The notes below the pieces were generated by a model. The model made no database searches. It was not told the DNA's origin and worked only from the letters and a program-made list of their open reading frames with translations. From a virus, in the IMG/VR virus record IMGVR_UViG_3300045131_001736, positions 1 to 64,000 of that record: DNA of 64,000 nucleotides; one strand, given 5' to 3'. Position 1 is the stretch's first letter, and every line of letters starts with the position of its first letter. A program made the translations under genes and the position numbers. This document shows positions 1 through 64,000 of the stretch, one piece after another.

Positions 1-1318
1 AACCAGATGTTCCACTCGTTCCAGATGTTCCACTACTTCCAGAAGAACCACTTGAACCACCACTACCAGCAGTACCTCTTGTTCCAGAAGTTCCGCTTGT
101 ACCAGATGTTCCAGAAGTTCCGCTTGTACCAGATGTTCCAGACGAACCACTACTTCCAGATGTACCACCAGTTCCAGCAGTTCCACCTGTACCACTACTT
201 CCTATTAATCCATTTATTCCACTCGTTCCAGATGTTCCAGATGTTCCACTACTTCCAGAAGAACCAGATGTTCCAGAAGAACCACTACTTCCACTTGTCC
301 CAGAAGAACCTGAAGTTCCACTCGTTCCACTTGTACCAGATGAACCACTACTTCCAGATGAACCAGACGTTCCACCCGTACCAGCCGTTGAATTTGTACC
401 TGATGAACCGCTAGTTCCAGAGGTTCCAGAAGAACCACTACTTCCAGAGGTTCCGCTACTACCGCTACTCCCAGACGAACCTGATGTACCACCATCTCCA
501 ACAACTCCATCTATACCACTCGTTCCAGAAGTACCACGAGTACCACTTGTTCCAGAAGTTCCCGAGCTTCCACTTGAACCACTACTACCACTTGAACCAG
601 ATATTCCAGATGTTCCAGATGTTCCAGAAGAACCAGAAGAACCAGACGAACCAGATATCCCACTAGTCCCAGAAGTTCCTGAAGTTCCCGAAGTTCCTCT
701 TGTTCCAGAAGTACCACTCGTTCCCGATGAACCAGATGAACCAGATGTTCCACTACTTCCACTTGAACCACTACTTCCGCTTGTTGCGGATGTACCACCA
801 CTTCCGCTTGTTGCTGATGTTCCAGACGAACCACTTATTCCAGAAGAACCCGATGTTCCAGATGAACCAGAGGTTCCAGAAGAACCAGAGGTACCACGTG
901 TACCACTTGTACCAGATGTTCCACCACTTCCAGATGTTCCGCTTGAACCGAATCCACTTGAACCAGATGAACCTGAAGTTCCACTTGTTCCAGAAGTTCC
1001 AGATGTACCGCTACTTCCACTACTTCCACTACTTCCGCTTGTACCAGATGTCCCAGAAGTTCCAGATGAACCACTAGTTCCTCTCGTACCACTACTTCCG
1101 CTTGTACCAGATGAACCACCACTACCAGATGTTCCACCACTACCAGATGTTCCACTTGTCCCAGATGTTCCACTACTTCCACTTGAACCACTACTTCCAC
1201 TTGAACCACTAGCTCCAGAAGAACCACTACTACCACTTGTCCCAGAAGTACCACTTGTCCCAGACGTACCTGAAGTACCTGAAGTACCACTCGTACCTGA
1301 TGTACCAGCCGTACCAGC
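1..1318 (-). repeat. Gly-x-y triplet tract (GTS/GSS) in the partial fibre
   Basis: Every third residue is Gly and the other two are almost always Ser or Thr, with rare Asn, Asp, Arg or Ala and one Phe. At DNA level this is a 9-base-like periodicity in which Gly, Ser and Thr codons vary (GGA/GGT, AGT/TCT, ACA/ACG), so the protein pattern is kept while the DNA has drifted. The tract continues past base 1. Confidence 0.9.
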
Positions 1319-2197
1319 CGCAGGTTCCCATATCAATCCAGTCCAACGATATATGTTAGTATCTGAAGTGTTATAATATATTTCACCAACTTTACCAGAT
1401 ACTGGGTTTGATGTATATGATGGTATTTGTATTGTATCTTTAACTCTTAACGAACCAGTAAATTCATGCGTATCCGAAGATTGGTCACCAAATTTATTGG
1501 AACCAGATGAAAATATTATTGATGAAGATATGTATGTTGTTTTTAATTCAGTTGCGGTAATTGTACCTGCTACATTTAAACTTTTTAAAGTTGTTGTACC
1601 ATCTACATTTAAATTACCAGCTATTTGAGCAGAACCACTAACTCCTAAATATTTTTCAGTTACGATTCCTACATTTACTTCTAATCCTTTATTAGGAGAA
1701 ATGGTTGCGGTTGCTGAACCTGATTTTAATCGATTAATATCACCAATCGATGCCGCTGATATATTTGTTATGTTTGAACCATCTCCAGCTAAGAAAGATG
1801 CCGATACCGTTCCAGTAGTTAATAAAGAACCGGTTATATCAGTATTAACATTTATAGAAAGTTTATTATTTGATATTCTAGCTGTCCCATCTCCACTTTG
1901 AATTTTAGATTGTGCATCTGCGGTTAATCCTTCAAATGGAATTTTGGTTAAATTTGAACCATCACCACTAAATGAACCAGAGAATGAGCCGGAAAATTGA
2001 GAACCAACAAATTTACTACCACTAAAAGCAGAACCAGTATATGATGATGCCAAAACACCATTAGTAACTGATAATTTAGTGTTGATATCTAACGATGCCG
2101 TTGATACCGTTAATTGCTGTACTCCGTTTACATCAACCGATAGTAAACTTTGACTGACCTGATTAATACCATTTGGATTCTTACCTGCGTACTTCAT
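1..2197 (-). CDS. Giant tail fibre, N-terminal part (cut by window start)
   Basis: This gene starts with ATG at 2197-2195 (MKYAGKNPNGINQ...) and stays open to base 1, so at least 732 residues are in the window and the C-terminus lies outside. The first ~290 residues carry the same modules as the 3994-residue fibre downstream of it in coordinates: SGSF/FSGS strands, GDGSNLT/NIS turns and one SGSATATISPNKGLEV block. A Gly-x-y tract (GTS/GSS) then fills the rest. The role is inferred to be a trimeric tail or side fibre. It follows a pair of short fibre-like genes with only a 12-base gap to the next stop, so it is probably co-transcribed with them. The fibre call rests on composition and repeats, not on a recognised catalytic fold. 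Confidence 0.8.
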   Translation of the reverse strand, partial: MKYAGKNPNGINQVSQSLLSVDVNGVQQLTVSTASLDINTKLSVTNGVLASSYTGSAFSGSKFVGSQFSGSFSGSFSGDGSNLTKIPFEGLTADAQSKIQSGDGTARISNNKLSINVNTDITGSLLTTGTVSASFLAGDGSNITNISAASIGDINRLKSGSATATISPNKGLEVNVGIVTEKYLGVSGSAQIAGNLNVDGTTTLKSLNVAGTITATELKTTYISSSIIFSSGSNKFGDQSSDTHEFTGSLRVKDTIQIPSYTSNPVSGKVGEIYYNTSDTNIYRWTGLIWEPAAGTAGTSGTSGTSGTSGTSGTSGTSGTSGSSGSSGASGSSGSSGSSGSSGTSGTSGTSGSGGTSGSGGSSGTSGSSGTRGTSGSSGTSGTSGTSGSSGSSGSSGTSGTSGTSGTSGSSGSSGFGSSGTSGSGGTSGTSGTRGTSGSSGTSGSSGTSGSSGISGSSGTSATSGSGGTSATSGSSGSSGSSGTSGSSGSSGTSGTSGTRGTSGTSGTSGTSGISGSSGSSGSSGTSGTSGISGSSGSSGSSGSSGTSGTSGTRGTSGTSGIDGVVGDGGTSGSSGSSGSSGTSGSSGSSGTSGTSGSSGTNSTAGTGGTSGSSGSSGSSGTSGTSGTSGSSGTSGSSGSSGTSGSSGSSGTSGTSGTSGINGLIGSSGTGGTAGTGGTSGSSGSSGTSGTSGTSGTSGTSGTSGTRGTAGSGGSSGSSGSSGTSGTSGTSG

Positions 2198-2209
2198 TAA
2201 TCTTTATAT

Positions 2210-2542
2210 TTATGTAATTTCTAATACTGATACTACAACATCAGCTGATGTGTTCACCGATGATGTTACAGTAATAGAGTCATTTGCTTCTAATACTACT
2301 TTTTGGTCACCACCTACTAAAATAGTTGATGAACCTTGTGGAATTAATACTCCTTTAATTAAATATTTTGTTACCCCAGCTGAGTTATCAGTTATCTGAA
2401 CATCAACGTTGATGTTTTGAGCAACAATATTTGCTACACTAACCCCAATTACCGTTGCAACAGCATTGGATGGAGTCGTATAAACACTTAAACCACCCGT
2501 TCCGGCTGGTCCTTTAACACTATTTTTAAATGTATTTGCCAT
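2210..2542 (-). CDS. Small virion protein, VYTTPS-type
   Basis: The 110-residue product has no signal peptide or membrane segment. It has a VYTTPS motif (residues ~21-26), alternating short hydrophobic strands, and a GGDQKVVLEANDSITV stretch near the C-terminus. From memory this resembles short beta-rich structural proteins next to fibre genes in T4-like marine phages; the exact role is unknown. The same VYTTPS start is seen in the 286-residue protein at 16279-17139, so the two probably share an N-terminal fold. It sits between two fibre genes with gaps of about 12 bases, consistent with one transcript. Confidence 0.7.
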   Translation of the reverse strand: MANTFKNSVKGPAGTGGLSVYTTPSNAVATVIGVSVANIVAQNINVDVQITDNSAGVTKYLIKGVLIPQGSSTILVGGDQKVVLEANDSITVTSSVNTSADVVVSVLEIT

Positions 2543-2553
2543 ATTTTATTTTT

Positions 2554-2874
2554 TTATCCCAATGCAATCGCAAATGCTATCGCTGAATCCAATACATTTA
2601 CACCATCCACATTAAATGAACCGCCTTGTAAATCTATCGAACCAGAAACCGCAATAGAGCCACTTGATACCAATACATATTGAGTAGTATTACCTTTATC
2701 ATACCCTAATCGTAAACTATCTTTTACACTTAGGTTAGTAAATTCAGCAGTTGTTACTTCAATATCTCCCTTAAAGGAACCAGTAAAACTTCCAGTAAAT
2801 GAACCACTTAGGGTTGCATATGCGGAAGGTGCTTGGTTAATTGAGCCCGAAAAACTTGGTGCATCTATTCTCAT
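2554..2874 (-). CDS. Short fibre-like protein
   Basis: The 106-residue product is built of the same SGSFTGSFTGSFKGD strands found in the N-terminal modules of the giant fibres, followed by a sequence rich in beta-strand residues ending VLDSAIAFAIALG. It may be a fibre cap, connector or a remnant of a larger fibre. A candidate promoter element lies 26 bases upstream of the ATG, so it could head the transcript that runs into the partial giant fibre. No catalytic motif is visible. Confidence 0.65.
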   Translation of the reverse strand: MRIDAPSFSGSINQAPSAYATLSGSFTGSFTGSFKGDIEVTTAEFTNLSVKDSLRLGYDKGNTTQYVLVSSGSIAVSGSIDLQGGSFNVDGVNVLDSAIAFAIALG

Positions 2875-2900
2875 TTGCTATTTATTCCATTCTTTATAGG

Positions 2901-2910
2901 TATAAATATA
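2901..2910 (-). promoter_or_regulatory. Candidate promoter element TATATTTATA
   Basis: An exact copy of the recurring intergenic 10-mer TATAYTTATA, ending 26 bases before the ATG of the short fibre-like gene. Confidence 0.45.
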
Positions 2911-2925
2911 AACAAATTTCTTTTA

Positions 2926-3378
2926 CTACATTGGTTTAGCCGGCCAGCTTAAATTATATGGATTTTGTTGAGATGTTACATCTCTTAAAGATTGTCTATA
3001 TGTTTGCCACTCAACTAAAGTAGTACCACTTATAGGTGAGTCTTGAAATTGGGTCCAATCTGATTGTGCTAATAAAGCATCTCTCATAATTCTAATTTCT
3101 ACCCATTTTTCTTCAAGTTTTACTGAAATTTCTGATTCAGTTGCATCGGTTATATTCCAAACTTGAATATATGATGAATCGGATAGGATTGGAGTACCTT
3201 CCTCTATGTTTTTTGTATAATCATCAGTATATTCAGTAGCTTCTACATAATATACATCAAATGATTCTAATACCTCATTAGTTAACACCGCAGGGAAACT
3301 TGTATTTGGATTTTCCAATTTAAGTTCACTAATTGTGTAAGGATATCTTATATTTCCGTTTTCTAATTTTAAATACAT
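2926..3378 (-). CDS. Tail-fibre assembly chaperone-like protein
   Basis: The 150-residue protein ends in a domain with the pattern RDALLAQSDWTQFQDSP followed by a WxxYRQxLRD motif, which matches the phage tail-assembly chaperone (APC-type) domain found beside fibre genes. A second gene with the same C-terminal domain lies at 60307-60693, beside the receptor-binding fibre. The N-terminal ~95 residues (LENGNIRYPYTISELK...) differ from the paralogue and may select the partner fibre. It is 7 bases from the LRR gene upstream of it. The family is known to assist folding or oligomerisation of tail fibres; which fibre it serves here is inferred from position. Confidence 0.7.
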   Translation of the reverse strand: MYLKLENGNIRYPYTISELKLENPNTSFPAVLTNEVLESFDVYYVEATEYTDDYTKNIEEGTPILSDSSYIQVWNITDATESEISVKLEEKWVEIRIMRDALLAQSDWTQFQDSPISGTTLVEWQTYRQSLRDVTSQQNPYNLSWPAKPM

Positions 3379-3385
3379 ATCTTTA

Positions 3386-4264
3386 TTATTTCCAATTTAC
3401 AGGTATTGATGCGTAATTTGTAATTCCAGTACAATTGTTAAATGCGTTTGTACCTAATGGTTCAGGTGACCTAGACCAAAGTGCTTCAACAGTTCCCCAA
3501 CTAGCTGAACCATTGGTTATGGAACTCATATTAAATATATTCGTAAATACCGTAACATTTGGATTATATGAAAATGTTGGTATATTTGTTAACGCTCTAT
3601 TATTTCTAAATGTAGATGAAAAGTTAATTACTTGTGTATTATATCTGAATAATTCATTTGGTACACTCACTAATGATGTACATGCGTTAAAAGTTGAGTT
3701 AAATGATGTTACTAAAGTACATTCATCAAATAAATTGTTTGGAACTGATGTTATTCTTGTAAATGAAAATGTATCTATAAAATCCAATACTATTGGAGAA
3801 TAACTAAATAAATCAGATGGGATTGATGTTATACCAGTACCCCTAAATGTATTGTTAAATTGAGTTATTCTACTTAAACCAATTGCACCACCAGGTATTG
3901 ATGTTATATTTGTACATCCATAAAAGTTAATACTTCTTAATCCAACATTTCCCCAATCAAGTATCGCAGTATATAATACTCTATATGTACTATTATCAAC
4001 CCTAAATCCAGGTAGTGAACCAATTACAGATACCGTATATGTACCAGCGGTTGCATATGTATGAAATCTATTAATATCAGTTACACTTTCTATAATAGGT
4101 GATGAATTACCATCACCCCATCCTACTTGAACTTTTGGTTGAGTACCACCAACAGTTACTAAAGGTAATTCAAATAATTGCCCAGCACCAACTGTTAGTT
4201 GGAATTGAAATGGTAGTACCTCACTACCACCGGCTGCTGTTACTAATCTTCTTGCTATACTCAT
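3386..4264 (-). CDS. BspA-like leucine-rich repeat protein with PKD-like N-terminus
   Basis: The first ~90 residues resemble a PKD/Ig-like domain (VQVGWGDGNSSPII followed by HTYATAGTYTVSVIG). From about residue 105 on there are BspA-type leucine-rich repeats of ~22-25 residues with the pattern ITSIPSxLFxxxxxVxxFxxTF. BspA-type repeats are known in surface adhesins of Bacteroidota and others and bind proteins or surfaces. No signal peptide is seen, which fits a virion protein. Its place directly after the 3994-residue fibre (7-base gap) suggests a fibre-tip adhesin or fibre-associated receptor binder. The function is inferred. Confidence 0.7.
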   Translation of the reverse strand: MSIARRLVTAAGGSEVLPFQFQLTVGAGQLFELPLVTVGGTQPKVQVGWGDGNSSPIIESVTDINRFHTYATAGTYTVSVIGSLPGFRVDNSTYRVLYTAILDWGNVGLRSINFYGCTNITSIPGGAIGLSRITQFNNTFRGTGITSIPSDLFSYSPIVLDFIDTFSFTRITSVPNNLFDECTLVTSFNSTFNACTSLVSVPNELFRYNTQVINFSSTFRNNRALTNIPTFSYNPNVTVFTNIFNMSSITNGSASWGTVEALWSRSPEPLGTNAFNNCTGITNYASIPVNWK

Positions 4265-4271
4265 AACTTTC

Positions 4272-7200
4272 TTAACTTAAATTTGCTGCGGATAAGAATC
4301 CATAATATGTTGTTCCACCATCATAAGTATAGAATACTAAAATATCAGTTCCATTTGCAGTTAACGCAGGTGCTATACCACCAGCCCAATCTACTGATGC
4401 CGGCCATGTTGTTGTAAAGTTACCACCATTCACATAAACCAACGTAAATCCAAATCCCTGAGGAGATGATGGTGGGTTTGAGAATGTGTAAGTAACATTT
4501 GCATTAGCCGTATATCTAAAATTATTTGCAGTTGTTAAATTAATTGTTACACTTCCACCCGTACCTAAATTAGAAAATAATTCTCTAAAGTTAGGTGTAT
4601 AAACTGATGTATTTGCAGTTACATTATTTCCAGTTATATTACCTGATATAGTTGCGTTACCCGTTACATCTAATAAAGTACCATCATAAGTAAGTCCACT
4701 TTCAGCTGTAATATTGGGTGATGACCCATTTAGTGTAAGAACTCCGTTATTAGTAGTTCCAGTAATTGTAGCCGATATCCCAGATGAACCAGATGTACCA
4801 GATGAACCACCATCACCAGTAATACCAGATGTACCACTTAAACCACTTGAACCACTTGAACCAGCCATTCCAGATGTTCCAGATGAACCACTACTTCCAA
4901 ATAAAGTTCCATCTAAACCAGATGTACCTGCGGTTCCAGATGAACCATTTGTACCCAATCCAGATGAACCCGATGTACCAGATGTACCGGATGAACCAAA
5001 TAAAGTTCCATCCTGCCCAGATGTTCCAGAAGTACCATTAGTACCTAATCCAGATGTACCATTAGTACCTAATCCAGATGTACCAGAAGTACCACTACTT
5101 CCGAATAAAGTTCCATCTTGTCCACTTGTTCCAGATGAACCATTTGTTCCAATGCCAGATGTTCCATTACTTCCACTTACTCCGCTTGTTCCAGAAGAAC
5201 CACTACTTCCAAATAAAGTTCCATCTTGTCCACTTGTCCCAGATGTTCCAGCAGTACCCGTTATACCAGATGTACCATCAGTACCAATACCAGATGTTCC
5301 CGATGTTCCAGAAGAACCAAATAAAGTTCCATCCTGTCCAGATGTTCCCGAAGTACCAGCGGTGCCCGTTATACCAGAAGTACCAGATGAGCCACTTTCA
5401 CCACTTGTACCAGAAGTACCTGATGAACCAAATAATGTTCCATCTTGTCCAGAAGTACCTGATGTTCCATTCGTACCAACTCCAGATGTTCCAGAAGAAC
5501 CACTTTCACCTGATGTTCCGCTTGTACCAGACGAACCAAATAAAGTTCCATCTTGTCCAGAAGTACCCGATGTTCCATTAGTTCCAACACCAGATGTTCC
5601 AGACGAACCACTTTCACCTGATGTACCAGATGTTCCAGATGAACCGAATAAAGTTCCATCTTGCCCAGAAGTACCTGATGTTCCATTTGTACCTAACCCA
5701 GAAGTACCAGATGAACCACTTTCACCTGATGTTCCAGATGTACCAGATGAACCGAATAACGTACCATCCTGTCCACTTGTTCCAGAAGTACCATTTGTAC
5801 CTAACCCAGATGTTCCTGATGAACCACTTTCACCACTTGTACCAGATGTTCCAGACGAACCGAATAAAGTTCCATCTTGTCCAGAAGTACCTGATGTTCC
5901 ATTTGTCCCAATACCACTTGTACCAGATGAACCACTTTCACCACTTGTCCCAGATGTTCCACTACTTCCAAATAAAGTTCCATCTTGTCCACTAGTCCCA
6001 GAGGTTCCGTTTGTACCTAAACCAGAAGTACCTGATGAACCACTTTGACCACTTGTTCCAGATGTTCCACTACTTCCAAATAAAGTTCCATCTTGTCCGC
6101 TTGTTCCAGAGGTTCCGTTTGTACCTAAACCAGAAGTACCTGATGAACCACTTTGACCTGATGTACCAGATGTACCACTACTTCCAAATAAAGTTCCATC
6201 TTGTCCGCTTGTTCCAGACGTACCAGCAGTTCCACTACTTCCGCTTGTTCCAGATGAACCAGATGTACCAGATGTACCAGCAGTTCCATTACTTCCAAAG
6301 AATGTTCCATCTTGTCCGCTTGTTCCAGAAGTTCCAGATGTACCACTTGAACCGGATGTACCATTAGTACCAACACCAGATGTTCCAGAGGTTCCAGATG
6401 AACCAAAGAATGTTCCATCTTGTCCGCTTGTTCCAGAAGTTCCAGATGTACCGCTTGAACCACTCAAACCACTTGTTCCACTACTTCCACTTGTACCAGA
6501 AGTACCCGATGAACCAGAAGAACCGAAGAATGTTCCATCAACTCCACTTGTTCCAGAAGTTCCACTACTTCCCGATGTTCCAGTTGAACCAGAAGAACCC
6601 GAAGTACCACTACTTCCAAATAAAGTTCCATCTAAACCAGATGTACCTGCGGTTCCAGATGTTCCAGATGTACCACTTGAACCAGATGTACCACTACTTC
6701 CACTACTTCCACTTGTCCCAGAAGTTCCACTAATTCCCGATGAACCAGACGTACCATTAGTACCAGATGAACCAGATGAACCACTTGTACCAGACGAACC
6801 TGAAGTTCCATTTAAACCTGAAGTTCCAGATGTACCATTTGAACCAGATAAACCACTTGTTCCAGATGTACCATATGAACCAGATGTACCATCCGTTCCA
6901 GTTGAACCAGAAGTTCCACTACTTCCACTCGTTCCATCAACTCCACTTGTTCCAGATGAACCAGATGAACCAGATGTACCATCCGTTCCCGTTGAACCAC
7001 TTGAACCAGAAGTTCCACTACTTCCACTCGTTCCATTCGAACCACTTGTCCCACTTGTCCCAGAAGAACCAGAAGTACCAGAAGTTCCACTACTACCAGT
7101 TGAACCAGAAGAACCAGAAGTACCACTACTTCCTGATGTACCATTCGAACCACTCGTACCACTTGTTCCAGAAGAACCACTTGTCCCATCCGTTCCCGTT

Positions 7201-10200
7201 GAACCACTTGTTCCAGATGTTCCACTACTTCCGCTTGTTCCATTTGAACCACTCGTACCACTTGTCCCAGAAGAACCACTACTTCCCGATGTACCATCAG
7301 TACCGGTTGAACCAGATGAACCAGAAGTACCACTACTTCCACTCGTTCCGTTTGTACCAGAGGTTCCAGATGTTGCACTTGTTCCAGATGTACCTGATGT
7401 TCCACTCGTTCCCGATGTTCCAGAAGAACCAGATGTTCCAGATGAACCATTCTCACCACTAGTTCCAGAAGTTCCAGAAGTTCCCGATGTACCACTTGTC
7501 CCAGATGTACCAGAAGTGCCAGAAGTTCCCGATGTACCAGATGTACCCGATGTTCCATCTAATCCGCTTGTTCCACTTGAACCAGAAGTACCATCAACTC
7601 CACTTGTCCCGCTTGAACCAGAAGTTCCAGATGAACCACTTTCACCGCTCGTACCACTCGTACCAGAAGAACCACTACTTCCACTCGTTCCACTCGTTCC
7701 AGACGAACCAGATGAACCAGATGAACCAGAAGAACCCGATGTCCCACTACTTCCACTACTTCCTGATGAACCCGATGTTCCACTACTTCCACTACTTCCA
7801 CTTGAACCACTACTACCACTTGAACCAGAAGTTCCACTACTACCACTCGTTCCAGAGGTACCAGAAGTACCACTACTTCCACTTGTTCCAGAAGAACCAG
7901 AGGTTCCACTTGTCCCAGAAGAACCTGAAGTTCCACTCGTACCAGATGTTCCACTACTACCAGAAGTACCAGATGTACCAGAAGTTCCGTTTTTATCAAC
8001 AATTTCAATAATTCCAATCATTGATGAATGAACTGCACATTGATAAACAATATTGTTTGGTGCATCTTCAGGTACTCTATATGCTATTAAATCAGTTGTT
8101 CCAGCTAATCCATTTAATGGGTCATTATTTATTGTACCATCTACAACTGAAGTATTACCGCTTGATAATCTTAATGCAAATGGGTGTGATGCTGAAACTC
8201 CACTTACATCAAAGTAAAATAATTCACCTCTTACTAATGTTAAGGTTGGGAATGTAGCATCATCATATCCATCAAATGCATAATTGAATCCATCATTAAT
8301 TACTTCGAAAAGTCTACCACCTTCTCTACCAGATGTTCCAGAAGAACCAGAAGTGCCCGATGTTCCCGAAGAACCAGATGTACCAGTAGTACCACTTGAA
8401 CCAGACGTTCCACTCGTACCACTACTTCCACTTGAACCACTTGTTCCAGATGAACCTGATGAACCAGAGGTTCCAGACGAACCTGATGTTCCTGAAGAAC
8501 CACTACTTCCACTACTTCCACTCGTTCCGCTTGTTCCAGATGAACCAGACGAACCTGATGAACCAGAGGTTCCACTACTTCCACTACTTCCGCTTGAACC
8601 ACTACTTCCGCTTGAACCAGATGTTCCAGATGAACCACTACTACCACTTGAACCACTTGAACCAGATGTTCCAGAAGAACCACTTGAACCAGATGTTCCA
8701 GAAGAACCACTACTTCCAGAAGAACCAGATGTTCCACTACTTCCAGATGTTGCTGAAGTACCAGACGTTCCAGATGTTCCACTTGTCCCACTTGTTCCAG
8801 ATGAACCACTACTTCCACTACTTCCAGAAGTACCAGACGTTCCAGATGTTCCAGATGTTGCTGAAGTACCAGACGTTCCAGATGTTCCACTTGTTCCACT
8901 TGTCCCAGATGAACCAGACGTACCATTTGTTCCAGATGTACCTGATGTTCCAGATGTACCTGATGTTCCACTCGTACCAGAAGTTCCACTACTTCCACTC
9001 GTTCCACTCGTTCCGCTTGTTCCAGATGTACCACCAGTTCCAGATGTACCACCAGTTCCAGATGTACCATCTACTCCACTCGTACCAACAGCTGCATCGA
9101 TTGATTGTTGTTCTAATCTTCCAGTTGTTGGGTTATAGGTAACCACTAAATTTGTTGAACCTAATGGTAAATTTTGTATGAATGTACTACCAGTTACAAT
9201 TAAACTACCCGATACATTTAAACTTCCCGTTAGTGCAGCATAACCTTCAAATGGGAAACCAGTACCACTTCCACCACCAACTGCGTTTAATGCGTATTCG
9301 GCTATTGATGCAAATGATGATGAGAACACATACATTGATGCGGTTTGAGATGATAGTAAATCACCATCACCAGTACCACCGCCACCTAAGATAGTTACTA
9401 ATATACCATCAGAACCAGAATCAATTACACTTACACCAGAACCAGTAAAGTTAATTTTTCCAGTTTCAGTTTGTACTAACGAACTTGTATAGTAAATGAA
9501 TAAATCAGTTCCACCACTACCAGCTTCACCAGCATTTAATGCGTAAGATGCAGTAAGAGCGAAAGATGAACTCAACACCGTCATAGATGATGTTTGTTCG
9601 TTTCTTACAAAGTTTTGTAAATCGTTTAATAATGCAAGAGATGCCGAATCAATACCAGCTACATTTAATGCAGTATCAGCAGTTTCTGCTGAAATTGCTC
9701 TAGACGCTGATGGTACAATTCCAATTACGTTGTTACCACTAATTGCTCCACTTATTTTTGAACCACCACTACCAACTACTACAACTCCAGAAGTTAAACC
9801 ACTAAATACTACTCTAACTCTATCACTGTCCAATGGTATGATAGCTTGAGGTATAATCATTCCATTTGTACCAGCTTCATAAACTTGTACGATTGGATAA
9901 TCAACATCAAAGTTGTGTACAACCGTTACTTCAGTTACATTTGTAAATGGTTCTGCGGTTGTTGGTGTACTCTCAGGTACAGGTACATATTTAGAACGGG
10001 CCGCATCATAGATAAGAATATCTCTATCTTCAGCATCACCCTCTCCATAGTATCCACCATAGAATGAACCGGTAATTTGTCCACCATAAATTACAGGTGC
10101 GTATATATTTTTTTCAACACTTAAGTTTCCACTAACTGATGCGGATGCGTTAACAACTAATCCAAAGTTTGGTGAAAGTACCGTTGTAAATGAACCACTT

Positions 10201-13200
10201 TGTAAAAGTGAAGTTTCAAATGATAAGTTAGCTATATTGATGTTAGTCAATCCACTACCATCTCCAACAAATGATGAACCAGAAGATAAAATAACACTTC
10301 CACCAGTTACAAATAATCCACCACTTACACTAAGTGAACCAGATATAGATGTTTTTGTACCAACCTCAAATCCTTTATCAGGTGAAATTACCGCCTGAGT
10401 TGAACCAGATATAATTCTATCTAATTGAAGGTCTTGTAATGCGTTTGCAGGAATGTTAAATAATCCACTACCATCTCCATCAAATCGAGATGCTGTTATT
10501 GGAACGTTTACATCTAATTTTAATGGGTCAATAATTGCTATACCAGAGCCAGAGTTAATTTTTACTAATTGTAAATCTTCAAGTGCTTCTAATGGAATAT
10601 TGAATAACCCACTACCATCACCACTAAATAAAGATGCCGATATTGAACCACTAATATCAACTGAACCCGTAAACTCAGAACCACTTCGTGCGGATTCTAC
10701 TTTAAATCCAAAATTAGGTGAAACTGAAGCCGTTACTGAACCAGATGAAATTCTTGGAGATGCTGCAGCGGTTACGTTTGTGATAAAAGTACCATCACCA
10801 AATATAAATTTGTTTACATATATTGATTCAGATACATAAACTGAACCACTAAATTCGGATTTAATTGCTCTTAATGTAGTACCATCTAAAACTCTAAAGT
10901 GGCCATCAGTAGATACCGAAGCAGTAACGGAACCAGTGTAAATTCTAGAAGTATCAATTGCCAAATTAGCAATATCAATATTTGTCAATCCACTACCATC
11001 TCCAGTATAAATACCATCAATAGTTATTGAACCAGATACATCAATTGAACCAGTAAATTTAGAACCACTATCCAAAGATTCAACTTTGAATCCTTCAGTT
11101 GGTGTTACGGATGCCGTAACTGAACCACTCACTAAACGATATACATCAAATGATAAGTTAGCAAGTGAAATATTAGTTAATCCACCACCATCTCCAAAGA
11201 ATGAACCAGAGAATGAACCAGATAATTCATTTGCTTTTACAATACTTGAACTTATAGTTTGGGTTACATATAAACTTCCACTTACATCAACTGAACCAGT
11301 AAATTCAGAACCACTTTCAGCTGATACTACTACAAATCCAAAATCAGGTGTTACTGATGCGGTTACACTACCACTTTTAATTTCAGTTGAAATAAGTGCT
11401 TCAATTGCTTCAGTAGAAAGTGCGGTTAGTGGGATATTAAATAAGTTTTCACCACTACCACTAAATGATGAACCACTAACAACCTCAATATTACCACTTA
11501 CAAAAAGTGAACCACTAAATGTAGAACCACTTTCGATTGAAGTTACAACAAATCCGTTATCAGGTGTTACTGATGCGGTAACTGAACCACTTGCGATTAA
11601 GTTTGATAAAAGTGCATCAGGCGTTAATGCTGCTCTTGGTATATCGAACAATCTAGCACCACTACCACTAAACGATGAACCACTACTTAATTCTACTCCA
11701 CCACTTACAAATAATGAACCTGTAAATTGTGAACCACTATCAATTGATTCTACTTTAAATCCAAACTCATTCGAAACTGATGCCGTTACACTACCACTAG
11801 CCAATATTCCACTTTGGATTGCCAATAGTGAATTAATTGCATCTTGTGCATCAGGTGAAAATGCTGATATTGGGATATTGAATAAATCAGCTCCACTACC
11901 ACTAAATGTTGAACCACTATTTATAGAAACACCACCACTTACAAAAAGTGAACCACTAAATGTAGAACCACTTTCGATTGAAGTTACAACAAATCCGTTA
12001 TTAGGGTTAACCGATGCCGTTACACTTCCACTAGCAATTAATGTTGCTGCTTCAGTAAGTGCTGATTGTGGGATATTAAATAATCCACTACCATCACCAG
12101 TGATTACACCATCAACAGTCAAAGAACCAGTTATTTTAACCGAACCAGTCATTTGTTGTATATCTGTCAATGAATCACCAAATATATTTGAACCAGAAGA
12201 ATAAATTACTTCCGAATTTATAAACGTTACATTTATTTCTGTTGCGTTGATTGCCCCAGCTACATTTAAATCACCATCAATAGATGCGGATGTATTAACA
12301 ACTAATCCTAAATTTGGTGAAATAGATGCAGTAGCAGAACCACTAGCAATTCTATTTGAATCTCCAGTTAAATTAGAAAAAGGAATATCGAATAAATTTC
12401 TACCACTACCACTAAATGAACCAGTTACTAATTCTATATTACCAAAGAATTTTGAACCACTTTCAATTGATGTTACAACAAATCCAGTATTTGGTGCTAC
12501 TGATGCGGTAACTGAACCAGATGTAATAGTTGTACTAATAAGTGCATCAGGTGTTAGTGCTGTTCTTGGTATGTTAAATAATTTTGCACCACTACCAGAG
12601 AAAGAACCAGTTACCAATTGAACATCACCAAAGAAAGTTGAACCACTTACAACTGATGTTACAATAAATCCATTTTGAGGGTGAGTTGATGCGGTAACCG
12701 AACCACTAAATATTTTAGAAGTATCTAAATCAGAAATTGCTGATTTTGGTATATCAAATAATCTTGCACCACTACCAGAGAAAGAACCAGTTGCTAATTG
12801 AATATCACCAAAGAAAGTTGAACCACTTTGATATGATATAACAACAAACCCAGTATTTGGTGCTACCGATGCAGTTACACTTCCACTTACAATGAATGAT
12901 GAAAGTAACGCATCTTCAGTTAATGCTGAACGGGGGATATTTGTTAACCCCTCACCACTACCACTAAAGTATCCACTACCAGATAGAATTTTTACTTGCC
13001 CTAATACTTTAACAGAACCAGTAAATTGTGAACCACTATCCAATGATTCTACTTTGAATCCAAAATTAGGAGATACTGATGCAGTAACAGACCCACTTTG
13101 GATACGAGTTGATGCAATTACCTCTTCAGCAAATGCAGATAAAGGAATATTAGTTAATCCAGCTCCACTACCACTAAAGAATGAACCAATATTAGCTTGT

Positions 13201-16200
13201 ATGTTTCCATTTGCTATGATATCATCATTAGATACAATACCATTATTTGCTATTATATTACCATAGAAAGTTGAACCACTTTTGAAAGAATCAACTACAA
13301 AACCATTCTCATTTGAAACAGATGCAGTTATTTCACCATCTTGGATAATAGATATTTGAATATTAGTAATTTGAGAACCATCTCCTGCAAAATTACCTCT
13401 AAATTCAGATGCAGTTACAAATGTATTAACTCTAACAGAACCAGTAAATTGTGAACCATATGCCTGAGATGTAACTATAAATCCATTAGAATCATCAACT
13501 GAGGCAGTTACATTACCATCGGTAATTACAGGTATAGTTATATTTGTTAATCCACTACCATCACCTCTAAATAAAGATGCTGATACCGAACCAGATACAT
13601 CTATTGAACCAGTAAATTCCGAACCACTTTGAGCCGAATTTACTACAAATCCAATATTAGGAGATACCGATGCCGTTACTGAACCTGATTTTATTTCAGT
13701 TGAAATAAGTGCATCTTCAGTTAATGCCGAACGAGGTATGTTTAATAACCCCTGCCCACTACCACTAAAGAATGAACCAGTTAATGCTTGAATAATACCA
13801 CCACCACTTACAAATAATGAACCACTTACATTTACAGACCCAGTAACATAAACTGAACCTTTAAATGTAGAACCACTTAATGGTGATGTTACTACAAATC
13901 CATTTATATTATCAACAGATGCAGTTACTTGCCCATCTGCTATGAAATTTCTATTAATTACCTCTTCAGATAATGCTGATAATGGAATATTAAATAATCC
14001 CTCACCACTACCAGAGTAAAATGAACCAGATTTAAGAGTTACACTACCACTTACATCAATTGAACCAGTAAATTCAGAACCAAATTGTGCAGATTCTACT
14101 TTAAATCCAAAATTACTTCCAACAGAAGCCGTTACTGAACCGGTTGCTATCCTAGTAGCTTGAGCTACTTGTTCAGCTAATGCAGATAATGGAATATTAA
14201 ATAAACCAGCACCACTACCACTAAACATTGATGCAGTTACAGTTCCCCTTACATTAAGGTTATCTCTAAGTCTAACCGAACCTGTAAATTCCGAACCACT
14301 TGCAACTGAAATTACTTGAAATCCATTTTGTGGAGTTACCGATGCGGTAACTGAACCACTTGCTATTATATTTGATAATTGTGCATCCGGTGTTAATGCT
14401 GCTCTTGGTATATTGAATAAACCAGCACCACTACCAGTAAACATCGATGCGGTTACATTACCAGCTACTATAAGATTATCTCTAAATCTAACTGAACCAC
14501 TAAATTGTGAACCACTTTGGATTGAAGTTACTACAAATCCAGCTTTAGGGTCAACGGATGCCGTTACACTTCCACTTGTTATTAAATTTGATAATAATGC
14601 ATCCGGTGTTAATGCTGCCCTAGGAATATCAAATAAACCAGCACCACTACCACTAAACATTGATGCGGATACGTTTCCACTAACATCAACTGAACCTGTA
14701 AACTCAGAACCACTTTGTTGTGATTCAACTCTGAATCCAAAGTTTGGAGAAACAGACGCTGTTACTGAACCCGATGATATAAATGTACTCAATAATGCAT
14801 CAGGTGTTAATGCTGCTCTCGGAATATTAAATAAACCAGCACCACTACCACTAAAAATTGAACCACTATTTATAGAAATACCACCACTTACAAATAATGA
14901 ACCTGTAAATTGTGAACCGCTTTCGATTGAAGTTACAACAAATCCAGACTTAGGGTCAACCGATGCGGTTACACTTCCACTACTAATTAATGGTGATACA
15001 AGTGCATCAGGCGTTAAAGCTGCTCTCGGAATATTAAATAAACCAGCACCACTACCACTAAACATTGATGCAGTTACATTACCATCTACATATACCGATG
15101 AGCTAAACTCTGCTCTATTGGTACCCTCTAATCTAAATCCATAATTTGGATTAACCGATGCCGTTACACTTCCACTACCAATTAATGGAGAAACCAATGC
15201 ATCCGGTGTTAATGCTGCCCTTGGAATATCGAATAAACCAGCACCACTACCAGTAAACATCGATGCGGTTACATTACCAGCTACAAATAGTGAAGAACTA
15301 AATTCTGCTCTATTGGTACCTTCTAATCGAAACCCATAATTTGGATTAACCGATGCGGTGACCGAACCTGATGTAATAAATGCCGACAGAAGAGCGTCAG
15401 GCGTTAAAGCTGCCCTCGGAATATCAAATAAGTTAGCACCACTACCACTAAATGATGAACCACTAACAATTTCTATGTTTCCACTCACAAAAAGTGAAGA
15501 ACTGAACTCTGCTCTTGTAGTTCCTTCTAATCTAAACCCATAAGATTCATTAACGGATGCCGTAACAGCCCCATCAACGATTCTTGGTGATTCTGCTGCC
15601 GCAGGAAGGTTAAATAACTTACTACCATCACCCTCAAAGAAGGATGCTGAAGCTGTATTTGATATGTAAACGTTATTACTGAATCTACCCTCACCATTTA
15701 CATCAAATGAACCTGTAACTGATACAGAACCAGTGAATTCTTGTAAATCTACTAATGAATTTCCAAATCGGTTTGACCCAGATGAAAAAATAATTGAAGA
15801 TGATATGATTTGAACCAATATTTCTCTTGCAACTATCCTATTATTAACATATAAGTCACCAGTAACCCTAACATCACCATTTATATCCATATCACCATCA
15901 AAAGATGATGATACATTTACTAAAAATCCGGTTTGTGGTGAAATTGATGCCGATGCTGAACCAGAAATTAATCTAGAAGCATCTTTTACTAAGGGTAAAT
16001 TGGTTAATCGTGAACCATCTCCTTGAAATGAACCACTAAATGAACCACTATACTCAGGAAATTGTAATTTTGTTACAAATAAACGATTACCAAACTCATC
16101 AGATGCTAATAAAGCAACTGAACCGCTCGATAAACTACCACTAATAGGTACCCCTAAATTAGGTTCTGCTTCATTCAGTTGAAGAAACTCATATCTATCT

Positions 16201-16256
16201 TCAGAAACATTCTGAGGAAGCGTTACTTTTACCTTACCACTTAATAATTGACTCAT
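4272..16256 (-). CDS. Giant tail fibre / adhesin, 3994 residues
   Basis: The largest gene in the window. In order: a short N-terminal region; about 28 modules of 55-75 residues with the core SGSVTASVxPxxGFxV, then SGSxFTGS strands and GSGAGLFNIPRAALTPDA turns (to residue ~2030); a typical fibre domain with VTVVHNFDVDYPIVQV and VYEAGTNGMIIPQ (~2100); a first Gly-x-y tract; a cupredoxin-like domain (~2643-2756) with HPF and YQCAVHSSM; a second Gly-x-y tract of over 1000 residues; and a C-terminal domain with TWPASVDWAGG and FYTYDGGTTYYGFLS, common at fibre ends. It is presumably a trimer extending from the baseplate or whiskers. The Ser/Thr content makes it the obvious candidate substrate of the phage-encoded glycosyltransferases; that link is inference. 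Confidence 0.85.
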   Translation of the reverse strand: MSQLLSGKVKVTLPQNVSEDRYEFLQLNEAEPNLGVPISGSLSSGSVALLASDEFGNRLFVTKLQFPEYSGSFSGSFQGDGSRLTNLPLVKDASRLISGSASASISPQTGFLVNVSSSFDGDMDINGDVRVTGDLYVNNRIVAREILVQIISSSIIFSSGSNRFGNSLVDLQEFTGSVSVTGSFDVNGEGRFSNNVYISNTASASFFEGDGSKLFNLPAAAESPRIVDGAVTASVNESYGFRLEGTTRAEFSSSLFVSGNIEIVSGSSFSGSGANLFDIPRAALTPDALLSAFITSGSVTASVNPNYGFRLEGTNRAEFSSSLFVAGNVTASMFTGSGAGLFDIPRAALTPDALVSPLIGSGSVTASVNPNYGFRLEGTNRAEFSSSVYVDGNVTASMFSGSGAGLFNIPRAALTPDALVSPLISSGSVTASVDPKSGFVVTSIESGSQFTGSLFVSGGISINSGSIFSGSGAGLFNIPRAALTPDALLSTFISSGSVTASVSPNFGFRVESQQSGSEFTGSVDVSGNVSASMFSGSGAGLFDIPRAALTPDALLSNLITSGSVTASVDPKAGFVVTSIQSGSQFSGSVRFRDNLIVAGNVTASMFTGSGAGLFNIPRAALTPDAQLSNIIASGSVTASVTPQNGFQVISVASGSEFTGSVRLRDNLNVRGTVTASMFSGSGAGLFNIPLSALAEQVAQATRIATGSVTASVGSNFGFKVESAQFGSEFTGSIDVSGSVTLKSGSFYSGSGEGLFNIPLSALSEEVINRNFIADGQVTASVDNINGFVVTSPLSGSTFKGSVYVTGSVNVSGSLFVSGGGIIQALTGSFFSGSGQGLLNIPRSALTEDALISTEIKSGSVTASVSPNIGFVVNSAQSGSEFTGSIDVSGSVSASLFRGDGSGLTNITIPVITDGNVTASVDDSNGFIVTSQAYGSQFTGSVRVNTFVTASEFRGNFAGDGSQITNIQISIIQDGEITASVSNENGFVVDSFKSGSTFYGNIIANNGIVSNDDIIANGNIQANIGSFFSGSGAGLTNIPLSAFAEEVIASTRIQSGSVTASVSPNFGFKVESLDSGSQFTGSVKVLGQVKILSGSGYFSGSGEGLTNIPRSALTEDALLSSFIVSGSVTASVAPNTGFVVISYQSGSTFFGDIQLATGSFSGSGARLFDIPKSAISDLDTSKIFSGSVTASTHPQNGFIVTSVVSGSTFFGDVQLVTGSFSGSGAKLFNIPRTALTPDALISTTITSGSVTASVAPNTGFVVTSIESGSKFFGNIELVTGSFSGSGRNLFDIPFSNLTGDSNRIASGSATASISPNLGLVVNTSASIDGDLNVAGAINATEINVTFINSEVIYSSGSNIFGDSLTDIQQMTGSVKITGSLTVDGVITGDGSGLFNIPQSALTEAATLIASGSVTASVNPNNGFVVTSIESGSTFSGSLFVSGGVSINSGSTFSGSGADLFNIPISAFSPDAQDAINSLLAIQSGILASGSVTASVSNEFGFKVESIDSGSQFTGSLFVSGGVELSSGSSFSGSGARLFDIPRAALTPDALLSNLIASGSVTASVTPDNGFVVTSIESGSTFSGSLFVSGNIEVVSGSSFSGSGENLFNIPLTALSTEAIEALISTEIKSGSVTASVTPDFGFVVVSAESGSEFTGSVDVSGSLYVTQTISSSIVKANELSGSFSGSFFGDGGGLTNISLANLSFDVYRLVSGSVTASVTPTEGFKVESLDSGSKFTGSIDVSGSITIDGIYTGDGSGLTNIDIANLAIDTSRIYTGSVTASVSTDGHFRVLDGTTLRAIKSEFSGSVYVSESIYVNKFIFGDGTFITNVTAAASPRISSGSVTASVSPNFGFKVESARSGSEFTGSVDISGSISASLFSGDGSGLFNIPLEALEDLQLVKINSGSGIAIIDPLKLDVNVPITASRFDGDGSGLFNIPANALQDLQLDRIISGSTQAVISPDKGFEVGTKTSISGSLSVSGGLFVTGGSVILSSGSSFVGDGSGLTNINIANLSFETSLLQSGSFTTVLSPNFGLVVNASASVSGNLSVEKNIYAPVIYGGQITGSFYGGYYGEGDAEDRDILIYDAARSKYVPVPESTPTTAEPFTNVTEVTVVHNFDVDYPIVQVYEAGTNGMIIPQAIIPLDSDRVRVVFSGLTSGVVVVGSGGSKISGAISGNNVIGIVPSASRAISAETADTALNVAGIDSASLALLNDLQNFVRNEQTSSMTVLSSSFALTASYALNAGEAGSGGTDLFIYYTSSLVQTETGKINFTGSGVSVIDSGSDGILVTILGGGGTGDGDLLSSQTASMYVFSSSFASIAEYALNAVGGGSGTGFPFEGYAALTGSLNVSGSLIVTGSTFIQNLPLGSTNLVVTYNPTTGRLEQQSIDAAVGTSGVDGTSGTGGTSGTGGTSGTSGTSGTSGSSGTSGTSGTSGTSGTSGTSGTNGTSGSSGTSGTSGTSGTSGTSATSGTSGTSGTSGSSGSSGSSGTSGTSGTSGTSGTSATSGSSGTSGSSGSSGSSGTSGSSGSSGTSGSSGSSGSSGSSGTSGSSGSSGSSGSSGSSGTSGSSGSSGSSGTSGTSGSSGSSGSSGTSGSSGTSGSSGSSGTSGSSGSSGTSGTSGSSGTTGTSGSSGTSGTSGSSGTSGREGGRLFEVINDGFNYAFDGYDDATFPTLTLVRGELFYFDVSGVSASHPFALRLSSGNTSVVDGTINNDPLNGLAGTTDLIAYRVPEDAPNNIVYQCAVHSSMIGIIEIVDKNGTSGTSGTSGSSGTSGTSGTSGSSGTSGTSGSSGTSGSSGTSGTSGTSGSSGTSGSSGSSGSSGSSGSSGTSGSSGSSGSSGTSGSSGSSGSSGSSGTSGTSGSSGSSGTSGTSGESGSSGTSGSSGTSGVDGTSGSSGTSGLDGTSGTSGTSGTSGTSGTSGTSGTSGTSGTSGTSGENGSSGTSGSSGTSGTSGTSGTSGTSATSGTSGTNGTSGSSGTSGSSGSTGTDGTSGSSGSSGTSGTSGSNGTSGSSGTSGTSGSTGTDGTSGSSGTSGTSGSNGTSGSSGTSGSSGSTGSSGTSGTSGSSGTSGTSGSNGTSGSSGTSGSSGSTGTDGTSGSSGSSGTSGVDGTSGSSGTSGSTGTDGTSGSYGTSGTSGLSGSNGTSGTSGLNGTSGSSGTSGSSGSSGTNGTSGSSGISGTSGTSGSSGSSGTSGSSGTSGTSGTAGTSGLDGTLFGSSGTSGSSGSTGTSGSSGTSGTSGVDGTFFGSSGSSGTSGTSGSSGTSGLSGSSGTSGTSGTSGQDGTFFGSSGTSGTSGVGTNGTSGSSGTSGTSGTSGQDGTFFGSNGTAGTSGTSGSSGTSGSSGTAGTSGTSGQDGTLFGSSGTSGTSGQSGSSGTSGLGTNGTSGTSGQDGTLFGSSGTSGTSGQSGSSGTSGLGTNGTSGTSGQDGTLFGSSGTSGTSGESGSSGTSGIGTNGTSGTSGQDGTLFGSSGTSGTSGESGSSGTSGLGTNGTSGTSGQDGTLFGSSGTSGTSGESGSSGTSGLGTNGTSGTSGQDGTLFGSSGTSGTSGESGSSGTSGVGTNGTSGTSGQDGTLFGSSGTSGTSGESGSSGTSGVGTNGTSGTSGQDGTLFGSSGTSGTSGESGSSGTSGITGTAGTSGTSGQDGTLFGSSGTSGTSGIGTDGTSGITGTAGTSGTSGQDGTLFGSSGSSGTSGVSGSNGTSGIGTNGSSGTSGQDGTLFGSSGTSGTSGLGTNGTSGLGTNGTSGTSGQDGTLFGSSGTSGTSGSSGLGTNGSSGTAGTSGLDGTLFGSSGSSGTSGMAGSSGSSGLSGTSGITGDGGSSGTSGSSGISATITGTTNNGVLTLNGSSPNITAESGLTYDGTLLDVTGNATISGNITGNNVTANTSVYTPNFRELFSNLGTGGSVTINLTTANNFRYTANANVTYTFSNPPSSPQGFGFTLVYVNGGNFTTTWPASVDWAGGIAPALTANGTDILVFYTYDGGTTYYGFLSAANLS
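4780..7988 (-). repeat. Long Gly-x-y tract (GTS/GSS), about 1070 residues
   Basis: An almost unbroken run of triplets with Gly in the first position and Ser/Thr in the other two, interrupted by QDG, VDG, LDG, TDG and GTNG variants. Proline is absent, unlike ordinary collagen. Synonymous codons are mixed throughout. Confidence 0.9.
4890..6640 (-). repeat. 17 copies of a DGTLFGSS cassette, period about 108 bases
   Basis: Within the long Gly-x-y tract the block DGT(L/F)FGS recurs 17 times, visible on the plus strand as ccaaataaagttccatc and close variants. The usual unit is 36 residues and contains (Q/E)SGSSGTSG(L/I/V)GTNG. Units 5-13 are nearly identical in protein and end units are irregular, which suggests expansion by recombination in the middle. 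Confidence 0.85.
7989..8330 (-). other. Cupredoxin-like domain inside the giant fibre
   Basis: About 114 residues (roughly 2643-2756 of the 3994-residue protein) interrupt the Gly-x-y tract. The segment has the order TLVRGELFYFDVSG, SHPFALRL, VPEDAPNNIVYQC and CAVHSSMIGIIEIVD. The Cys-x2-His-x2-Met cluster with an upstream His is the ligand pattern of type 1 copper sites. Similar segments are familiar from fibres of marine T4-like phages. Copper binding is inferred. Confidence 0.65.
8331..9088 (-). repeat. First Gly-x-y tract (GTS/GSS), about 250 residues
   Basis: Same triplet pattern as the longer tract, including GTSGTSATSG variants, between the beta-rich fibre domain and the cupredoxin-like domain. 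No proline is present. Confidence 0.9.
10170..16010 (-). repeat. About 28 SVTASV fibre modules
   Basis: Tandem modules of about 55-75 residues with the core SGSVTASVxPxxGFxV, a strand pair SGSxFTGSxxVSG and the turn GSGAGLFNIPRAAL. I counted about 28 cores. Module lengths and turn sequences vary (GDGSGLTNI in some), so the array is diverged rather than recently duplicated. Confidence 0.85.
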
Positions 16257-16278
16257 TTATGTTTTTTCAACTTAATTA

Positions 16279-17139
16279 TTACTCATTTGCACTTTCAAGA
16301 AGTGATAAAACTATTTTCAAATCGGTAGAACCTGAGAATAGTAATCCAAACTCTTGCTCTAATACTAATTTACCAGCCACTACGGGTGAAAATGAATCAC
16401 TTTTTGGGATAGGATAGTTCCTTACTAACTCTACCGCCTCTTGCGTTTCTCTCACCGGGTCATAAATAGTATCCGATATAACAGTAAATAGTTGAGAAAT
16501 AATTTCTTGTGACCCAGTTTCTGCAATTAAACCATAATTGAATGATTGGGTGAAAATTGTTTGATAAATTCTATCCACATTAACCGAACCAGTGATGGAT
16601 TGGTTAATTAAAATTTGTTTTACTAATGTATCTGTATAATTAATTGCTTCGTAAGATGCCGTTACCTGTCCAGTTGGAACTAACGTTTCACCATTTTTAT
16701 TATAAAATGATAAAGCTGCTTTATTTGTTCGGATAGTACCCCCATTTTGAATATCATAAACTACCGCATTTACTGCAGTATCCACATATGCTTCATATCT
16801 AGATTGTGAAAATCCAAATGGAACTTCTGCTAAGTTATTATTGAAGTTAGTATAAGCTGCTACTTCTTTTTTCAAAAATGTTAAATTTTGTTCTAAAAGC
16901 GCTGATGCGCTATACATACTTCCGGTGTTGATAATTCCAGCAACTTGTGGTACTGGTATTTCTCTATTCGAAGCTAATTTAATTGTTACTTCTTCAGTTT
17001 GATTACCATTATTGGTAACTTGAGTCGATAGTATAATAGTAGATACACCACTCGGAGTGGTGTATACTTGGTCTTCTTCACCGGTTAGTGTCGTTACTAC
17101 CGATTTGAATGCGTTAAGTGGTACAAATACGTCTGCCAT
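16279..17139 (-). CDS. Virion protein with VYTTPS start and a diverged YGGN-type module
   Basis: The 286-residue protein begins MADVFVPLNAF and has a VYTTPS motif near residue 26 like the small virion protein at 2210-2542. Residues ~84-190 follow the same plan as the repeated module of the 2772-residue neighbour: a FLKKEVAAY helix, then YVDTAVNAVVYDIQNGG and ALSFY in the places of RDVGYIVDAVATDLLYGGN and FYY, but the module's conserved Cys is missing. It lies 10 bases after the stop of the 2772-residue gene, so the two are probably co-expressed structural partners. The role is unknown. Confidence 0.7.
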   Translation of the reverse strand: MADVFVPLNAFKSVVTTLTGEEDQVYTTPSGVSTIILSTQVTNNGNQTEEVTIKLASNREIPVPQVAGIINTGSMYSASALLEQNLTFLKKEVAAYTNFNNNLAEVPFGFSQSRYEAYVDTAVNAVVYDIQNGGTIRTNKAALSFYNKNGETLVPTGQVTASYEAINYTDTLVKQILINQSITGSVNVDRIYQTIFTQSFNYGLIAETGSQEIISQLFTVISDTIYDPVRETQEAVELVRNYPIPKSDSFSPVVAGKLVLEQEFGLLFSGSTDLKIVLSLLESANE

Positions 17140-17149
17140 AATTTTATTT

Positions 17150-20100
17150 TTATCCTTCTAATGCTAATGAGAATGGTGTTACTAATGAGAACAATGAACG
17201 AGAGAATGTTCTACCTTGCAATGTTCCGGTTGCTTGATTAATTATAAGCCCCGTACCAATTTTAAAGTCACCAAGCTCGTTACCAGATGTAAAGTAAACT
17301 CTACCTCCAGCCAATTCGGTAATTTCTTTCGTTGGGTCAGCAACTCCAGCTCCACCCTGGTTAAAAGGTAATGCCTTATAAGTTACTCCAGCTCCAGAAT
17401 AAGAAAAGTCATGTCCAGTAGTAATTATCAAAGAACCAAATTCTTCAACAGGAGCATTTCTCACTATTCTTTGGAATTGTGTTCTTAAATATCTATTAGT
17501 TTCAGCTGTTTCTTTCTTTTGTTCGTTTACAACTACTGCTGCTGAACCATATACCCCAGTATAATATGATGATGCTGCTCTAACACTTCTTAGATTTCCA
17601 CCATATAATAAATCCGTTGCTATTGCATCTACAATAAATCCAGTATCTCTATAACACTTTTCTTCATTATAAACAAAGTTAGGAAATGCTCCAGCGGTAT
17701 ATGATATTGCGATTGATTGTAATGTTTTTTTACTTCCCCTTAATAAATCAACCGATAATTTTGTTTGGAATGATGGTCTTACTAATTGTTCTTTCAAAAT
17801 TACCTTTTCAGCCATTCCCTTAGCAAAATCAATACCATCAATTGTTTGTGGTTTTTGTTTAGTTGTTGCTTCCGATGGAATATAGTAATAAAACGTTCCA
17901 GCCTTAATACTTCTTTCATTTCCACCATAAACTAAATCCGTTCTAGCTGCATCTATAATATACCCAATATCACGAGAACAACTTGCTTCATTATAATAAA
18001 ATTCACTCCAAGATGATGAAAGATATTGAATTACTTCAGTTTGGATGAATCTTTTATTTCCAATTAATAAATCAGCACCTACTAATACTGAAGCCGATGG
18101 TTGTACAAATTCTACATTTTGAATTACTTTTTGTGATAATCCACTTGCGTATATTATACCATCAACAGTTGGGTCCAATTGAGAAGTTGTTGAAGGAACT
18201 CCATTTTGAGTAGCCGCAGATGGGAATAGATAATAGAATGAACCAGCGGTTACACTTCTCTCATTTCCACCATAATAAAGGTCAGTTGCAGCTGCATCAA
18301 TTAAATAACCAACATCTCTCTTACACTTATCTTCATTATAATAAACACCACTCCAAGAAGATGATACATAAGCGATTACCTCATTTTGGATAAACTCCTT
18401 ATTATCTCTTAATAAATGCCAAGATGCAGATACTTCGTTTGAAGCAGTTACGAATTGAATATTTTGTGCTATTTTATTACTTAAACTAGCTGCGTATTTG
18501 ATTCCATCTAATGTTTGATATAGTTGTGAACCAGTTGCCGCTGATGGGTATTCAAAATAGTATTTAGCATTTACTACTGATGCTGATACTGAACCAAATA
18601 GTAAATCTTCAATTGCCCCACTTACAATTAATCCCACATCTCTACTACAACTAGCTTCATTGTATGCGAATCCACTCCAAGAAGAACTAATATATGCAAT
18701 TACCTCATTTTGGATAAATGGTATATTTGATTTTATTAATGAATATGCTTGTAAAGTTCCAGAATCTATTAACGATGCAGTATATTGAGAAATGGCTGGG
18801 AGTGAACCCGTTCCATTTGTTATAGTATTCATTACTAATCCAAATGATGAACTTAATGCGTTTAATACATTAATATTAGATGTACCTGCTCCACTTATTT
18901 GATTACTATTAGTAAATTTAATATTATTATTAGTATTTGAAGTTACAGTTGGTACTTGTAATATATTATTTTGAATTAATTTGTTTATAATTGTTTTAAC
19001 ATATGATATTGCTTCAGTAGTTTCATTTAACTGAATAGTTGTAGCTTCAGATGGATATCTATAATAGTAATCAGCTGCTACAATACTTCTTTCGTTACCA
19101 CCCCATAGTAAATCGGTTGCTATTGCATCTACAATGTAACCAACATCTCTTCTACACTTAGTTCTATTGTAAGTAAAGTATGGATATACTGAATCTATAT
19201 AATAAATTACGTTTGTTTGTATTAATCCTTTATTATCTAATATTACATCATAATTTGCAATAGTTTCAGCACTTGCGGTTACTAATAAAGTATTTCTAAC
19301 TATTTTATCAGCCAAACCAAATGCATGATTTACACCGGTGATTGTTTGGTCGGATTGAACCGAAGTAGCTTGTGATGGATATAAGTAATAAAACTCACCA
19401 GCAGTTACACTTCTTTCATTTCCACCATATAATACATCGGTTGCTACTGCATCTACAATATATCCTACATCTCTCTTACATTTAGATTCAATATATTCAA
19501 ATCCACTCCAAGAAGAACTCATAAATGAAATTACTTCGTTTTGGATTAATAATTTGTTATCTAATAATAAGTCATATGTAGTTTGTCTTTCTAATGAAGC
19601 AGTTACTAATGTTATATTATTAATTATTTTGTTAGTCAATCTTTGTGCGTATGTTACACCATCAACCGTTGGGTATAATTGAGCATCAACGCTTGGGGAT
19701 GAACTTCCACTAACAGTTGCTGCTGATGGGAATAGGTAATAGAATGTTCCAGCGGTAATACTTCTTTCATTTCCACCATAGTAGAAATCAGTTGCTACTG
19801 CATCTAAGATATATCCAACATCTCTACTACAACTTGCTTCGTTATATTGAAAATTACTCCAAGATGAAGAAATATATGAAATTACTTCATTTTGAATTAA
19901 TGGTTTGTTATCGATTATTAAATTTGTTACACCAATGGTTTGTAATGAAGCAGTTACAAAGATATTATTTTGTAATAACTGATTTACCATTCCTTTAGCG
20001 TAATTAATACCACTTAAAGTTGAATCTAATTGATTATTTTCAGATGGAACACCACCATTTGTTGCTCTTGATGGGAATAGATAATAGAATTCACCAGCTA

Positions 20101-23100
20101 CTGAACTACGTTCATTTCCACCATATAAGGTATCAGTTGCTACTGCATCTAAAATATATCCAATATCACGAGAACAACTTATATCATTGTATAATACACC
20201 ACTCCAAGAAGATGATACATAAGAAACAACTTCCGATTGAATTAATGATTTATTTTCAACGATTAAATCATATGCGTTTGTTCTACTATCAGGTGCTAAT
20301 GCAAATTGATTATTTACAACAATATTTTGAACTAATCGTCTAGCATAATTAATACCATCCAATGTTGGGTATAATTGTGCTGCGGTTGTTGGAGATACAC
20401 TACCACTAACAGTTGCAGATGATGGATATTTGTAATAGAATTCACCAGCGGTGTTACTTCTTTCATTTCCACCATATAATAAATCCGTAGAAACTGCATC
20501 AATTATATGTCCGATATCTCTTCTACATAATGATTCGTTATAATCGAATGTACTCCAAGAAGATGATAAGTAAGCGATAGTTTCACTCTTAACAAATTCT
20601 CTATTTTTTCTAATCAAATTATAAGATGCCGAAACCTCCATTGATGCGGTTTCAAAAATTATATTTTGAATTAATTTTTGTGTTAATTTACTTGCGTACT
20701 CAATACCATCTAATGTTTGGTTTATTTGAGTAGTTTCTGCTGCCGATGGGTATTCTAAATAATACTTACCATTCACAATTGATGATGAAATAGTATTATA
20801 TAATAAATCCTCAGCTGCTCCACTTACAATCAATCCAATATCTCTACTACAACTTGCTTCATTATATGAAGCCGTACTCCAAGAAGAAGATAAGTAAGAT
20901 AAAGTTTCTATTTGAATAAATGGAATATTTTGCTTAATAATTTGATAAGCTGCTAATGTAGATGGTTGGGTTGAGGCCGCTCCATATAAACTAGCCGTAA
21001 TATACGAACCACTGCCATTTGTAATGATTGTAGAAACGATTGATATCGAATTGGATACAAAGGTTACATCTTCTAAACTAGCGCTTAAAGAGGCTGTAAA
21101 TTGCTCTGTGCTACTAAACTTAGTTAATCCATTTATATTACTAATTTCAACCGGAATTGAACCAGTACCATTTTTAATAATATTAATTATATTAGCAAAA
21201 GATGAACTTACGTTGTTAACCTGAGTTATACTTCCAGATTGTAATCCAATTATTTGAGGTACCGAAGTTACTTTAATTAAATCGTTAGTATTTTCAATTA
21301 ATGCTGGAACTGAGCCCGTACCATTTGTTACTATATTAGTTACAATATTAAATGATGAACTTATAGTATTTCTTAATGCCGATGATACCGCAAATGATGA
21401 TGTATATTGTGATAGTTCACGTTTCTTAATTAATCCACTTACATTTGTAATTGTAGTTGGTAAATTACTCACACCATTAAATAAAATATCAATTGTAGTT
21501 GCGAATGATGAACTTACTGATAATGATTCTGATATAGAAGCAGTATATATTGATTGAATTTGTGGTATGTTAGTAACTTTAATATTATTAATAGTATTTG
21601 CTACAACCTCAAAATCACCCAATGATGGTATTTCAATATATCTTTGCGTATCTGAAATTGGTAACTCATCAACAATATTAATAATTCCACTTGCTTCAAT
21701 ATCTTTACCATTTACATAGTATAAAGTATCAGGTGCATCGAATGGTACAATAAATGTTAAAGTTCCAAAGGTAACACCATTATTAGTTACACCTTTTGTA
21801 TATTGATTTCTAAGACCTGGTTTTATATCAGTTTTAATATAAAATGGTCTAAAATCTAATTCAGTTGCATTTACAATATTTAGTGAATTTACAGAGAATG
21901 TATAAAGTTCACCTCTCTTTAATGTTAAAGTAGGGTCTATACTACCATCTTCGATAGATGCAGTTAATACGTTATCAAATTTATTTAATTGATTTTCATT
22001 AAATAAATAATTTGCAGATTCAAATGCAATTACTTCATAATAAGTTGAGTATTCAGATGAACCACTTAAACTCAAACTTCCACTAATACCATATTTGATA
22101 ATATCAGTTACAATTGAAAATGATGATGATACTTTTTGTATTTCAGTAGCACTAGCAGATATAGATGATGTGATTTGTAAGCCATTACCAAATTTAATAC
22201 CAGCTGCAGTATTTTTAACCAATTGAATTTCAGCAGGAATAGTTGTTCCAATAACAGTTGTTATTAAATTACTTCCATATGAATTTTTAGGAATACCAAC
22301 CGTTGAAATCGGAGCCCCATTTCTATCAGTTCCAATTGTTTGTTCGGTTGTAACTGAACTACCACTTTCAATTATTTTAATAATTGTATTAACGTTGTTA
22401 GAAATACTTTGAGTATTTGCGTTTGCTAACGTTGATTGAATTTGTGTTATACCACTAACATTTATTGGATTATTTATATTCCAAATATAATCGTTTGAAT
22501 TACCAACTATTGCCGATGGTATATAATCAGTTCCATATCTAATAATATCCTCAATAATACCAAATGATTGTGATACTAATGTAACTTCAGTATTACTTGC
22601 AGATATAGATGATGTTACCGAATTAAATGCCGTAACTTTTATGTTACTATCAATATTTAATCCAATTTTTGGAGTTGGTAATATTTCTGATATTAAAATT
22701 TTATCGGTTAACGCATTTACATATTGAAGTGCATTTATTGTTTCAGTTAATTGAGTAGTATTTGCTACTGATGGAAATAAGAAATAATATAATCCAGCAG
22801 TTTCAGTTCTTTCATTACCACCATACAATAAATCAGTTGTAATATTATCAACAATGTATCCAACATCTCTTCTACATTTAGCTTGGTTATAATCTAAATT
22901 AGGATATTGAGTATTGATATATGTAATAGTTTCAGTTTGAATTAAACTACGATTTTTTCTCATTAAATCAACAGCCCCAATTACAGAATTAGATGCCGTT
23001 ACAAATGTATCGTTGTTTAATAATTTTTCAGTTAATCGTTTAGCATATCTAATAGCATCTAATGTTTGATTTAACTGAGTAGTTGTTGCCTCCGATGGAT

Positions 23101-25468
23101 ATCTAAAGTAGAATTGTCCAGCAGTTACACTTCGGTCGTTACCTTCATATTTTAAATCAGTTCCTACTGCATCTAAAATATATCCAATATCACGTGAACA
23201 ACTTACCTCATTATATTCGAATTCAGACCAAGATGATGAAATATATGCAATGGTTTCTGCTCTAACAAAATCTTTGTTATTAAAAATAATATTATATCCA
23301 TTATTAATATTAGCGGATGATGTTATGTATTGATTTCCTTTTAAAATATTTTGTGCAACACCACTTGCGTATTTAACCGCAGTTAATGTTGGTTCTAATT
23401 GAGTTGTAGTAGCTTCGGATGGATATAAGTAATAAAATCTTGCACTCTTTATAGATTCTTCATTTCCACCATAAAGAATATCATATGCAGCTCCACTTAC
23501 AATATATGAAATATCTCTCTTACAAGTTGTTTCATTATATGAAAACTCACTCCAAGACGAACTCATATATGCAATAGTTTCAGATTGTATAAATGGTATA
23601 TTATTTATAAGTAAATTATATGCGTTTTGTTTTTCACTTGATGTGCTAGCATTTGAACTACTTGGTATAATTGTAGGTAAATCACCAGTCCCATATTCAA
23701 TAGTATCATACACAATTGAAAATGATGATGATACCGAATTTATTGTTTGTAAAGATGATGTTGTACCTGTTTGATATTGGTTTACATTACTAAATTTAAA
23801 ACTAGCAGATGTATTACTTACAATATTTGGAGCTATACCACCAGCTACAATAGACATAATTGTATCAAAACTATTATTAGTTGTAGTAATTGTAGGTGAA
23901 TCTACAGCTGAGGTTTTGTATTGAACAATATCAGTTGCTTGAATTGAATGAGATACATTTGATATACGAACATATGATTCGGTTGCAGGATTTCCTCTTT
24001 CAATTATATCATATAATATATTAAAATTAGTATCAACACTTGCAATATTTTGTAATGATGCGGTTGTTGATGAAGTATATTGATTTTCACCAGAAATATT
24101 GTAAACAGATTGCGATGAATATCCATTTATACTACTTTTTGCAATTAAACTTGGTTTATTTACAATTCCATTGTCAATAATTGAACTTATTAATTTAAAA
24201 TCAGCTTTAACTATATCAGACACTTCATTCGAAGAATCTTCCGATAAAAAGTATTGTGGTAAAACATTAGGGTCAGTTACTCTAATTCCGTTTTCAGTAT
24301 TTGGTACCAATGCAGGAATCGTAGATAATCCACCTTCAATAGTATTAACAATAATTGAGTAATTATCTTGTACATTTAAGAACGCATCAAAGTTACCACC
24401 ACTACCCGTAATAAAACGTGAACCAGATGCGTACATACCATAATCACCAAATGAGGTGTTAGAGTTAAGTAATACCGCATGTCCACCATCGATAACTTTT
24501 ACTGAATATGCTGAGAAGTTTGTGAAGAATGATACCAACTGAATGAATCCCCTTCCAACAACTTGACAACCCACACCATTTGGTGCAACCTGTGTATATG
24601 CATCCAATACCATAGAGGCTAATGGAGAATCAGGATGGATTCTATTTCCATCTACGTTCAATCCACCACCTCCAGCAGGAATATCCTCATACAGCTCAAG
24701 GAATGAGTTCTCCTGATTTGAAATCATAGAACAGTTCTGAACGTATGGTGATGTTGTAATAAATGCGTTTGGTGCGAATGCAATTGCGAATCCACTTTGA
24801 GAATCATCAACCGATGGATATACTCTCAAACCAGCAAATGTCATCTCAGCAAGATAACAACCACTATTTACCCAAAATAAATCTTCGTTTTCGTTTTTAG
24901 CAATAATTTTAGTTACCCTTAATCCAGCTCCCCAAACAGTTGTGTTTCTTGGAAGTTCAATTGGGTTTTCTTCTAAATAAGTACCCGCATCAACAGTGAT
25001 TCTAAATCCACTAAAAAGAGAACCAGTTGGTAAACCATATCTACCATCATCACCCGGAGTTGCTAATTGAGCAGCTTTCTTAATAGTTCTTAATGGAAAT
25101 TGCGGTGAAGTACCACTATTATTATCATTACCATTTGTAGATGATACATAGATAGTTGAATCACTTTTTGCAAAATCCTCAACTAATATTCCACCAAATC
25201 TTTGTGTATCAACCGATATATCAGAAAAAGATGCAGTTGCATCCAATCTACTTGCCGCATTGGCAAATGATAATGCACCATCAATTTGTAATGACCCAGT
25301 AATTTCAACCGAACCAGTTATTCTTTGCTTATCCGAAGTACGAGTACCAATATCAATACTTTGTGATACTAATAAAGAGCCAGATATAAATACAGAGTTG
25401 CCTACGGATATACTATCCCTAAACTGATTTACTTCTTCTATTTGTTTCTGTGGTATTAATCTAGCCAT
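17150..25468 (-). CDS. Giant virion protein, beta-helix plus 13 YGGN modules, 2772 residues
   Basis: The N-terminus (MARLIPQKQIEEVNQFRDS) and short SGS strands lead into a right-handed beta-helix-like region at residues ~100-370: IYVSSTNGNDNNSG, RTIKKAAQLA, then stacked short strands. From residue ~610 on there are 13 modules of ~90-105 residues, each with IQxExIxYxSSSWS, YNExxCxRDxGYIVDA, TDLLYGGNERS and FYYxxPSxAT. Similar modules occur, as I recall, in structural proteins of T4-like cyanophages. A degenerate cupredoxin-like segment lies between modules 3 and 4. The C-terminus has VTYKALPFNQGGAG and RVYFTSGNELGDFKIG, typical of phage structural proteins. It overlaps the upstream gene by one base. 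It is probably a long fibre or whisker; precise location on the virion is unknown. Confidence 0.8.
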   Translation of the reverse strand: MARLIPQKQIEEVNQFRDSISVGNSVFISGSLLVSQSIDIGTRTSDKQRITGSVEITGSLQIDGALSFANAASRLDATASFSDISVDTQRFGGILVEDFAKSDSTIYVSSTNGNDNNSGTSPQFPLRTIKKAAQLATPGDDGRYGLPTGSLFSGFRITVDAGTYLEENPIELPRNTTVWGAGLRVTKIIAKNENEDLFWVNSGCYLAEMTFAGLRVYPSVDDSQSGFAIAFAPNAFITTSPYVQNCSMISNQENSFLELYEDIPAGGGGLNVDGNRIHPDSPLASMVLDAYTQVAPNGVGCQVVGRGFIQLVSFFTNFSAYSVKVIDGGHAVLLNSNTSFGDYGMYASGSRFITGSGGNFDAFLNVQDNYSIIVNTIEGGLSTIPALVPNTENGIRVTDPNVLPQYFLSEDSSNEVSDIVKADFKLISSIIDNGIVNKPSLIAKSSINGYSSQSVYNISGENQYTSSTTASLQNIASVDTNFNILYDIIERGNPATESYVRISNVSHSIQATDIVQYKTSAVDSPTITTTNNSFDTIMSIVAGGIAPNIVSNTSASFKFSNVNQYQTGTTSSLQTINSVSSSFSIVYDTIEYGTGDLPTIIPSSSNASTSSEKQNAYNLLINNIPFIQSETIAYMSSSWSEFSYNETTCKRDISYIVSGAAYDILYGGNEESIKSARFYYLYPSEATTTQLEPTLTAVKYASGVAQNILKGNQYITSSANINNGYNIIFNNKDFVRAETIAYISSSWSEFEYNEVSCSRDIGYILDAVGTDLKYEGNDRSVTAGQFYFRYPSEATTTQLNQTLDAIRYAKRLTEKLLNNDTFVTASNSVIGAVDLMRKNRSLIQTETITYINTQYPNLDYNQAKCRRDVGYIVDNITTDLLYGGNERTETAGLYYFLFPSVANTTQLTETINALQYVNALTDKILISEILPTPKIGLNIDSNIKVTAFNSVTSSISASNTEVTLVSQSFGIIEDIIRYGTDYIPSAIVGNSNDYIWNINNPINVSGITQIQSTLANANTQSISNNVNTIIKIIESGSSVTTEQTIGTDRNGAPISTVGIPKNSYGSNLITTVIGTTIPAEIQLVKNTAAGIKFGNGLQITSSISASATEIQKVSSSFSIVTDIIKYGISGSLSLSGSSEYSTYYEVIAFESANYLFNENQLNKFDNVLTASIEDGSIDPTLTLKRGELYTFSVNSLNIVNATELDFRPFYIKTDIKPGLRNQYTKGVTNNGVTFGTLTFIVPFDAPDTLYYVNGKDIEASGIINIVDELPISDTQRYIEIPSLGDFEVVANTINNIKVTNIPQIQSIYTASISESLSVSSSFATTIDILFNGVSNLPTTITNVSGLIKKRELSQYTSSFAVSSALRNTISSSFNIVTNIVTNGTGSVPALIENTNDLIKVTSVPQIIGLQSGSITQVNNVSSSFANIINIIKNGTGSIPVEISNINGLTKFSSTEQFTASLSASLEDVTFVSNSISIVSTIITNGSGSYITASLYGAASTQPSTLAAYQIIKQNIPFIQIETLSYLSSSWSTASYNEASCSRDIGLIVSGAAEDLLYNTISSSIVNGKYYLEYPSAAETTQINQTLDGIEYASKLTQKLIQNIIFETASMEVSASYNLIRKNREFVKSETIAYLSSSWSTFDYNESLCRRDIGHIIDAVSTDLLYGGNERSNTAGEFYYKYPSSATVSGSVSPTTAAQLYPTLDGINYARRLVQNIVVNNQFALAPDSRTNAYDLIVENKSLIQSEVVSYVSSSWSGVLYNDISCSRDIGYILDAVATDTLYGGNERSSVAGEFYYLFPSRATNGGVPSENNQLDSTLSGINYAKGMVNQLLQNNIFVTASLQTIGVTNLIIDNKPLIQNEVISYISSSWSNFQYNEASCSRDVGYILDAVATDFYYGGNERSITAGTFYYLFPSAATVSGSSSPSVDAQLYPTVDGVTYAQRLTNKIINNITLVTASLERQTTYDLLLDNKLLIQNEVISFMSSSWSGFEYIESKCKRDVGYIVDAVATDVLYGGNERSVTAGEFYYLYPSQATSVQSDQTITGVNHAFGLADKIVRNTLLVTASAETIANYDVILDNKGLIQTNVIYYIDSVYPYFTYNRTKCRRDVGYIVDAIATDLLWGGNERSIVAADYYYRYPSEATTIQLNETTEAISYVKTIINKLIQNNILQVPTVTSNTNNNIKFTNSNQISGAGTSNINVLNALSSSFGLVMNTITNGTGSLPAISQYTASLIDSGTLQAYSLIKSNIPFIQNEVIAYISSSWSGFAYNEASCSRDVGLIVSGAIEDLLFGSVSASVVNAKYYFEYPSAATGSQLYQTLDGIKYAASLSNKIAQNIQFVTASNEVSASWHLLRDNKEFIQNEVIAYVSSSWSGVYYNEDKCKRDVGYLIDAAATDLYYGGNERSVTAGSFYYLFPSAATQNGVPSTTSQLDPTVDGIIYASGLSQKVIQNVEFVQPSASVLVGADLLIGNKRFIQTEVIQYLSSSWSEFYYNEASCSRDIGYIIDAARTDLVYGGNERSIKAGTFYYYIPSEATTKQKPQTIDGIDFAKGMAEKVILKEQLVRPSFQTKLSVDLLRGSKKTLQSIAISYTAGAFPNFVYNEEKCYRDTGFIVDAIATDLLYGGNLRSVRAASSYYTGVYGSAAVVVNEQKKETAETNRYLRTQFQRIVRNAPVEEFGSLIITTGHDFSYSGAGVTYKALPFNQGGAGVADPTKEITELAGGRVYFTSGNELGDFKIGTGLIINQATGTLQGRTFSRSLFSLVTPFSLALEG
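17455..23620 (-). repeat. 13 copies of the C-x-RD / YGGNERS module
   Basis: Each unit of about 90-105 residues keeps one Cys followed by an (R/K/S/Y)RD motif, a helical DAxxTDLLYGGN segment and FYYxxPS. Units 4 and 10 replace YGGNERS by unrelated residues; unit 13 is followed by a non-repeat C-terminus. Units 3 and 4, and units 9 and 10, are separated by unrelated strands. Confidence 0.85.
21660..22045 (-). other. Degenerate cupredoxin-like segment
   Basis: The order LTLKRGELYTFSVN, FRPFYIKT, TFIVPFDAPDTLYYV and IEASGIINIVDELP mirrors the cupredoxin-like domain at 7989-8330, but the Cys-x2-His-x2-Met ligands are absent. The fold may be kept without metal. Confidence 0.5.
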
Positions 25469-25848
25469 TATACTATTTGTGTAATTTTACCTTTAATTTC
25501 AAAATCAGTTCTAACTACGTCAGCCGGAACTCTTGTTATACTTTCAGTAAAGGTTATAGTTATAGAAGTATCATCAAATGTTACCGAATATCTATCGTTT
25601 GTTTGCTTCACTCCGTATAAATATACATCTAAATAATCCTTGGAATCTGCAACGATTAAATCTTCATAAACAAATCTAAAATCATCCAAATTTAAAGTAA
25701 ATAGTTCACCATTTAAAGAAATTGATGTTGGAGTTGCCTCATAGATAAACGTATCTTTGATTACTTCCAACACAAAATTTTGAAAAGATTCTCTATCCCT
25801 CTTTGTAGTTATACTACCTATATCTATATTTGGTTTTAATCTAGCCAT
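25468..25848 (-). CDS. Small structural protein, unknown
   Basis: I do not recognise this 126-residue protein. It begins MARLKPNIDIGS, much like the start of the 2772-residue protein that follows it (MARLIPQKQ). It has a helical stretch (ESFQNFVLEVIKDTF) and then short beta strands ending in FEIKGKITQIV. It overlaps both neighbours by one base, which implies coupled translation within the tail-completion block. A role at the fibre or tail junction is possible but not shown. Confidence 0.6.
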   Translation of the reverse strand: MARLKPNIDIGSITTKRDRESFQNFVLEVIKDTFIYEATPTSISLNGELFTLNLDDFRFVYEDLIVADSKDYLDVYLYGVKQTNDRYSVTFDDTSITITFTESITRVPADVVRTDFEIKGKITQIV

Positions 25849-26222
25849 TAATTAATATTTTCTAAATCACCTTCTATTTTTACTTCATCATTAGATTCAA
25901 ATGCCCAAGGTTGTCCATAATTTGGGTCATTTGTATTTTCAATTGTTGTTGGGAAATTTGTTCTTATAAATTTTATGTGAAAATCATTTCCAACTTGTTC
26001 AAATTGATAATCTCTTGCGGCAATAAATCCACCCCATACAAATACATCAAATCTAGCAGCAGTTCTTCTTTTATCAGCAACTCTACTATCTAATGTTTTT
26101 AATCTACAATTTGTAGCTTTCCATATCCAATATAATGAATGTACCAAATCAACGGGTTCCAAAATGAATTCATTTGGTTCGTTAACTTCTTTCATTATAT
26201 TTTTAAGAGTCTTTATGTTCAT
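25848..26222 (-). CDS. Small structural protein, unknown
   Basis: The 124-residue product has a helical N-terminus (MNIKTLKNIMKEVNEPNEF) and a C-terminal beta-rich part ending VKIEGDLENIN, a close similar to the ends of both neighbours (IKGKITQIV and IVGKFEQL). This shared ending suggests three related C-terminal strands or a duplicated small domain. It overlaps the upstream gene by four bases and the downstream one by one base. Function is unknown. Confidence 0.6.
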   Translation of the reverse strand: MNIKTLKNIMKEVNEPNEFILEPVDLVHSLYWIWKATNCRLKTLDSRVADKRRTAARFDVFVWGGFIAARDYQFEQVGNDFHIKFIRTNFPTTIENTNDPNYGQPWAFESNDEVKIEGDLENIN

Positions 26223-27301
26223 AGTTGTTCAAATTTTCCTACAATATCCACTTCATCATTTATATCAATATCAAATCCTAATGTATTATTAAATGTAAAA
26301 ACGATTTCATTTGTAGTTCCGTTAAAAGAATAACTATAAGTTGATGCTGGTTTAAATTCTGAATTAACATAAACTCTAAACCAATTTAAAGTATCAAACG
26401 AACCAATTAGTTCATTTGGTAATATTGGTTTTCTAACATTTGTTAATTTAACAACACCTCTATTTACCCCACCAGTTATACCTACAAATTGTGCTGCTTG
26501 AGAACCCCTTATAGCAACAAAATCTATAACAAACTGATATTCATTATATATGTTAGGATTGGTGAACATAGTACCACTTAAATCCGTTTCTACACCCCAT
26601 ACAACTTTCTTTGGTGTGAATGATTTTTTAACAACTGGTGCCTCATCACGAGTTTCAGGAAGTAAATATGCATTTACCACCATTGTGAATGTTGTTCTTA
26701 TAATTCTTTCCGAACCCTCTCCAACTTCTTGTTGATTATCAAACGAATCAATACGAGTTCTAAATTTGAATCCATTTTCAGTTCCCCAATATCTATCAGT
26801 TGCGTATTGAAATTGTTCAACAATTTTATTCATATGCTCGGTGAATGATGACCACACCATTACCTCATAAGTTACTGTTACATAGTCGGGTACCGAAACT
26901 TCATATTGTTCATATGCGGGTTTTGTACCACTTTGTAATGAAAATCGTTCGTATCTATTTGTTTTAGAGTATCTTACATAAGCAGGTAACGTATTAACAT
27001 CTTTGAATTGAGCCATAGCGGCATCTCTTTCAATAGAGTTTCGTTTGAACATTACTAATGGTATTTGAATCTTACCTCTAGCATCTCTCAAATACCCATC
27101 TACTCTAGCGTTTTTCCAACGTTCTGCATTACCATATATAAGTGGTACTTTAACCGCATTACCATTTTCTTCCACATCAGGAATAATGGTATCTACCATA
27201 TACTCAGCTATGGTAGTATCTATATCAATAAGTTTTACACCTTTAGTGAACTCTTTAGATATCGAACGCTGTAAACCTCTATTTGTTTCTTTTTTATTCA
27301 T
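26219..27301 (-). CDS. Tail completion / sheath stabiliser-like protein (gp15-like)
   Basis: The 360-residue protein follows gp13- and gp14-like genes, the place of the tail terminator in T4-like phages. Residues ~140-215 contain VTYEVMVWSSFTEHMNKIVEQ, then a YWGTE and an IRTTFTMVVNAYLLPE segment, which resembles the core of gp15-type tail sheath stabilisers. The C-terminal third (RVYVNSEF...VDIVGKFEQL) is an added beta domain. It overlaps the upstream and downstream genes by one and four bases. The assignment rests on gene order and partial sequence resemblance, so it is moderate. Confidence 0.5.
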   Translation of the reverse strand: MNKKETNRGLQRSISKEFTKGVKLIDIDTTIAEYMVDTIIPDVEENGNAVKVPLIYGNAERWKNARVDGYLRDARGKIQIPLVMFKRNSIERDAAMAQFKDVNTLPAYVRYSKTNRYERFSLQSGTKPAYEQYEVSVPDYVTVTYEVMVWSSFTEHMNKIVEQFQYATDRYWGTENGFKFRTRIDSFDNQQEVGEGSERIIRTTFTMVVNAYLLPETRDEAPVVKKSFTPKKVVWGVETDLSGTMFTNPNIYNEYQFVIDFVAIRGSQAAQFVGITGGVNRGVVKLTNVRKPILPNELIGSFDTLNWFRVYVNSEFKPASTYSYSFNGTTNEIVFTFNNTLGFDIDINDEVDIVGKFEQL

Positions 27302-27756
27302 TAGATATCTCTCATTTCAGTTTGTATAGAACTTCTACGTGTCATAAATGTAGAACATATAATTGAGAATTTTTCTCCAGTCTGTCCACCAATTAATTGG
27401 TCCTCTCTTACATTATCAATTTCAAAGTATGCATTATTATGAGAAATAATATCTCCAATTTCTGGATAGAATCCCTTTCCCTCTAATGTGAAACGATTAA
27501 AACGGAATTGTACAGTCTGTCCACTATCTGGTCCAAATCCTTCATACGAAATACCAGTATCATCTCTCTCAATTACAGCAGTACATTGTGTTCCTTGAAA
27601 ATACGATTTATTTAAAGATTCCCCATACAAATTTGTTTTCATATCAGAAATGACAAGTTTGTATAGAACTACAGTTGTTTCAATAACTGCATCTACCAAT
27701 TCTCTTGATATTCCTTCAAAAAATCGGATATCTCTATCTAATGCAAATCTTGGCAT
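27301..27756 (-). CDS. Neck protein, gp14-like
   Basis: The 151-residue protein has NLYGES near residue 42, Q-x-x-FRFNRFTLE around residue 82-92, then PEIGDIISHNNAYFEIDN and a C-terminal RRSSIQTEM. This set of motifs matches the shorter gp14-type neck proteins of T4-like phages from marine hosts. Gp14 and gp13 form the neck that seals the filled head and joins the tail. It follows the gp13-like gene by one base. Confidence 0.6.
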   Translation of the reverse strand: MPRFALDRDIRFFEGISRELVDAVIETTVVLYKLVISDMKTNLYGESLNKSYFQGTQCTAVIERDDTGISYEGFGPDSGQTVQFRFNRFTLEGKGFYPEIGDIISHNNAYFEIDNVREDQLIGGQTGEKFSIICSTFMTRRSSIQTEMRDI

Positions 27757-27757
27757 A

Positions 27758-28906
27758 TTATCCTACATATATTAGTAATGGAATTTTTTTCAACATCTCT
27801 TGCTGATGTTCTGATTCCTGAGCCTTAACTTCGAATTGGTTTTTTCTACTCAACTCCTCTAAGTTTTCTCTCAATTGTTCCATTAAATTATCCTTTTCAG
27901 TTTGAGCTTCAGCTCTTAGAGCAGCACCATCTAATGAAATTTCAGAACCTGGAATTGGAACTGAACTATATTTTTCTCTAATTGCTCCTAATAATTCCTT
28001 AGCAAGAGCAAGTGTATATTTTCTAATCCATTGTCTACCAACATCATTTATACTTTCATATTGAATAAAACTATATCCAATATTAGCATAATCAGAAACT
28101 ACATTTGGCTTTACCTTTGTAGAATTGGTTACAAATTCATCGGATACAAAATATTCAAAATATAATTTACCAGCAGTAGTTGGTATAGGGAATATTTGTA
28201 ATTTGTTGTTAGTAATATTAAAGGAGTGTGCTGATTTTCTAATTTCATCATTAAATTCAATTGCTTGAATTCTTAACATATCTTCGAAAATTGGCATTAA
28301 GATAAATTGAGCTGCTGGTGAGAATGAACCAAATCCAAACTCATCAATTAAGTTAAGAGTTCCCTGTCCACTTACTGAATACGGGTCAAAGAATCTATTG
28401 ATTGCAGGTGTTGGTTCGTGAAATACTTTTGTTATTTGTATTCGCTTTCCAGACTCGCTTACATCAGCAAATAAAGTTTGTAAATCGTAATTTTGTTGTC
28501 CACCCACTAAATCAACACTACCTTTTTTGATATCAGTACTTCCACCAGCACCAGCTAATGTACCATATGCCTCAACAATACCAATAAGAGTTGGTAAGAA
28601 TGAACCTTCAACAAATTTACCAGTGTAATCGGTACCAGTTGGATTACCCTTAAGTACATCCAAATTGTTTCTGATATTAAATTGATTTACCTGTGCACCG
28701 TATTCAGATACGGATTCTTCGAAACAAGCAAATAAACTTGCATCTACTAATTCCACATTTTGAATTGGGTATCCCAAACGAGTAGCAACCCAGTGGGCTA
28801 CCTTTGGAGCATCTTCACTAAATTCATAATCGTTATCATAAGTTCCAAATGGAGTTTCTCCCGGAAAGAATGATGATGAACCTGGGTATATGTATTCTAT
28901 TGCCAT
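27758..28906 (-). CDS. Neck protein, gp13-like
   Basis: The 382-residue protein carries VATRLGYPIQNVELVD followed by ACFEESVSEYGAQVNQFNIR (residues ~41-80), a combination characteristic of gp13 neck proteins in T4-like phages of marine bacteria. The C-terminus is a charged coiled coil (EKDNLMEQLRENLEELSRK). It heads the neck block, with the gp14-like gene directly after it, and a candidate promoter element lies about 29 bases before its start. Confidence 0.65.
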   Translation of the reverse strand: MAIEYIYPGSSSFFPGETPFGTYDNDYEFSEDAPKVAHWVATRLGYPIQNVELVDASLFACFEESVSEYGAQVNQFNIRNNLDVLKGNPTGTDYTGKFVEGSFLPTLIGIVEAYGTLAGAGGSTDIKKGSVDLVGGQQNYDLQTLFADVSESGKRIQITKVFHEPTPAINRFFDPYSVSGQGTLNLIDEFGFGSFSPAAQFILMPIFEDMLRIQAIEFNDEIRKSAHSFNITNNKLQIFPIPTTAGKLYFEYFVSDEFVTNSTKVKPNVVSDYANIGYSFIQYESINDVGRQWIRKYTLALAKELLGAIREKYSSVPIPGSEISLDGAALRAEAQTEKDNLMEQLRENLEELSRKNQFEVKAQESEHQQEMLKKIPLLIYVG

Positions 28907-28935
28907 TTACTATTCCTTTCTAATTTTATCTTACC

Positions 28936-28945
28936 TATAAATATA
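28936..28945 (-). promoter_or_regulatory. Candidate promoter element TATATTTATA
   Basis: Exact copy of the recurring 10-mer, 29 bases before the gp13-like start, in the 80-base gap after the 649-residue fibre gene. Confidence 0.45.
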
Positions 28946-28986
28946 AGAAAAAAAAGAATAGTGGTTTAGAATGGGATTATATAAAA

Positions 28987-30936
28987 TTATGCTATTTGAG
29001 TTACAGTCACAATTACCGATGGTGTTGCGGGTCTAGTTGGTGATACTTGCGTTCCTTTATATTGCAATTGTCCGTTTGCGGTTGTTTTTGACCAATACAA
29101 TTCTACATAACTTCCGGATGTAATTGGAGTTAAGAAGTTTAATGCTGCCACTTGGAATCCACCACCACTTACCTTTTCAATAGAGAAATCCGTATTTGAA
29201 TTAGCTATATTAGAACCTGTCATAGCAAACCAAACAGAAAAATCACACGACTCGTTTGAGGTGGTATGTAATTGTGCTGAAAATTGAATGTTATATAATC
29301 CGTTATTTTCTACATAAATTCTAGTTGGAAATCCACTACCATTATTACCAACATATATACCTTCAAATTCAGGAACCGGCACTTCCAACTTCATAGCGTA
29401 TGCCGTATTAGCAGAACCAGTTTGAGTTTCTAATGAAGCCCATTGTCCGTAGTTGAATTGTTTGTTACCATCCTTATAGATAGAACCACTTACATATACT
29501 GAACCACTTATATATTGTGAACCATTAAATTGATTTGAACCAGTTGTTGGTAAATTACGAGCTCCATTTATACTACCTGTTAAATTAAAATTACCACTTT
29601 CTCCAAAAGTCCATTCTCTTAAAGGAGGTCCGGCTTTGATTTTCAATGTCTCATTTCCTACACCAAGTATAATTTGTGAGTTTGGTGCTACATTTTCAGC
29701 CGAAGTTCCAATTCTAACCGAATAATTTTCATCATCCGCATATATTTCACCAAACCCATTATTTAATTTTAAGATACCATCATCACCTAATACTATACTA
29801 TGTTCACCCACTTTAAGTTCTACAGAAGCATCTGAACCAAGTTGGTAATCTGGACTTTCTATAGTCAAAGGATATGCTGGATTAAGGGATACAGATGAAC
29901 CAAATGCAATAGTTCTAAAAGACTCTCCAGATGGGACATAATTACCAGTTACCGTCCTTATTGTACCATCATAAAATCTAATTATCCATCCATTTTGTAC
30001 TCCACTACTTTCTGCATTATCAGCTACAATTAATCCACTACCATTCAAACCAGTACCACCATAATAGTCTTGTGCAATTGTTATTTGTGTACCAACTGTC
30101 TCAACACTACTACCTGAAATTATATTGCCTTCAAATGTTAAAGTAGAGTCCAACAATATGGATGTACCGGAAGTTCCACTTGTACCACTTTCACCGGATG
30201 TGCCACTTTCACCAGAAGTTCCAGATGTACCATCTACTCCACTCGTACCACTTTCGCCAGATGTGCCACCATTTCCAGATAAACTTGTATAAGTTACTCC
30301 ATTTAATATAATAGAACCAGTCATTAGTAAAGAACCAGTTAAATTAATATCACCATTAGTAATGTTTAATGAACCAGAAGTTAATCCGCTACCCAATGAA
30401 TTATATCCAATATTAATATCACTAGGAAAATAACTTTTACCATCATAATCAAATACCCAATTAGATTGGAATGAACCTGATTTTTGAACTAATATTGCTG
30501 CAGTAGGTCCATCTGAAACAGGATATGAATTTAATTGATTTGCAAAAAAGGATGCATCATCAGATACATTCGTAGGATTAGTAATAGCTCCAATTAATAA
30601 AGTTCCATCAGATGTTAGAAATAGTGGAGCTCCATCAGAACCGGTTACTCTTAAACCAAAAGAAGGACCTCCAATAAAATTTACGTCTCCTATTGTAAGT
30701 GAAATATCACCACTACCACTTATTGTTTGAGTTCCAGTAAAAACGTTAGAACCAGTTGTTGCCAACGAATTACTATCTGCAAATACCGAAGTACCAGAAG
30801 TTCCATTTACACCCGATGTTCCAGATGTACCAGCTACACCAACTACATCAGGTAAGTGAGATAACGATACTTTACCATCACCATCTAACGGAGCGTATCC
30901 ATTTACTTTTCCTCTATTTATTTTACTTTCAAACAT
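28987..30936 (-). CDS. Tail fibre, 649 residues
   Basis: The N-terminus (FESKINRGKVNGYAPLDGDG, then VSLSHLP) is a typical fibre start. Two short Gly-x-y tracts (GTSGTSG, GESGTSGVDG) flank beta-rich modules with SGSGDISLTIGD and TGSLLMTGS strands. Residues ~370-450 hold a GSDASVELKVGEHSI repeat-like segment, and the last ~140 residues form a C1q/TNF-like tip: FNYGQWASLETQTGS, FPTRIYVENNGLYNIQFSAQL and YVELYWSKTTANG. Its start overlaps the oxygenase gene by 8 bases. It is probably a side fibre; no chaperone or protease domain is seen. Confidence 0.75.
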   Translation of the reverse strand: MFESKINRGKVNGYAPLDGDGKVSLSHLPDVVGVAGTSGTSGVNGTSGTSVFADSNSLATTGSNVFTGTQTISGSGDISLTIGDVNFIGGPSFGLRVTGSDGAPLFLTSDGTLLIGAITNPTNVSDDASFFANQLNSYPVSDGPTAAILVQKSGSFQSNWVFDYDGKSYFPSDINIGYNSLGSGLTSGSLNITNGDINLTGSLLMTGSIILNGVTYTSLSGNGGTSGESGTSGVDGTSGTSGESGTSGESGTSGTSGTSILLDSTLTFEGNIISGSSVETVGTQITIAQDYYGGTGLNGSGLIVADNAESSGVQNGWIIRFYDGTIRTVTGNYVPSGESFRTIAFGSSVSLNPAYPLTIESPDYQLGSDASVELKVGEHSIVLGDDGILKLNNGFGEIYADDENYSVRIGTSAENVAPNSQIILGVGNETLKIKAGPPLREWTFGESGNFNLTGSINGARNLPTTGSNQFNGSQYISGSVYVSGSIYKDGNKQFNYGQWASLETQTGSANTAYAMKLEVPVPEFEGIYVGNNGSGFPTRIYVENNGLYNIQFSAQLHTTSNESCDFSVWFAMTGSNIANSNTDFSIEKVSGGGFQVAALNFLTPITSGSYVELYWSKTTANGQLQYKGTQVSPTRPATPSVIVTVTQIA

Positions 30937-31582
30937 TTTCTATTGTTTTTTGGAAATATCTTTCTATTCTTTTACTCAAACGAACTCTTACATCTGTTTC
31001 GGTTCTGCCTACCACATCGTATGGTAATAAAAAACCAAAACTTAGGAAAACTCTTCTTGATTTGAATTCGTTTGTCCAATGTTTGTATAACGATGCTTCA
31101 AATCCGTATAAATCACCTTCATTTATAGTTATAACATCTTTATCTAAAAACAATTCGTAATCCTCTGATAAAACACTTATGTTACATTTATAATTAACAT
31201 ATCCTTCAACTGCCGCATCATAGTGAGGATTTATCTTCCCACCACTATTCATATCTACCGCTTGTAAGAAGATATGATTTTTAGGAAAATGGAATTCTTT
31301 TGCAATCCTATCAATGATACTATGAATAAAATCAGGTAGTTTCTCTTTTGAAACATCTGATACGGATTGGAACTTTGTAATATAATTTGTAAAAGGTGTA
31401 TCCGAAATATCGAACATATAGGATTTACCTTTTAGTTCTTTTGATAATTCCGAAAGATGATGATTAGCACCATTACCACTATGGTCAATCGAGTCTATCC
31501 AATTTATTATTTGTTTAGACTCGGTAGGTGTAATAAATCCCCTTTTTATTTTATAATTACTAAAATCCAAAACTTTTTCCAA
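30929..31582 (-). CDS. 2OG-Fe(II) oxygenase
   Basis: The 217-residue protein has the iron-binding triad of 2-oxoglutarate dioxygenases: His120-x-Asp122 in INPHYDAA, a distal His168 in YKHWTN and an Arg (176 or 177) in SRRVFLSFGF for 2-oxoglutarate. Such enzymes hydroxylate amino-acid side chains, nucleic acids or small molecules. Its place between fibre genes, overlapping the 649-residue fibre by 8 bases, suggests a virion or host protein substrate, but the sequence does not show which. Fe(II) and 2-oxoglutarate oxygenases are common in marine T4-like phages, where most have unknown targets. The adjacent fibres have almost no Pro in their Gly-x-y parts, so classical collagen prolyl hydroxylation is unlikely. 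Confidence 0.75.
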   Translation of the reverse strand: MEKVLDFSNYKIKRGFITPTESKQIINWIDSIDHSGNGANHHLSELSKELKGKSYMFDISDTPFTNYITKFQSVSDVSKEKLPDFIHSIIDRIAKEFHFPKNHIFLQAVDMNSGGKINPHYDAAVEGYVNYKCNISVLSEDYELFLDKDVITINEGDLYGFEASLYKHWTNEFKSRRVFLSFGFLLPYDVVGRTETDVRVRLSKRIERYFQKTIENV

Positions 31583-31820
31583 TTTTTTTCAAACCATACT
31601 TTGCTAAAAACTCTTTTGGGTTCATTGCCTCTATTATAGTTAATTCAGCAGAACTCATCATCTGATTAGCTTTTTCTTCGGTAACTGCCATTACACACAA
31701 TTTGTGAGTTGCAGGTAATTCTCCGCTTGGTGATAAATCTATTTTTAAGATATTATCATTTTTCATTTTTTCTCTTGCTTGCTGAACTTTTGATTCTTCG
31801 CATAATATACATATTCTCAT
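31560..31820 (-). CDS. Small protein with MRICILCEES start, unknown
   Basis: The 86-residue product has a CxxCE-like start (ICILCEES), a mixed alpha/beta pattern (THKLCVMAVTEEKANQMMS) and ends in KYGLKKIGKSFGF. I do not recognise a family with confidence. It overlaps the start of the oxygenase by 23 bases, so it may be translated with it. Three Cys in the first half could bind metal, but only two are close together. Confidence 0.55.
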   Translation of the reverse strand: MRICILCEESKVQQAREKMKNDNILKIDLSPSGELPATHKLCVMAVTEEKANQMMSSAELTIIEAMNPKEFLAKYGLKKIGKSFGF

Positions 31821-31835
31821 ATTTCTTTCGTTTTA

Positions 31836-34496
31836 TTAGTCTATTGCTTCGGTGATGGCTTGAGTTATATAGAATTGATTACTATCATCTAACGCAGTTA
31901 ATACAATCGTTCCATCAAATCTTCTTTGAATAGTTTTGTTATAATTTCCATAAACCATTGGGGCTGGGTGTAATTCAGTAACTGTTAATACTAAATCAGT
32001 AGTTCCACCAAATGAACCAGATGCTATTGTTATAGTATCATCCACTTCGTATAGATTTCCACTATTTGTAATTGCAATATTACTAACAATACTTGATGCA
32101 ACAGTTACTTCAAATACCGAACCCGAACCAAACCCTGCAGTTGAACCAGTTAAATCTGAATAAACTCCATCAGTTCCATCGGTTATCGAAGATGATATGG
32201 TATTGATTACCCCTAAATATGTGGTAAAATCATAATCATCCAATTCCGTTTCTATTCTATTATATTGGAAGTCATTACCTATTCTATTGTATGTAAATCT
32301 ATCTCCAATATTGTTATCGTAGAAGTATTCTCCGATTATATTGTCAGTAAAACTATTTCCAATTACATTACCTCTATACGAACTGCCACCAAATCCAAAA
32401 CCATCACCAATCATATTATCAGTAAAATCATTTCCAATTTTATTACTTTTGAAATCATTAGCAATGGTGTTATCAATAAAATTATTTAATATAAAATTCT
32501 CCACGAACCCATTACCAATATTATTTTCAATAGTATAATCACCAAATATGTTACTGATACAGCCTTCTCCTATATCGTTTCCGGTAAAAATATTACCAAT
32601 AGTATTACTATTAAACCCATCTCCAATTTCATTTCCTACAAATGCATAACCAATTTTATTTGAGATAAAACTACCTGAAATTAAATTTCCTTTCATCTCA
32701 TTACCTATTTGATTGTACTCAAACGATTCTAGTTCACCATTATTTACTATTGTATTCGATTCAAAATCACTTTCAATATTATTGTGTAAAAATTCATTAT
32801 TAATAGTATTATCGTAAAAACCACTACCGATTACATTATCCTCAAAAGATTGGCTAACAATATTATCATAAAAATCATTACCGATTTTGTTTCGGGAAAA
32901 ATTCGTATCACCATAATCATCAGACTCTCCTATATCGTTATTTCGAAAACTAGAACCTATTTGATTATCTTCGGTCCAACTGTAAAAGTTATTATTATAA
33001 ACTTCATGTCCTATTATTGTATTACCTAAGAATGATGAAAAGAAGTTATTATTATAAACCTCATCCGCTATTGTATTTTCTCTAAATTCATTGTAGGTCT
33101 TATTTCCGTAAAAACTTTCACCTATTCTATTATCACCAAATTCACCACCTAACACATTATTATAAAACCCATTAAGAGTATTTTTACTAAATTCATCAAG
33201 TATGATGTTGTGGTCAAAACCTCCGTTGATTATGTTATAATAAAAATCATCATCTGATGTGTAGAAGTTATTATAGAACTCACCATTAATGATATTGTAA
33301 TCAAAATCATCCTCATCCTCATCTCCAAAATGATTATTGTGGAACTCACCACTAACTGTGTTGTATCTAAAATCACAAACAATTATATTATTGTAAAAAC
33401 TATCTTTGATTATGTTATTATCAAAATCGTTATTAATAATATTATTATAAAATCTATCCATAACTATATTAGAGTTAGAACTAGCATCATTAAATGTGTT
33501 ATTTCTAAAAACTTGTGAGAATGAATTATCTCTATAAGTGTTTTCACCTTTGAATACATTGTTTGGTAATAGGAAAGTATTTTCATCCCATACCGTAAAT
33601 GCAGCCGTATTTGTAGATGTGTTATTAAAACAGTCTCCTATATACTCAAAGGTTGGTATTTCTATTGAAGCTGAATTAGATAGGATGTTATTTTGTTTCC
33701 AAGACACTCCTTCTAATAGATTTGCATCTAACAAACGAGTATCACTAGGAGAGTTATATCTACTTCCAGTAACAACCATACGATAATCATCTTCAATTGA
33801 TACGATTTCATAGTAAAATACAAGAGGGTCATTATTGATATTCAAAACACCAACAACACTTCCAGTTGTGAAATTTTCAAAAAATGTTCCACTACCGGTG
33901 ATAAAAGCAAAACTACCAGATTCTTCAACAGAAATAGTTCCATCATAAACATCTTCAGAATAATATGCATCATATCTTTTGAAAAGAACTTCTCTGAAAT
34001 CGTAATCCATTTCGTTTCCTTGATTATCTTTTCTATATATAATTCTACCAAATGCAGGACTATCAGTTACTTCGGTTTGATTAAATGTAATATCGTATTT
34101 AATATTATCATTTGGATATTCGGGTTGATATGCATCTGATGCCAAAGAACCGGAGTCTAATGCGAATACAATTATAGGTGAAATACTACCTGTTCTATAA
34201 TTACCAACTTGAATTGAGTTACCATAAACATCATAATCCGGTTGGTCATAACAAGTCCTAAAATCGGTAATCTTATAGTAAGTACCAGGTGTTAATGAAT
34301 CAGTCGCTAATGAAGCGGTTAATCCATTATAAGTGGTTTCTACTAATCCACCACCAGCTCCACCACCGGTTAGATTACCTTCACTATCTTTTGCTTTGAT
34401 AGAGCCATTTGTTGTATCTATAAACAAATTATACCCACCTTCTAATGGAGTATCTAAATCTGCGGCTACTTGCCCTTGTAATTGAATGTATTGCAT
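31836..34496 (-). CDS. Virion protein with nonapeptide-repeat beta-helix
   Basis: The 886-residue protein has an N-terminal fibre-like head (residues 1-110, with a TYYKITDFRTCYDQ motif), a beta-rich middle, and from about residue 305 to 750 a run of ~48 nine-residue repeats with the consensus N-x-I-G-x-x-F-x-x (for example NIIGEYFYD, NNIGDRFTY, NRIGNDFQY). A regular Ile/Phe interior with Asn at a fixed place suggests a solenoid beta-helix with Asn ladders. The C-terminal ~120 residues have a GSGSVFEVTV and DDTITIASG pattern common in phage fibre ends. No signal peptide is seen. It is probably a fibre or spike; receptor binding is inferred from neighbours. Confidence 0.75.
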   Translation of the reverse strand: MQYIQLQGQVAADLDTPLEGGYNLFIDTTNGSIKAKDSEGNLTGGGAGGGLVETTYNGLTASLATDSLTPGTYYKITDFRTCYDQPDYDVYGNSIQVGNYRTGSISPIIVFALDSGSLASDAYQPEYPNDNIKYDITFNQTEVTDSPAFGRIIYRKDNQGNEMDYDFREVLFKRYDAYYSEDVYDGTISVEESGSFAFITGSGTFFENFTTGSVVGVLNINNDPLVFYYEIVSIEDDYRMVVTGSRYNSPSDTRLLDANLLEGVSWKQNNILSNSASIEIPTFEYIGDCFNNTSTNTAAFTVWDENTFLLPNNVFKGENTYRDNSFSQVFRNNTFNDASSNSNIVMDRFYNNIINNDFDNNIIKDSFYNNIIVCDFRYNTVSGEFHNNHFGDEDEDDFDYNIINGEFYNNFYTSDDDFYYNIINGGFDHNIILDEFSKNTLNGFYNNVLGGEFGDNRIGESFYGNKTYNEFRENTIADEVYNNNFFSSFLGNTIIGHEVYNNNFYSWTEDNQIGSSFRNNDIGESDDYGDTNFSRNKIGNDFYDNIVSQSFEDNVIGSGFYDNTINNEFLHNNIESDFESNTIVNNGELESFEYNQIGNEMKGNLISGSFISNKIGYAFVGNEIGDGFNSNTIGNIFTGNDIGEGCISNIFGDYTIENNIGNGFVENFILNNFIDNTIANDFKSNKIGNDFTDNMIGDGFGFGGSSYRGNVIGNSFTDNIIGEYFYDNNIGDRFTYNRIGNDFQYNRIETELDDYDFTTYLGVINTISSSITDGTDGVYSDLTGSTAGFGSGSVFEVTVASSIVSNIAITNSGNLYEVDDTITIASGSFGGTTDLVLTVTELHPAPMVYGNYNKTIQRRFDGTIVLTALDDSNQFYITQAITEAID
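32247..33584 (-). repeat. About 48 nonapeptide repeats N-x-I-G-x-x-F-x-x
   Basis: A 27-base period in coding sequence. The C-terminal half (residues ~590-750) is most regular; the N-terminal half has acidic insertions such as GDEDEDDFDY. Confidence 0.85.
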
Positions 34497-34500
34497 ATTT

Positions 34501-35265
34501 TTATATTATTGTTCCTGTTCCGTCTATTGATGAATTACCTATTAATATAACTTCTCCACCCACACTTATCTTACCATTATTTTCAATAACACTATCTTTA
34601 AGTAATAGATTTCCACCTATAAATAGTGTTCCTTCTTTTTTGAATGATTTGTTTGCGGAGTATTCTACTTCTTCATCACCACCTTCAATTAATAAAAATC
34701 CGTTTTCTAAAATATAATCTCCCGAAAAAGTTAATTGTTCTGTTTTTCTTATTAAATATGAATCGTATGTGTTATTCCAATTTGTATTTGCTGATAAATT
34801 TGTTAGTTGTCTACCATCTCCTAAATAAGCCGATGCTGTTAGTGCTGCCGTATATTTTACAGTCTTTTGTCCACCAGCATTATTCTCAATTGAAAATGAT
34901 GAAGTTTCTTGCGTTACCGCATCTACGAAAATAATTGAACCTTGTGATATATAAAGGTCTTTCCAAGCATTTGATGGTGAACCTAAACTAAATGAAGATG
35001 TGAATGTTCCTTGTCCAGTTGCCGGTACTAATGAACCACTAATTAGGATTGAGCCACTTATAACTTGCTCACCTCTAAAGGTATTCGAACCTGTGATTGC
35101 AAATTTATTATTTAATGTGGCTTGTGATGCTGTATAATCATTAAAAGAAGATGTTGTTACTAAGAAAGATAAATCACTATCTTGTGCAGAATCTCCTTTT
35201 GGTCCTTGAACACCAACCGATGATATAGTTACTTTTGTTAAATTTTGTGTTACTTTTATTGCCAT
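34501..35265 (-). CDS. Short tail-fibre-like protein
   Basis: The 254-residue protein has a GPKGDS collagen-like start near residue 20, then fibre strands (FRGEQVISGSILISGSL, SAWKDLYISQGS-like pattern) and a GDGRQLTNLS turn, and ends in repeated short beta strands (GTLFIGGNLLLKDSV, GKISVGGEVILIGN) that look like a small solenoid. It lies 4 bases before the nonapeptide-repeat protein and 1 base after the next gene, so all three are likely one unit. The function is inferred to be structural. Confidence 0.7.
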   Translation of the reverse strand: MAIKVTQNLTKVTISSVGVQGPKGDSAQDSDLSFLVTTSSFNDYTASQATLNNKFAITGSNTFRGEQVISGSILISGSLVPATGQGTFTSSFSLGSPSNAWKDLYISQGSIIFVDAVTQETSSFSIENNAGGQKTVKYTAALTASAYLGDGRQLTNLSANTNWNNTYDSYLIRKTEQLTFSGDYILENGFLLIEGGDEEVEYSANKSFKKEGTLFIGGNLLLKDSVIENNGKISVGGEVILIGNSSIDGTGTII

Positions 35266-35266
35266 T

Positions 35267-35650
35267 TTATCTCGTTACGTTTTTAGATAATTTAACTTTA
35301 CCTTCCAATAATCTCGTAACTTCACACCCTTTAACCACTTCTAAATCATAAACTGCTTCACCAAAATCTAATAAAGATGATGAATATGCTGATATATAGA
35401 TACCTATTGAACCACTTTGTATTGGTGTTATACCATTTGAACCACTTAGATTAATACCCGTTCCACAACTATCCGAAAGTGATGATGATAGTGATAACAA
35501 TGTTGTTGTTGACTCTACGTGCGGACGTATTTGCATTCTCGCATGATAACCACTCAAATCAATTGCCGAACCACTTTCATCGGTCCAATCAATTTGAAAA
35601 TTAGTTGTTGCTCCTTGCTCTATTACAAATGAGTATCTTCCTGCTGCCAT
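35267..35650 (-). CDS. Small beta-rich virion protein (BppU-like N-terminal fold)
   Basis: The 127-residue protein matches the widespread phage pattern FxIxQGAT...DLSGYHARMQIRP...YDLEVVKG...LLEGKVKLSKNVTR. This small beta-sandwich is common in virion and baseplate-upper-protein-type attachments in many phages, and it often sits at the N-terminal start of fibre clusters. Here it opens the fibre block after the DUF2589-like genes. A candidate promoter element lies 20 bases upstream of its ATG and a terminator lies just beyond that. Confidence 0.65.
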   Translation of the reverse strand: MAAGRYSFVIEQGATTNFQIDWTDESGSAIDLSGYHARMQIRPHVESTTTLLSLSSSLSDSCGTGINLSGSNGITPIQSGSIGIYISAYSSSLLDFGEAVYDLEVVKGCEVTRLLEGKVKLSKNVTR

Positions 35651-35670
35651 TATAATTGATGTTTAATACT

Positions 35671-35680
35671 TATAAATATT
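35671..35680 (-). promoter_or_regulatory. Candidate promoter element AATATTTATA
   Basis: One mismatch to TATAYTTATA, 20 bases before the small virion gene and after the terminator of the previous unit, where a new promoter would be expected. Confidence 0.4.
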
Positions 35681-35710
35681 GTAAAATTTAGTAATGGAAA
35701 AAAAAGCATA

Positions 35711-35739
35711 AAAAAAGAGGAATAGTTCCCTATCCCTCT
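35711..35739 (-). terminator. Rho-independent terminator after the DUF2589-like genes
   Basis: Read on the minus strand: stem AGAGGGATAG, loop GGAA, then CTATTCCTCT and a run of T. One G-T pair is in the stem. The stem arm is the same 10-mer as in the capsid terminator at 37192-37221. Confidence 0.8.
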
Positions 35740-35756
35740 GATTTTATAATAAAATT

Positions 35757-36233
35757 TTATTTTTGATTCGGGTCTTCCAAATTTTTAATATATTCATCAA
35801 TTAATCGACTAACCGCTTCCGGCTTTTCATCTGCCTTAAATTTTACTTTAATCTTAGCCATACCAGCTTCACTTGGATTGTAACCGGAATCAACCTCAAT
35901 ACCTTTGATATTGTGTTCGTATCCCTTTTTCTTAAATAACCCCAATAGAGATTTTTTAAGATTGGAAACTTCCTTTTCTTCATCACCAAATATAAGTCTA
36001 CAAGAGAACTCAATATCTAATTCTTCCAACCCAATAGATGAGTGGTCTGCTAAAATATAAAGAGGAACAATCATATCCCTACCACCTATATTAAAGGAAG
36101 TAGTTTTGGGTGTACCATCTTCATTGAAATAGTTTCGGAGAGCATTAATATGCTGTCTTTCACTTATACCTTGAGAAACCATGGCGGCCTCTAACAGACC
36201 GCCAACTAGTTCCTCTACATTTAATCTTGCCAT
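35757..36233 (-). CDS. DUF2589-like virion protein, second copy
   Basis: The 158-residue protein begins MARLNVEELVGGLLEAAMVSQ, then has DMIVPLYILADHSSIGLEELDIEFSC and a charged C-terminus (MAKIKVKFKADEKPEAVSRLIDEY). Its plan (helical start, PL-x-L turn, strand with E-x-D-x-E-F) matches the neighbouring 200-residue protein and the DUF2589 family, which is found in Bacteroidota and some phages. In place of the T4 tail-tube gene it follows the capsid block, so a tube or tube-associated role is possible. This is not established. Confidence 0.55.
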   Translation of the reverse strand: MARLNVEELVGGLLEAAMVSQGISERQHINALRNYFNEDGTPKTTSFNIGGRDMIVPLYILADHSSIGLEELDIEFSCRLIFGDEEKEVSNLKKSLLGLFKKKGYEHNIKGIEVDSGYNPSEAGMAKIKVKFKADEKPEAVSRLIDEYIKNLEDPNQK

Positions 36234-36259
36234 AATATATAACCTTTATTGTTTAATTA

Positions 36260-36862
36260 TTACTTAGCTGCAGTACCTTCTCCGAATGGAATTAACGATG
36301 GCTCTAACATTTGAGTTAGGTAATCAGATAATTTCAACATACCTTCAGTTGCTGGTAATTGCTCAGCATGTACTTTTACATTGTATTTTGCTGAGTTATC
36401 AGTTGAACGAGTGTTTTCTTTGTTGGTTGAAACTTTACCTGCTACTTTAGCGTTAAAGCTCATTCCCCACCATTTTCCACCTGCAGACATTTCATAGCTG
36501 TTTTCACTAGCTGATGTATCCTTCGATGCTTCAGATGTTTTAACTTCCATAGCGAATTCGATGTCCGCTGATGTAATAGCCAATGATGGTAGTGGTACTA
36601 ATGGTAACATTGGAACTTTACTATACAATTTTTGTATTTCTTGTTCACCTGTATCTGCGTTAGTAACAACACGATTCATTTCTACGTCTAATGAACGAGC
36701 AGATGTTTTACCTGTCTTTTCATCTTTTACGAAAGCAACTTCAGAAATGTACTTCCAAGTTACTTCATTTAATTTTGCTTGCCCTTTAGCCATTCCAATA
36801 ATAGGAGAAACAATTAGTTCTTCTATTGGAAGACCTGCGAACTGGTCTGCGATTGATGCCAT
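36260..36862 (-). CDS. DUF2589-like virion protein, first copy
   Basis: The 200-residue protein begins MASIADQFAGLPIEELIVSPIIGMAKGQAKL, followed by LPLVPLPSLAITSADIEFAMEV and an Ala/Ser-rich part, and ends LTQMLEPSLIPFG. The LPIEELIVSPI and ADIEFAMEVK motifs match DUF2589. It is 26 bases before the second copy and 80 bases after the zinc-ribbon gene. It is possibly a tail-tube or abundant virion protein because it occupies that place in the order, with strong terminators around it. No function is proven for the family. Confidence 0.6.
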   Translation of the reverse strand: MASIADQFAGLPIEELIVSPIIGMAKGQAKLNEVTWKYISEVAFVKDEKTGKTSARSLDVEMNRVVTNADTGEQEIQKLYSKVPMLPLVPLPSLAITSADIEFAMEVKTSEASKDTSASENSYEMSAGGKWWGMSFNAKVAGKVSTNKENTRSTDNSAKYNVKVHAEQLPATEGMLKLSDYLTQMLEPSLIPFGEGTAAK

Positions 36863-36907
36863 AAAATTTATTTTTTTTTATATTAGTTTAACGTAACCAA
36901 AGTTGTT

Positions 36908-36917
36908 TATAAGTATG
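36908..36917 (-). promoter_or_regulatory. Candidate promoter element CATACTTATA
   Basis: One mismatch to TATAYTTATA, 45 bases before the start of the first DUF2589-like gene. Confidence 0.35.
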
Positions 36918-36942
36918 TAGTATTTTTTGAAAGCAAATAGCT

Positions 36943-37146
36943 TTATGAAAATTTAACCATACCCTTATATTTCTTTTTTATTTTATCTATTTCCGAAATT
37001 GCTTCCGTAAAACTTTTTTTAATTTCTTCATTTACAGTAAAATCCATTATAACTTCACAATGTGGGCATGCCATCACTGGATGCTTTATAATAAATTGTA
37101 AAGTTAAACCAAGTGGTTGTTTACATGCGGGGCAGGGTAAAGCCAT
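36943..37146 (-). CDS. Small zinc-ribbon protein
   Basis: The 67-residue protein has two CPxC pairs: CPAC at residues 5-8 and CPHC at 27-30, with a short beta segment between them and a charged helix after. The four-Cys pattern is a zinc ribbon. It lies between the major capsid gene and the DUF2589-like genes and has its own candidate promoter 15 bases before the start. The function is unknown; a DNA-binding, transcription or virion role are all possible. Confidence 0.7.
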   Translation of the reverse strand: MALPCPACKQPLGLTLQFIIKHPVMACPHCEVIMDFTVNEEIKKSFTEAISEIDKIKKKYKGMVKFS

Positions 37147-37161
37147 AAAATTCTACTTTAT

Positions 37162-37171
37162 TATAAGTATA
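37162..37171 (-). promoter_or_regulatory. Candidate promoter element TATACTTATA
   Basis: Exact copy of the recurring 10-mer, 15 bases before the zinc-ribbon ATG and after the capsid terminator. Confidence 0.45.
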
Positions 37172-37191
37172 AGAGTTTTAACAAAACCGCA

Positions 37192-37221
37192 TAAAAAAGA
37201 GGGATAGTTTCCTATCCCTCT
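37192..37221 (-). terminator. Rho-independent terminator of the major capsid gene
   Basis: Read on the minus strand: a perfect 10-base stem AGAGGGATAG / CTATCCCTCT with a 4-base loop followed by six T. It lies 24 bases after the capsid stop codon. Confidence 0.85.
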
Positions 37222-37244
37222 AATTCTATAAAATTAAGTTTCTA

Positions 37245-38885
37245 TTAAATAGAAGCTAAATCTTTAACAAAAATACGACCGTAGTACTCAGGACGAACCA
37301 TTTTCTTAGCGTATCTTGTCATTACACCTCTACGAGGAGTAAAGTTTGTTGGGTCATACACCAAAGGAGTCATAATTAATGGAACGTATGGTGCGTAAAC
37401 AGCTCCAGTTTCCAAGAAGTTTGAACCTCTGAATCCTAACAAGATTTCGTTTGAAGTCATGTAAGGGTTTTTGTAAACAGTGTATCTATTAGCGATAGCA
37501 CCAACTTGCGTTACACCAGCTGCGAAAGATGCAGAATCCTTATCAGCGTTCACTGTAAATGCAGGAATCGATTCTAAGATAGTACATACATCAGGAGAAG
37601 CAACAACGAAGTTAGCTCCACCTCTTAATGTCAATTGGTGAATTTTGTTAGATACTTTGTTTAATTTAGTACCTAAAGTTTGGAACCAAGTATTCTTTTG
37701 GTAAGCCATTCCAGTTGCTGCTCCAGACCATACGCCTGATGCTGCATTGTATTCTTCACCAATAGTTGCTGACCAATACTCAGTAGTTAAAGCGTTTGAT
37801 TTTAACATATCTAAGATTTCTAAGTCAATCTCTAAAGAGATATAATCAGATAACATAGAAGTTAATTCCGCTTCAGCGTCAATTGAGTGGTAAGCGTTCA
37901 AATCTTGCGCCAATTCAGGAGTCCATACTGCTTTCAACTTACGAGTCTTAGCAACGATAGCCTCTGATTTCAATTCTAAGTCAACCTCAGGAATATCGAT
38001 ATCAGTTCCGATTGTTCCTTCAGTATCTGCTCTTTTACCAGAGTTTTTACCATCTTCAAAATCACCTCTAGAGTAATCATTTGGTACAACTGAGTAAGTT
38101 AATACTACAGTTTGTGCAGCAGTTTTAGCAGTTTGTAAACCAGCAGATGCTGATACGAACATTACTAAGTTAGCTCCAGATACTTTGTGGAATTGATTTA
38201 AGTTAGTAAGTGAACCACTTGCTACGTTAAATGAACGTACACCATCTAAATCAGCTGTTGTTGGAGCTGTGAAAGTTGCTTTATGCACTTGTCCAGCTGC
38301 TACAGAAGCAGAAAGTTCAGATGTAAATCCTACATCAGCCCAAGATGCTGAAGTATAAGTGATTGCAGAGTGAGCGAAAGATGCAGTTACATCATTTACT
38401 GTGTATCCGAATCTACCTTCACCATATAAACCATTTTCAGCTACTGCAGTAGTACCGAAACCAGCACCAGCAGCAGAATCTTGTCCGTTACCACCAAAAA
38501 GTGATTTTCCAGAGAAAGTTGGGTTACCACCTTGAGCAGTACCATATTTGAAATCCAAATAGAATACAAGTCCAGAAGGTAAGTTCATAGGTTGTACACT
38601 AACGAATTCTTTAGAAGCAATCTCACCGAAGATTCTTCTTACTAAAGGTAAAGCTACACCGCTCCACTCTTCAGAGTTTGCACCAACACCAGTTTGTGTT
38701 GCTTCATCAAGCAATTGTTTTGCTTGGTTTTCCAAAAGTACAGCCATTGCACTTTGGTCTTTTGTCTTTAAGCCTTCAAGAAGTCCAGTTTTTTCCCATT
38801 TTGATTTAAGTTGACGAGTTTCGTTCAACATAACCGATTGTGGGTTCTTTCCTTCCATTAACTTAGATAAATCGAAATTTGCCAT
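37245..38885 (-). CDS. gp23: Major capsid protein, gp23-like
   Basis: The 546-residue protein has the gp23 plan: an N-terminal propeptide with helical SKLMEGKNPQSVMLNE, a likely maturation site QLLDE|ATQTG after Glu61, and a C-terminal segment FTPRRGVMTRYAKKMVRPEY typical of T4-like capsids. Removal of about 65 residues by the prohead protease is known for T4 gp23, and Glu61-Ala62 fits the (I/L)xE|A rule. The gene sits next to the acidic scaffold gene and is followed by a strong terminator, as expected for a highly expressed protein. An Ala/Ser-rich insertion (residues ~180-270) may be a surface domain. Confidence 0.92.
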   Translation of the reverse strand: MANFDLSKLMEGKNPQSVMLNETRQLKSKWEKTGLLEGLKTKDQSAMAVLLENQAKQLLDEATQTGVGANSEEWSGVALPLVRRIFGEIASKEFVSVQPMNLPSGLVFYLDFKYGTAQGGNPTFSGKSLFGGNGQDSAAGAGFGTTAVAENGLYGEGRFGYTVNDVTASFAHSAITYTSASWADVGFTSELSASVAAGQVHKATFTAPTTADLDGVRSFNVASGSLTNLNQFHKVSGANLVMFVSASAGLQTAKTAAQTVVLTYSVVPNDYSRGDFEDGKNSGKRADTEGTIGTDIDIPEVDLELKSEAIVAKTRKLKAVWTPELAQDLNAYHSIDAEAELTSMLSDYISLEIDLEILDMLKSNALTTEYWSATIGEEYNAASGVWSGAATGMAYQKNTWFQTLGTKLNKVSNKIHQLTLRGGANFVVASPDVCTILESIPAFTVNADKDSASFAAGVTQVGAIANRYTVYKNPYMTSNEILLGFRGSNFLETGAVYAPYVPLIMTPLVYDPTNFTPRRGVMTRYAKKMVRPEYYGRIFVKDLASI

Positions 38886-38923
38886 TTTATTTTTCTTTTT
38901 TAATGTGTTTGTTAATAAATAAA

Positions 38924-39946
38924 TTATTTAATGTTTGCAAGTTCTTTGAATCTTGCAGCCATTAGATTTGTGTTCTCAGAAATGATTTCTTTCTTAGGTG
39001 CAGTTGAACGAGTTGGCTTAGATGCTACGCTTTCAGCGATTGCTCTTTTAGCTTTTCTTTCAGTACCTGTAAAGTTCATTGATTCTGATAACGTTGCGAA
39101 AACTAATTTTACTTCTCTAACAGAAGTTGTTCTGTCAAGATTTTCTACAACTTTACCTTTTTGCTCGTTAGTTAAATTATAACCTCTAAACAATTTGTTA
39201 GCGTAAAGTAATTTTGCGTTCAATAAGTTTACTTCGTTGATTGTAGATTGTAATTTTTTGATTACTGAATAAGCTTCTTCTAATTCTGCTTCTAATTCTG
39301 CAGAGTTATCAACAACTTCTTCTTCACCTTCAGTTACTTCCTCATCATCCCCGTAACCCATTTCTCTAAGGATTTCCTCTAAGTCGATTTCATCTTCTTC
39401 TTCAGATACAGGAGCTTCTTCTTCAGAACCCATTTCCATTTCTTCCTCTTCAGCTACAGGAGCTTCTTCGGGAGCAATTTCCATTTCTTCTTCTTCAGTT
39501 ACTTCCTCTTCTTCAGAGTCCATACCCATTTCAAGTTCTCTGATGATTTCTTCTAAATCTAACTCATCTTCACCCATCTCATCTTCTTCAGACATTGATG
39601 CGTCATCAGCGTTAGTCGGGTCATCATACCCTTCAGCTTCTTCCATTGCTTCTTCAGAGTCCATTTCTGTTTCCTCTTCTTCAACAACATCAGTAGCTTC
39701 TTCTTCATTGCTTACCATAGCAGTTTGTTCTTCGTCATCACCCATGTCTAAATCCATTGAGTCCATCTCTTCTTCCATAGTTTCTTCCTCTTCACCTTCC
39801 ATTTCAGCTTGTAGCTTTCTTGATAGGATAGATTGTAAACGTGGAGTAAAAGCTTCCTCTAATGCGATTTTAGCGTTAGCGATAGCGGTTTCCCTTACAG
39901 CCTTGGCATCAGCAATTGCTTCTTTTAACAATTTTGAATTTGCCAT
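38924..39946 (-). CDS. gp22: Prohead core scaffold, gp22-like
   Basis: The 340-residue protein is very acidic: long runs of Glu/Asp with Met (EEEEMEMGSEEEAPV, DLEEILREMGYGDDEE) in residues ~50-215. The C-terminal part has LNAKLLYANKLFRGYNL and LDRTTSVREVKLVFATL, which are typical of gp22 scaffolds of T4-like phages. The scaffold fills the prohead, guides capsid assembly and is then degraded by the head protease; an LLKE|A candidate site is at residue ~9. It is 38 bases before the capsid gene, so the two are co-expressed. The long structured leader upstream may control its expression. Confidence 0.85.
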   Translation of the reverse strand: MANSKLLKEAIADAKAVRETAIANAKIALEEAFTPRLQSILSRKLQAEMEGEEEETMEEEMDSMDLDMGDDEEQTAMVSNEEEATDVVEEEETEMDSEEAMEEAEGYDDPTNADDASMSEEDEMGEDELDLEEIIRELEMGMDSEEEEVTEEEEMEIAPEEAPVAEEEEMEMGSEEEAPVSEEEDEIDLEEILREMGYGDDEEVTEGEEEVVDNSAELEAELEEAYSVIKKLQSTINEVNLLNAKLLYANKLFRGYNLTNEQKGKVVENLDRTTSVREVKLVFATLSESMNFTGTERKAKRAIAESVASKPTRSTAPKKEIISENTNLMAARFKELANIK

Positions 39947-40156
39947 TTCTTTTACCGTGTTTTTTAAAATTTTCTGAAGTTATTTGAGGAACCTCAATGT
40001 AGTTGGTTTTGAATTGGTTGTTCGGTAACTACACATATAGGTGAGTATTCATTAACCAATAAACCCATAAGAATGGGTTATTAACAAAGATAAATATACA
40101 TATTTTTTAGAAAACGATAAAAAATGTATAATTTTCTTTAGTTTTTTTTAAAATAC
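39947..40156. other. Structured leader before the scaffold gene
   Basis: A gap of about 200 bases with two clear hairpins: TTGAGG-AA-CCTCAA at 39984-39997 and AACCCAT-AAGA-ATGGGTT at 40062-40079, and a one-mismatch copy of the promoter-like motif at 40089-40098. No open reading frame or known riboswitch is seen. Confidence 0.5.
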
Positions 40157-40158
40157 AT

Positions 40159-40183
40159 AAAAAAAGATGGATAAACCACCTTT
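40159..40183 (-). terminator. Terminator after the 95-residue structural gene
   Basis: Read on the minus strand: stem AAAGGTGG, loop TTTAT, CCATCTTT with one G-T pair, then further T. It begins 3 bases after the gene's stop. Confidence 0.65.
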
Positions 40184-40185
40184 TA

Positions 40186-40473
40186 TTAATACGATTGCCC
40201 AGTATTTATATTAAATTCAGGTATACCATAATATGCAATACCTACACCAGATGATTGTGTAATCTCAGTTATACTACCGAATACATCTACTCCAGCTGGT
40301 ATTGTATTTAAACCAAATGAACCAGATATTTGTGAAGCATTAAATTTAAGGTCAGTTACTGTAGCTGTTACCGTCTTATAACGATATACATTACTAACTG
40401 TTAATTGCCTAGACCCACTTATAATTTGAGCCCCACCTAGCCCATACGCATGTTTGTTAGAATCGATATACAT
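40186..40473 (-). CDS. Small beta-rich structural protein, unknown
   Basis: The 95-residue product (MYIDSNKHAYGLGG...) is rich in beta-strand and Gly/Ser residues (AQIISGSRQLTVSNVYRY, SGVGIAYYGIPEF) and has no membrane segment. I do not recognise a family. Between the core protein and the scaffold/capsid genes, a head decoration or vertex protein is conceivable. A terminator follows its stop directly. Confidence 0.6.
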   Translation of the reverse strand: MYIDSNKHAYGLGGAQIISGSRQLTVSNVYRYKTVTATVTDLKFNASQISGSFGLNTIPAGVDVFGSITEITQSSGVGIAYYGIPEFNINTGQSY

Positions 40474-40496
40474 AATAAAATTGTTTTTTAATATAG

Positions 40497-41633
40497 TTAT
40501 TTTTTTAATTTTAAACTTCTTTGTGCGTTGGTTAAACCATCAATGATTGATTGCAATCCCCCCTTAACACCATCAGTATCTTTATCTTTAACTCTCTTAT
40601 CTAAAATCTTTGTATTCATTTTTAAAAAGTTAATGATTGCATTTTCAACTGCGCTCCATCTAATTTCTTCTTCATTTACCGATTCATTCTTTTGGTGAAG
40701 TTTGATTGTAAGTCTTTGATTTGGATTACCATCGTGTCCAACCAATGCACTAACAAAATTCATTTTACCTTGCAAGTTTGCTGATTTAATACTTTTGAAA
40801 AGTTTTACACCATCCAAATTATGTTTATCAATAAAGGCTTGAACCGCATCACCTCTTGTAGCAGTTAATGCTGCAATTCCCATTGCTTCTTTACCAGCAC
40901 CTTCAGTTACTACTGATTCTCTTTTATCAAGCTCAAAGTATATTCTACTTTTAACTTTTTGGAATGTATCAGCTGCTAACTTAGCGTTACCAGTAAATCC
41001 CATCTCCAATCCAATTTCTTTTGAACGAATACCTTTTTTAGCCAATGCCATTATTTGAGCTGCTACTGGTTTAGAAACTACTTGAGTTGGTGTATCAACG
41101 TGAATGATATGTTTGAATGCCTCAGTTACTACTGATTCTAAATATACATATTTACCATCAAATGATGCTGCTATTTTTTTTGAATTTAAAAAATCTGCTG
41201 CTTTTTTAGCATTGTTTGGTGAATCATAAACCATTGCACCATCATCTTCTACCATTTTAAATCCCTTATGAATACTACCCATATGTTTAGCAACTTCAGG
41301 AGATAACGATTCTTTAATAATATTCTCCATTAATCCAATTGCAATATCTTTAACTTCTCTTTCTGCACCAGCTGCATATTTCTTATTTACAATTGCAATA
41401 GTGTTTCCAGATACTTTAATTCTATACATCGGTATCATTGAAGTTGAGAAATCATACTTTACACCAATTTTCTTTAATTCAGAACCAACGTTCATAAATG
41501 ATGATGCGTTTTTAACTGCTGCTTCAATTTTATCTAAATCAGCATCGTATCTTCCTTCGTTTACTGATTCTATTTCTGAAAGAACTGATTCTTTCATAGT
41601 TTCTCTTACTATTTTTCTTAATTGCTCTTTCAT
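40497..41633 (-). CDS. Prohead core polyprotein-like protein
   Basis: The 378-residue protein is cut into blocks by four near-identical linkers with the pattern ESV-x-x-E followed by Gly, Ala or Glu: SVNE26|G, VVTE171|A, VVTE244|G and SVNE321|E. This fits the T4 gp21 preference for a hydrophobic residue two before Glu. The blocks include a helical one with FMNVGSELKKIGVKY, a GLTNAQRSLKL end and a QLRKIVRETMKESV start. It lies between protease and scaffold genes, where T4-like phages encode internal core proteins. The interpretation as a processed core precursor is an inference from the linkers and location. Confidence 0.6.
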   Translation of the reverse strand: MKEQLRKIVRETMKESVLSEIESVNEGRYDADLDKIEAAVKNASSFMNVGSELKKIGVKYDFSTSMIPMYRIKVSGNTIAIVNKKYAAGAEREVKDIAIGLMENIIKESLSPEVAKHMGSIHKGFKMVEDDGAMVYDSPNNAKKAADFLNSKKIAASFDGKYVYLESVVTEAFKHIIHVDTPTQVVSKPVAAQIMALAKKGIRSKEIGLEMGFTGNAKLAADTFQKVKSRIYFELDKRESVVTEGAGKEAMGIAALTATRGDAVQAFIDKHNLDGVKLFKSIKSANLQGKMNFVSALVGHDGNPNQRLTIKLHQKNESVNEEEIRWSAVENAIINFLKMNTKILDKRVKDKDTDGVKGGLQSIIDGLTNAQRSLKLKK

Positions 41634-41635
41634 AA

Positions 41636-42184
41636 TTATTTTTTTCCTAAACGTTCTTTTACAATTTCACCATCTAAATCAGAAATTTCATAGTATCTAT
41701 TTAATATGTTACCCATATCTTCATAAAGTGAATGTAATCTCTCATCTAACTGTCTTGCTTCAGTTGCAACCTTTTCAAATGCTTTATCCATTTTATCTAA
41801 CTCACTCATATTTCTTTTGATGGTTACTTTATCAAACCAATCATCAGCTTCAGAAAGTGTTAGGGTTTTAGCAGCTTCTACGATTCCACCCAAAGTTTCA
41901 GCTACCTCAACGATATCTGAATTTCTTTTCATTTGCTCTTGGAATGTTTTATAAGTTGAAATAATTTCTAAGAAGTGTTTTTTAACTTCGTTTGATAATG
42001 GTCTATTATCTTCTAATGATTCAGCTATACTGAATTTACCATTAACTATTTTTACTTCATTGATATTGGTTTTACGAATATCATTATATCCCTTAGATAC
42101 GTTATTACCACCCTTTTGTTCTACTTTTAAAGTAAAGGTGTTATTTGTTACATAATCGTATATGTCAAAGTTTTTCTTGCTCAT
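41636..42184 (-). CDS. Prohead core protein, unknown
   Basis: The 182-residue protein is helical in its second half (LRHL-type heptads such as NMSELDKMDKAFEKVATEARQ). It starts 1 base into the protease stop region, so it is probably translated with the protease. There is no membrane segment or catalytic motif. Its place between protease and core genes supports a prohead core or scaffold role. Residues 40-60 (NEVKIVNGKFSIAESL) hold a short beta segment. Confidence 0.55.
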   Translation of the reverse strand: MSKKNFDIYDYVTNNTFTLKVEQKGGNNVSKGYNDIRKTNINEVKIVNGKFSIAESLEDNRPLSNEVKKHFLEIISTYKTFQEQMKRNSDIVEVAETLGGIVEAAKTLTLSEADDWFDKVTIKRNMSELDKMDKAFEKVATEARQLDERLHSLYEDMGNILNRYYEISDLDGEIVKERLGKK

Positions 42185-42771
42185 TATATTAATCCTGTTA
42201 TGATTTCTCTCATTAAATCTTGTGCTTTACAAAATTCACCACAAACATCAGTACCAATAGATTTAACTACCGATTCGTTCATAGGTGTCATAAATGCACC
42301 ATGCGTAGATGGATTGGAAACAAAATCCCAACCGATTAATTCAAAGTCCTCTTGAACTTCTACTTTATTTCCTTCTAATTGTCTAGTAGAACCCATACCT
42401 CTTGATGAGATACCTAATAGGATTCCAGCTCTTAACAATTCTTTTAATATGTTTCCAGATGGTGTTGGTAAGATTTCAACTGTACCACATAAATCATTAC
42501 CTTCCCAATGAATTTCTCTCACATTATGAGATACGTTCTTCAAGTTGATTACAGACGAATCAGGGTGGTCTAATTCACCTAATGCTCGTCTTTCTTTGAT
42601 AAGTGTTTCATATCTCTTTGCTTCTCTTTGTAAGATTGGCATTGGATATACTCTACCATTTTGGTTTTCCGCCCCAGCTCTTTGTAGGATTCCTTTAACG
42701 ATAGTTCTACCAGAGGCATCTTCGTTAACTAATCCCTTAAACAAATTCGTTTCTATTATTAAGCTTTTCAT
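42184..42771 (-). CDS. gp21: Prohead protease, gp21-like
   Basis: The 195-residue protein has the two motifs of the herpesvirus-assemblin-like head proteases of T4: GELDHP with His69, and GISSRGMGS with the candidate nucleophile Ser122 or Ser123. The segment NPSTHGAFMTPMNES follows. The enzyme matures the head after prohead assembly, cutting scaffold, core and capsid at (I/L)xE sites. Length is close to the T4 gp21 family (about 200 residues). It overlaps the next gene by one base. Many proteins in this window carry matching candidate sites. Confidence 0.9.
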   Translation of the reverse strand: MKSLIIETNLFKGLVNEDASGRTIVKGILQRAGAENQNGRVYPMPILQREAKRYETLIKERRALGELDHPDSSVINLKNVSHNVREIHWEGNDLCGTVEILPTPSGNILKELLRAGILLGISSRGMGSTRQLEGNKVEVQEDFELIGWDFVSNPSTHGAFMTPMNESVVKSIGTDVCGEFCKAQDLMREIITGLI

Positions 42772-42796
42772 ATCTGCTCCTCTTATTATTTATGGA

Positions 42797-43900
42797 TTAA
42801 TTTATTGATTTGAATTTAGGATAGCCCCTACCCTCAACAAATTTAAAACCATTTTGTTTTTTCATACTACCTAAAAACAAATCTTTGTAGTATATTTCAA
42901 CATACGCATATCCAGTTACTTTACAAATATGTTCAGCTGCTTTAATTGCGCTTTCCAATGTAGTAGCCAAAAAGTTTGTTTCTCTTTCGGTATTTCTTTG
43001 ATTGGAATCCGTATAGAAATCAAACATAAATCTTTTTTTAACGTCTGCTGCTTCATTAAATGTATCAGTTTCAGAATTTACATTCTCTTCCAATCCAAAT
43101 GGCTTTAACCAATTAATCCAATTTTTTGTAATCCAATTAGTTCTATTTTGTGGAGATACTGTCCAATACTTTTTATATATAGATTTAAATACCGGAATTA
43201 AACTACTATTTTTAAAACCTGCAATACCAGACCATCCTTGTCCACCTCTAACTGCTTGTAAAAAATCACTATCATCCTCATAATATTCCATTGAGTTGGA
43301 TAATATATCTACCAATGCTAACATTGATTTATCATTACCAATTGCTTCGTTAACTGATTCTTTGATTACAACGATTCCGTTTTCATCACCTCTTTTAGCA
43401 GTTTTAATACCACCATCAATATCACCTAAACGATGTCTTACTTTTTTTGAACCCTTTGTATTACCATTTTTATCAGATGGAACGAATGTTGCTGAAATAC
43501 TATCCATATCTACAACTTTATAATACTTCCCACCATCTATTCCCTTTAATCGGGTGAATCCTTGTCCTAATATTACAGAACCGATTTTTAAATCAGTTGG
43601 ATATGATGCTTCATCTACTTTTTTACCAGCTCTTAAATCTGCTAAATCATCACTACCGATATCACCATCTTTATCAACATCTAATTTCTTTTGACCACCA
43701 ACTAATTCTTCATTCTTTTCACCTCTACCATCCCATGTGGCATCGATTTTATCAAAAAATGCTTTCTTTTCCTCATCACTCATAGATGGGATAGATTTTC
43801 CAGCTTTTTCTAATGCGGCTTTGAAAAATGATTGATACTCCGATTCCTCATTAACGATTGTACGAAGTGTTTCTTTTAGTTTTGCTCTAGTAATATTCAT
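42797..43900 (-). CDS. Prohead core protein with EF-hand loop
   Basis: The 367-residue protein has a canonical 12-residue EF-hand-like loop, DVDKDGDIGSDD (residues 74-85), with Asp at positions 1, 3, 5, 7 and 12, so it probably binds calcium. Candidate protease linkers are VDE97|A, SVNE185|A and FNE283|A. The middle (residues 100-180) has a beta-rich GSVILGQGFTRLKG and HRLGDIDGG, and the last ~80 residues (FMFDFYTDSN...ESAIKAAEHICKVTGYAYVEIYYKDL) look like a small alpha/beta domain. It sits before the protease gene. The roles of its blocks are unknown; a cleaved core precursor is the most likely reading. Confidence 0.6.
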   Translation of the reverse strand: MNITRAKLKETLRTIVNEESEYQSFFKAALEKAGKSIPSMSDEEKKAFFDKIDATWDGRGEKNEELVGGQKKLDVDKDGDIGSDDLADLRAGKKVDEASYPTDLKIGSVILGQGFTRLKGIDGGKYYKVVDMDSISATFVPSDKNGNTKGSKKVRHRLGDIDGGIKTAKRGDENGIVVIKESVNEAIGNDKSMLALVDILSNSMEYYEDDSDFLQAVRGGQGWSGIAGFKNSSLIPVFKSIYKKYWTVSPQNRTNWITKNWINWLKPFGLEENVNSETDTFNEAADVKKRFMFDFYTDSNQRNTERETNFLATTLESAIKAAEHICKVTGYAYVEIYYKDLFLGSMKKQNGFKFVEGRGYPKFKSIN

Positions 43901-43915
43901 AGTATAGGTTTCCTA

Positions 43916-44365
43916 TTATAGTTTGCTAATTGATGTAGCAATATTGTTTAATCTCTCTCTTATTCTGAATAAGTTTGATTTAGTTCTTTTCCAATATTGG
44001 TCAGAGTTTAAATCACCTTCATTTTTAATCTTACCATACCAACCAAGGAATGTTTCGATTTCAGAAAGTTGTCTATTAACATTAGAAATTCCTCTACCAA
44101 TTTTTTGTTTTGGAGAGGATTCATCTTTTCTTAATTCATGCCAACGATTTTCATCAACTTTTTTATATCCAGTTGATTGATTTATTCTTTTTGTAATTGC
44201 ATCATCTGGTTCAGCTTCTTCATCAGTACCATCCGTTGCTTTGAATGCATTGGGAGTATTGTATCCAGCTACATCACCAGTTGTTGTTGCTTCACCTAAC
44301 TCTAACTCCTCTTGCTGAATCTCTTCTAAAAGTTCATCAATTAGTTCTCTTAGTTTACTTGTCAT
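43916..44365 (-). CDS. Prohead core protein, VAGYNTPNAF motif
   Basis: The 149-residue protein begins with an acidic helix (RELIDELLEEIQQEELELGEA) followed by TGDVAGYNTPNAFKA, a motif I associate with head-core proteins of T4-like phages. The second half is helical (IGRGISNVNRQLSEIETFLGWYGKI). A possible protease site is LGE|A at residue ~24. It is overlapped by the end of the upstream gene by 11 bases. The role is internal head or scaffold; the exact function is unknown. Confidence 0.6.
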   Translation of the reverse strand: MTSKLRELIDELLEEIQQEELELGEATTTGDVAGYNTPNAFKATDGTDEEAEPDDAITKRINQSTGYKKVDENRWHELRKDESSPKQKIGRGISNVNRQLSEIETFLGWYGKIKNEGDLNSDQYWKRTKSNLFRIRERLNNIATSISKL

Positions 44366-45233
44366 TTAATCTACCCTTTAGTTCTTTAATTAATTCGTAT
44401 GATATCATTAATGATGATACGTGATTATCAGAAACAGTCTTACCAATTTTAGTTTTATTTAAAACAGATACAGTCTCAGCTAATTTAATTTTAGTAACTT
44501 TGTCATTGATAGACTTATGTAATACTTTTAATTCTTTTACTATTGATGGAATTTCCTTCTCAACGTATTCTTTAAATTTAGTAGTATTGGTAATATTATT
44601 AATAAACTGCTTTAATAATTCTTTTTGACTTTCATCTAAATTAGAATATTTTTTATTAAACGTTTCTACTAATATTTTGTAGGTAAGTAATCTTAAATCT
44701 TTATCTTGTTTTTTATAAGATTCTACTAATTTCTGAGCATCATCTGATTTTTCTACAATTACTGTTTGATTCGATGTTATATTTTCAATTAAAGTAATTT
44801 TAGAATTAAAAATATCTTTAACATCATAATCTACCATATTCTTAGCTTCAAATACTTTATATATTGATGCTAATACTTTATAGTTAGTTATTGGAGATGA
44901 TAAGAAATCATCCATATCGAATGATTCATTAATCTTCTTAATAAGATTATATTTTTCTCTTTGTAATTTACTTTGATTGATACGGGTATGCGCTTCATTG
45001 ATTGTATCAATAAATTTTTCAGCTCTGGATTCTGACTTATATTTCTCCTTTAGTAAGAGTTCATATAATCTATGTTCTTTATTCAATTCAGTTTTTGGTG
45101 AAAAGAATTCTCTAACAATATGCTTTGCTTTTTCAGTCGCATCTCCATTAAGCACTTCTAATGTAATTTGCCTTACAAGAAGTTCAAATAGAATACCTGT
45201 GTTCTTAAATTTCGAATGTTTTACCTTCTTCAT
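44355..45233 (-). CDS. Conserved head-module protein, unknown
   Basis: The 292-residue protein is highly helical and basic (KAKHIVREFFSPKTELNKEHRLYELLLKEKY near residue 35), with a long middle coiled segment and no membrane part. It lies between portal and core genes, where other T4-like phages encode conserved proteins of unknown role. A candidate promoter element lies 48 bases upstream of its start, so it could open the head-core transcript. Confidence 0.55.
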   Translation of the reverse strand: MKKVKHSKFKNTGILFELLVRQITLEVLNGDATEKAKHIVREFFSPKTELNKEHRLYELLLKEKYKSESRAEKFIDTINEAHTRINQSKLQREKYNLIKKINESFDMDDFLSSPITNYKVLASIYKVFEAKNMVDYDVKDIFNSKITLIENITSNQTVIVEKSDDAQKLVESYKKQDKDLRLLTYKILVETFNKKYSNLDESQKELLKQFINNITNTTKFKEYVEKEIPSIVKELKVLHKSINDKVTKIKLAETVSVLNKTKIGKTVSDNHVSSLMISYELIKELKGRLNDK

Positions 45234-45281
45234 TTATTTTTGTCCTATAATAATATATTCATAAACGATGTAATCATTGTG

Positions 45282-45291
45282 TATAAATATA
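45282..45291 (-). promoter_or_regulatory. Candidate promoter element TATATTTATA
   Basis: Exact copy of the recurring 10-mer, 48 bases before the conserved head-module gene and just after the portal stop. Confidence 0.45.
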
Positions 45292-45300
45292 AGTTTTAAT

Positions 45301-47070
45301 TTATTTACTAATTTTTTCCTCGTCTAACAAATTTGAATCATCTAAAAAGTCAACTTTTTCTTTTATAATTTGTTTTTTTGATGATATTCCGTTAATGTAT
45401 TCTTTTGCAATATTTGCATTAACTCTAACCGCTGAACTTTCTCTTTTCAGAGCTTTTTGGTTTTCTTTAGCTCCTAATGGGTCTCTACCATAAGGATGTT
45501 TATCTTTACCATAAGTATTACCCTCTCTTGGTCTACCACCTTCATCCTTTAATTCCGTTTTAAGTTTTTCCAAACTTTCTTCGATATCAGTTGGTTGTTG
45601 TGGCATTGCCGGGTCATTTCCTTCGTTTTCAATAGCGTTATATCTGAATCTATCTTTGAGGTCATTTATCATTCCAGCTTTTTGTTGGTCTACCTCATCT
45701 TTACTCATATTGAATATATTTTCATATGCCCAATCTTTAGAAATCATATTTAATGCATTGATATCAGAAACTAATCTTACTTTCTCACTCCAAAGGTTTA
45801 CTTTCTCTTGCTCATAGATTGTAGATGGATTTACCAATGATAATTCAAAATCAACCATATCAGCATCTTCGATACCTTGAGATGCTAAATGTACAATTGC
45901 CAATTTAGTAAGTTCGGATACCAATGTTCTTTGGATTCTCTCAATCGTTCTTGCAAATCTTACATCTTCTGCAGCAAGTGTTGCTTTACCATTTACATTC
46001 TCATCATACCCCAAATATGCTTTTGGAATTTTAAGAGCTGCAAACAATTTGTTTTTTAAGTAATCAATATCTTCAATAGCTGTGTATTGTAATCCACCTA
46101 ATGAATCAATTTGAGTACCACTATCACCACCCCTAACAGGTAAGAAGAAATCTTCAGTTAAGTTTTGGATATTATATTTTAAGTTATAATCACCACTATT
46201 CTTATCAACAAATGGAACTTTCTTCATTTTGTTGATAATCTTTTGCATGTAGTTATCCACTTCGTTTGGTGGAATATTACCAATATCAATTTTGAAAACT
46301 CTCTTATCCGGTGCTCTCATAATTCTATGAATTAACATAGCATCTTCCATAAGAGAAACTTGTTTCCAAATTCTTCTACCATTTTCAATCATTGCCTTAC
46401 CATAAGGTAAGAAGTTGGTATCTGATAATAATCTAAAGTGTACTACTTCATAGTTCTCATATTCACCTTTTCCAATAGGGTCATGATTAACTTTGAACTT
46501 AACATAGTTTGGATTATTTGGGTCAGTATTTTCCAATCTTTCAGTTTCATAAACTGGAAGTGGTTGTACATTAATAATACCATTACCTGGTTGTATTTCC
46601 ACCGAAAGGAAAAAATCACCATACTTAACCATATTACGAGTCCATGCCCATAGGTTAAATTCAATATTTAAAATATCATAGAAAAGATTTTCTAATAATG
46701 CTTTTACTTTTTCGTTTTGAGTTTTGATTTGAATTACATCTCCAAATTCATTCTTTAATGTAGATTCATCTGAGTATATATCTAATGCCGATGATATAAT
46801 CGGGTCATTATCCATAGCATCATAATCTCTAAATAATTCTCTACGAACTTGATGGTATGCCATTGACTGTGCAGCCATTTGGTCACCAGCAAATCCTCTT
46901 TGTAATTTAGTGTACCTATCTCTAAGGTTCAATAAATTAGTACTTCCTTGCTGTCTGTCATCAACATCAACTACTTTTCTCTTCCCATCCTTGTCAATTT
47001 TGACTACGGCTTGAGTAGAAAAGAGTTTTGTTAATCTTTGAAAAAACGTACTTTGTTGTTGTTCTGCCAT
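45301..47070 (-). CDS. gp20: Portal protein, gp20-like
   Basis: I place the start at 47070 (MAEQQQSTFFQRL, 589 residues), because the longer reading from 47157 would overlap the upstream gene by 56 bases and adds an unrelated basic leader. Motifs include NDPIISSALDIYSDEST, a LLENLFYDILNIEFNLW helix, RYN(L)KYNIQ-like stem residues, and LRGGDSGTQIDSLGGLQ with KLFAALKIPKAYLGYDE, which are hallmarks of T4-like portals. The dodecameric ring forms the DNA entry vertex. The C-terminus is charged and low complexity with PREGNTYGKDKHPYGRD. It lies between the packaging terminase and the core genes in T4-like order. Confidence 0.88.
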   Translation of the reverse strand: MAEQQQSTFFQRLTKLFSTQAVVKIDKDGKRKVVDVDDRQQGSTNLLNLRDRYTKLQRGFAGDQMAAQSMAYHQVRRELFRDYDAMDNDPIISSALDIYSDESTLKNEFGDVIQIKTQNEKVKALLENLFYDILNIEFNLWAWTRNMVKYGDFFLSVEIQPGNGIINVQPLPVYETERLENTDPNNPNYVKFKVNHDPIGKGEYENYEVVHFRLLSDTNFLPYGKAMIENGRRIWKQVSLMEDAMLIHRIMRAPDKRVFKIDIGNIPPNEVDNYMQKIINKMKKVPFVDKNSGDYNLKYNIQNLTEDFFLPVRGGDSGTQIDSLGGLQYTAIEDIDYLKNKLFAALKIPKAYLGYDENVNGKATLAAEDVRFARTIERIQRTLVSELTKLAIVHLASQGIEDADMVDFELSLVNPSTIYEQEKVNLWSEKVRLVSDINALNMISKDWAYENIFNMSKDEVDQQKAGMINDLKDRFRYNAIENEGNDPAMPQQPTDIEESLEKLKTELKDEGGRPREGNTYGKDKHPYGRDPLGAKENQKALKRESSAVRVNANIAKEYINGISSKKQIIKEKVDFLDDSNLLDEEKISK

Positions 47071-47101
47071 TTTTGTTTTTGTTTTTATAACCTTTATTAA
47101 T

Positions 47102-47509
47102 TTACCAAGCTTTACAACTCCAATACCTTGCTCCTGTTTTTGGACCAGGTGTATCACAATTGTGTCTTGCTCTAAATGATGCTCTTCGTTCTGGGTCTGA
47201 TTTTTTAATTCTCATAGTTTCTTCACCTGCTGATTTTGCTGATGTTCCGCCATGCCCAAAATTTACTTTTACAACATTCCCTTTTGGATTGTTAACATAT
47301 ACTTTAAACTTCTTAACATCACCTCTCATCGGTTTATTGAGTTTTACCTCTCTTCCCTGATATTCGGCTTCGTTAACTTCCCCCTTTATGGTTTTTAAGA
47401 ATTCTATGAATTCTTTTAAATCATCGTAGTTTTCAACATAATATTCAGTAACATCTTCTTCGAAAATGCCTCTGATTTCATTGTAAAGTTCTAAAGTATA
47501 ATTTTCCAT
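47102..47509 (-). CDS. Small packaging-region protein, YWSCKAW end
   Basis: The 135-residue protein ends with RRASFRARHNCDTP then GPKTGARYWSCKAW, a conserved short domain often found in phage head-module or head-protease-linked proteins. Two Cys may form a pair. The N-terminal half is acidic and helical. It lies between terminase and portal, with a promoter-like element 28 bases before its start. The precise role is unknown. Confidence 0.6.
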   Translation of the reverse strand: MENYTLELYNEIRGIFEEDVTEYYVENYDDLKEFIEFLKTIKGEVNEAEYQGREVKLNKPMRGDVKKFKVYVNNPKGNVVKVNFGHGGTSAKSAGEETMRIKKSDPERRASFRARHNCDTPGPKTGARYWSCKAW

Positions 47510-47537
47510 ATATTTGACTAAATATTATCTAATACTA

Positions 47538-47547
47538 TATAAATATC
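47538..47547 (-). promoter_or_regulatory. Candidate promoter element GATATTTATA
   Basis: One mismatch to TATAYTTATA, 28 bases before the small packaging-region gene. Confidence 0.4.
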
Positions 47548-47570
47548 ATTTTATATAACTTTACATAATT

Positions 47571-49157
47571 TTATAACCATTTACTTAAATCTTCAATACT
47601 ACCATCCCCAACGTTCATTTGCCAAGGATTACTATCCATATCGTTACCACCATAAACACCACTATAAGTATATGATGATATACTGTTAATAGCTTGTTTT
47701 GTTAAATCAATACCCTCTTGTCTTAATCTAAGTGATGTATCTCTAACCCAAAGTGATATGGCTAATGCCATCGTAAGGTCATCATTATAACCACGCATTG
47801 CCTCAGCTCTACCATTGTTCCAAATGAATGTAAATAACTCATCTATGGTTCTTACTGAACGGATTATGATTGATTTTTCTCTTACATACTCCTCCAACTT
47901 TGAAATAATCAAAGGTCGGGTTCTTGATGTGGTTGAGAATCCAGCTACCATACTTCTATCCTCCGAACGATATTTGTTTGATAATTGATTATCCACATCC
48001 ACATATTTTAAATCTCGAGATGTATAATACAAATTAGTATATCCCCTATCCAATACTTGTTGAATAGCTGCCCAACCAATATTTGCGTTTTCAATTACCA
48101 ATAGTGCGTTGTTATATTCGGTTGCTAATGATACTAAGAAATTTCCAAAATCCTTTGTATCCAACTTACCTCTATATTCTGCTACTTGCGCAGATGCTTC
48201 AACATCAATAACGTGTGCGGTAGAGTAATCCGAAGAATCTCCCCTCGAAACGTCAGCTGATACTATGTAAGTTTTATTATAGTTAGGATATTCCCATCTC
48301 CAAAGGTTTCCATCAAATCCACCTTTTTCTACTGGGTCTTGCACAAATGTTTCTTTATAAAATTGTAGGAGTTGTGGTTCGATTACACTATCTCCAGAAG
48401 ATACGAAATCACAATCACACTCTTGAGCTGCTCCCTTTGTTCCTAATAGAACCTCTTGTTCATCTCGCCAAGCTTGCTCTCTTTCAGGATGTACACTCCA
48501 ATGGATTCTAATATTATTAAATGAGTTTGTTCCATCTTCAGAACCTACCCAAGTTTTGTGGAAAAAGTTTCCAACACCATTTGGTGTAGAAAGGATAATT
48601 GCGTTACCCCCAGTTGATAATGTAGATTGTGCAGATACCCATATATCTTCAATCTTATCGATAAATGCCGCCTCATCAAATACTAATAAAGATAGTGCTT
48701 CAGAACGACCAGCATCACTAGCAGCAGATGTTGCTTTGATTTGAGAGCCGTTTGCATATCTAAGTGATAATTTGTTATCCTCCACCGTTGTTAGTTTTAA
48801 CCAACTTGGTAGATATTGATTCATAACCCTTACCTTAGTTACTAAGTTTTTAGCAACCTCTTGCTTTGTTGCAATAACCAATACGTTAAAATCATCATTA
48901 AATAGCATTTTCCAAAGTGAGAAACCAGCAGTCAATGTTGAGATACCAGTTTGTCTTGATTTTAGAATAATATTATAACGATGGTCTTTAAACTGAGTTA
49001 GTGTATCTTCTTGAAACGGAAAAAGGTGAAAGGGTATTTTACCTTTCACCGGATGTTGAATCATACAATATTTTCGCATGAAGTATATCGGGTCTTTTGC
49101 ACACTTTTGATATTCTTCAGCAATAATTTGTTTTAATGATTTCTTTACTTCAGCCAT
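47571..49157 (-). CDS. gp17: Terminase large subunit, gp17-like
   Basis: The 528-residue protein has an ATPase half with Walker A SRQTGIST (67-74), Walker B LLVFDE (157-162) and coupling motif ILSTPNG (188-194), and a nuclease half with the RNase H-like acid ADVSRGDSSDYS (Asp302) and later VIENANIGW and NDDLTMALAISLW acids. This is the DNA-packaging motor of T4-like phages; it cuts concatemers and pumps DNA through the portal. The length is close to T4 gp17 (about 600) with a shorter C-terminus. A separate small terminase gene is not seen in this window. Confidence 0.93.
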   Translation of the reverse strand: MAEVKKSLKQIIAEEYQKCAKDPIYFMRKYCMIQHPVKGKIPFHLFPFQEDTLTQFKDHRYNIILKSRQTGISTLTAGFSLWKMLFNDDFNVLVIATKQEVAKNLVTKVRVMNQYLPSWLKLTTVEDNKLSLRYANGSQIKATSAASDAGRSEALSLLVFDEAAFIDKIEDIWVSAQSTLSTGGNAIILSTPNGVGNFFHKTWVGSEDGTNSFNNIRIHWSVHPEREQAWRDEQEVLLGTKGAAQECDCDFVSSGDSVIEPQLLQFYKETFVQDPVEKGGFDGNLWRWEYPNYNKTYIVSADVSRGDSSDYSTAHVIDVEASAQVAEYRGKLDTKDFGNFLVSLATEYNNALLVIENANIGWAAIQQVLDRGYTNLYYTSRDLKYVDVDNQLSNKYRSEDRSMVAGFSTTSRTRPLIISKLEEYVREKSIIIRSVRTIDELFTFIWNNGRAEAMRGYNDDLTMALAISLWVRDTSLRLRQEGIDLTKQAINSISSYTYSGVYGGNDMDSNPWQMNVGDGSIEDLSKWL

Positions 49158-49160
49158 AAA

Positions 49161-49580
49161 TTACTTTATTAAAAGGACTGTAGTTGCAATTATTCCAACA
49201 ATTGAAGTTACCTTATAAAATCCAGTTTTAAACTTCTGTCCTTTTAGTTCTTTTATTAAACTTTCCGATTTTTGTCTCTCTAATGAAAACTGCTCATCCT
49301 TTTTAGTAATGATTAATTCTAAGTTTCCAATCTTTTCGTTTTTAAGAGTATCCTTTTGTTTAAATAAACTTATTTGTTCATCTTTAAGTAATACTGTTTT
49401 ATTTAATTCAACAATCTCCAATTTAGCTCCATCAAAACGAATTAGGTCTTGATAAACTAATCTAGCAATTTTTGTTGGTAAAACTACAACACTTGTATCT
49501 TTCTTAGTTAGCGTATCTTTCTGTGAATAAGCGCTCGAGCTCAATGTTACCAATAGTAGCAACGTTATTAACTTTCTCAT
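49161..49580 (-). CDS. Exported membrane protein, possible spanin partner
   Basis: The 139-residue protein starts with a clear signal peptide (MRKLITLLLLVTLSSSAYSQ), with likely cleavage before the Gln, as is common in Bacteroidota exports. A charged coiled-coil middle (residues 50-115) is followed by a C-terminal membrane helix (FYKVTSIVGIIATTVLLIK). There is no lipobox Cys. Its start overlaps the end of the upstream membrane protein by 77 bases in another frame, an arrangement like nested spanin genes. A role in host envelope disruption is inferred from layout and topology. Confidence 0.5.
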   Translation of the reverse strand: MRKLITLLLLVTLSSSAYSQKDTLTKKDTSVVVLPTKIARLVYQDLIRFDGAKLEIVELNKTVLLKDEQISLFKQKDTLKNEKIGNLELIITKKDEQFSLERQKSESLIKELKGQKFKTGFYKVTSIVGIIATTVLLIK

Positions 49581-49875
49581 CTGTATTATTTTTAATTATA
49601 GTTATGTTTTTTGTTACTTGTTGAATATCTTTATCTACATTAGAGATATGTGTATCAACTAAATCAATTTGAGTATCTATCAAATCATTTTTTGTATAAA
49701 CCGAATCAATATCCTTTTGGATTGAATCAATTTTTTGATTATAGCCAGCTATATCAGTTTTAATTTGGCTGGTTGTAAATATACTCCACCCTATTAACAC
49801 TGCGATAATAACCAATAAAATTACCAATTTGTTGTCTTTCATATTATTAAATTTAAAGTTTTGAAACCAATTCAT
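49504..49875 (-). CDS. Membrane-anchored coiled-coil protein, possible inner-membrane spanin
   Basis: The 123-residue protein has an N-terminal membrane helix at residues ~17-33 (LVILLVIIAVLIGW) and a long extramembrane coiled coil with repeated D-S-I-Q-K-D and D-T-Q-I-D-L patterns. Topology fits an i-spanin (N-in, C-out). A second in-frame start, MKDNK at 49842, would give 112 residues and avoid the overlap with the upstream stop. The overlapping exported gene that follows would be its partner. The assignment is by topology only, since spanins share little sequence. Confidence 0.5.
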   Translation of the reverse strand: MNWFQNFKFNNMKDNKLVILLVIIAVLIGWSIFTTSQIKTDIAGYNQKIDSIQKDIDSVYTKNDLIDTQIDLVDTHISNVDKDIQQVTKNITIIKNNTDEKVNNVATIGNIELERLFTERYAN

Positions 49876-50530
49876 AATTCTTATCTTTTAATAATTCATA
49901 TGCTGCGTTTCGTTTTTCTATAACTTCGATAAGTTCCAACTTACCACTATCAATATCTTTTTGTATTTCAGTTTTTAACTGCTCTACATCTTTATCATTT
50001 TGCCATCTTTCAACTGAGCCATCTTCGTTTACATACTCATGTATATTGGATACCTCTTTATATGCGTTGTTTAATTTTTCCAAAACATCCGTACCATAAG
50101 CTGCCATATTTGAATAAATTCTATATTCACTATATGCTTCCCATAAACCATCTTGTTTTATTTGAAATTCTCGTCTAGCTAAACAGCCAGCACAATATCC
50201 AGTCTTTGAAATTAACTTCTTATCTGCATTTGAGTAGTTACCACTAACATCACAATCATTTGATTTACAACTTGAAATTTGTTGTAAATAATTTCTAACT
50301 TCAGACATGGTATCACTACTCTTAGATTGTCTTACTCTACCATATTCTTTTTGTTCCCAAAGATAACCATCTTTATCTTCCCAAATATCTCCAATGGTTC
50401 TGGAAACTTCCTCTTTTATATTAGAGAATCCAACTTGCGTATTTTTTTCGTATTCACCAGTCTGAACCATATCAGCCAACTTTCTACGAGTTGGATGCAT
50501 GAAACTTTTCTTAAATTCTGTATTAGCCAT
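49853..50530 (-). CDS. Cys-rich small protein, unknown
   Basis: The 225-residue protein has two Cys clusters: SSCKSNDCDV (residues ~92-100) and GYCAGCLAR (~117-125), which could bind one zinc. The N-terminus is basic (KKSFMHPTRRKL); DGYLWEQKEYG is a small beta segment. It precedes the spanin-like genes and overlaps the next by 23 bases. A candidate promoter element lies 25 bases upstream. I cannot assign a family. Confidence 0.6.
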   Translation of the reverse strand: MANTEFKKSFMHPTRRKLADMVQTGEYEKNTQVGFSNIKEEVSRTIGDIWEDKDGYLWEQKEYGRVRQSKSSDTMSEVRNYLQQISSCKSNDCDVSGNYSNADKKLISKTGYCAGCLARREFQIKQDGLWEAYSEYRIYSNMAAYGTDVLEKLNNAYKEVSNIHEYVNEDGSVERWQNDKDVEQLKTEIQKDIDSGKLELIEVIEKRNAAYELLKDKNYELVSKL

Positions 50531-50554
50531 AAATTGTTCTTATATATTCATATA

Positions 50555-50564
50555 TATAAGTATT
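50555..50564 (-). promoter_or_regulatory. Candidate promoter element AATACTTATA
   Basis: One mismatch to TATAYTTATA, 25 bases before the Cys-rich gene. Confidence 0.4.
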
Positions 50565-50574
50565 GAATTTTTTA

Positions 50575-53500
50575 CTATTCGTAAAATAATCCAAGAATTT
50601 GATTTAATGGTGCAAATGTACCTGTTAGTTTCATTGTATTTCCATTGTACACAAATACGATACCTTCGTTTGGAACTATTTTATCTTTTCCACCAATAGC
50701 GTTTAATCTTTGTAATTCCATTTTAAGTTTTGCTATCTTCTTTTCATCACCACCAGTCTTAACATCTGATATAGTTTTATCTAATCTATCCTTCATAGCT
50801 CTAACCGCAGAATCAGGGTTTGCTGTAAGTACTGAACTCATAAATGAAAGTACTTCAGAGCCAACACCCAAAAATATATCCTCAAAAGGTCTAATATTAT
50901 CCTTTGCTATCTTAGCGTGGTCATTCTTATCAATACCAGTTGCCCAACTTAATACTTTAGCATCGGTAATGTTTTTATTGTCTAAACGGAATGATTTATC
51001 ATAGAATGCCCATCTCTTAACCAATCCCATTAGAGTTCTATTATCAATCGGAGATGGTGATTTCTTAGTTACAAAATCAGTCCACCATGCTTGATGATAA
51101 TCAGCAATACCATCCGTATCGGATAGTTTAAACTTAGATTGTAGTTTTGTAATCTGTCCACTATATTTTCCTTTTAATGAAGTTAAGTTTTTTGATTGTG
51201 GTAACTTAACAACTGGAGGTCCTTGTATTGTATAAGCCGATTGTACGTTTTGATTTACTTGCTTAATCATACCAGCCAAAACTTTAGCTGCTTCTTGATT
51301 TTCACCAATTGCTATACCAGCTTCATTATATTCCATTGTTCCATGAAATACTAATAGTGCTTGTCCATAAGGAATTACATTTACCGAAGTTGGATATATT
51401 ACCTCCAAATTCATAAAACATGCACCATTCTTAAAAACTTTTTCTCTTTGTTTTTCTGAAAGTGATTTTATTGCTTTTGATAAATCACTCATAGCAAAGT
51501 TGTATGCTTTTTCTAACTCACCTCTTCCGGCAAACTTAGTAGCTACTCCATTTATATCCAATGCCTTCTCACCTCTATTAGCTAGATGTCCTTTGTTTCT
51601 AGCAGCAACTAATCTTCCATTCACCCAACTGATTGCTAATGCTTGTCCATCAGTTTTTTCTCTTGTCAATTCCAACTTACCTTCTAATGCACGATTCACA
51701 ATATCTTTAAGTTGTCCAAATGTTAAGTTAATTTCAGTATCAAATGGATGATTCATATGTCCATACGCACCACCTTCAGTTAATAACCCCTCAGTTATGT
51801 TTGGGTTATTATCAGTTCCACATTTGTGACACATATAGGTATCACTTCCACCTTCAGAAATTTTCCAACTCCAACCACAATTATCACAAATTACTTTACC
51901 ATTTTCTACTCTTTCACTAATCCCACCACCCAATGCGTATGGTTCGTTATATTGTAATTTCTCAGCGTTAAATTTCTTTCTTAATCTTTTAAGAACTTCT
52001 TTATGTTTATCAATCCATGCTTGGTCTGGGTAACCCATTCCAATTCCTTCAAATGCTGATTTGGTTTTTACTTTATACCAACCACCACCCGGTGTTCTGA
52101 ATATTCTTGCAGGTATTTCTAATATTCCATTTGATGGTAATTTAGAATGATACTTTGAATCAATATGAACAACCTTTACAATGAATACTTTTTTCTTATT
52201 ATCAGCTCCAATCAATTCAACTTCTAATGGAACTGCTACTCCACCTATTTTAAGTTTACCACCAAAGATATTACCTTTAGTGTATGCTTCTTCTACTGAT
52301 TTTTTAACCATTTCATATCCTTTATCTTCGGTATCCTTTGTATTTGTTTGATGACCAGGTTCTGTTTTTTTACTATCATCAAAATCAATTGTATCCAATT
52401 CTGCACCATATCCCATATCAGGTGTATATGTTCCCGATTTGTGATGTTGTAAAAAATTATGGTCTATTGTACCATCCGATTTATGATTTTTTGAATTAAT
52501 ATTTTCATTTTTACTTATTTCAATTGCTCTTAATTGCTTAAGTGCTTTCTCTTTAGTATCATGTGTTCCTAATCTATCACCACCATCCTTTGGATATACC
52601 ACCCACTTACCATCAATATGTTTGATTGTTTCAACAGTCAATTTCATTGATTCTTTGCTTCTAAAATCTCTAGTTCCACCTTTATTATCTTTAAATCCGA
52701 ATGATTTATAGAATTGGATTAATCTTCCCTTAGAACCCCCAAAATCAGATGATGGAGTTAAGAATACATCTTTTTTGGTTTTCTTTGCATAAGTAATAAT
52801 ATCATTCATTACTTTTGTACCAATACCCTCACTTCTTTTTTCTTTTGGAACAACTATTCTGTGAATTTCTAAGTATTCTGGATATTCATATACATCCAAT
52901 TCCACACCATGTTTTTTCCCCAAATGAGAGTCTAACGTTTCAGCAATTACTGATTCAAATTTATATTCAGGTGTTGTTGTTTTGAATTCACCTTTTCTCA
53001 TTATAGTTTTTGCAATAGCTTTATTAGCTTGAAGCATAAATGGTATATTGATATTAGTTCTATTATCCTTTGCTACAACTTGGTTGTATTGAGTTAAGAA
53101 TTCAACAAATTTCTTTTTATTTCTACCTAATCTTTTAAAGAACCCAGTTAGTTCTGCTGCTGATATTTCCTTACCATTTCTCGTATCATTTAATCTATCG
53201 AAAAAATGTTTATCAGTAAGAACGATATCAATTGGATTTAATTGTCTATCAGCGTATTTATCAATTTGTTGTAAATCAGCCATTGGGATTTCGTTAATTA
53301 CCGATTCGTTTTTACCAGTATCTGCTTTTTTAGCAGCAACACCAATTTCTTCTGCAAATTTATTTGACATTGGTATCACATCCTTTATATCGGCATCAAT
53401 AACAATAACTTTCATATTAGCAGGTTTCCCATCTCTAATTGCGTTTGTTGTTACAGCTGCCCAACGATGATGACCATCCACTACATATCCATCTCTACTT

Positions 53501-55047
53501 ACATAGATTGGAGCAGTAATCTTTGGATGATTCGGGTCATTCTCTAATGCCTTTGCCATACCAGCTACCTTTGCACCAACTAATTCAGATTGAGTTGCTT
53601 TTAGAGAATCCGATGGTAATTCAGTTTGGATAGTTTTAATACCCTTTCTTTTCAATAGTTCTCTAAACATTGGTTCCGTATCAACTTCACCATTTATATC
53701 TTTTTCCATACTTGCCGCAGGTGAACCTTCGGTTGGTTTGCCTTTAAATTGTGGCATTTCCTCACGAGGAATTCCAGCATTACCAGCACAATATAAGTTT
53801 GTTCCAGCTACAGTTATTTTACATAAATTGTAATTAGGAGCTGCTTCACCATTTTCTTTTGCCTGATTTGTTAGTTGAACCAACTTATCAATCTGCATTG
53901 AAATTTCTCTTTGTTGCTTATTTGAAATTTTAGGAATATCCGATTCTGAACTAAATGTATCTGAATCTGCTTTTGGTAATACCTTAGTTACATTATCTAA
54001 TGCAACATTTGGTATTTCAGTTTTGGGTTTTTCTTTTTGCTTAACATCAGGTGCATGTTTAAACATATCCGAACCGGCTACTTTAGTTCCTTTAGATGGT
54101 TCCGATTTTGTATCACTAGCTCCATCTATTTTAACATACTTACCACCATCATTCTTTGAAAAAGATGGAGAAGATTCATCATCCTCTTTACCTTTTTGTT
54201 TATACACACCATGTCCAATATGAGTGTATTTGGAATCATCATTTTCATCTTCAAAGATTACTTGATATCCTTCCTTTATCATTCTAAAAGTTGCTACCTT
54301 TTTACCATTGATAGTTGGCATTCCATGTTCATCTTTTCCAATAGTTTTTACAATAACTTTTTTATTTTTAAATCTACCCATTAAAATGGTATCTCCGATT
54401 TCAACATCTAATGTAATACCTTCATCTAAATTAATTGATTCTGGTAATTTGGAAAGTTTATCAACAACCATATCAAAAATTGATTGATTGAATTTACCAT
54501 AAGCTTTCTTTACAAAGAAATCTTTTTTATCCTCAGTACTACCTTTTTTTAAACCAATCCTAACATCAGTACCACTAATTGCATTTGGTTGTGCTGGTGA
54601 TATAAAAACATACCCCCTATCAGCATATCCTTCCAATTCAATACTATCTTTGTATTTTTCAAAATACTTCCCACCCAAACGACTTGAATCTTTCTCACCA
54701 ACCACAGTTATAAATGCAGTAGTTTCTTTATTGAATTTGCTTAGGATTTCAGTTGGAGCATAGGGATTTTTGACCTGAGCTATTTTGTTTGATGGGATAC
54801 CAAACATAGTGGTCATTACCTTTACTTTCTCCTTAAAATTGAATGGGGATTTTTGATTGTCTGTTTTATCAGAGGTTCCGATATAAACATTATTTTTTCC
54901 AAACTTTTTTACTAATGTTTGGTAAGTAGCGAAGTGCCCTTTATGAAAAGGTTGAAAGCGACCAGAGTAAACAACAACTAAGTCCTTTACACTGCTCGCT
55001 TCTCCTAATAATATACTCTCTACTAAAAACTTTGATAAATCACTCAT
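50575..55047 (-). CDS. Multi-domain enzyme polyprotein (NMNAT-like, ParB-like, GNAT, ligase-like)
   Basis: The 1490-residue protein joins unrelated domains. Residues 22-200: nucleotidylyltransferase with GRFQPFHKGH. Residues ~475-565: ParB-like with VDGHHRWAA. Residues ~590-690: conserved helical part. Residues ~695-805: GNAT acetyltransferase with RSEGIG and FYKSFGF. Residues ~805-842: a small WVVYPKDGG domain. Residues 1054-1076: zinc ribbon with CDNC and CHKC. Residues ~1095-1490: ligase/nucleotidyltransferase-like with KTDG (Lys1131), FMNLEVIYP, EGIVF and a KLTG end. Candidate head-protease sites fall between domains: LLGE16|A, LDE209|G, IKE259|G, IAE703|T, VEE920|A, ITE1086|G and LTE1091|G. 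It may be processed and packaged in the head; each enzyme's target is unknown. Confidence 0.75.
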   Translation of the reverse strand: MSDLSKFLVESILLGEASSVKDLVVVYSGRFQPFHKGHFATYQTLVKKFGKNNVYIGTSDKTDNQKSPFNFKEKVKVMTTMFGIPSNKIAQVKNPYAPTEILSKFNKETTAFITVVGEKDSSRLGGKYFEKYKDSIELEGYADRGYVFISPAQPNAISGTDVRIGLKKGSTEDKKDFFVKKAYGKFNQSIFDMVVDKLSKLPESINLDEGITLDVEIGDTILMGRFKNKKVIVKTIGKDEHGMPTINGKKVATFRMIKEGYQVIFEDENDDSKYTHIGHGVYKQKGKEDDESSPSFSKNDGGKYVKIDGASDTKSEPSKGTKVAGSDMFKHAPDVKQKEKPKTEIPNVALDNVTKVLPKADSDTFSSESDIPKISNKQQREISMQIDKLVQLTNQAKENGEAAPNYNLCKITVAGTNLYCAGNAGIPREEMPQFKGKPTEGSPAASMEKDINGEVDTEPMFRELLKRKGIKTIQTELPSDSLKATQSELVGAKVAGMAKALENDPNHPKITAPIYVSRDGYVVDGHHRWAAVTTNAIRDGKPANMKVIVIDADIKDVIPMSNKFAEEIGVAAKKADTGKNESVINEIPMADLQQIDKYADRQLNPIDIVLTDKHFFDRLNDTRNGKEISAAELTGFFKRLGRNKKKFVEFLTQYNQVVAKDNRTNINIPFMLQANKAIAKTIMRKGEFKTTTPEYKFESVIAETLDSHLGKKHGVELDVYEYPEYLEIHRIVVPKEKRSEGIGTKVMNDIITYAKKTKKDVFLTPSSDFGGSKGRLIQFYKSFGFKDNKGGTRDFRSKESMKLTVETIKHIDGKWVVYPKDGGDRLGTHDTKEKALKQLRAIEISKNENINSKNHKSDGTIDHNFLQHHKSGTYTPDMGYGAELDTIDFDDSKKTEPGHQTNTKDTEDKGYEMVKKSVEEAYTKGNIFGGKLKIGGVAVPLEVELIGADNKKKVFIVKVVHIDSKYHSKLPSNGILEIPARIFRTPGGGWYKVKTKSAFEGIGMGYPDQAWIDKHKEVLKRLRKKFNAEKLQYNEPYALGGGISERVENGKVICDNCGWSWKISEGGSDTYMCHKCGTDNNPNITEGLLTEGGAYGHMNHPFDTEINLTFGQLKDIVNRALEGKLELTREKTDGQALAISWVNGRLVAARNKGHLANRGEKALDINGVATKFAGRGELEKAYNFAMSDLSKAIKSLSEKQREKVFKNGACFMNLEVIYPTSVNVIPYGQALLVFHGTMEYNEAGIAIGENQEAAKVLAGMIKQVNQNVQSAYTIQGPPVVKLPQSKNLTSLKGKYSGQITKLQSKFKLSDTDGIADYHQAWWTDFVTKKSPSPIDNRTLMGLVKRWAFYDKSFRLDNKNITDAKVLSWATGIDKNDHAKIAKDNIRPFEDIFLGVGSEVLSFMSSVLTANPDSAVRAMKDRLDKTISDVKTGGDEKKIAKLKMELQRLNAIGGKDKIVPNEGIVFVYNGNTMKLTGTFAPLNQILGLFYE

Positions 55048-55074
55048 TATATGATAATTATTTCTCTTATACCA

Positions 55075-55084
55075 TATAAATATA
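55075..55084 (-). promoter_or_regulatory. Candidate promoter element TATATTTATA
   Basis: Exact copy of the recurring 10-mer, 28 bases before the polyprotein start. Confidence 0.45.
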
Positions 55085-55105
55085 ATAATTTATTGTTTTA
55101 GTTTT

Positions 55106-55432
55106 TTATTTAGCCGCTTGCTCTTTAAAAGCTGGATTATAAGTAATAGTACCTTCTCTTAAATCGATTTGACCTCTTGGGTATTCCTTTTCAAGACCAG
55201 CTACTAATTCTCTCATCGCATCATTTTGAGATTTAAAATCAGCTTCAGCTCTTTCTAAACCATCATGTAGTTTATCCATTTCTTCTTCTAATTCTTTTCT
55301 TCTCAAATAGATTTGCCCGAAAGCGTTTACTAATTCTTGAATTTTACCATTGCCTTCTCTTAGTGGAGTAAGGATATCTTCGGTTAATTCTACTGTAACT
55401 AACTCGATTTTTTGAATTGTTTCGTTTGCCAT
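55106..55432 (-). CDS. Coiled-coil protein, paralogue A
   Basis: The 108-residue protein is a long helix with heptads (RRKELEEEMDKLHDGLERAEADF) ending in YPRGQIDLREGTITYNP. The end matches the end of the gene at 59979-60251 (YPNGQIDLEAGTVVY). Together they bracket the glycosylation cassette. A candidate promoter lies 36 bases upstream, between the kinase stop and this start. The function is unknown; a virion or regulatory coiled-coil role is possible. Confidence 0.65.
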   Translation of the reverse strand: MANETIQKIELVTVELTEDILTPLREGNGKIQELVNAFGQIYLRRKELEEEMDKLHDGLERAEADFKSQNDAMRELVAGLEKEYPRGQIDLREGTITYNPAFKEQAAK

Positions 55433-55467
55433 TGTTTTTTTAATTAAAAATTGTTTTTGAATTCATA

Positions 55468-55477
55468 TATAAATATA
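55468..55477 (-). promoter_or_regulatory. Candidate promoter element TATATTTATA
   Basis: Exact copy of the recurring 10-mer, 36 bases before the paralogue A start and directly after the kinase stop. Confidence 0.45.
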
Positions 55478-55478
55478 T

Positions 55479-56231
55479 CTAACTGAAATTTTCAGAAATT
55501 ACACTTACCCCACGTTTTTGTATAACCTGAGATGAACATCGATTTCCAAATATAATTGATTCATTAATATTATTTGTTTCCAAATACTTTGTAGTGAATC
55601 CTGCTACAAAAGTATCACCTGCTCCTGAGATATCCATTATCTCAACTTTATCAGTTGGATACATATTGTTTAAATACATACATCCATCTTTATCTAATGT
55701 GATTATTAGTTTTTCTAAAATCCATTCATTATTTTCAATAAATGATTTATTATTTTGATATTCGGTTCTGTTTAATTTAATGAACTTTAAATCAGTGCAC
55801 CATTCTCCTAATTTTTTTTTAGTATCACAAATTGTATTAGGGTGATTAAATGCTATTTTAGCAATATCAGTATCACTTAGAAATCCTTTGTTATAATCCG
55901 ATATGACTATCATATCAAAATCATAAAAATTTATTTCAGAAAGTGTATTACCAATAGGCGGAACTACATCATCAATATCAACTCGTAAAAGTAAATGATT
56001 AAAACTTTCCTCAACATATCTCTTTTTTACAATCAATTGAGTATTACAAATCAATTCAGTTTTACAACCCAATGCTTCTAAATTTTCTTTAACATTATAA
56101 GCCATACCACCATTGGTGATTGTATGTGATTCTATAAAAACAGGTGCAGGTCCTTCAGGTGATAATCGTGTAGCTTTTCCATAAACGAATTCATCTAAAC
56201 ATCCCTCACCTATAATTAATACTTTACTCAT
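55479..56231 (-). CDS. HldE-type heptose-7-phosphate kinase (PfkB family)
   Basis: The 250-residue protein starts KVLIIGEGCLDEFVYGKATR with RLSPEGPAPVF (22-32), a motif specific to the kinase half of HldE/RfaE, and has the PfkB signature ISGAGDTFVAGF with catalytic Asp206. The known reaction is phosphorylation of D-glycero-D-manno-heptose 7-phosphate at C1. It is shorter than the usual kinase half (about 310 residues), so some lid or dimer elements are missing. It overlaps the adenylyltransferase gene by 8 bases; the two halves of HldE are separate here. Another PfkB sugar substrate cannot be excluded, but the RLSPEGP motif favours heptose. Confidence 0.75.
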   Translation of the reverse strand: MSKVLIIGEGCLDEFVYGKATRLSPEGPAPVFIESHTITNGGMAYNVKENLEALGCKTELICNTQLIVKKRYVEESFNHLLLRVDIDDVVPPIGNTLSEINFYDFDMIVISDYNKGFLSDTDIAKIAFNHPNTICDTKKKLGEWCTDLKFIKLNRTEYQNNKSFIENNEWILEKLIITLDKDGCMYLNNMYPTDKVEIMDISGAGDTFVAGFTTKYLETNNINESIIFGNRCSSQVIQKRGVSVISENFS

Positions 56232-56613
56232 TTGTTAATATTTTAGTTGTACTGAAATCATCCATTCGATTAAAATACACAATTGATTTTGCGTATTGTT
56301 CTCCCACTATTGGTTTATTTTTATAATCAGACCCAATTACAAATATATCAGGGTTATATGTTTTAATTACATTTTCTAATAATTCAGCTGAATCAAATAT
56401 AACTACTTTACTAACTCCTTTAATTCTTTCCAAATTATACTTTCGTTCTTCTTCAGTATGGAACGGTCTATCTTCTCCTTTTAATTCCTTTACTCTCCTA
56501 TCGGAATCAATTCCAATAATAACAATATCACCAAAGGCAGATGCGAACTCAATCATCTTAAAATGCGCATGATGTAAAACATCAAAACATCCATTTAACC
56601 AAACCTTTTTCAT
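56224..56613 (-). CDS. HldE-type nucleotidylyltransferase (ADP-heptose synthesis)
   Basis: The 129-residue protein starts MKKVWLNGCFDVLHHAHF, the HxxH-type nucleotidylyltransferase motif with His14 and His17, followed by IGIDSDRRVKELKGEDRP and FVIGSDYKNKPIVG. This is the compact adenylyltransferase half of HldE/RfaE, which makes ADP-heptose from heptose 1-phosphate. Its overlaps with the kinase (8 bases) and heptosyltransferase (4 bases) show an operon. No phosphatase (GmhB) or isomerase (GmhA) gene is seen, so the host must provide these. A glycerol-phosphate cytidylyltransferase role is a lesser alternative. Confidence 0.75.
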   Translation of the reverse strand: MKKVWLNGCFDVLHHAHFKMIEFASAFGDIVIIGIDSDRRVKELKGEDRPFHTEEERKYNLERIKGVSKVVIFDSAELLENVIKTYNPDIFVIGSDYKNKPIVGEQYAKSIVYFNRMDDFSTTKILTNE

Positions 56614-57761
56614 AGAAACTTTTCTAATTCATTAATAACCATCTGAGATGTAATTGCTTTAGTACATTCAAATTGCCTATCCGTACCTTTATGGTCTGGA
56701 CACCAATTCCAATCACCAGCATCTAATTTTAATCGGTTAAAGCATCCACCACATTTATCTTTAGGTGAAGTTATTCTAACACAATCTTGCATTTCTGCCC
56801 AATCATATGAGAATCCACTAATCAATACCGTCTTTGTACCCAATGCCCAACTTAACCAACTTAACCCACTACCAATACCAATGAATGCTTTTGATTTTCT
56901 CATTTCATCCATTACTTTTTCCAAAGAACCGGCTGGGTGTTTGACTACTCCAGTTGGGTGTTTATTACCCATATAATCATTATTCTCTTGTGATAATAGT
57001 TTAACTGTATAACCTTTATCATTTAACCAATTCACTACTTCTTGCCAACCATTTGGGTTATTCCAATACTTAGATTGAGCAGTTCCATGTATTGCTATTG
57101 TTATTAACTTATCATCTTTAACAATATCTGATGATGGTAACTTTGGTTTTATTTCTTTATATGGTAATCCCAATATATCAGAACCCATTTTTTGCATTGT
57201 TTGGGATTTAAAATCGTTTGGATTTTTTCTGTTATTTACACTACCATCTTCATTATAGAATAAACCAACAGTATACATTGCGTATAAATTTTCAACACTT
57301 TGACCTGGTTTTACAAATTCTATATTTGGATATTGTGACTCTAACATTTCGTTATGAAATGTAGATACAATTAATTCACAATTATGTACTTTCTGAAATT
57401 CGTCAAAGTATGGAAACCATGCTAATGTATCACCCAATGCTTTTGATGATAGTGCTAGATAAACTCTCTTATTAGTTGCGGTATAATCATGTTCAAAAAA
57501 TAAAGTATTACCTTCCCATATTTCAATTCTCCAATCTATAAAATACTCAATATTACATTTAGCCCAAGTATTGTTTGATAATTCGGTTGTGAATAAAACA
57601 TTACCATTACGTTTGTTTATAAACTTAACATTGTATTTACCCGTTTGGTTTCCCAATACTTCAGCCCAAGGACCATTTACGAAATGATAATTTACTTTAT
57701 TTCGTACTTCAACAATGTTATTTAAATTTTTAGTTAATTTATCGTAAATCATTAATTCCAT
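56610..57761 (-). CDS. Autotransporter-type protein O-heptosyltransferase (BAHT/TibC-like)
   Basis: The 383-residue protein has an N-terminal beta domain (VNYHFVNGPWAEVLGN, KYNVKFINKRNGNVLF), a GT9-like core with SSKALGDTLAWFPY (~105-118) and IAIHGTAQSKYW (223-233), GIGSGLSWLSWALG (295-308), and a Cys finger with Cys337, Cys340, Cys354 and Cys366. This N-terminal domain plus C-terminal four-Cys iron finger is the plan of the TibC/Aah family, which transfers heptose from ADP-heptose to Ser in autotransporter adhesins. The genes for ADP-heptose lie directly after it. The probable targets are the Ser/Thr-rich fibres; the target is inferred. It overlaps the upstream fusion gene by 10 bases (ATG at 57761). 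Confidence 0.75.
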   Translation of the reverse strand: MELMIYDKLTKNLNNIVEVRNKVNYHFVNGPWAEVLGNQTGKYNVKFINKRNGNVLFTTELSNNTWAKCNIEYFIDWRIEIWEGNTLFFEHDYTATNKRVYLALSSKALGDTLAWFPYFDEFQKVHNCELIVSTFHNEMLESQYPNIEFVKPGQSVENLYAMYTVGLFYNEDGSVNNRKNPNDFKSQTMQKMGSDILGLPYKEIKPKLPSSDIVKDDKLITIAIHGTAQSKYWNNPNGWQEVVNWLNDKGYTVKLLSQENNDYMGNKHPTGVVKHPAGSLEKVMDEMRKSKAFIGIGSGLSWLSWALGTKTVLISGFSYDWAEMQDCVRITSPKDKCGGCFNRLKLDAGDWNWCPDHKGTDRQFECTKAITSQMVINELEKFL

Positions 57762-59914
57762 TTTTTTACTTCTCTATCAATAAGAGAAAATCCATCTGCT
57801 TGTTTAACATACATTTTATTTGTAGTATATCGTAATTTAGATTCTTTATTAAACACATCAGTTAACCATAAATCATATCCCTCCCATAGGGTATCATTAA
57901 ATCTATCAATCCACCAACTCTTTGTTCTATTTGGTATTAGATACGCATGTGCTAAATCTTGGTTTGATGCAGTTTTACTGAATAAATCATCAATGTATTC
58001 TTTACTTCTGGAATTATTGTTTGATAATCCAATAAAGTAAACATCATCTCTTTCAGAAATAAAACATGCTTTATGAACTGCTTCAACAAATTCTTTTAAT
58101 CCAGTGAATATAAACGCATCAGCTTCAAATACTAATGTATAATCAAATTCATCATCCATAGCTTCTAATGCTCCCCTATGTGCGTTAAAGCACCCATAAT
58201 GCCTACCCGTTAATGGACCTAATCCATTCCCAAAGTTTCCCGGCTTATCCGATATCTGATTTGGTCTTTTACAAAAATCAGATGGTGGTGTTCCATCAAA
58301 TGGAGTATTTACAATTGGTTGATACACCATTCCATAACTTTCCAATTGTTTTAGTGATTCTGAACTAATTTGTTCTCTCAAATCATTTGGCTTAGTCATC
58401 AAATGTTTAATTTGAATCTTTGGTTTTTTTCTAACAAATGAACGATATACGTGCTTTGCTTGATTATAAAAAAATTCATCAGCTGCTCTAGTAACCCCCG
58501 GAAAGAAACTTCCACCATAATCATCTCCACTAATAACACCACCCGGTTTTACTTTATGATACCAAAAGTTTAAATCGGATTTTAAAGAATCATAAGTATG
58601 ACCCGCATCCAACATAATAAAATCAATTGAGTTATGTTGAAATTGATTTGATGCGTTTTCAGATGTATCCTTTATTACGTTAAATAATTTTGAGTTATTA
58701 CTTAACATAGTATTTTCCATAAATTCTGAAAATATATCCCCACCAAATCCACCAACTATTGTATCATGTATTTCTTCACCATCGGTACCTTTCCAAGTAT
58801 CAACAGTTGTAAATTTAATATCTTTATTAGAATCTTTAATTAAGGTAGCCATATGATTGGTTGATTTACCCAACCATGCACCCAACTCAACAAATACATC
58901 ACCATCGGTTCCATTTTCAACCATTTCATTATACAAATGTTCATATGAAAACCAACCAGGAATTTCATTAAATTCAGGTTGTAGTTTTTCTAATATAATT
59001 TGTTTGGTTTGATTTAGGTTATCATCGATATAAGTAACCAATTCATTATTATCATATGAATCCAAATATGTGTGTAGTTTTCTGAATATAGATGGTAATC
59101 CATATCCCAATGCCTCTTTAATAGATAATGGATTTAATTCCAATTTAGAACTAAAGTAAAACATATCCGATGCTTTGTAGAATTTATCTACATCACTACG
59201 TTCACCCCATACAATACAATTATCAGGTTTGTGTTTCATTATTGGTCCCCAATATGATTCAAAGTTCATAGCTTGGTTTCCGATAAAATGAAATTTAATT
59301 TTATATTTTTCTAATAATCTAGCTACGTTGAATATTTCACCCTGATTCTTACCTTCAGTAAATAATCCAACCATAAGAACATGCTTCCAATCAGATTCAA
59401 ATCCCAATTCGTTTTTGAATTCGTTTTTATCATACTCAATAGTTTCTATTGGATAATCCCATACACGTGTATCTACTCCCACCAATTCAAATCTTCGTCT
59501 ACTCCATTCAGATACTAAAACATATCTATCTGGATGATATTTGATTTCATTTGGATTTGTATGAGAACCATGTGTAGATGCTACAATATAGTAATTTCTA
59601 CTATTGTCAAAAATAGTATCTAATATATTGTGAGCTAAAAAATGTTCGGGGATTTCCGTAAAATGAATTATGTTTGGTTGAGTTGATTTAATAATATCCA
59701 CAAGTTCGGATTTATTATCACCCAATGTGTACAACTTACATAAATCAGCTATTTGATTCTTTTGTACTACAAAGGCATCACCAGAGTGATTGTTTACCTC
59801 AACTACCTCAATATCAAATTTATCTTTAAAGATTTGAATTTGCTTTAAAAGGTATTGTGGCATCCCACCAGTTGAGAGATGGGATGCTATATATAACAAT
59901 TTTTGTTTTGACAT
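57752..59914 (-). CDS. GT4 - methyltransferase - GT25 three-domain fusion
   Basis: The 720-residue protein joins three units. Residues 1-300: GT4-type glycosyltransferase (LLYIASHLSTGGMPQYLL, GLFTEGKNQG, ELNPLSIKEALGYGLPS). Residues ~339-490: class I SAM methyltransferase (VFVELGAWLGKST, VDTWKGT, DFIMLDAGHTYDSLKSDL, PGGVISGDDY). Residues ~572-715: GT25-type glycosyltransferase (HYGCFNAHRGALEAM, LVFEADAF). It probably builds and caps a glycan: add sugar, methylate, add sugar. The first gene of the cassette, it precedes the heptosyltransferase. Acceptors are not shown; phage fibres are the proposed ones, host surface glycans are an alternative. Confidence 0.75.
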   Translation of the reverse strand: MSKQKLLYIASHLSTGGMPQYLLKQIQIFKDKFDIEVVEVNNHSGDAFVVQKNQIADLCKLYTLGDNKSELVDIIKSTQPNIIHFTEIPEHFLAHNILDTIFDNSRNYYIVASTHGSHTNPNEIKYHPDRYVLVSEWSRRRFELVGVDTRVWDYPIETIEYDKNEFKNELGFESDWKHVLMVGLFTEGKNQGEIFNVARLLEKYKIKFHFIGNQAMNFESYWGPIMKHKPDNCIVWGERSDVDKFYKASDMFYFSSKLELNPLSIKEALGYGLPSIFRKLHTYLDSYDNNELVTYIDDNLNQTKQIILEKLQPEFNEIPGWFSYEHLYNEMVENGTDGDVFVELGAWLGKSTNHMATLIKDSNKDIKFTTVDTWKGTDGEEIHDTIVGGFGGDIFSEFMENTMLSNNSKLFNVIKDTSENASNQFQHNSIDFIMLDAGHTYDSLKSDLNFWYHKVKPGGVISGDDYGGSFFPGVTRAADEFFYNQAKHVYRSFVRKKPKIQIKHLMTKPNDLREQISSESLKQLESYGMVYQPIVNTPFDGTPPSDFCKRPNQISDKPGNFGNGLGPLTGRHYGCFNAHRGALEAMDDEFDYTLVFEADAFIFTGLKEFVEAVHKACFISERDDVYFIGLSNNNSRSKEYIDDLFSKTASNQDLAHAYLIPNRTKSWWIDRFNDTLWEGYDLWLTDVFNKESKLRYTTNKMYVKQADGFSLIDREVKKWN

Positions 59915-59978
59915 AACTTATTTATATGTTCATATCTTACAAAGATACAAAATTAATTTGGTATTTCCAAATTATTTA

Positions 59979-60251
59979 TTAATAAACTACCGTCCCAGCT
60001 TCTAAATCAATTTGTCCATTTGGATATTTAATATCCAATTCAGCAAGTTCGGTATTCATATCAGCAATAGATTTATCGATTCTATTACCAAATTCTTTTT
60101 CTTGAGATTCAATATCTGCAATTTGAGATTGTAATTGTCTTTTACGAACAGCCGATTGTCCCAATGCAATAATCATATTGTTTTGTTCTTCTTGAATTGA
60201 TTTTAATTTATCAATTACCGATTGTTCTAATTGTTCAGTTTTTTGTTCCAT
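59979..60251 (-). CDS. Coiled-coil protein, paralogue B
   Basis: The 90-residue protein is a helix with heptads (EEQNNMIIALGQSAVRKRQLQSQIADIE) ending in KYPNGQIDLEAGTVVY. The end matches paralogue A at 55106-55432. It is the gene directly before the GT fusion, with a 64-base gap. A candidate promoter lies 25 bases upstream of its start. The function is unknown. Confidence 0.65.
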   Translation of the reverse strand: MEQKTEQLEQSVIDKLKSIQEEQNNMIIALGQSAVRKRQLQSQIADIESQEKEFGNRIDKSIADMNTELAELDIKYPNGQIDLEAGTVVY

Positions 60252-60275
60252 AATTATTGTGTTTGTATATTCATA

Positions 60276-60285
60276 TATAAGTATA
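60276..60285 (-). promoter_or_regulatory. Candidate promoter element TATACTTATA
   Basis: Exact copy of the recurring 10-mer, 25 bases before the paralogue B start. Confidence 0.45.
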
Positions 60286-60306
60286 TACTTTTTTATTTAA
60301 ACGAAA

Positions 60307-60693
60307 TTATTCAGGTTGTATTGGGTAAATATATGGAGTTGTATTTGTAATATCTCGTAATGCTTGTCTATAAGTTGCCCACTCCAATTTCTTTTCAGCT
60401 GATAGTGGTGAATCATTAAATTGAGTCCAATCGGATTCAGATAATAGATTATTTCGTTTCAGTCTAACCGTAAATAAATCCCGTTCAGCTTGTTCATCAT
60501 TAGTAAGTGGGTTTTTAGTATGTACACTATTTACATATTTACATCGAGTACTAATTGCCTCTTGCCACTCATCATAGGTGAGTTCAATTCGATTTTCCGT
60601 AGGAATATACTTAATATCCCAAACATCAGTTGGGTAAAATCCAGTGTAATTCCCATCAGAATCGTATGTTGCAAAAATTTGTCTTTCAGTCAT
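60307..60693 (-). CDS. Tail-fibre assembly chaperone-like protein
   Basis: The 128-residue protein ends with RNNLLSESDWTQFNDSP and WATYRQALRDITN, the tail-assembly chaperone (APC-type) pattern also seen at 2926-3378. The first part (ATYDSDGNYTGFYPTDVW) resembles the start of phage fibre chaperones. It follows the receptor-binding fibre by 26 bases, the common place for such chaperones, and is likely to act on that fibre. Confidence 0.75.
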   Translation of the reverse strand: MTERQIFATYDSDGNYTGFYPTDVWDIKYIPTENRIELTYDEWQEAISTRCKYVNSVHTKNPLTNDEQAERDLFTVRLKRNNLLSESDWTQFNDSPLSAEKKLEWATYRQALRDITNTTPYIYPIQPE

Positions 60694-60719
60694 AATTTAA
60701 TTTTAATTAATATAATATA

Positions 60720-63700
60720 TTATCCCGTTGGAAGATTACCAATAGCTATCCAATACCCATCAACACTATCTAATACTAAACTAACACCAGATGTGGTAAG
60801 GTTATATATATGATTATATCCATTTGAACCATTTGAACTTCTATAAGATGCACAAGTTACAACCGGTGGTGAACCAAATGTTACAGGGAATGTTACGTTA
60901 GCAGAACTATTTATTCTTCCCCATTGTATAATACTACCATCTGATAATTTTTGGTAATTATTTGTAGACATTGAACTAGCAACCGTATTTGTTTGGTGTT
61001 GGTTTCCTAATCCAATAAGGTTATCGGTATAAGTATATGCAAACCTATTTGATGAGTTACCAATATTGTACAATGAATCAGATTCAGGTATAATATCACC
61101 CTTTGAATTAATAGCTGTTGAGGTATCAACCCCAAGACCAACTGTTTTTTCAAAATATGATATACCACCGGCTGCTTTAAGTACTTCTTGATTAGCTGAA
61201 CCTGCTGGTTTTCTTGGTATTCTAACATAGGTATCAGGTGTTGATACTACTTGAATACCACCGGCTTTAATCTCAACGAAATTGGATGGAACAGATACAT
61301 TTAATATAGTATCGTATGTTGGTGTATTTGCTAAAGTTGGCCCAACAGTATGTGATTGGTATGTAAATGAATATGAATTAATACTGGAACCAATATTTGC
61401 TCTTTGACCCGAATACCCATAAAATCTAATTGAATATCTAAATCTAATATTACCAGTAGATGTTAGATTCATTGAGCGCGTTACACCAGTTTGGGCAGAA
61501 ACATTATTTTGATAACCACTTATAGTGTTGGTTGAAATATATGTCCAAGTACCATCATTATGTGATATAATATCATCTGAAACATAGTTATGAACTCCAG
61601 GTACAGAAAATGTATATACCCATTCATCGGTTTTAATAATTTCAACACTATCAACTAATACCAATTTAATACCATTACCATCTTTGATGTTAATCATACT
61701 TTTACCAGCAACTAATTCAACAGTCTTTATTTGTTTATTATCGTTTAACCAAAATCCATGCGAATCAGATACTCTAATAGTTTTACCACCGGCTGATACT
61801 TTGTAAACTTTATCAACTTTTCTCTTTTTAATTTTAGCTATTTCAAATTCACTAAATTTGTTTACTTCAGTATTATCTAATTTATCATTCCAACTCCATG
61901 CTATTATTTTTTCACCTTCAACAACATCTTTAGCAAGAATAGTTTCACCAGATGATAATATAATTTTAGTATCACCAGTTACGGATACAAAACTTTCAAG
62001 TTTTACGTTGTGGGTTAATATACCATTAACATAATAAGTATGCTTACCAGATACTCTAATGTTATAAACATCATCGGTTTTCTCATTTATAGTTATTGAT
62101 GTTATCTCAACTTCTTCATTTTCTGAATTTAGGAATATATCTCCAACATTTATTTTATCAGTTGTTTTAATACACCAAACACCATTTTGTTTAATAATAT
62201 GTTTGTGTGAGTGTGTACATTCAATTAATCCATTATTTATATTGTAAATTTCATTATCAGCATATGATTTGATATCCAACACCTCTTCAATTGTTTTTTC
62301 GGAATCGGATATATGGGTTGCAGTCCAATCATTTTCTTCGGAATATTTTGGTGTTAATGAATCAATATCTAATGATTTAATAAAATCACCAATTTGAATA
62401 TCTTTAATTTGTTTGAATGAACCATCACCCATTTCAATTAGTGATGTTCCAACTAAACACGTTCCACCTCCCCCTTCTTCTATATATTCTCCGGTATAAT
62501 AATTACCAGCATTATATGAACTAACAGCTGCGGCTGTTCCAAGTAAAGTTCTACCCACAACAACACCAGTAGAAATATTAACTGCTTCTAAATTTAATTC
62601 TGCGTATGCAACAGATGGTGATGAATACCCACCATGGAATTGCCCATTGAATGTAGGTAAATACGATGGGTATGATGTGGTATGACTAACTCCTGCTGGA
62701 ATTGATACAGATACGGCTGGTATATTTAGTGCAACTTCAAGTGCTCCTGCTGCTGTAACATTATATGAACCCGTTGATGGTAATGATACCATATAACTCG
62801 AATAAACAAAATTGGCATTAGATGTATTTGTTGTTACCGATTGTGGTGTTGGATATACAACCCCCGAACCCGTAAACTGAAAGTATTTAACATCACCTGT
62901 GGTTGTTGTTAATTCATTTGAAGGTGATATAATTACCTTTTTTTCACTACCAGTATAAAATTGTAATTCAGGTAAAGATGGGTCAAATATTATTTCACTA
63001 TTATCATCACGTAAATTACCACTATCAGCATCAATAATCCAATCTCCGATTCTACCATCAGTTGCGTTAATACTACCAGATAAACCTGCATTATTAGCGT
63101 TTACATTTCCATTAGCATCAACAGTAAAATTATATCTAATTGGATTTGAACCAGAAATTATTCCTATGTTAATAGCTCCTCCATTTATTTCAGAACCATT
63201 AATTGTTGAACCTTGAACGTTTCCTGAGAAATTAACACCATCACCCGTATAGTTCAAATATGCACCATCTTTACTTCGTAATGAGAATAACGGGTCATCT
63301 GACCCAGATGGAAATCCTAAAAATACACCAACCTCATCAAAACTTTGACTTAATTGCCCCATTGAAAGGTATGGTTTATCGGATTGATTTAATGTTGAAC
63401 CTGATGTTGATAATCGCAATCCCTCACCAGAAATTATTCTAAATTCACGACTACCCGCTGATAATGAACCTTGTGTATATGTGTAATCACCATTGGTATT
63501 GGGATAATAATAAGAGGCACTTGCGGCGGAATTAAATTTAATTGTTTGACCATATGGATTTGATGCTGATAGAAATAATCGAGTTTCATCTTCAGAAATT
63601 CCATAAATTTTCATTGCAGGGAAATTCAAAACATTACCAATACCCAATACAGCTACATCAAATGCTTTTATAATATGAGATTTTAAATCACTTGGTACTT

Positions 63701-64000
63701 CTGGATATGCACTTTCAGGTTGGTCATAAAGTAATTCTTGTATAAAATCATAATATGATAATGGAAAATCACCAGTTTGCCTTACTTCTAAATAATTTGC
63801 ACCAGATGGCCATGCAATATATGAGTCTAAAGAAGAAGATACGACTTGCAGTGATGATGTTGTGTGGAATGCAATTTGATAAGATGAACTATCTGCATAT
63901 AATCCATTTGATAAAAATAATTTTGAATTACCAATTTCACTATTACTTGCACTATTACTTGCGCTTAATATTCTATGATTCGTAGTAAGTGTACCAAATA
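60720..64000 (-). CDS. Receptor-binding tail fibre with two Hint domains (5' end outside window)
   Basis: The frame stays open to the window edge, so the 5' end is missing; a TTG at 63647 lies inside the gene and is not the start. About 1090 residues are visible. Numbered from that TTG: residues 1-395 are beta-rich fibre sequence with GDWIIDADSGNLRDDN and NGSEINGGAIN; 397-547 and 555-697 are two Hint domains; 698 on is fibre again, with GDIIPESDSLYNIGNSSNRFAY and a C-terminal SDGSIIQWGRINSSANVTFPV...YWIAIG domain, typical of gp53-type receptor-binding tips. If both Hint domains leave, GGGGT would join DGTWTY. The next gene is its likely chaperone. Receptor binding is inferred from the C-terminal domain and neighbours. 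Confidence 0.85.
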   Translation of the reverse strand, partial: FGTLTTNHRILSASNSASNSEIGNSKLFLSNGLYADSSSYQIAFHTTSSLQVVSSSLDSYIAWPSGANYLEVRQTGDFPLSYYDFIQELLYDQPESAYPEVPSDLKSHIIKAFDVAVLGIGNVLNFPAMKIYGISEDETRLFLSASNPYGQTIKFNSAASASYYYPNTNGDYTYTQGSLSAGSREFRIISGEGLRLSTSGSTLNQSDKPYLSMGQLSQSFDEVGVFLGFPSGSDDPLFSLRSKDGAYLNYTGDGVNFSGNVQGSTINGSEINGGAINIGIISGSNPIRYNFTVDANGNVNANNAGLSGSINATDGRIGDWIIDADSGNLRDDNSEIIFDPSLPELQFYTGSEKKVIISPSNELTTTTGDVKYFQFTGSGVVYPTPQSVTTNTSNANFVYSSYMVSLPSTGSYNVTAAGALEVALNIPAVSVSIPAGVSHTTSYPSYLPTFNGQFHGGYSSPSVAYAELNLEAVNISTGVVVGRTLLGTAAAVSSYNAGNYYTGEYIEEGGGGTCLVGTSLIEMGDGSFKQIKDIQIGDFIKSLDIDSLTPKYSEENDWTATHISDSEKTIEEVLDIKSYADNEIYNINNGLIECTHSHKHIIKQNGVWCIKTTDKINVGDIFLNSENEEVEITSITINEKTDDVYNIRVSGKHTYYVNGILTHNVKLESFVSVTGDTKIILSSGETILAKDVVEGEKIIAWSWNDKLDNTEVNKFSEFEIAKIKKRKVDKVYKVSAGGKTIRVSDSHGFWLNDNKQIKTVELVAGKSMINIKDGNGIKLVLVDSVEIIKTDEWVYTFSVPGVHNYVSDDIISHNDGTWTYISTNTISGYQNNVSAQTGVTRSMNLTSTGNIRFRYSIRFYGYSGQRANIGSSINSYSFTYQSHTVGPTLANTPTYDTILNVSVPSNFVEIKAGGIQVVSTPDTYVRIPRKPAGSANQEVLKAAGGISYFEKTVGLGVDTSTAINSKGDIIPESDSLYNIGNSSNRFAYTYTDNLIGLGNQHQTNTVASSMSTNNYQKLSDGSIIQWGRINSSANVTFPVTFGSPPVVTCASYRSSNGSNGYNHIYNLTTSGVSLVLDSVDGYWIAIGNLPTG
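61557..61985 (-). other. Second Hint (intein-like) domain, Ser in place of Cys1
   Basis: 143 residues (555-697 from the TTG at 63647). SVTGDTKIIL with Ser555 where Cys1 is usual; block B SDSH with His630; block F VYTFSVPGVHNYVSDDIISHN ending His696-Asn697. The following residue is Asp698, not Cys, Ser or Thr. There is no homing endonuclease. Ser1 and a non-nucleophile +1 mean canonical splicing is uncertain, but Asn cyclisation and cleavage remain possible. Confidence 0.85.
62007..62459 (-). other. First Hint (intein-like) domain with Cys1
   Basis: 151 residues (397-547). CLVGTSLIEMGDG with Cys397; block B ECTHSH with Thr478 and His481; block F VYNIRVSGKHTYYVNGILTHN ending His546-Asn547. The +1 residue is Val548. 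Flanked before by GGGGT and after by the 7-residue linker VKLESFV leading into the second Hint domain. The short length fits bacterial intein-like domains, which lack the endonuclease. Confidence 0.9.

Follow-up and report, generated by a model that had tools for sequence, protein, structure and literature searches.

Two unlike Hint domains lie back to back in the tail-fiber tip of a jumbo phage

The fiber gene and its two Hint domains

The window analyzed here is a 64,000-nucleotide stretch of the IMG/VR virus record IMGVR_UViG_3300045131_001736, which is 88,559 bp long. A tail fiber gene occupies positions 60720-69089 of the record on the minus strand and encodes 2789 amino acids. The window holds its C-terminal part (1092 residues; 60720-63998, minus strand), and the open reading frame continues to 69089. 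The gene product matches PHROG tail-fiber families, and its C-terminus carries a Gp53-like C-terminal fiber domain (Pfam PF21882; 60735-60950, minus strand; 30.8 bits against a cut-off of 24.9). A first-pass annotation had called the protein a receptor-binding fiber. These matches support a fiber, and receptor binding would follow only by extension from the same families.

Close to its C-terminal end, this fiber has two complete Hint domains placed back to back (62459-61557, minus strand). They are flanked by the two halves of the tip region: an upstream half from GDWIID to YIEE (62475-63047), homologous in 10 aligned relatives (alignments A4 and A6), and a downstream half that begins DGTWTY and includes NFVEIKAGGIQVVS (61131-61556; alignment A2). 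Following a GGGGT stretch (62460-62474), Hint1 runs from C2211 to H2360-N2361 (62007-62459). A linker, VKLESFV (61986-62006), leads to Hint2, from S2369 to H2510-N2511 (61557-61985). All of these features are on the minus strand, as are the motifs that follow. The expected N-terminal nucleophiles are C2211 (62457-62459) and S2369 (61983-61985). Block B is T2292-H-S-H2295 (TxxH; 62205-62216) in Hint1 and S2441-D-S-H2444 (SxxH; 61758-61769) in Hint2, and H2510-N2511 (61557-61562) are the expected C-terminal cleavage residues of Hint2. Both domains carry the block A, B, and G residues of inteins, whose roles are described in the accessible part of PMC4031507. The +1 residues, Val after Hint1 and Asp after Hint2, are not splicing nucleophiles. 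The first-pass annotation had this arrangement right in its coordinates, residues, and boundaries, including the missing nucleophiles; its C397, N547, S555, and N697 were numbered from an internal TTG and are C2211, N2361, S2369, and N2511 of the full fiber.

The domain assignments exceed chance. Hint1 matches Pfam PT-HINT (29.0 bits; cut-off 27.7) and, by sequence, the structure of BUBL1 BIL2 (E about 2e-5). Hint2 matches Pfam Intein_splicing (36.1 bits; cut-off 35.8), and a profile built from eight Hint2-type sequences matches solved inteins down to E 1.5e-9. We also modeled the tip from GDWIID to past NFVEIK with AlphaFold2 (633 residues, 16 alignment rows; mean pLDDT 62.9, pTM 0.45). Hint2 has ten-residue pLDDT means of 66-95 in this model, with confident strands on both sides; Hint1 stays below 45, because its relatives are missing from the alignment. 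The top Foldseek matches of the model are BUBL1 BIL2, the C. thermocellum BIL, and DnaB inteins (E 1.2e-8 to 5.4e-8). A separate model of Hint1, with domains of the Hint2 class (class I) as alignment, reached a modest pLDDT of 69.5 and a pTM of 0.67, with BIL2 as first match (1.1e-7). Since it was built on class I rows, this model is weaker evidence than the Hint1 sequence match.

The tandem pair is present in eight IMG/VR records with eight different metagenome numbers. No difference separates them over the stretches compared, which measure 5,041 bp in six records and 3,863 and 4,220 bp in the remaining two. It is therefore no assembly artifact. One tandem-bearing record is 270,865 bp long, which identifies a jumbo phage. 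The terminase is 55.7% identical to that of Microcystis phage Mel-JY01 and 54.7% identical to those of Flavobacterium phages ‘immuto’. No fiber homologue was found among 50,697 cultured-phage records by tblastn with the upstream flank, the C-terminal part (60720-61556), or a 90-aa upstream segment. The Hint pair gave three weak record matches in the same set, and the class I Hint of one relative (L100) matched one terminase among cultured phages. A genome-contig scan with alignment A5, aimed at cellular or prophage copies of the fiber Hint, returned 24 loci, of which 23 carry haloarchaeal titles and one is labeled Mollicutes; these were taken as ordinary inteins on organism and identity.

The Hint2 class and fibers without a Hint

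Hint2 belongs to a conserved class of Ser-type domains in phage fiber tips. We scanned IMG/VR with the downstream flank, an alignment of that flank, a Hint2 alignment, and the upstream flank, and found fibers with a single Hint2-type Hint near the C-terminus. In 16 fibers aligned end to end its position is constant, with the same upstream region before it and W...NFVE after it. Clustering at 95% left 30 distinct class I domains, all from uncultured phages and with that of the window phage included. Ser1, the block-B S/TxxH, and the terminal HN are each present in 30/30, although mean column identity is 53%. Block B was partly selected for, because the Hint2-alignment scan used the block-B motif and the stretch before HN as patterns. 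The 16 Hint fibers (12 distinct domains) found via a far-upstream segment form a motif-unbiased sample, and all of them have Ser1 and HN. Ser1 is encoded by TCN in all 23 domains covered by the codon count. The block-F His is not conserved, domain length is 135-151 aa, and the +1 residue varies (nine Pro, six Val, four Thr, three Ala, three Ser, two Ile, two Phe, one Asp): Cys occurs there in 0/30 and Ser or Thr in 7/30.

Codon-based comparison of eight pairs (L110 was used twice, and the pairs are not all independent) showed that Hint dN is lower than upstream-flank dN in 8/8 and lower than downstream-flank dN in 7/8, the exception being L157/L161. Hint dN/dS is below 1 in every pair (0.11-0.53). 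The catalytic residues of the Hint2 class are thus under strong constraint, which fits the self-processing proposed in the first-pass annotation. Relatives with only degenerate motifs, which that annotation had named as evidence against processing, were not seen in this class, where all 30 are intact. For class I, a decayed intein relic is ruled out by the invariance of the motifs together with dN/dS. To judge from these sequences, Hint2 is an old resident, a family-wide domain of the fiber tip. The two domains had been presented as a unit, a view that does not hold: Hint1 is an extra insertion of another class.

Many homologous fibers have no detected Hint. The segment AKIAIFEESFVKNTINVG is common to 118 fibers, of which 80 were kept and 70 examined; ten near-copies, judged by equal scores, were left out (L194-L199 and L202-L205). 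A class I Hint (12 distinct domains) occurs in 16 of the 70. None was detected in the other 54, three of which are uncertain (L255 and L257 end at a contig edge, and L259 stops early). The window phage alone has both Hints in one fiber (1/70), so the tandem pair is as unusual as first supposed. Profile search of the 54 Hint-less fibers returned a single weak match (2.3 bits), and thus no decayed Hint was detected among them.

Some of these fibers preserve clear empty sites. The alignment of L271 (Hint at 585-721) with L226 stops at 588 and resumes at 724, which correspond to L226 positions 459 and 464. Three of the seven pairs tested, involving two Hint fibers, are clear on both sides (L271 with L226, L271 with L214, and L268 with L223). 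Their halves score 117-127 upstream and 209-234 downstream, where 60 target shuffles reach at most 83 and 66, respectively. When the halves are joined and the Hint omitted, the same pairs score 314-326 (shuffles at most 104). The loops at these sites are unlike Hint-bearing ones in length and sequence. L193/L200 and L201/L200 are clear upstream only, the downstream half of the latter lying within shuffle range; L207/L253 is clear downstream only, and L224/L248 on neither side. L081 was dropped as a Hint-less relative, its alignment being weak (12 bits) and strongly biased.

For the window fiber, a two-sided empty site was not found: against L200 its upstream half reaches 100, where the best of 60 shuffles gives 63, and its downstream half reaches 39, where shuffles go up to 64. 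L200 is open-ended: its contig runs on for 63 residues beyond the last matched position, and no Hint begins within them. The Hint-less relatives that the first-pass annotation had proposed to look for therefore exist, and for two Hint fibers both flanks exceed shuffles, but for the window fiber only the upstream half does. The join of GGGG to GTWTY, which that annotation had suggested looking for in such relatives, was not found in them.

At least four gains or losses are needed to place the Hint on a tree built from 59 distinct upstream segments, compared with a mean of 11.1 when shuffled; 0/500 shuffles were as low. The sequences describe an optional tip insertion that is clustered by descent, with several gains or losses. 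The two flanks appear to form one domain around the Hint, a picture drawn from L271, L268, and strand patterns.

The Hint1 class and its relatives in cultured phages

Hint1 has a kinship separate from that of Hint2. A class I profile search of the loci collected also returned Cys-type Hints (class II), in six ORFs directly downstream of Hint-bearing fibers (L040, L042, L069, L156, L157, and L161). The six small proteins share a layout of MA..TSGAISL, a Gly-rich stretch, Cys1-Hint-HN, and a short tail. Two tail-region proteins of Phage NCTB have a matching layout, with GGGG-C...HN-AVMVAKK and GGGGGG-C...HN-APVDQKH. When Hints were ranked against Hint1, all class II Hints (8/8; 32-55 bits) came above every class I domain; the best class I domain reached 24.2 bits and Hint2 12.5. 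The closest is that of L161, with 32% identity over the full length and a BLAST E of 3e-16 in a small comparison set. This ranking rules out an origin of Hint1 by tandem duplication of Hint2.

Across nine class II rows, Cys1 is invariant (9/9), as is the Thr of block B (9/9); the block-B His is present in 6/9 and replaced by Gln in 3/9. Class II relatives end 3-26 residues past HN. By eye, the C-flank of Hint1, VKLES, resembles the class II tails VEEDL and VQQEL. A search of ten phage records with the class II alignment matched two strongly, each of which had contributed to its rows: the record of L157, where the Hint is in a separate protein, and the 270-kb record of the window phage, where the matches are Hint1 and Hint2 only.

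In the single-Hint relative L201, GGGGGT-SFPGIS leads directly into the Ser-Hint, at the place where the window phage has GGGGT-Hint1-VKLESFV. The simplest history would be the insertion of a class II module just before a resident class I Hint. Hint1 shows no sequence variation across the eight identical records.

Class II Hints are also found in cultured phages. Tblastn of the L161 Hint against INPHARED matched 43 records (39 Erwinia, 2 Dickeya, 1 Yersinia, and NCTB), and that of the L042 Hint matched 11 (8 Vibrio phages, 2 Erwinia, and NCTB). Five Erwinia and Yersinia proteins of 477-480 residues are fiber-like and end in Gly followed by a Cys-Hint, with T-H-E-H, HN, and a 10-residue tail; their +1 residue is Thr in 4/5 and Val in 1/5. 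The Erwinia and Yersinia proteins are annotated as ‘virion structural protein’ or ‘putative tail fiber protein’, and in SNUABM_18 as ‘hypothetical protein’. Hint domains in tail proteins are thus already in databases, since the NCTB record names ‘intein domain’ tail proteins.

The C-terminal Hint tail proteins of jumbo phages (NCTB; Erwinia phage Alexandra gp112 and Yoloswag gp103) share with Hint1 its class, the tail-region setting, and a short C-flank. However, their Hints are C-terminal with Gly at -1, whereas Hint1 of the window fiber is preceded by Thr and lies inside the chain, with a second Hint behind it. The window phage is not the only phage with Hints in close tandem: one portal-like gene of the uncultured phage LR756508 encodes two that are intein-like, separated by 13 residues and with Ser and Thr as +1 residues. 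In a fiber tip, two unlike Hints that lack a +1 nucleophile were seen in the window phage alone.

Possible processing of the fiber tip

Most BIL-type domains known so far belong to secreted proteins of bacteria, in a role that is still unsettled. The type A BIL of C. thermocellum (PDB 2lwy) resembles the fiber Hints in fold (Foldseek E 2.7e-8 for the fiber model), terminal His-Asn, lack of a conserved +1 nucleophile, and variable host protein. The Hint fold and His-Asn are seen in Hint2 through its model and Foldseek matches, and in Hint1 through the sequence match and a modest model. The +1 residues are Val and Asp in the window fiber and varied in class I, and the setting is hypervariable, the Hint diverging less than its upstream flank in 8/8 pairs and less than its downstream flank in 7/8. 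In contrast to that BIL, the fiber Hints sit in phage tail fibers, class I starts with Ser and keeps one tip position, and the window fiber has two unlike Hints in tandem. The Cys1 that forms the type A thioester is found in Hint1; Hint2 is BIL-like only, and not a strict type A BIL, because Ser1 is present in 30/30.

Other known systems match less of this architecture. Tetrahymena BUBL1 BIL2 (PDB 6tmm, 6y75) is the best solved match of Hint1 by both sequence and model and the first Foldseek match of the fiber model. BUBL joins ubiquitin-like domains, whereas Pfam reported none in the fiber. The class 1 mini-intein of Synechocystis DnaB (PDB 1mi8) shares the fold (TM 0.85 of target) and the block A, B, and G residues. 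The window fiber has Cys/Ser1, TxxH, and HN but, unlike canonical class 1 inteins, no Cys, Ser, or Thr at +1, and the insertion lies in a variable, often Gly/Ser-rich fiber loop rather than a conserved site. A Hedgehog C-terminal domain has a C-terminal Hint and then a sterol-recognition region, whereas both Hints of the window fiber are internal. In polymorphic-toxin PT-HINT proteins a toxin domain follows the Hint, whereas the only domain that Pfam names downstream in the fiber is Gp53-like_C.

We favor, as rather probable on the sequence evidence, that two type-A-BIL-like domains of different origin remove themselves from the tip by cleavage or splicing. Phages of this kind would probably trim or rejoin their tail tips once these are made. 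In the accessible text of PMC4031507, type A BILs have a His-Asn end and no +1 nucleophile, and they mainly cleave; when they splice, a freed amine attacks the N-terminal thioester. Hint1 would suit this scheme, and Hint2 would too, save that its Ser1 would give an oxygen ester. After folding of Hint2, an N-to-O acyl shift at Ser2369 would form an ester to Val2368, and cyclization of Asn2511 would free Asp2512. The canonical branched ester is impossible because the +1 nucleophile is absent, so the Hint would leave either by cleavage at both ends or by ligation. Cleavage would give a nicked tip whose halves may stay together, and in ligation the freed amine would attack the ester. Hint1 could act likewise on the GGGGT thioester and the V2362 junction.

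If each Hint spliced independently, the rejoined tip would read GGGGT-VKLESFV-DGTWTY. The product GGGGT-DGTWTY, predicted in the first-pass annotation, is not what we would expect, because the linker aligns with the fiber sequence that precedes the single Hint of relatives and would be retained. An ester at Ser1 reacts less readily than the thioester on which the published BIL mechanism depends, and we know of no tested BIL with Ser1. Pro at +1 (9/30 class I) may hinder ligation. Together with the unconserved class I block-F His and the class II block-B Gln, it suggests that some members are slow or one-sided. We infer the reaction, its dominant outcome, and its timing in virion maturation from these features.

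Alternatively, the Hints might be passengers: mini-intein-like selfish elements, tolerated on account of their self-removal, that spread by recombination between fiber genes and have no role for the phage. Their patchy presence on the 59-segment tree points in this direction, as does the presence of class II Hints in genes annotated helicase or P-loop in the eight Vibrio phages. So does the pair L108/L113, in which dS is 0.07 in the Hint and 0.64 and 0.55 in the flanks. DNA identity in this pair is 93-98% in the Hint, drops at the Hint ends to mostly 50-78% in the adjoining blocks (one 85%), and returns to 77-98% further outward; L100/L102 shows the same pattern less sharply (Hint dS 0.125, flanks 0.34 and 0.61). 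The low Hint dS of L108/L113 suits a moving passenger as much as a servant. Movement would need recombination, because no Hint-sized insert holds an endonuclease. This absence of a homing endonuclease, the fixed position in 16 aligned fibers, and the lack of conservation of the +1 nucleophile, which a harmless splicing parasite would need, make passengers an unlikely account.

It is similarly improbable that the Hints remain uncut in the mature fiber, as folded insertion domains for folding, trimerization, or binding whose catalytic residues are structural. The good predicted fold of Hint2 inside the long chain, the window fiber's lack of a +1 nucleophile, and the loss of the block-B His from three class II rows would agree with such a role. 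However, it does not readily explain why Ser1, the block-B His, and HN are invariant in such divergent class I domains. Furthermore, the many homologous fibers with no detected Hint indicate that a Hint is not generally needed for such tips.

Least probable, and in our view quite doubtful, is conjugation, in which an amine or hydroxyl captures the (thio)ester formed at Ser1 or at the Gly-rich stretch and so links the fiber covalently to its bearer, be it another chain, a second tail protein, or the host surface. Hedgehog-like chemistry of this kind in phage tails would have a class II thioester at a Gly end captured by a partner amine, while the Ser-Hint opens or rejoins the tip. Class II Hints are C-terminal after Gly in 6/6 small proteins, 2/2 NCTB proteins, and 5/5 cultured-phage proteins, as in Hedgehog-type processing, and the closest solved relative of Hint1 is BUBL1 BIL2. 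Against this, the -1 residue is Thr in the window fiber, the activation-assisting His is replaced by Gln in three class II rows, and we know of no acceptor. If true, the fused Hints would let one fiber be cut, rejoined, and covalently linked at its tip to a chain or host surface. The likelihoods that we attach to these four readings, self-excision included, overlap.

We found no description of a Hint in a tail fiber in the literature searched, which comprised the accessible portions of PMC3556154, PMC5259590, PMC5526547, PMC7765530, PMC7824862, PMC7412058, PMC4031507, PMC7664689, PMC6293099, PMC12386605, PMC6892783, PMC8228797, PMC8790156, PMC4422536, and PMC3326045, although tail proteins bear the label ‘intein domain’ in some genome records. 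The fiber-tip Hint class, its constraint, and the Hint1-Hint2 fusion were likewise not met in these portions.

The Ser1 Hint class described here keeps to a single fiber-tip position and is more constrained than the surrounding tip, and natural Hint-less fibers provide controls. The other class stands at the C-terminal end of tail proteins in cultured jumbo phages. This makes two questions directly testable: whether a phage processes its fiber tip by intein chemistry, and what benefit an organism gains from a Hint incapable of canonical splicing. For the reading of fiber genes, it means that the encoded chain may differ from the mature chain.

Base composition and local identity

The G+C content of the two intein-like domains in the fibre tip, the Cys-type Hint1 (62007-62459) and the Ser-type Hint2 (61557-61985), is 0.27-0.28, compared with 0.34-0.36 in the surrounding fibre. 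At third positions, the G+C content of both domains is similar to that of the surrounding fibre. When two loci from other phages, L108 and L113, are compared, identity forms a plateau across Hint, and the tip blocks on either side have diverged. This pattern may reflect either shuffling of the tip around Hint or movement of Hint itself.

Hint domains and inteins in other phage proteins

At six loci, the gene immediately following that of a Hint-bearing fibre encodes a small tail protein with a C-terminal Cys-Hint. In three of the six (L161, 4977-5669; L157, 4974-5684; L040, 4865-5590), TWEQ replaces the TxxH motif of block B; the others are found at L156 (4325-5068), L069 (2256-2978), and L042 (1594-2325).

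Cultured jumbo phages encode fibre proteins with a Cys-Hint at the C-terminus. Gp112 of Erwinia phage Alexandra (L273, 2514-3956) is a fibre protein with collagen repeats (Pfam), and its homologues occur in Yoloswag, two SNUABM phages, and fHe-Yen9-02. In all of these, a C-terminal Cys-Hint is followed by a conserved 10-residue tail (e.g., TDIVAKAEKK).

A 484 kb uncultured phage (L055; LR756508.1, 142633-151361) carries two canonical-looking inteins spaced 13 residues apart, with the extein SVLEGARRTWKQL and Ser and Thr as +1 residues. Their host protein is portal-like.

Genes adjoining the fibre

Directly downstream of the fibre lies a 128-aa ORF (60307-60693), which we take to resemble small tail-assembly chaperones. 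By eye, the adjoining region (55479-59914) contains sugar kinase-, cytidylyltransferase-, and glycosyltransferase-like genes, possibly for sugar modification of the virion.
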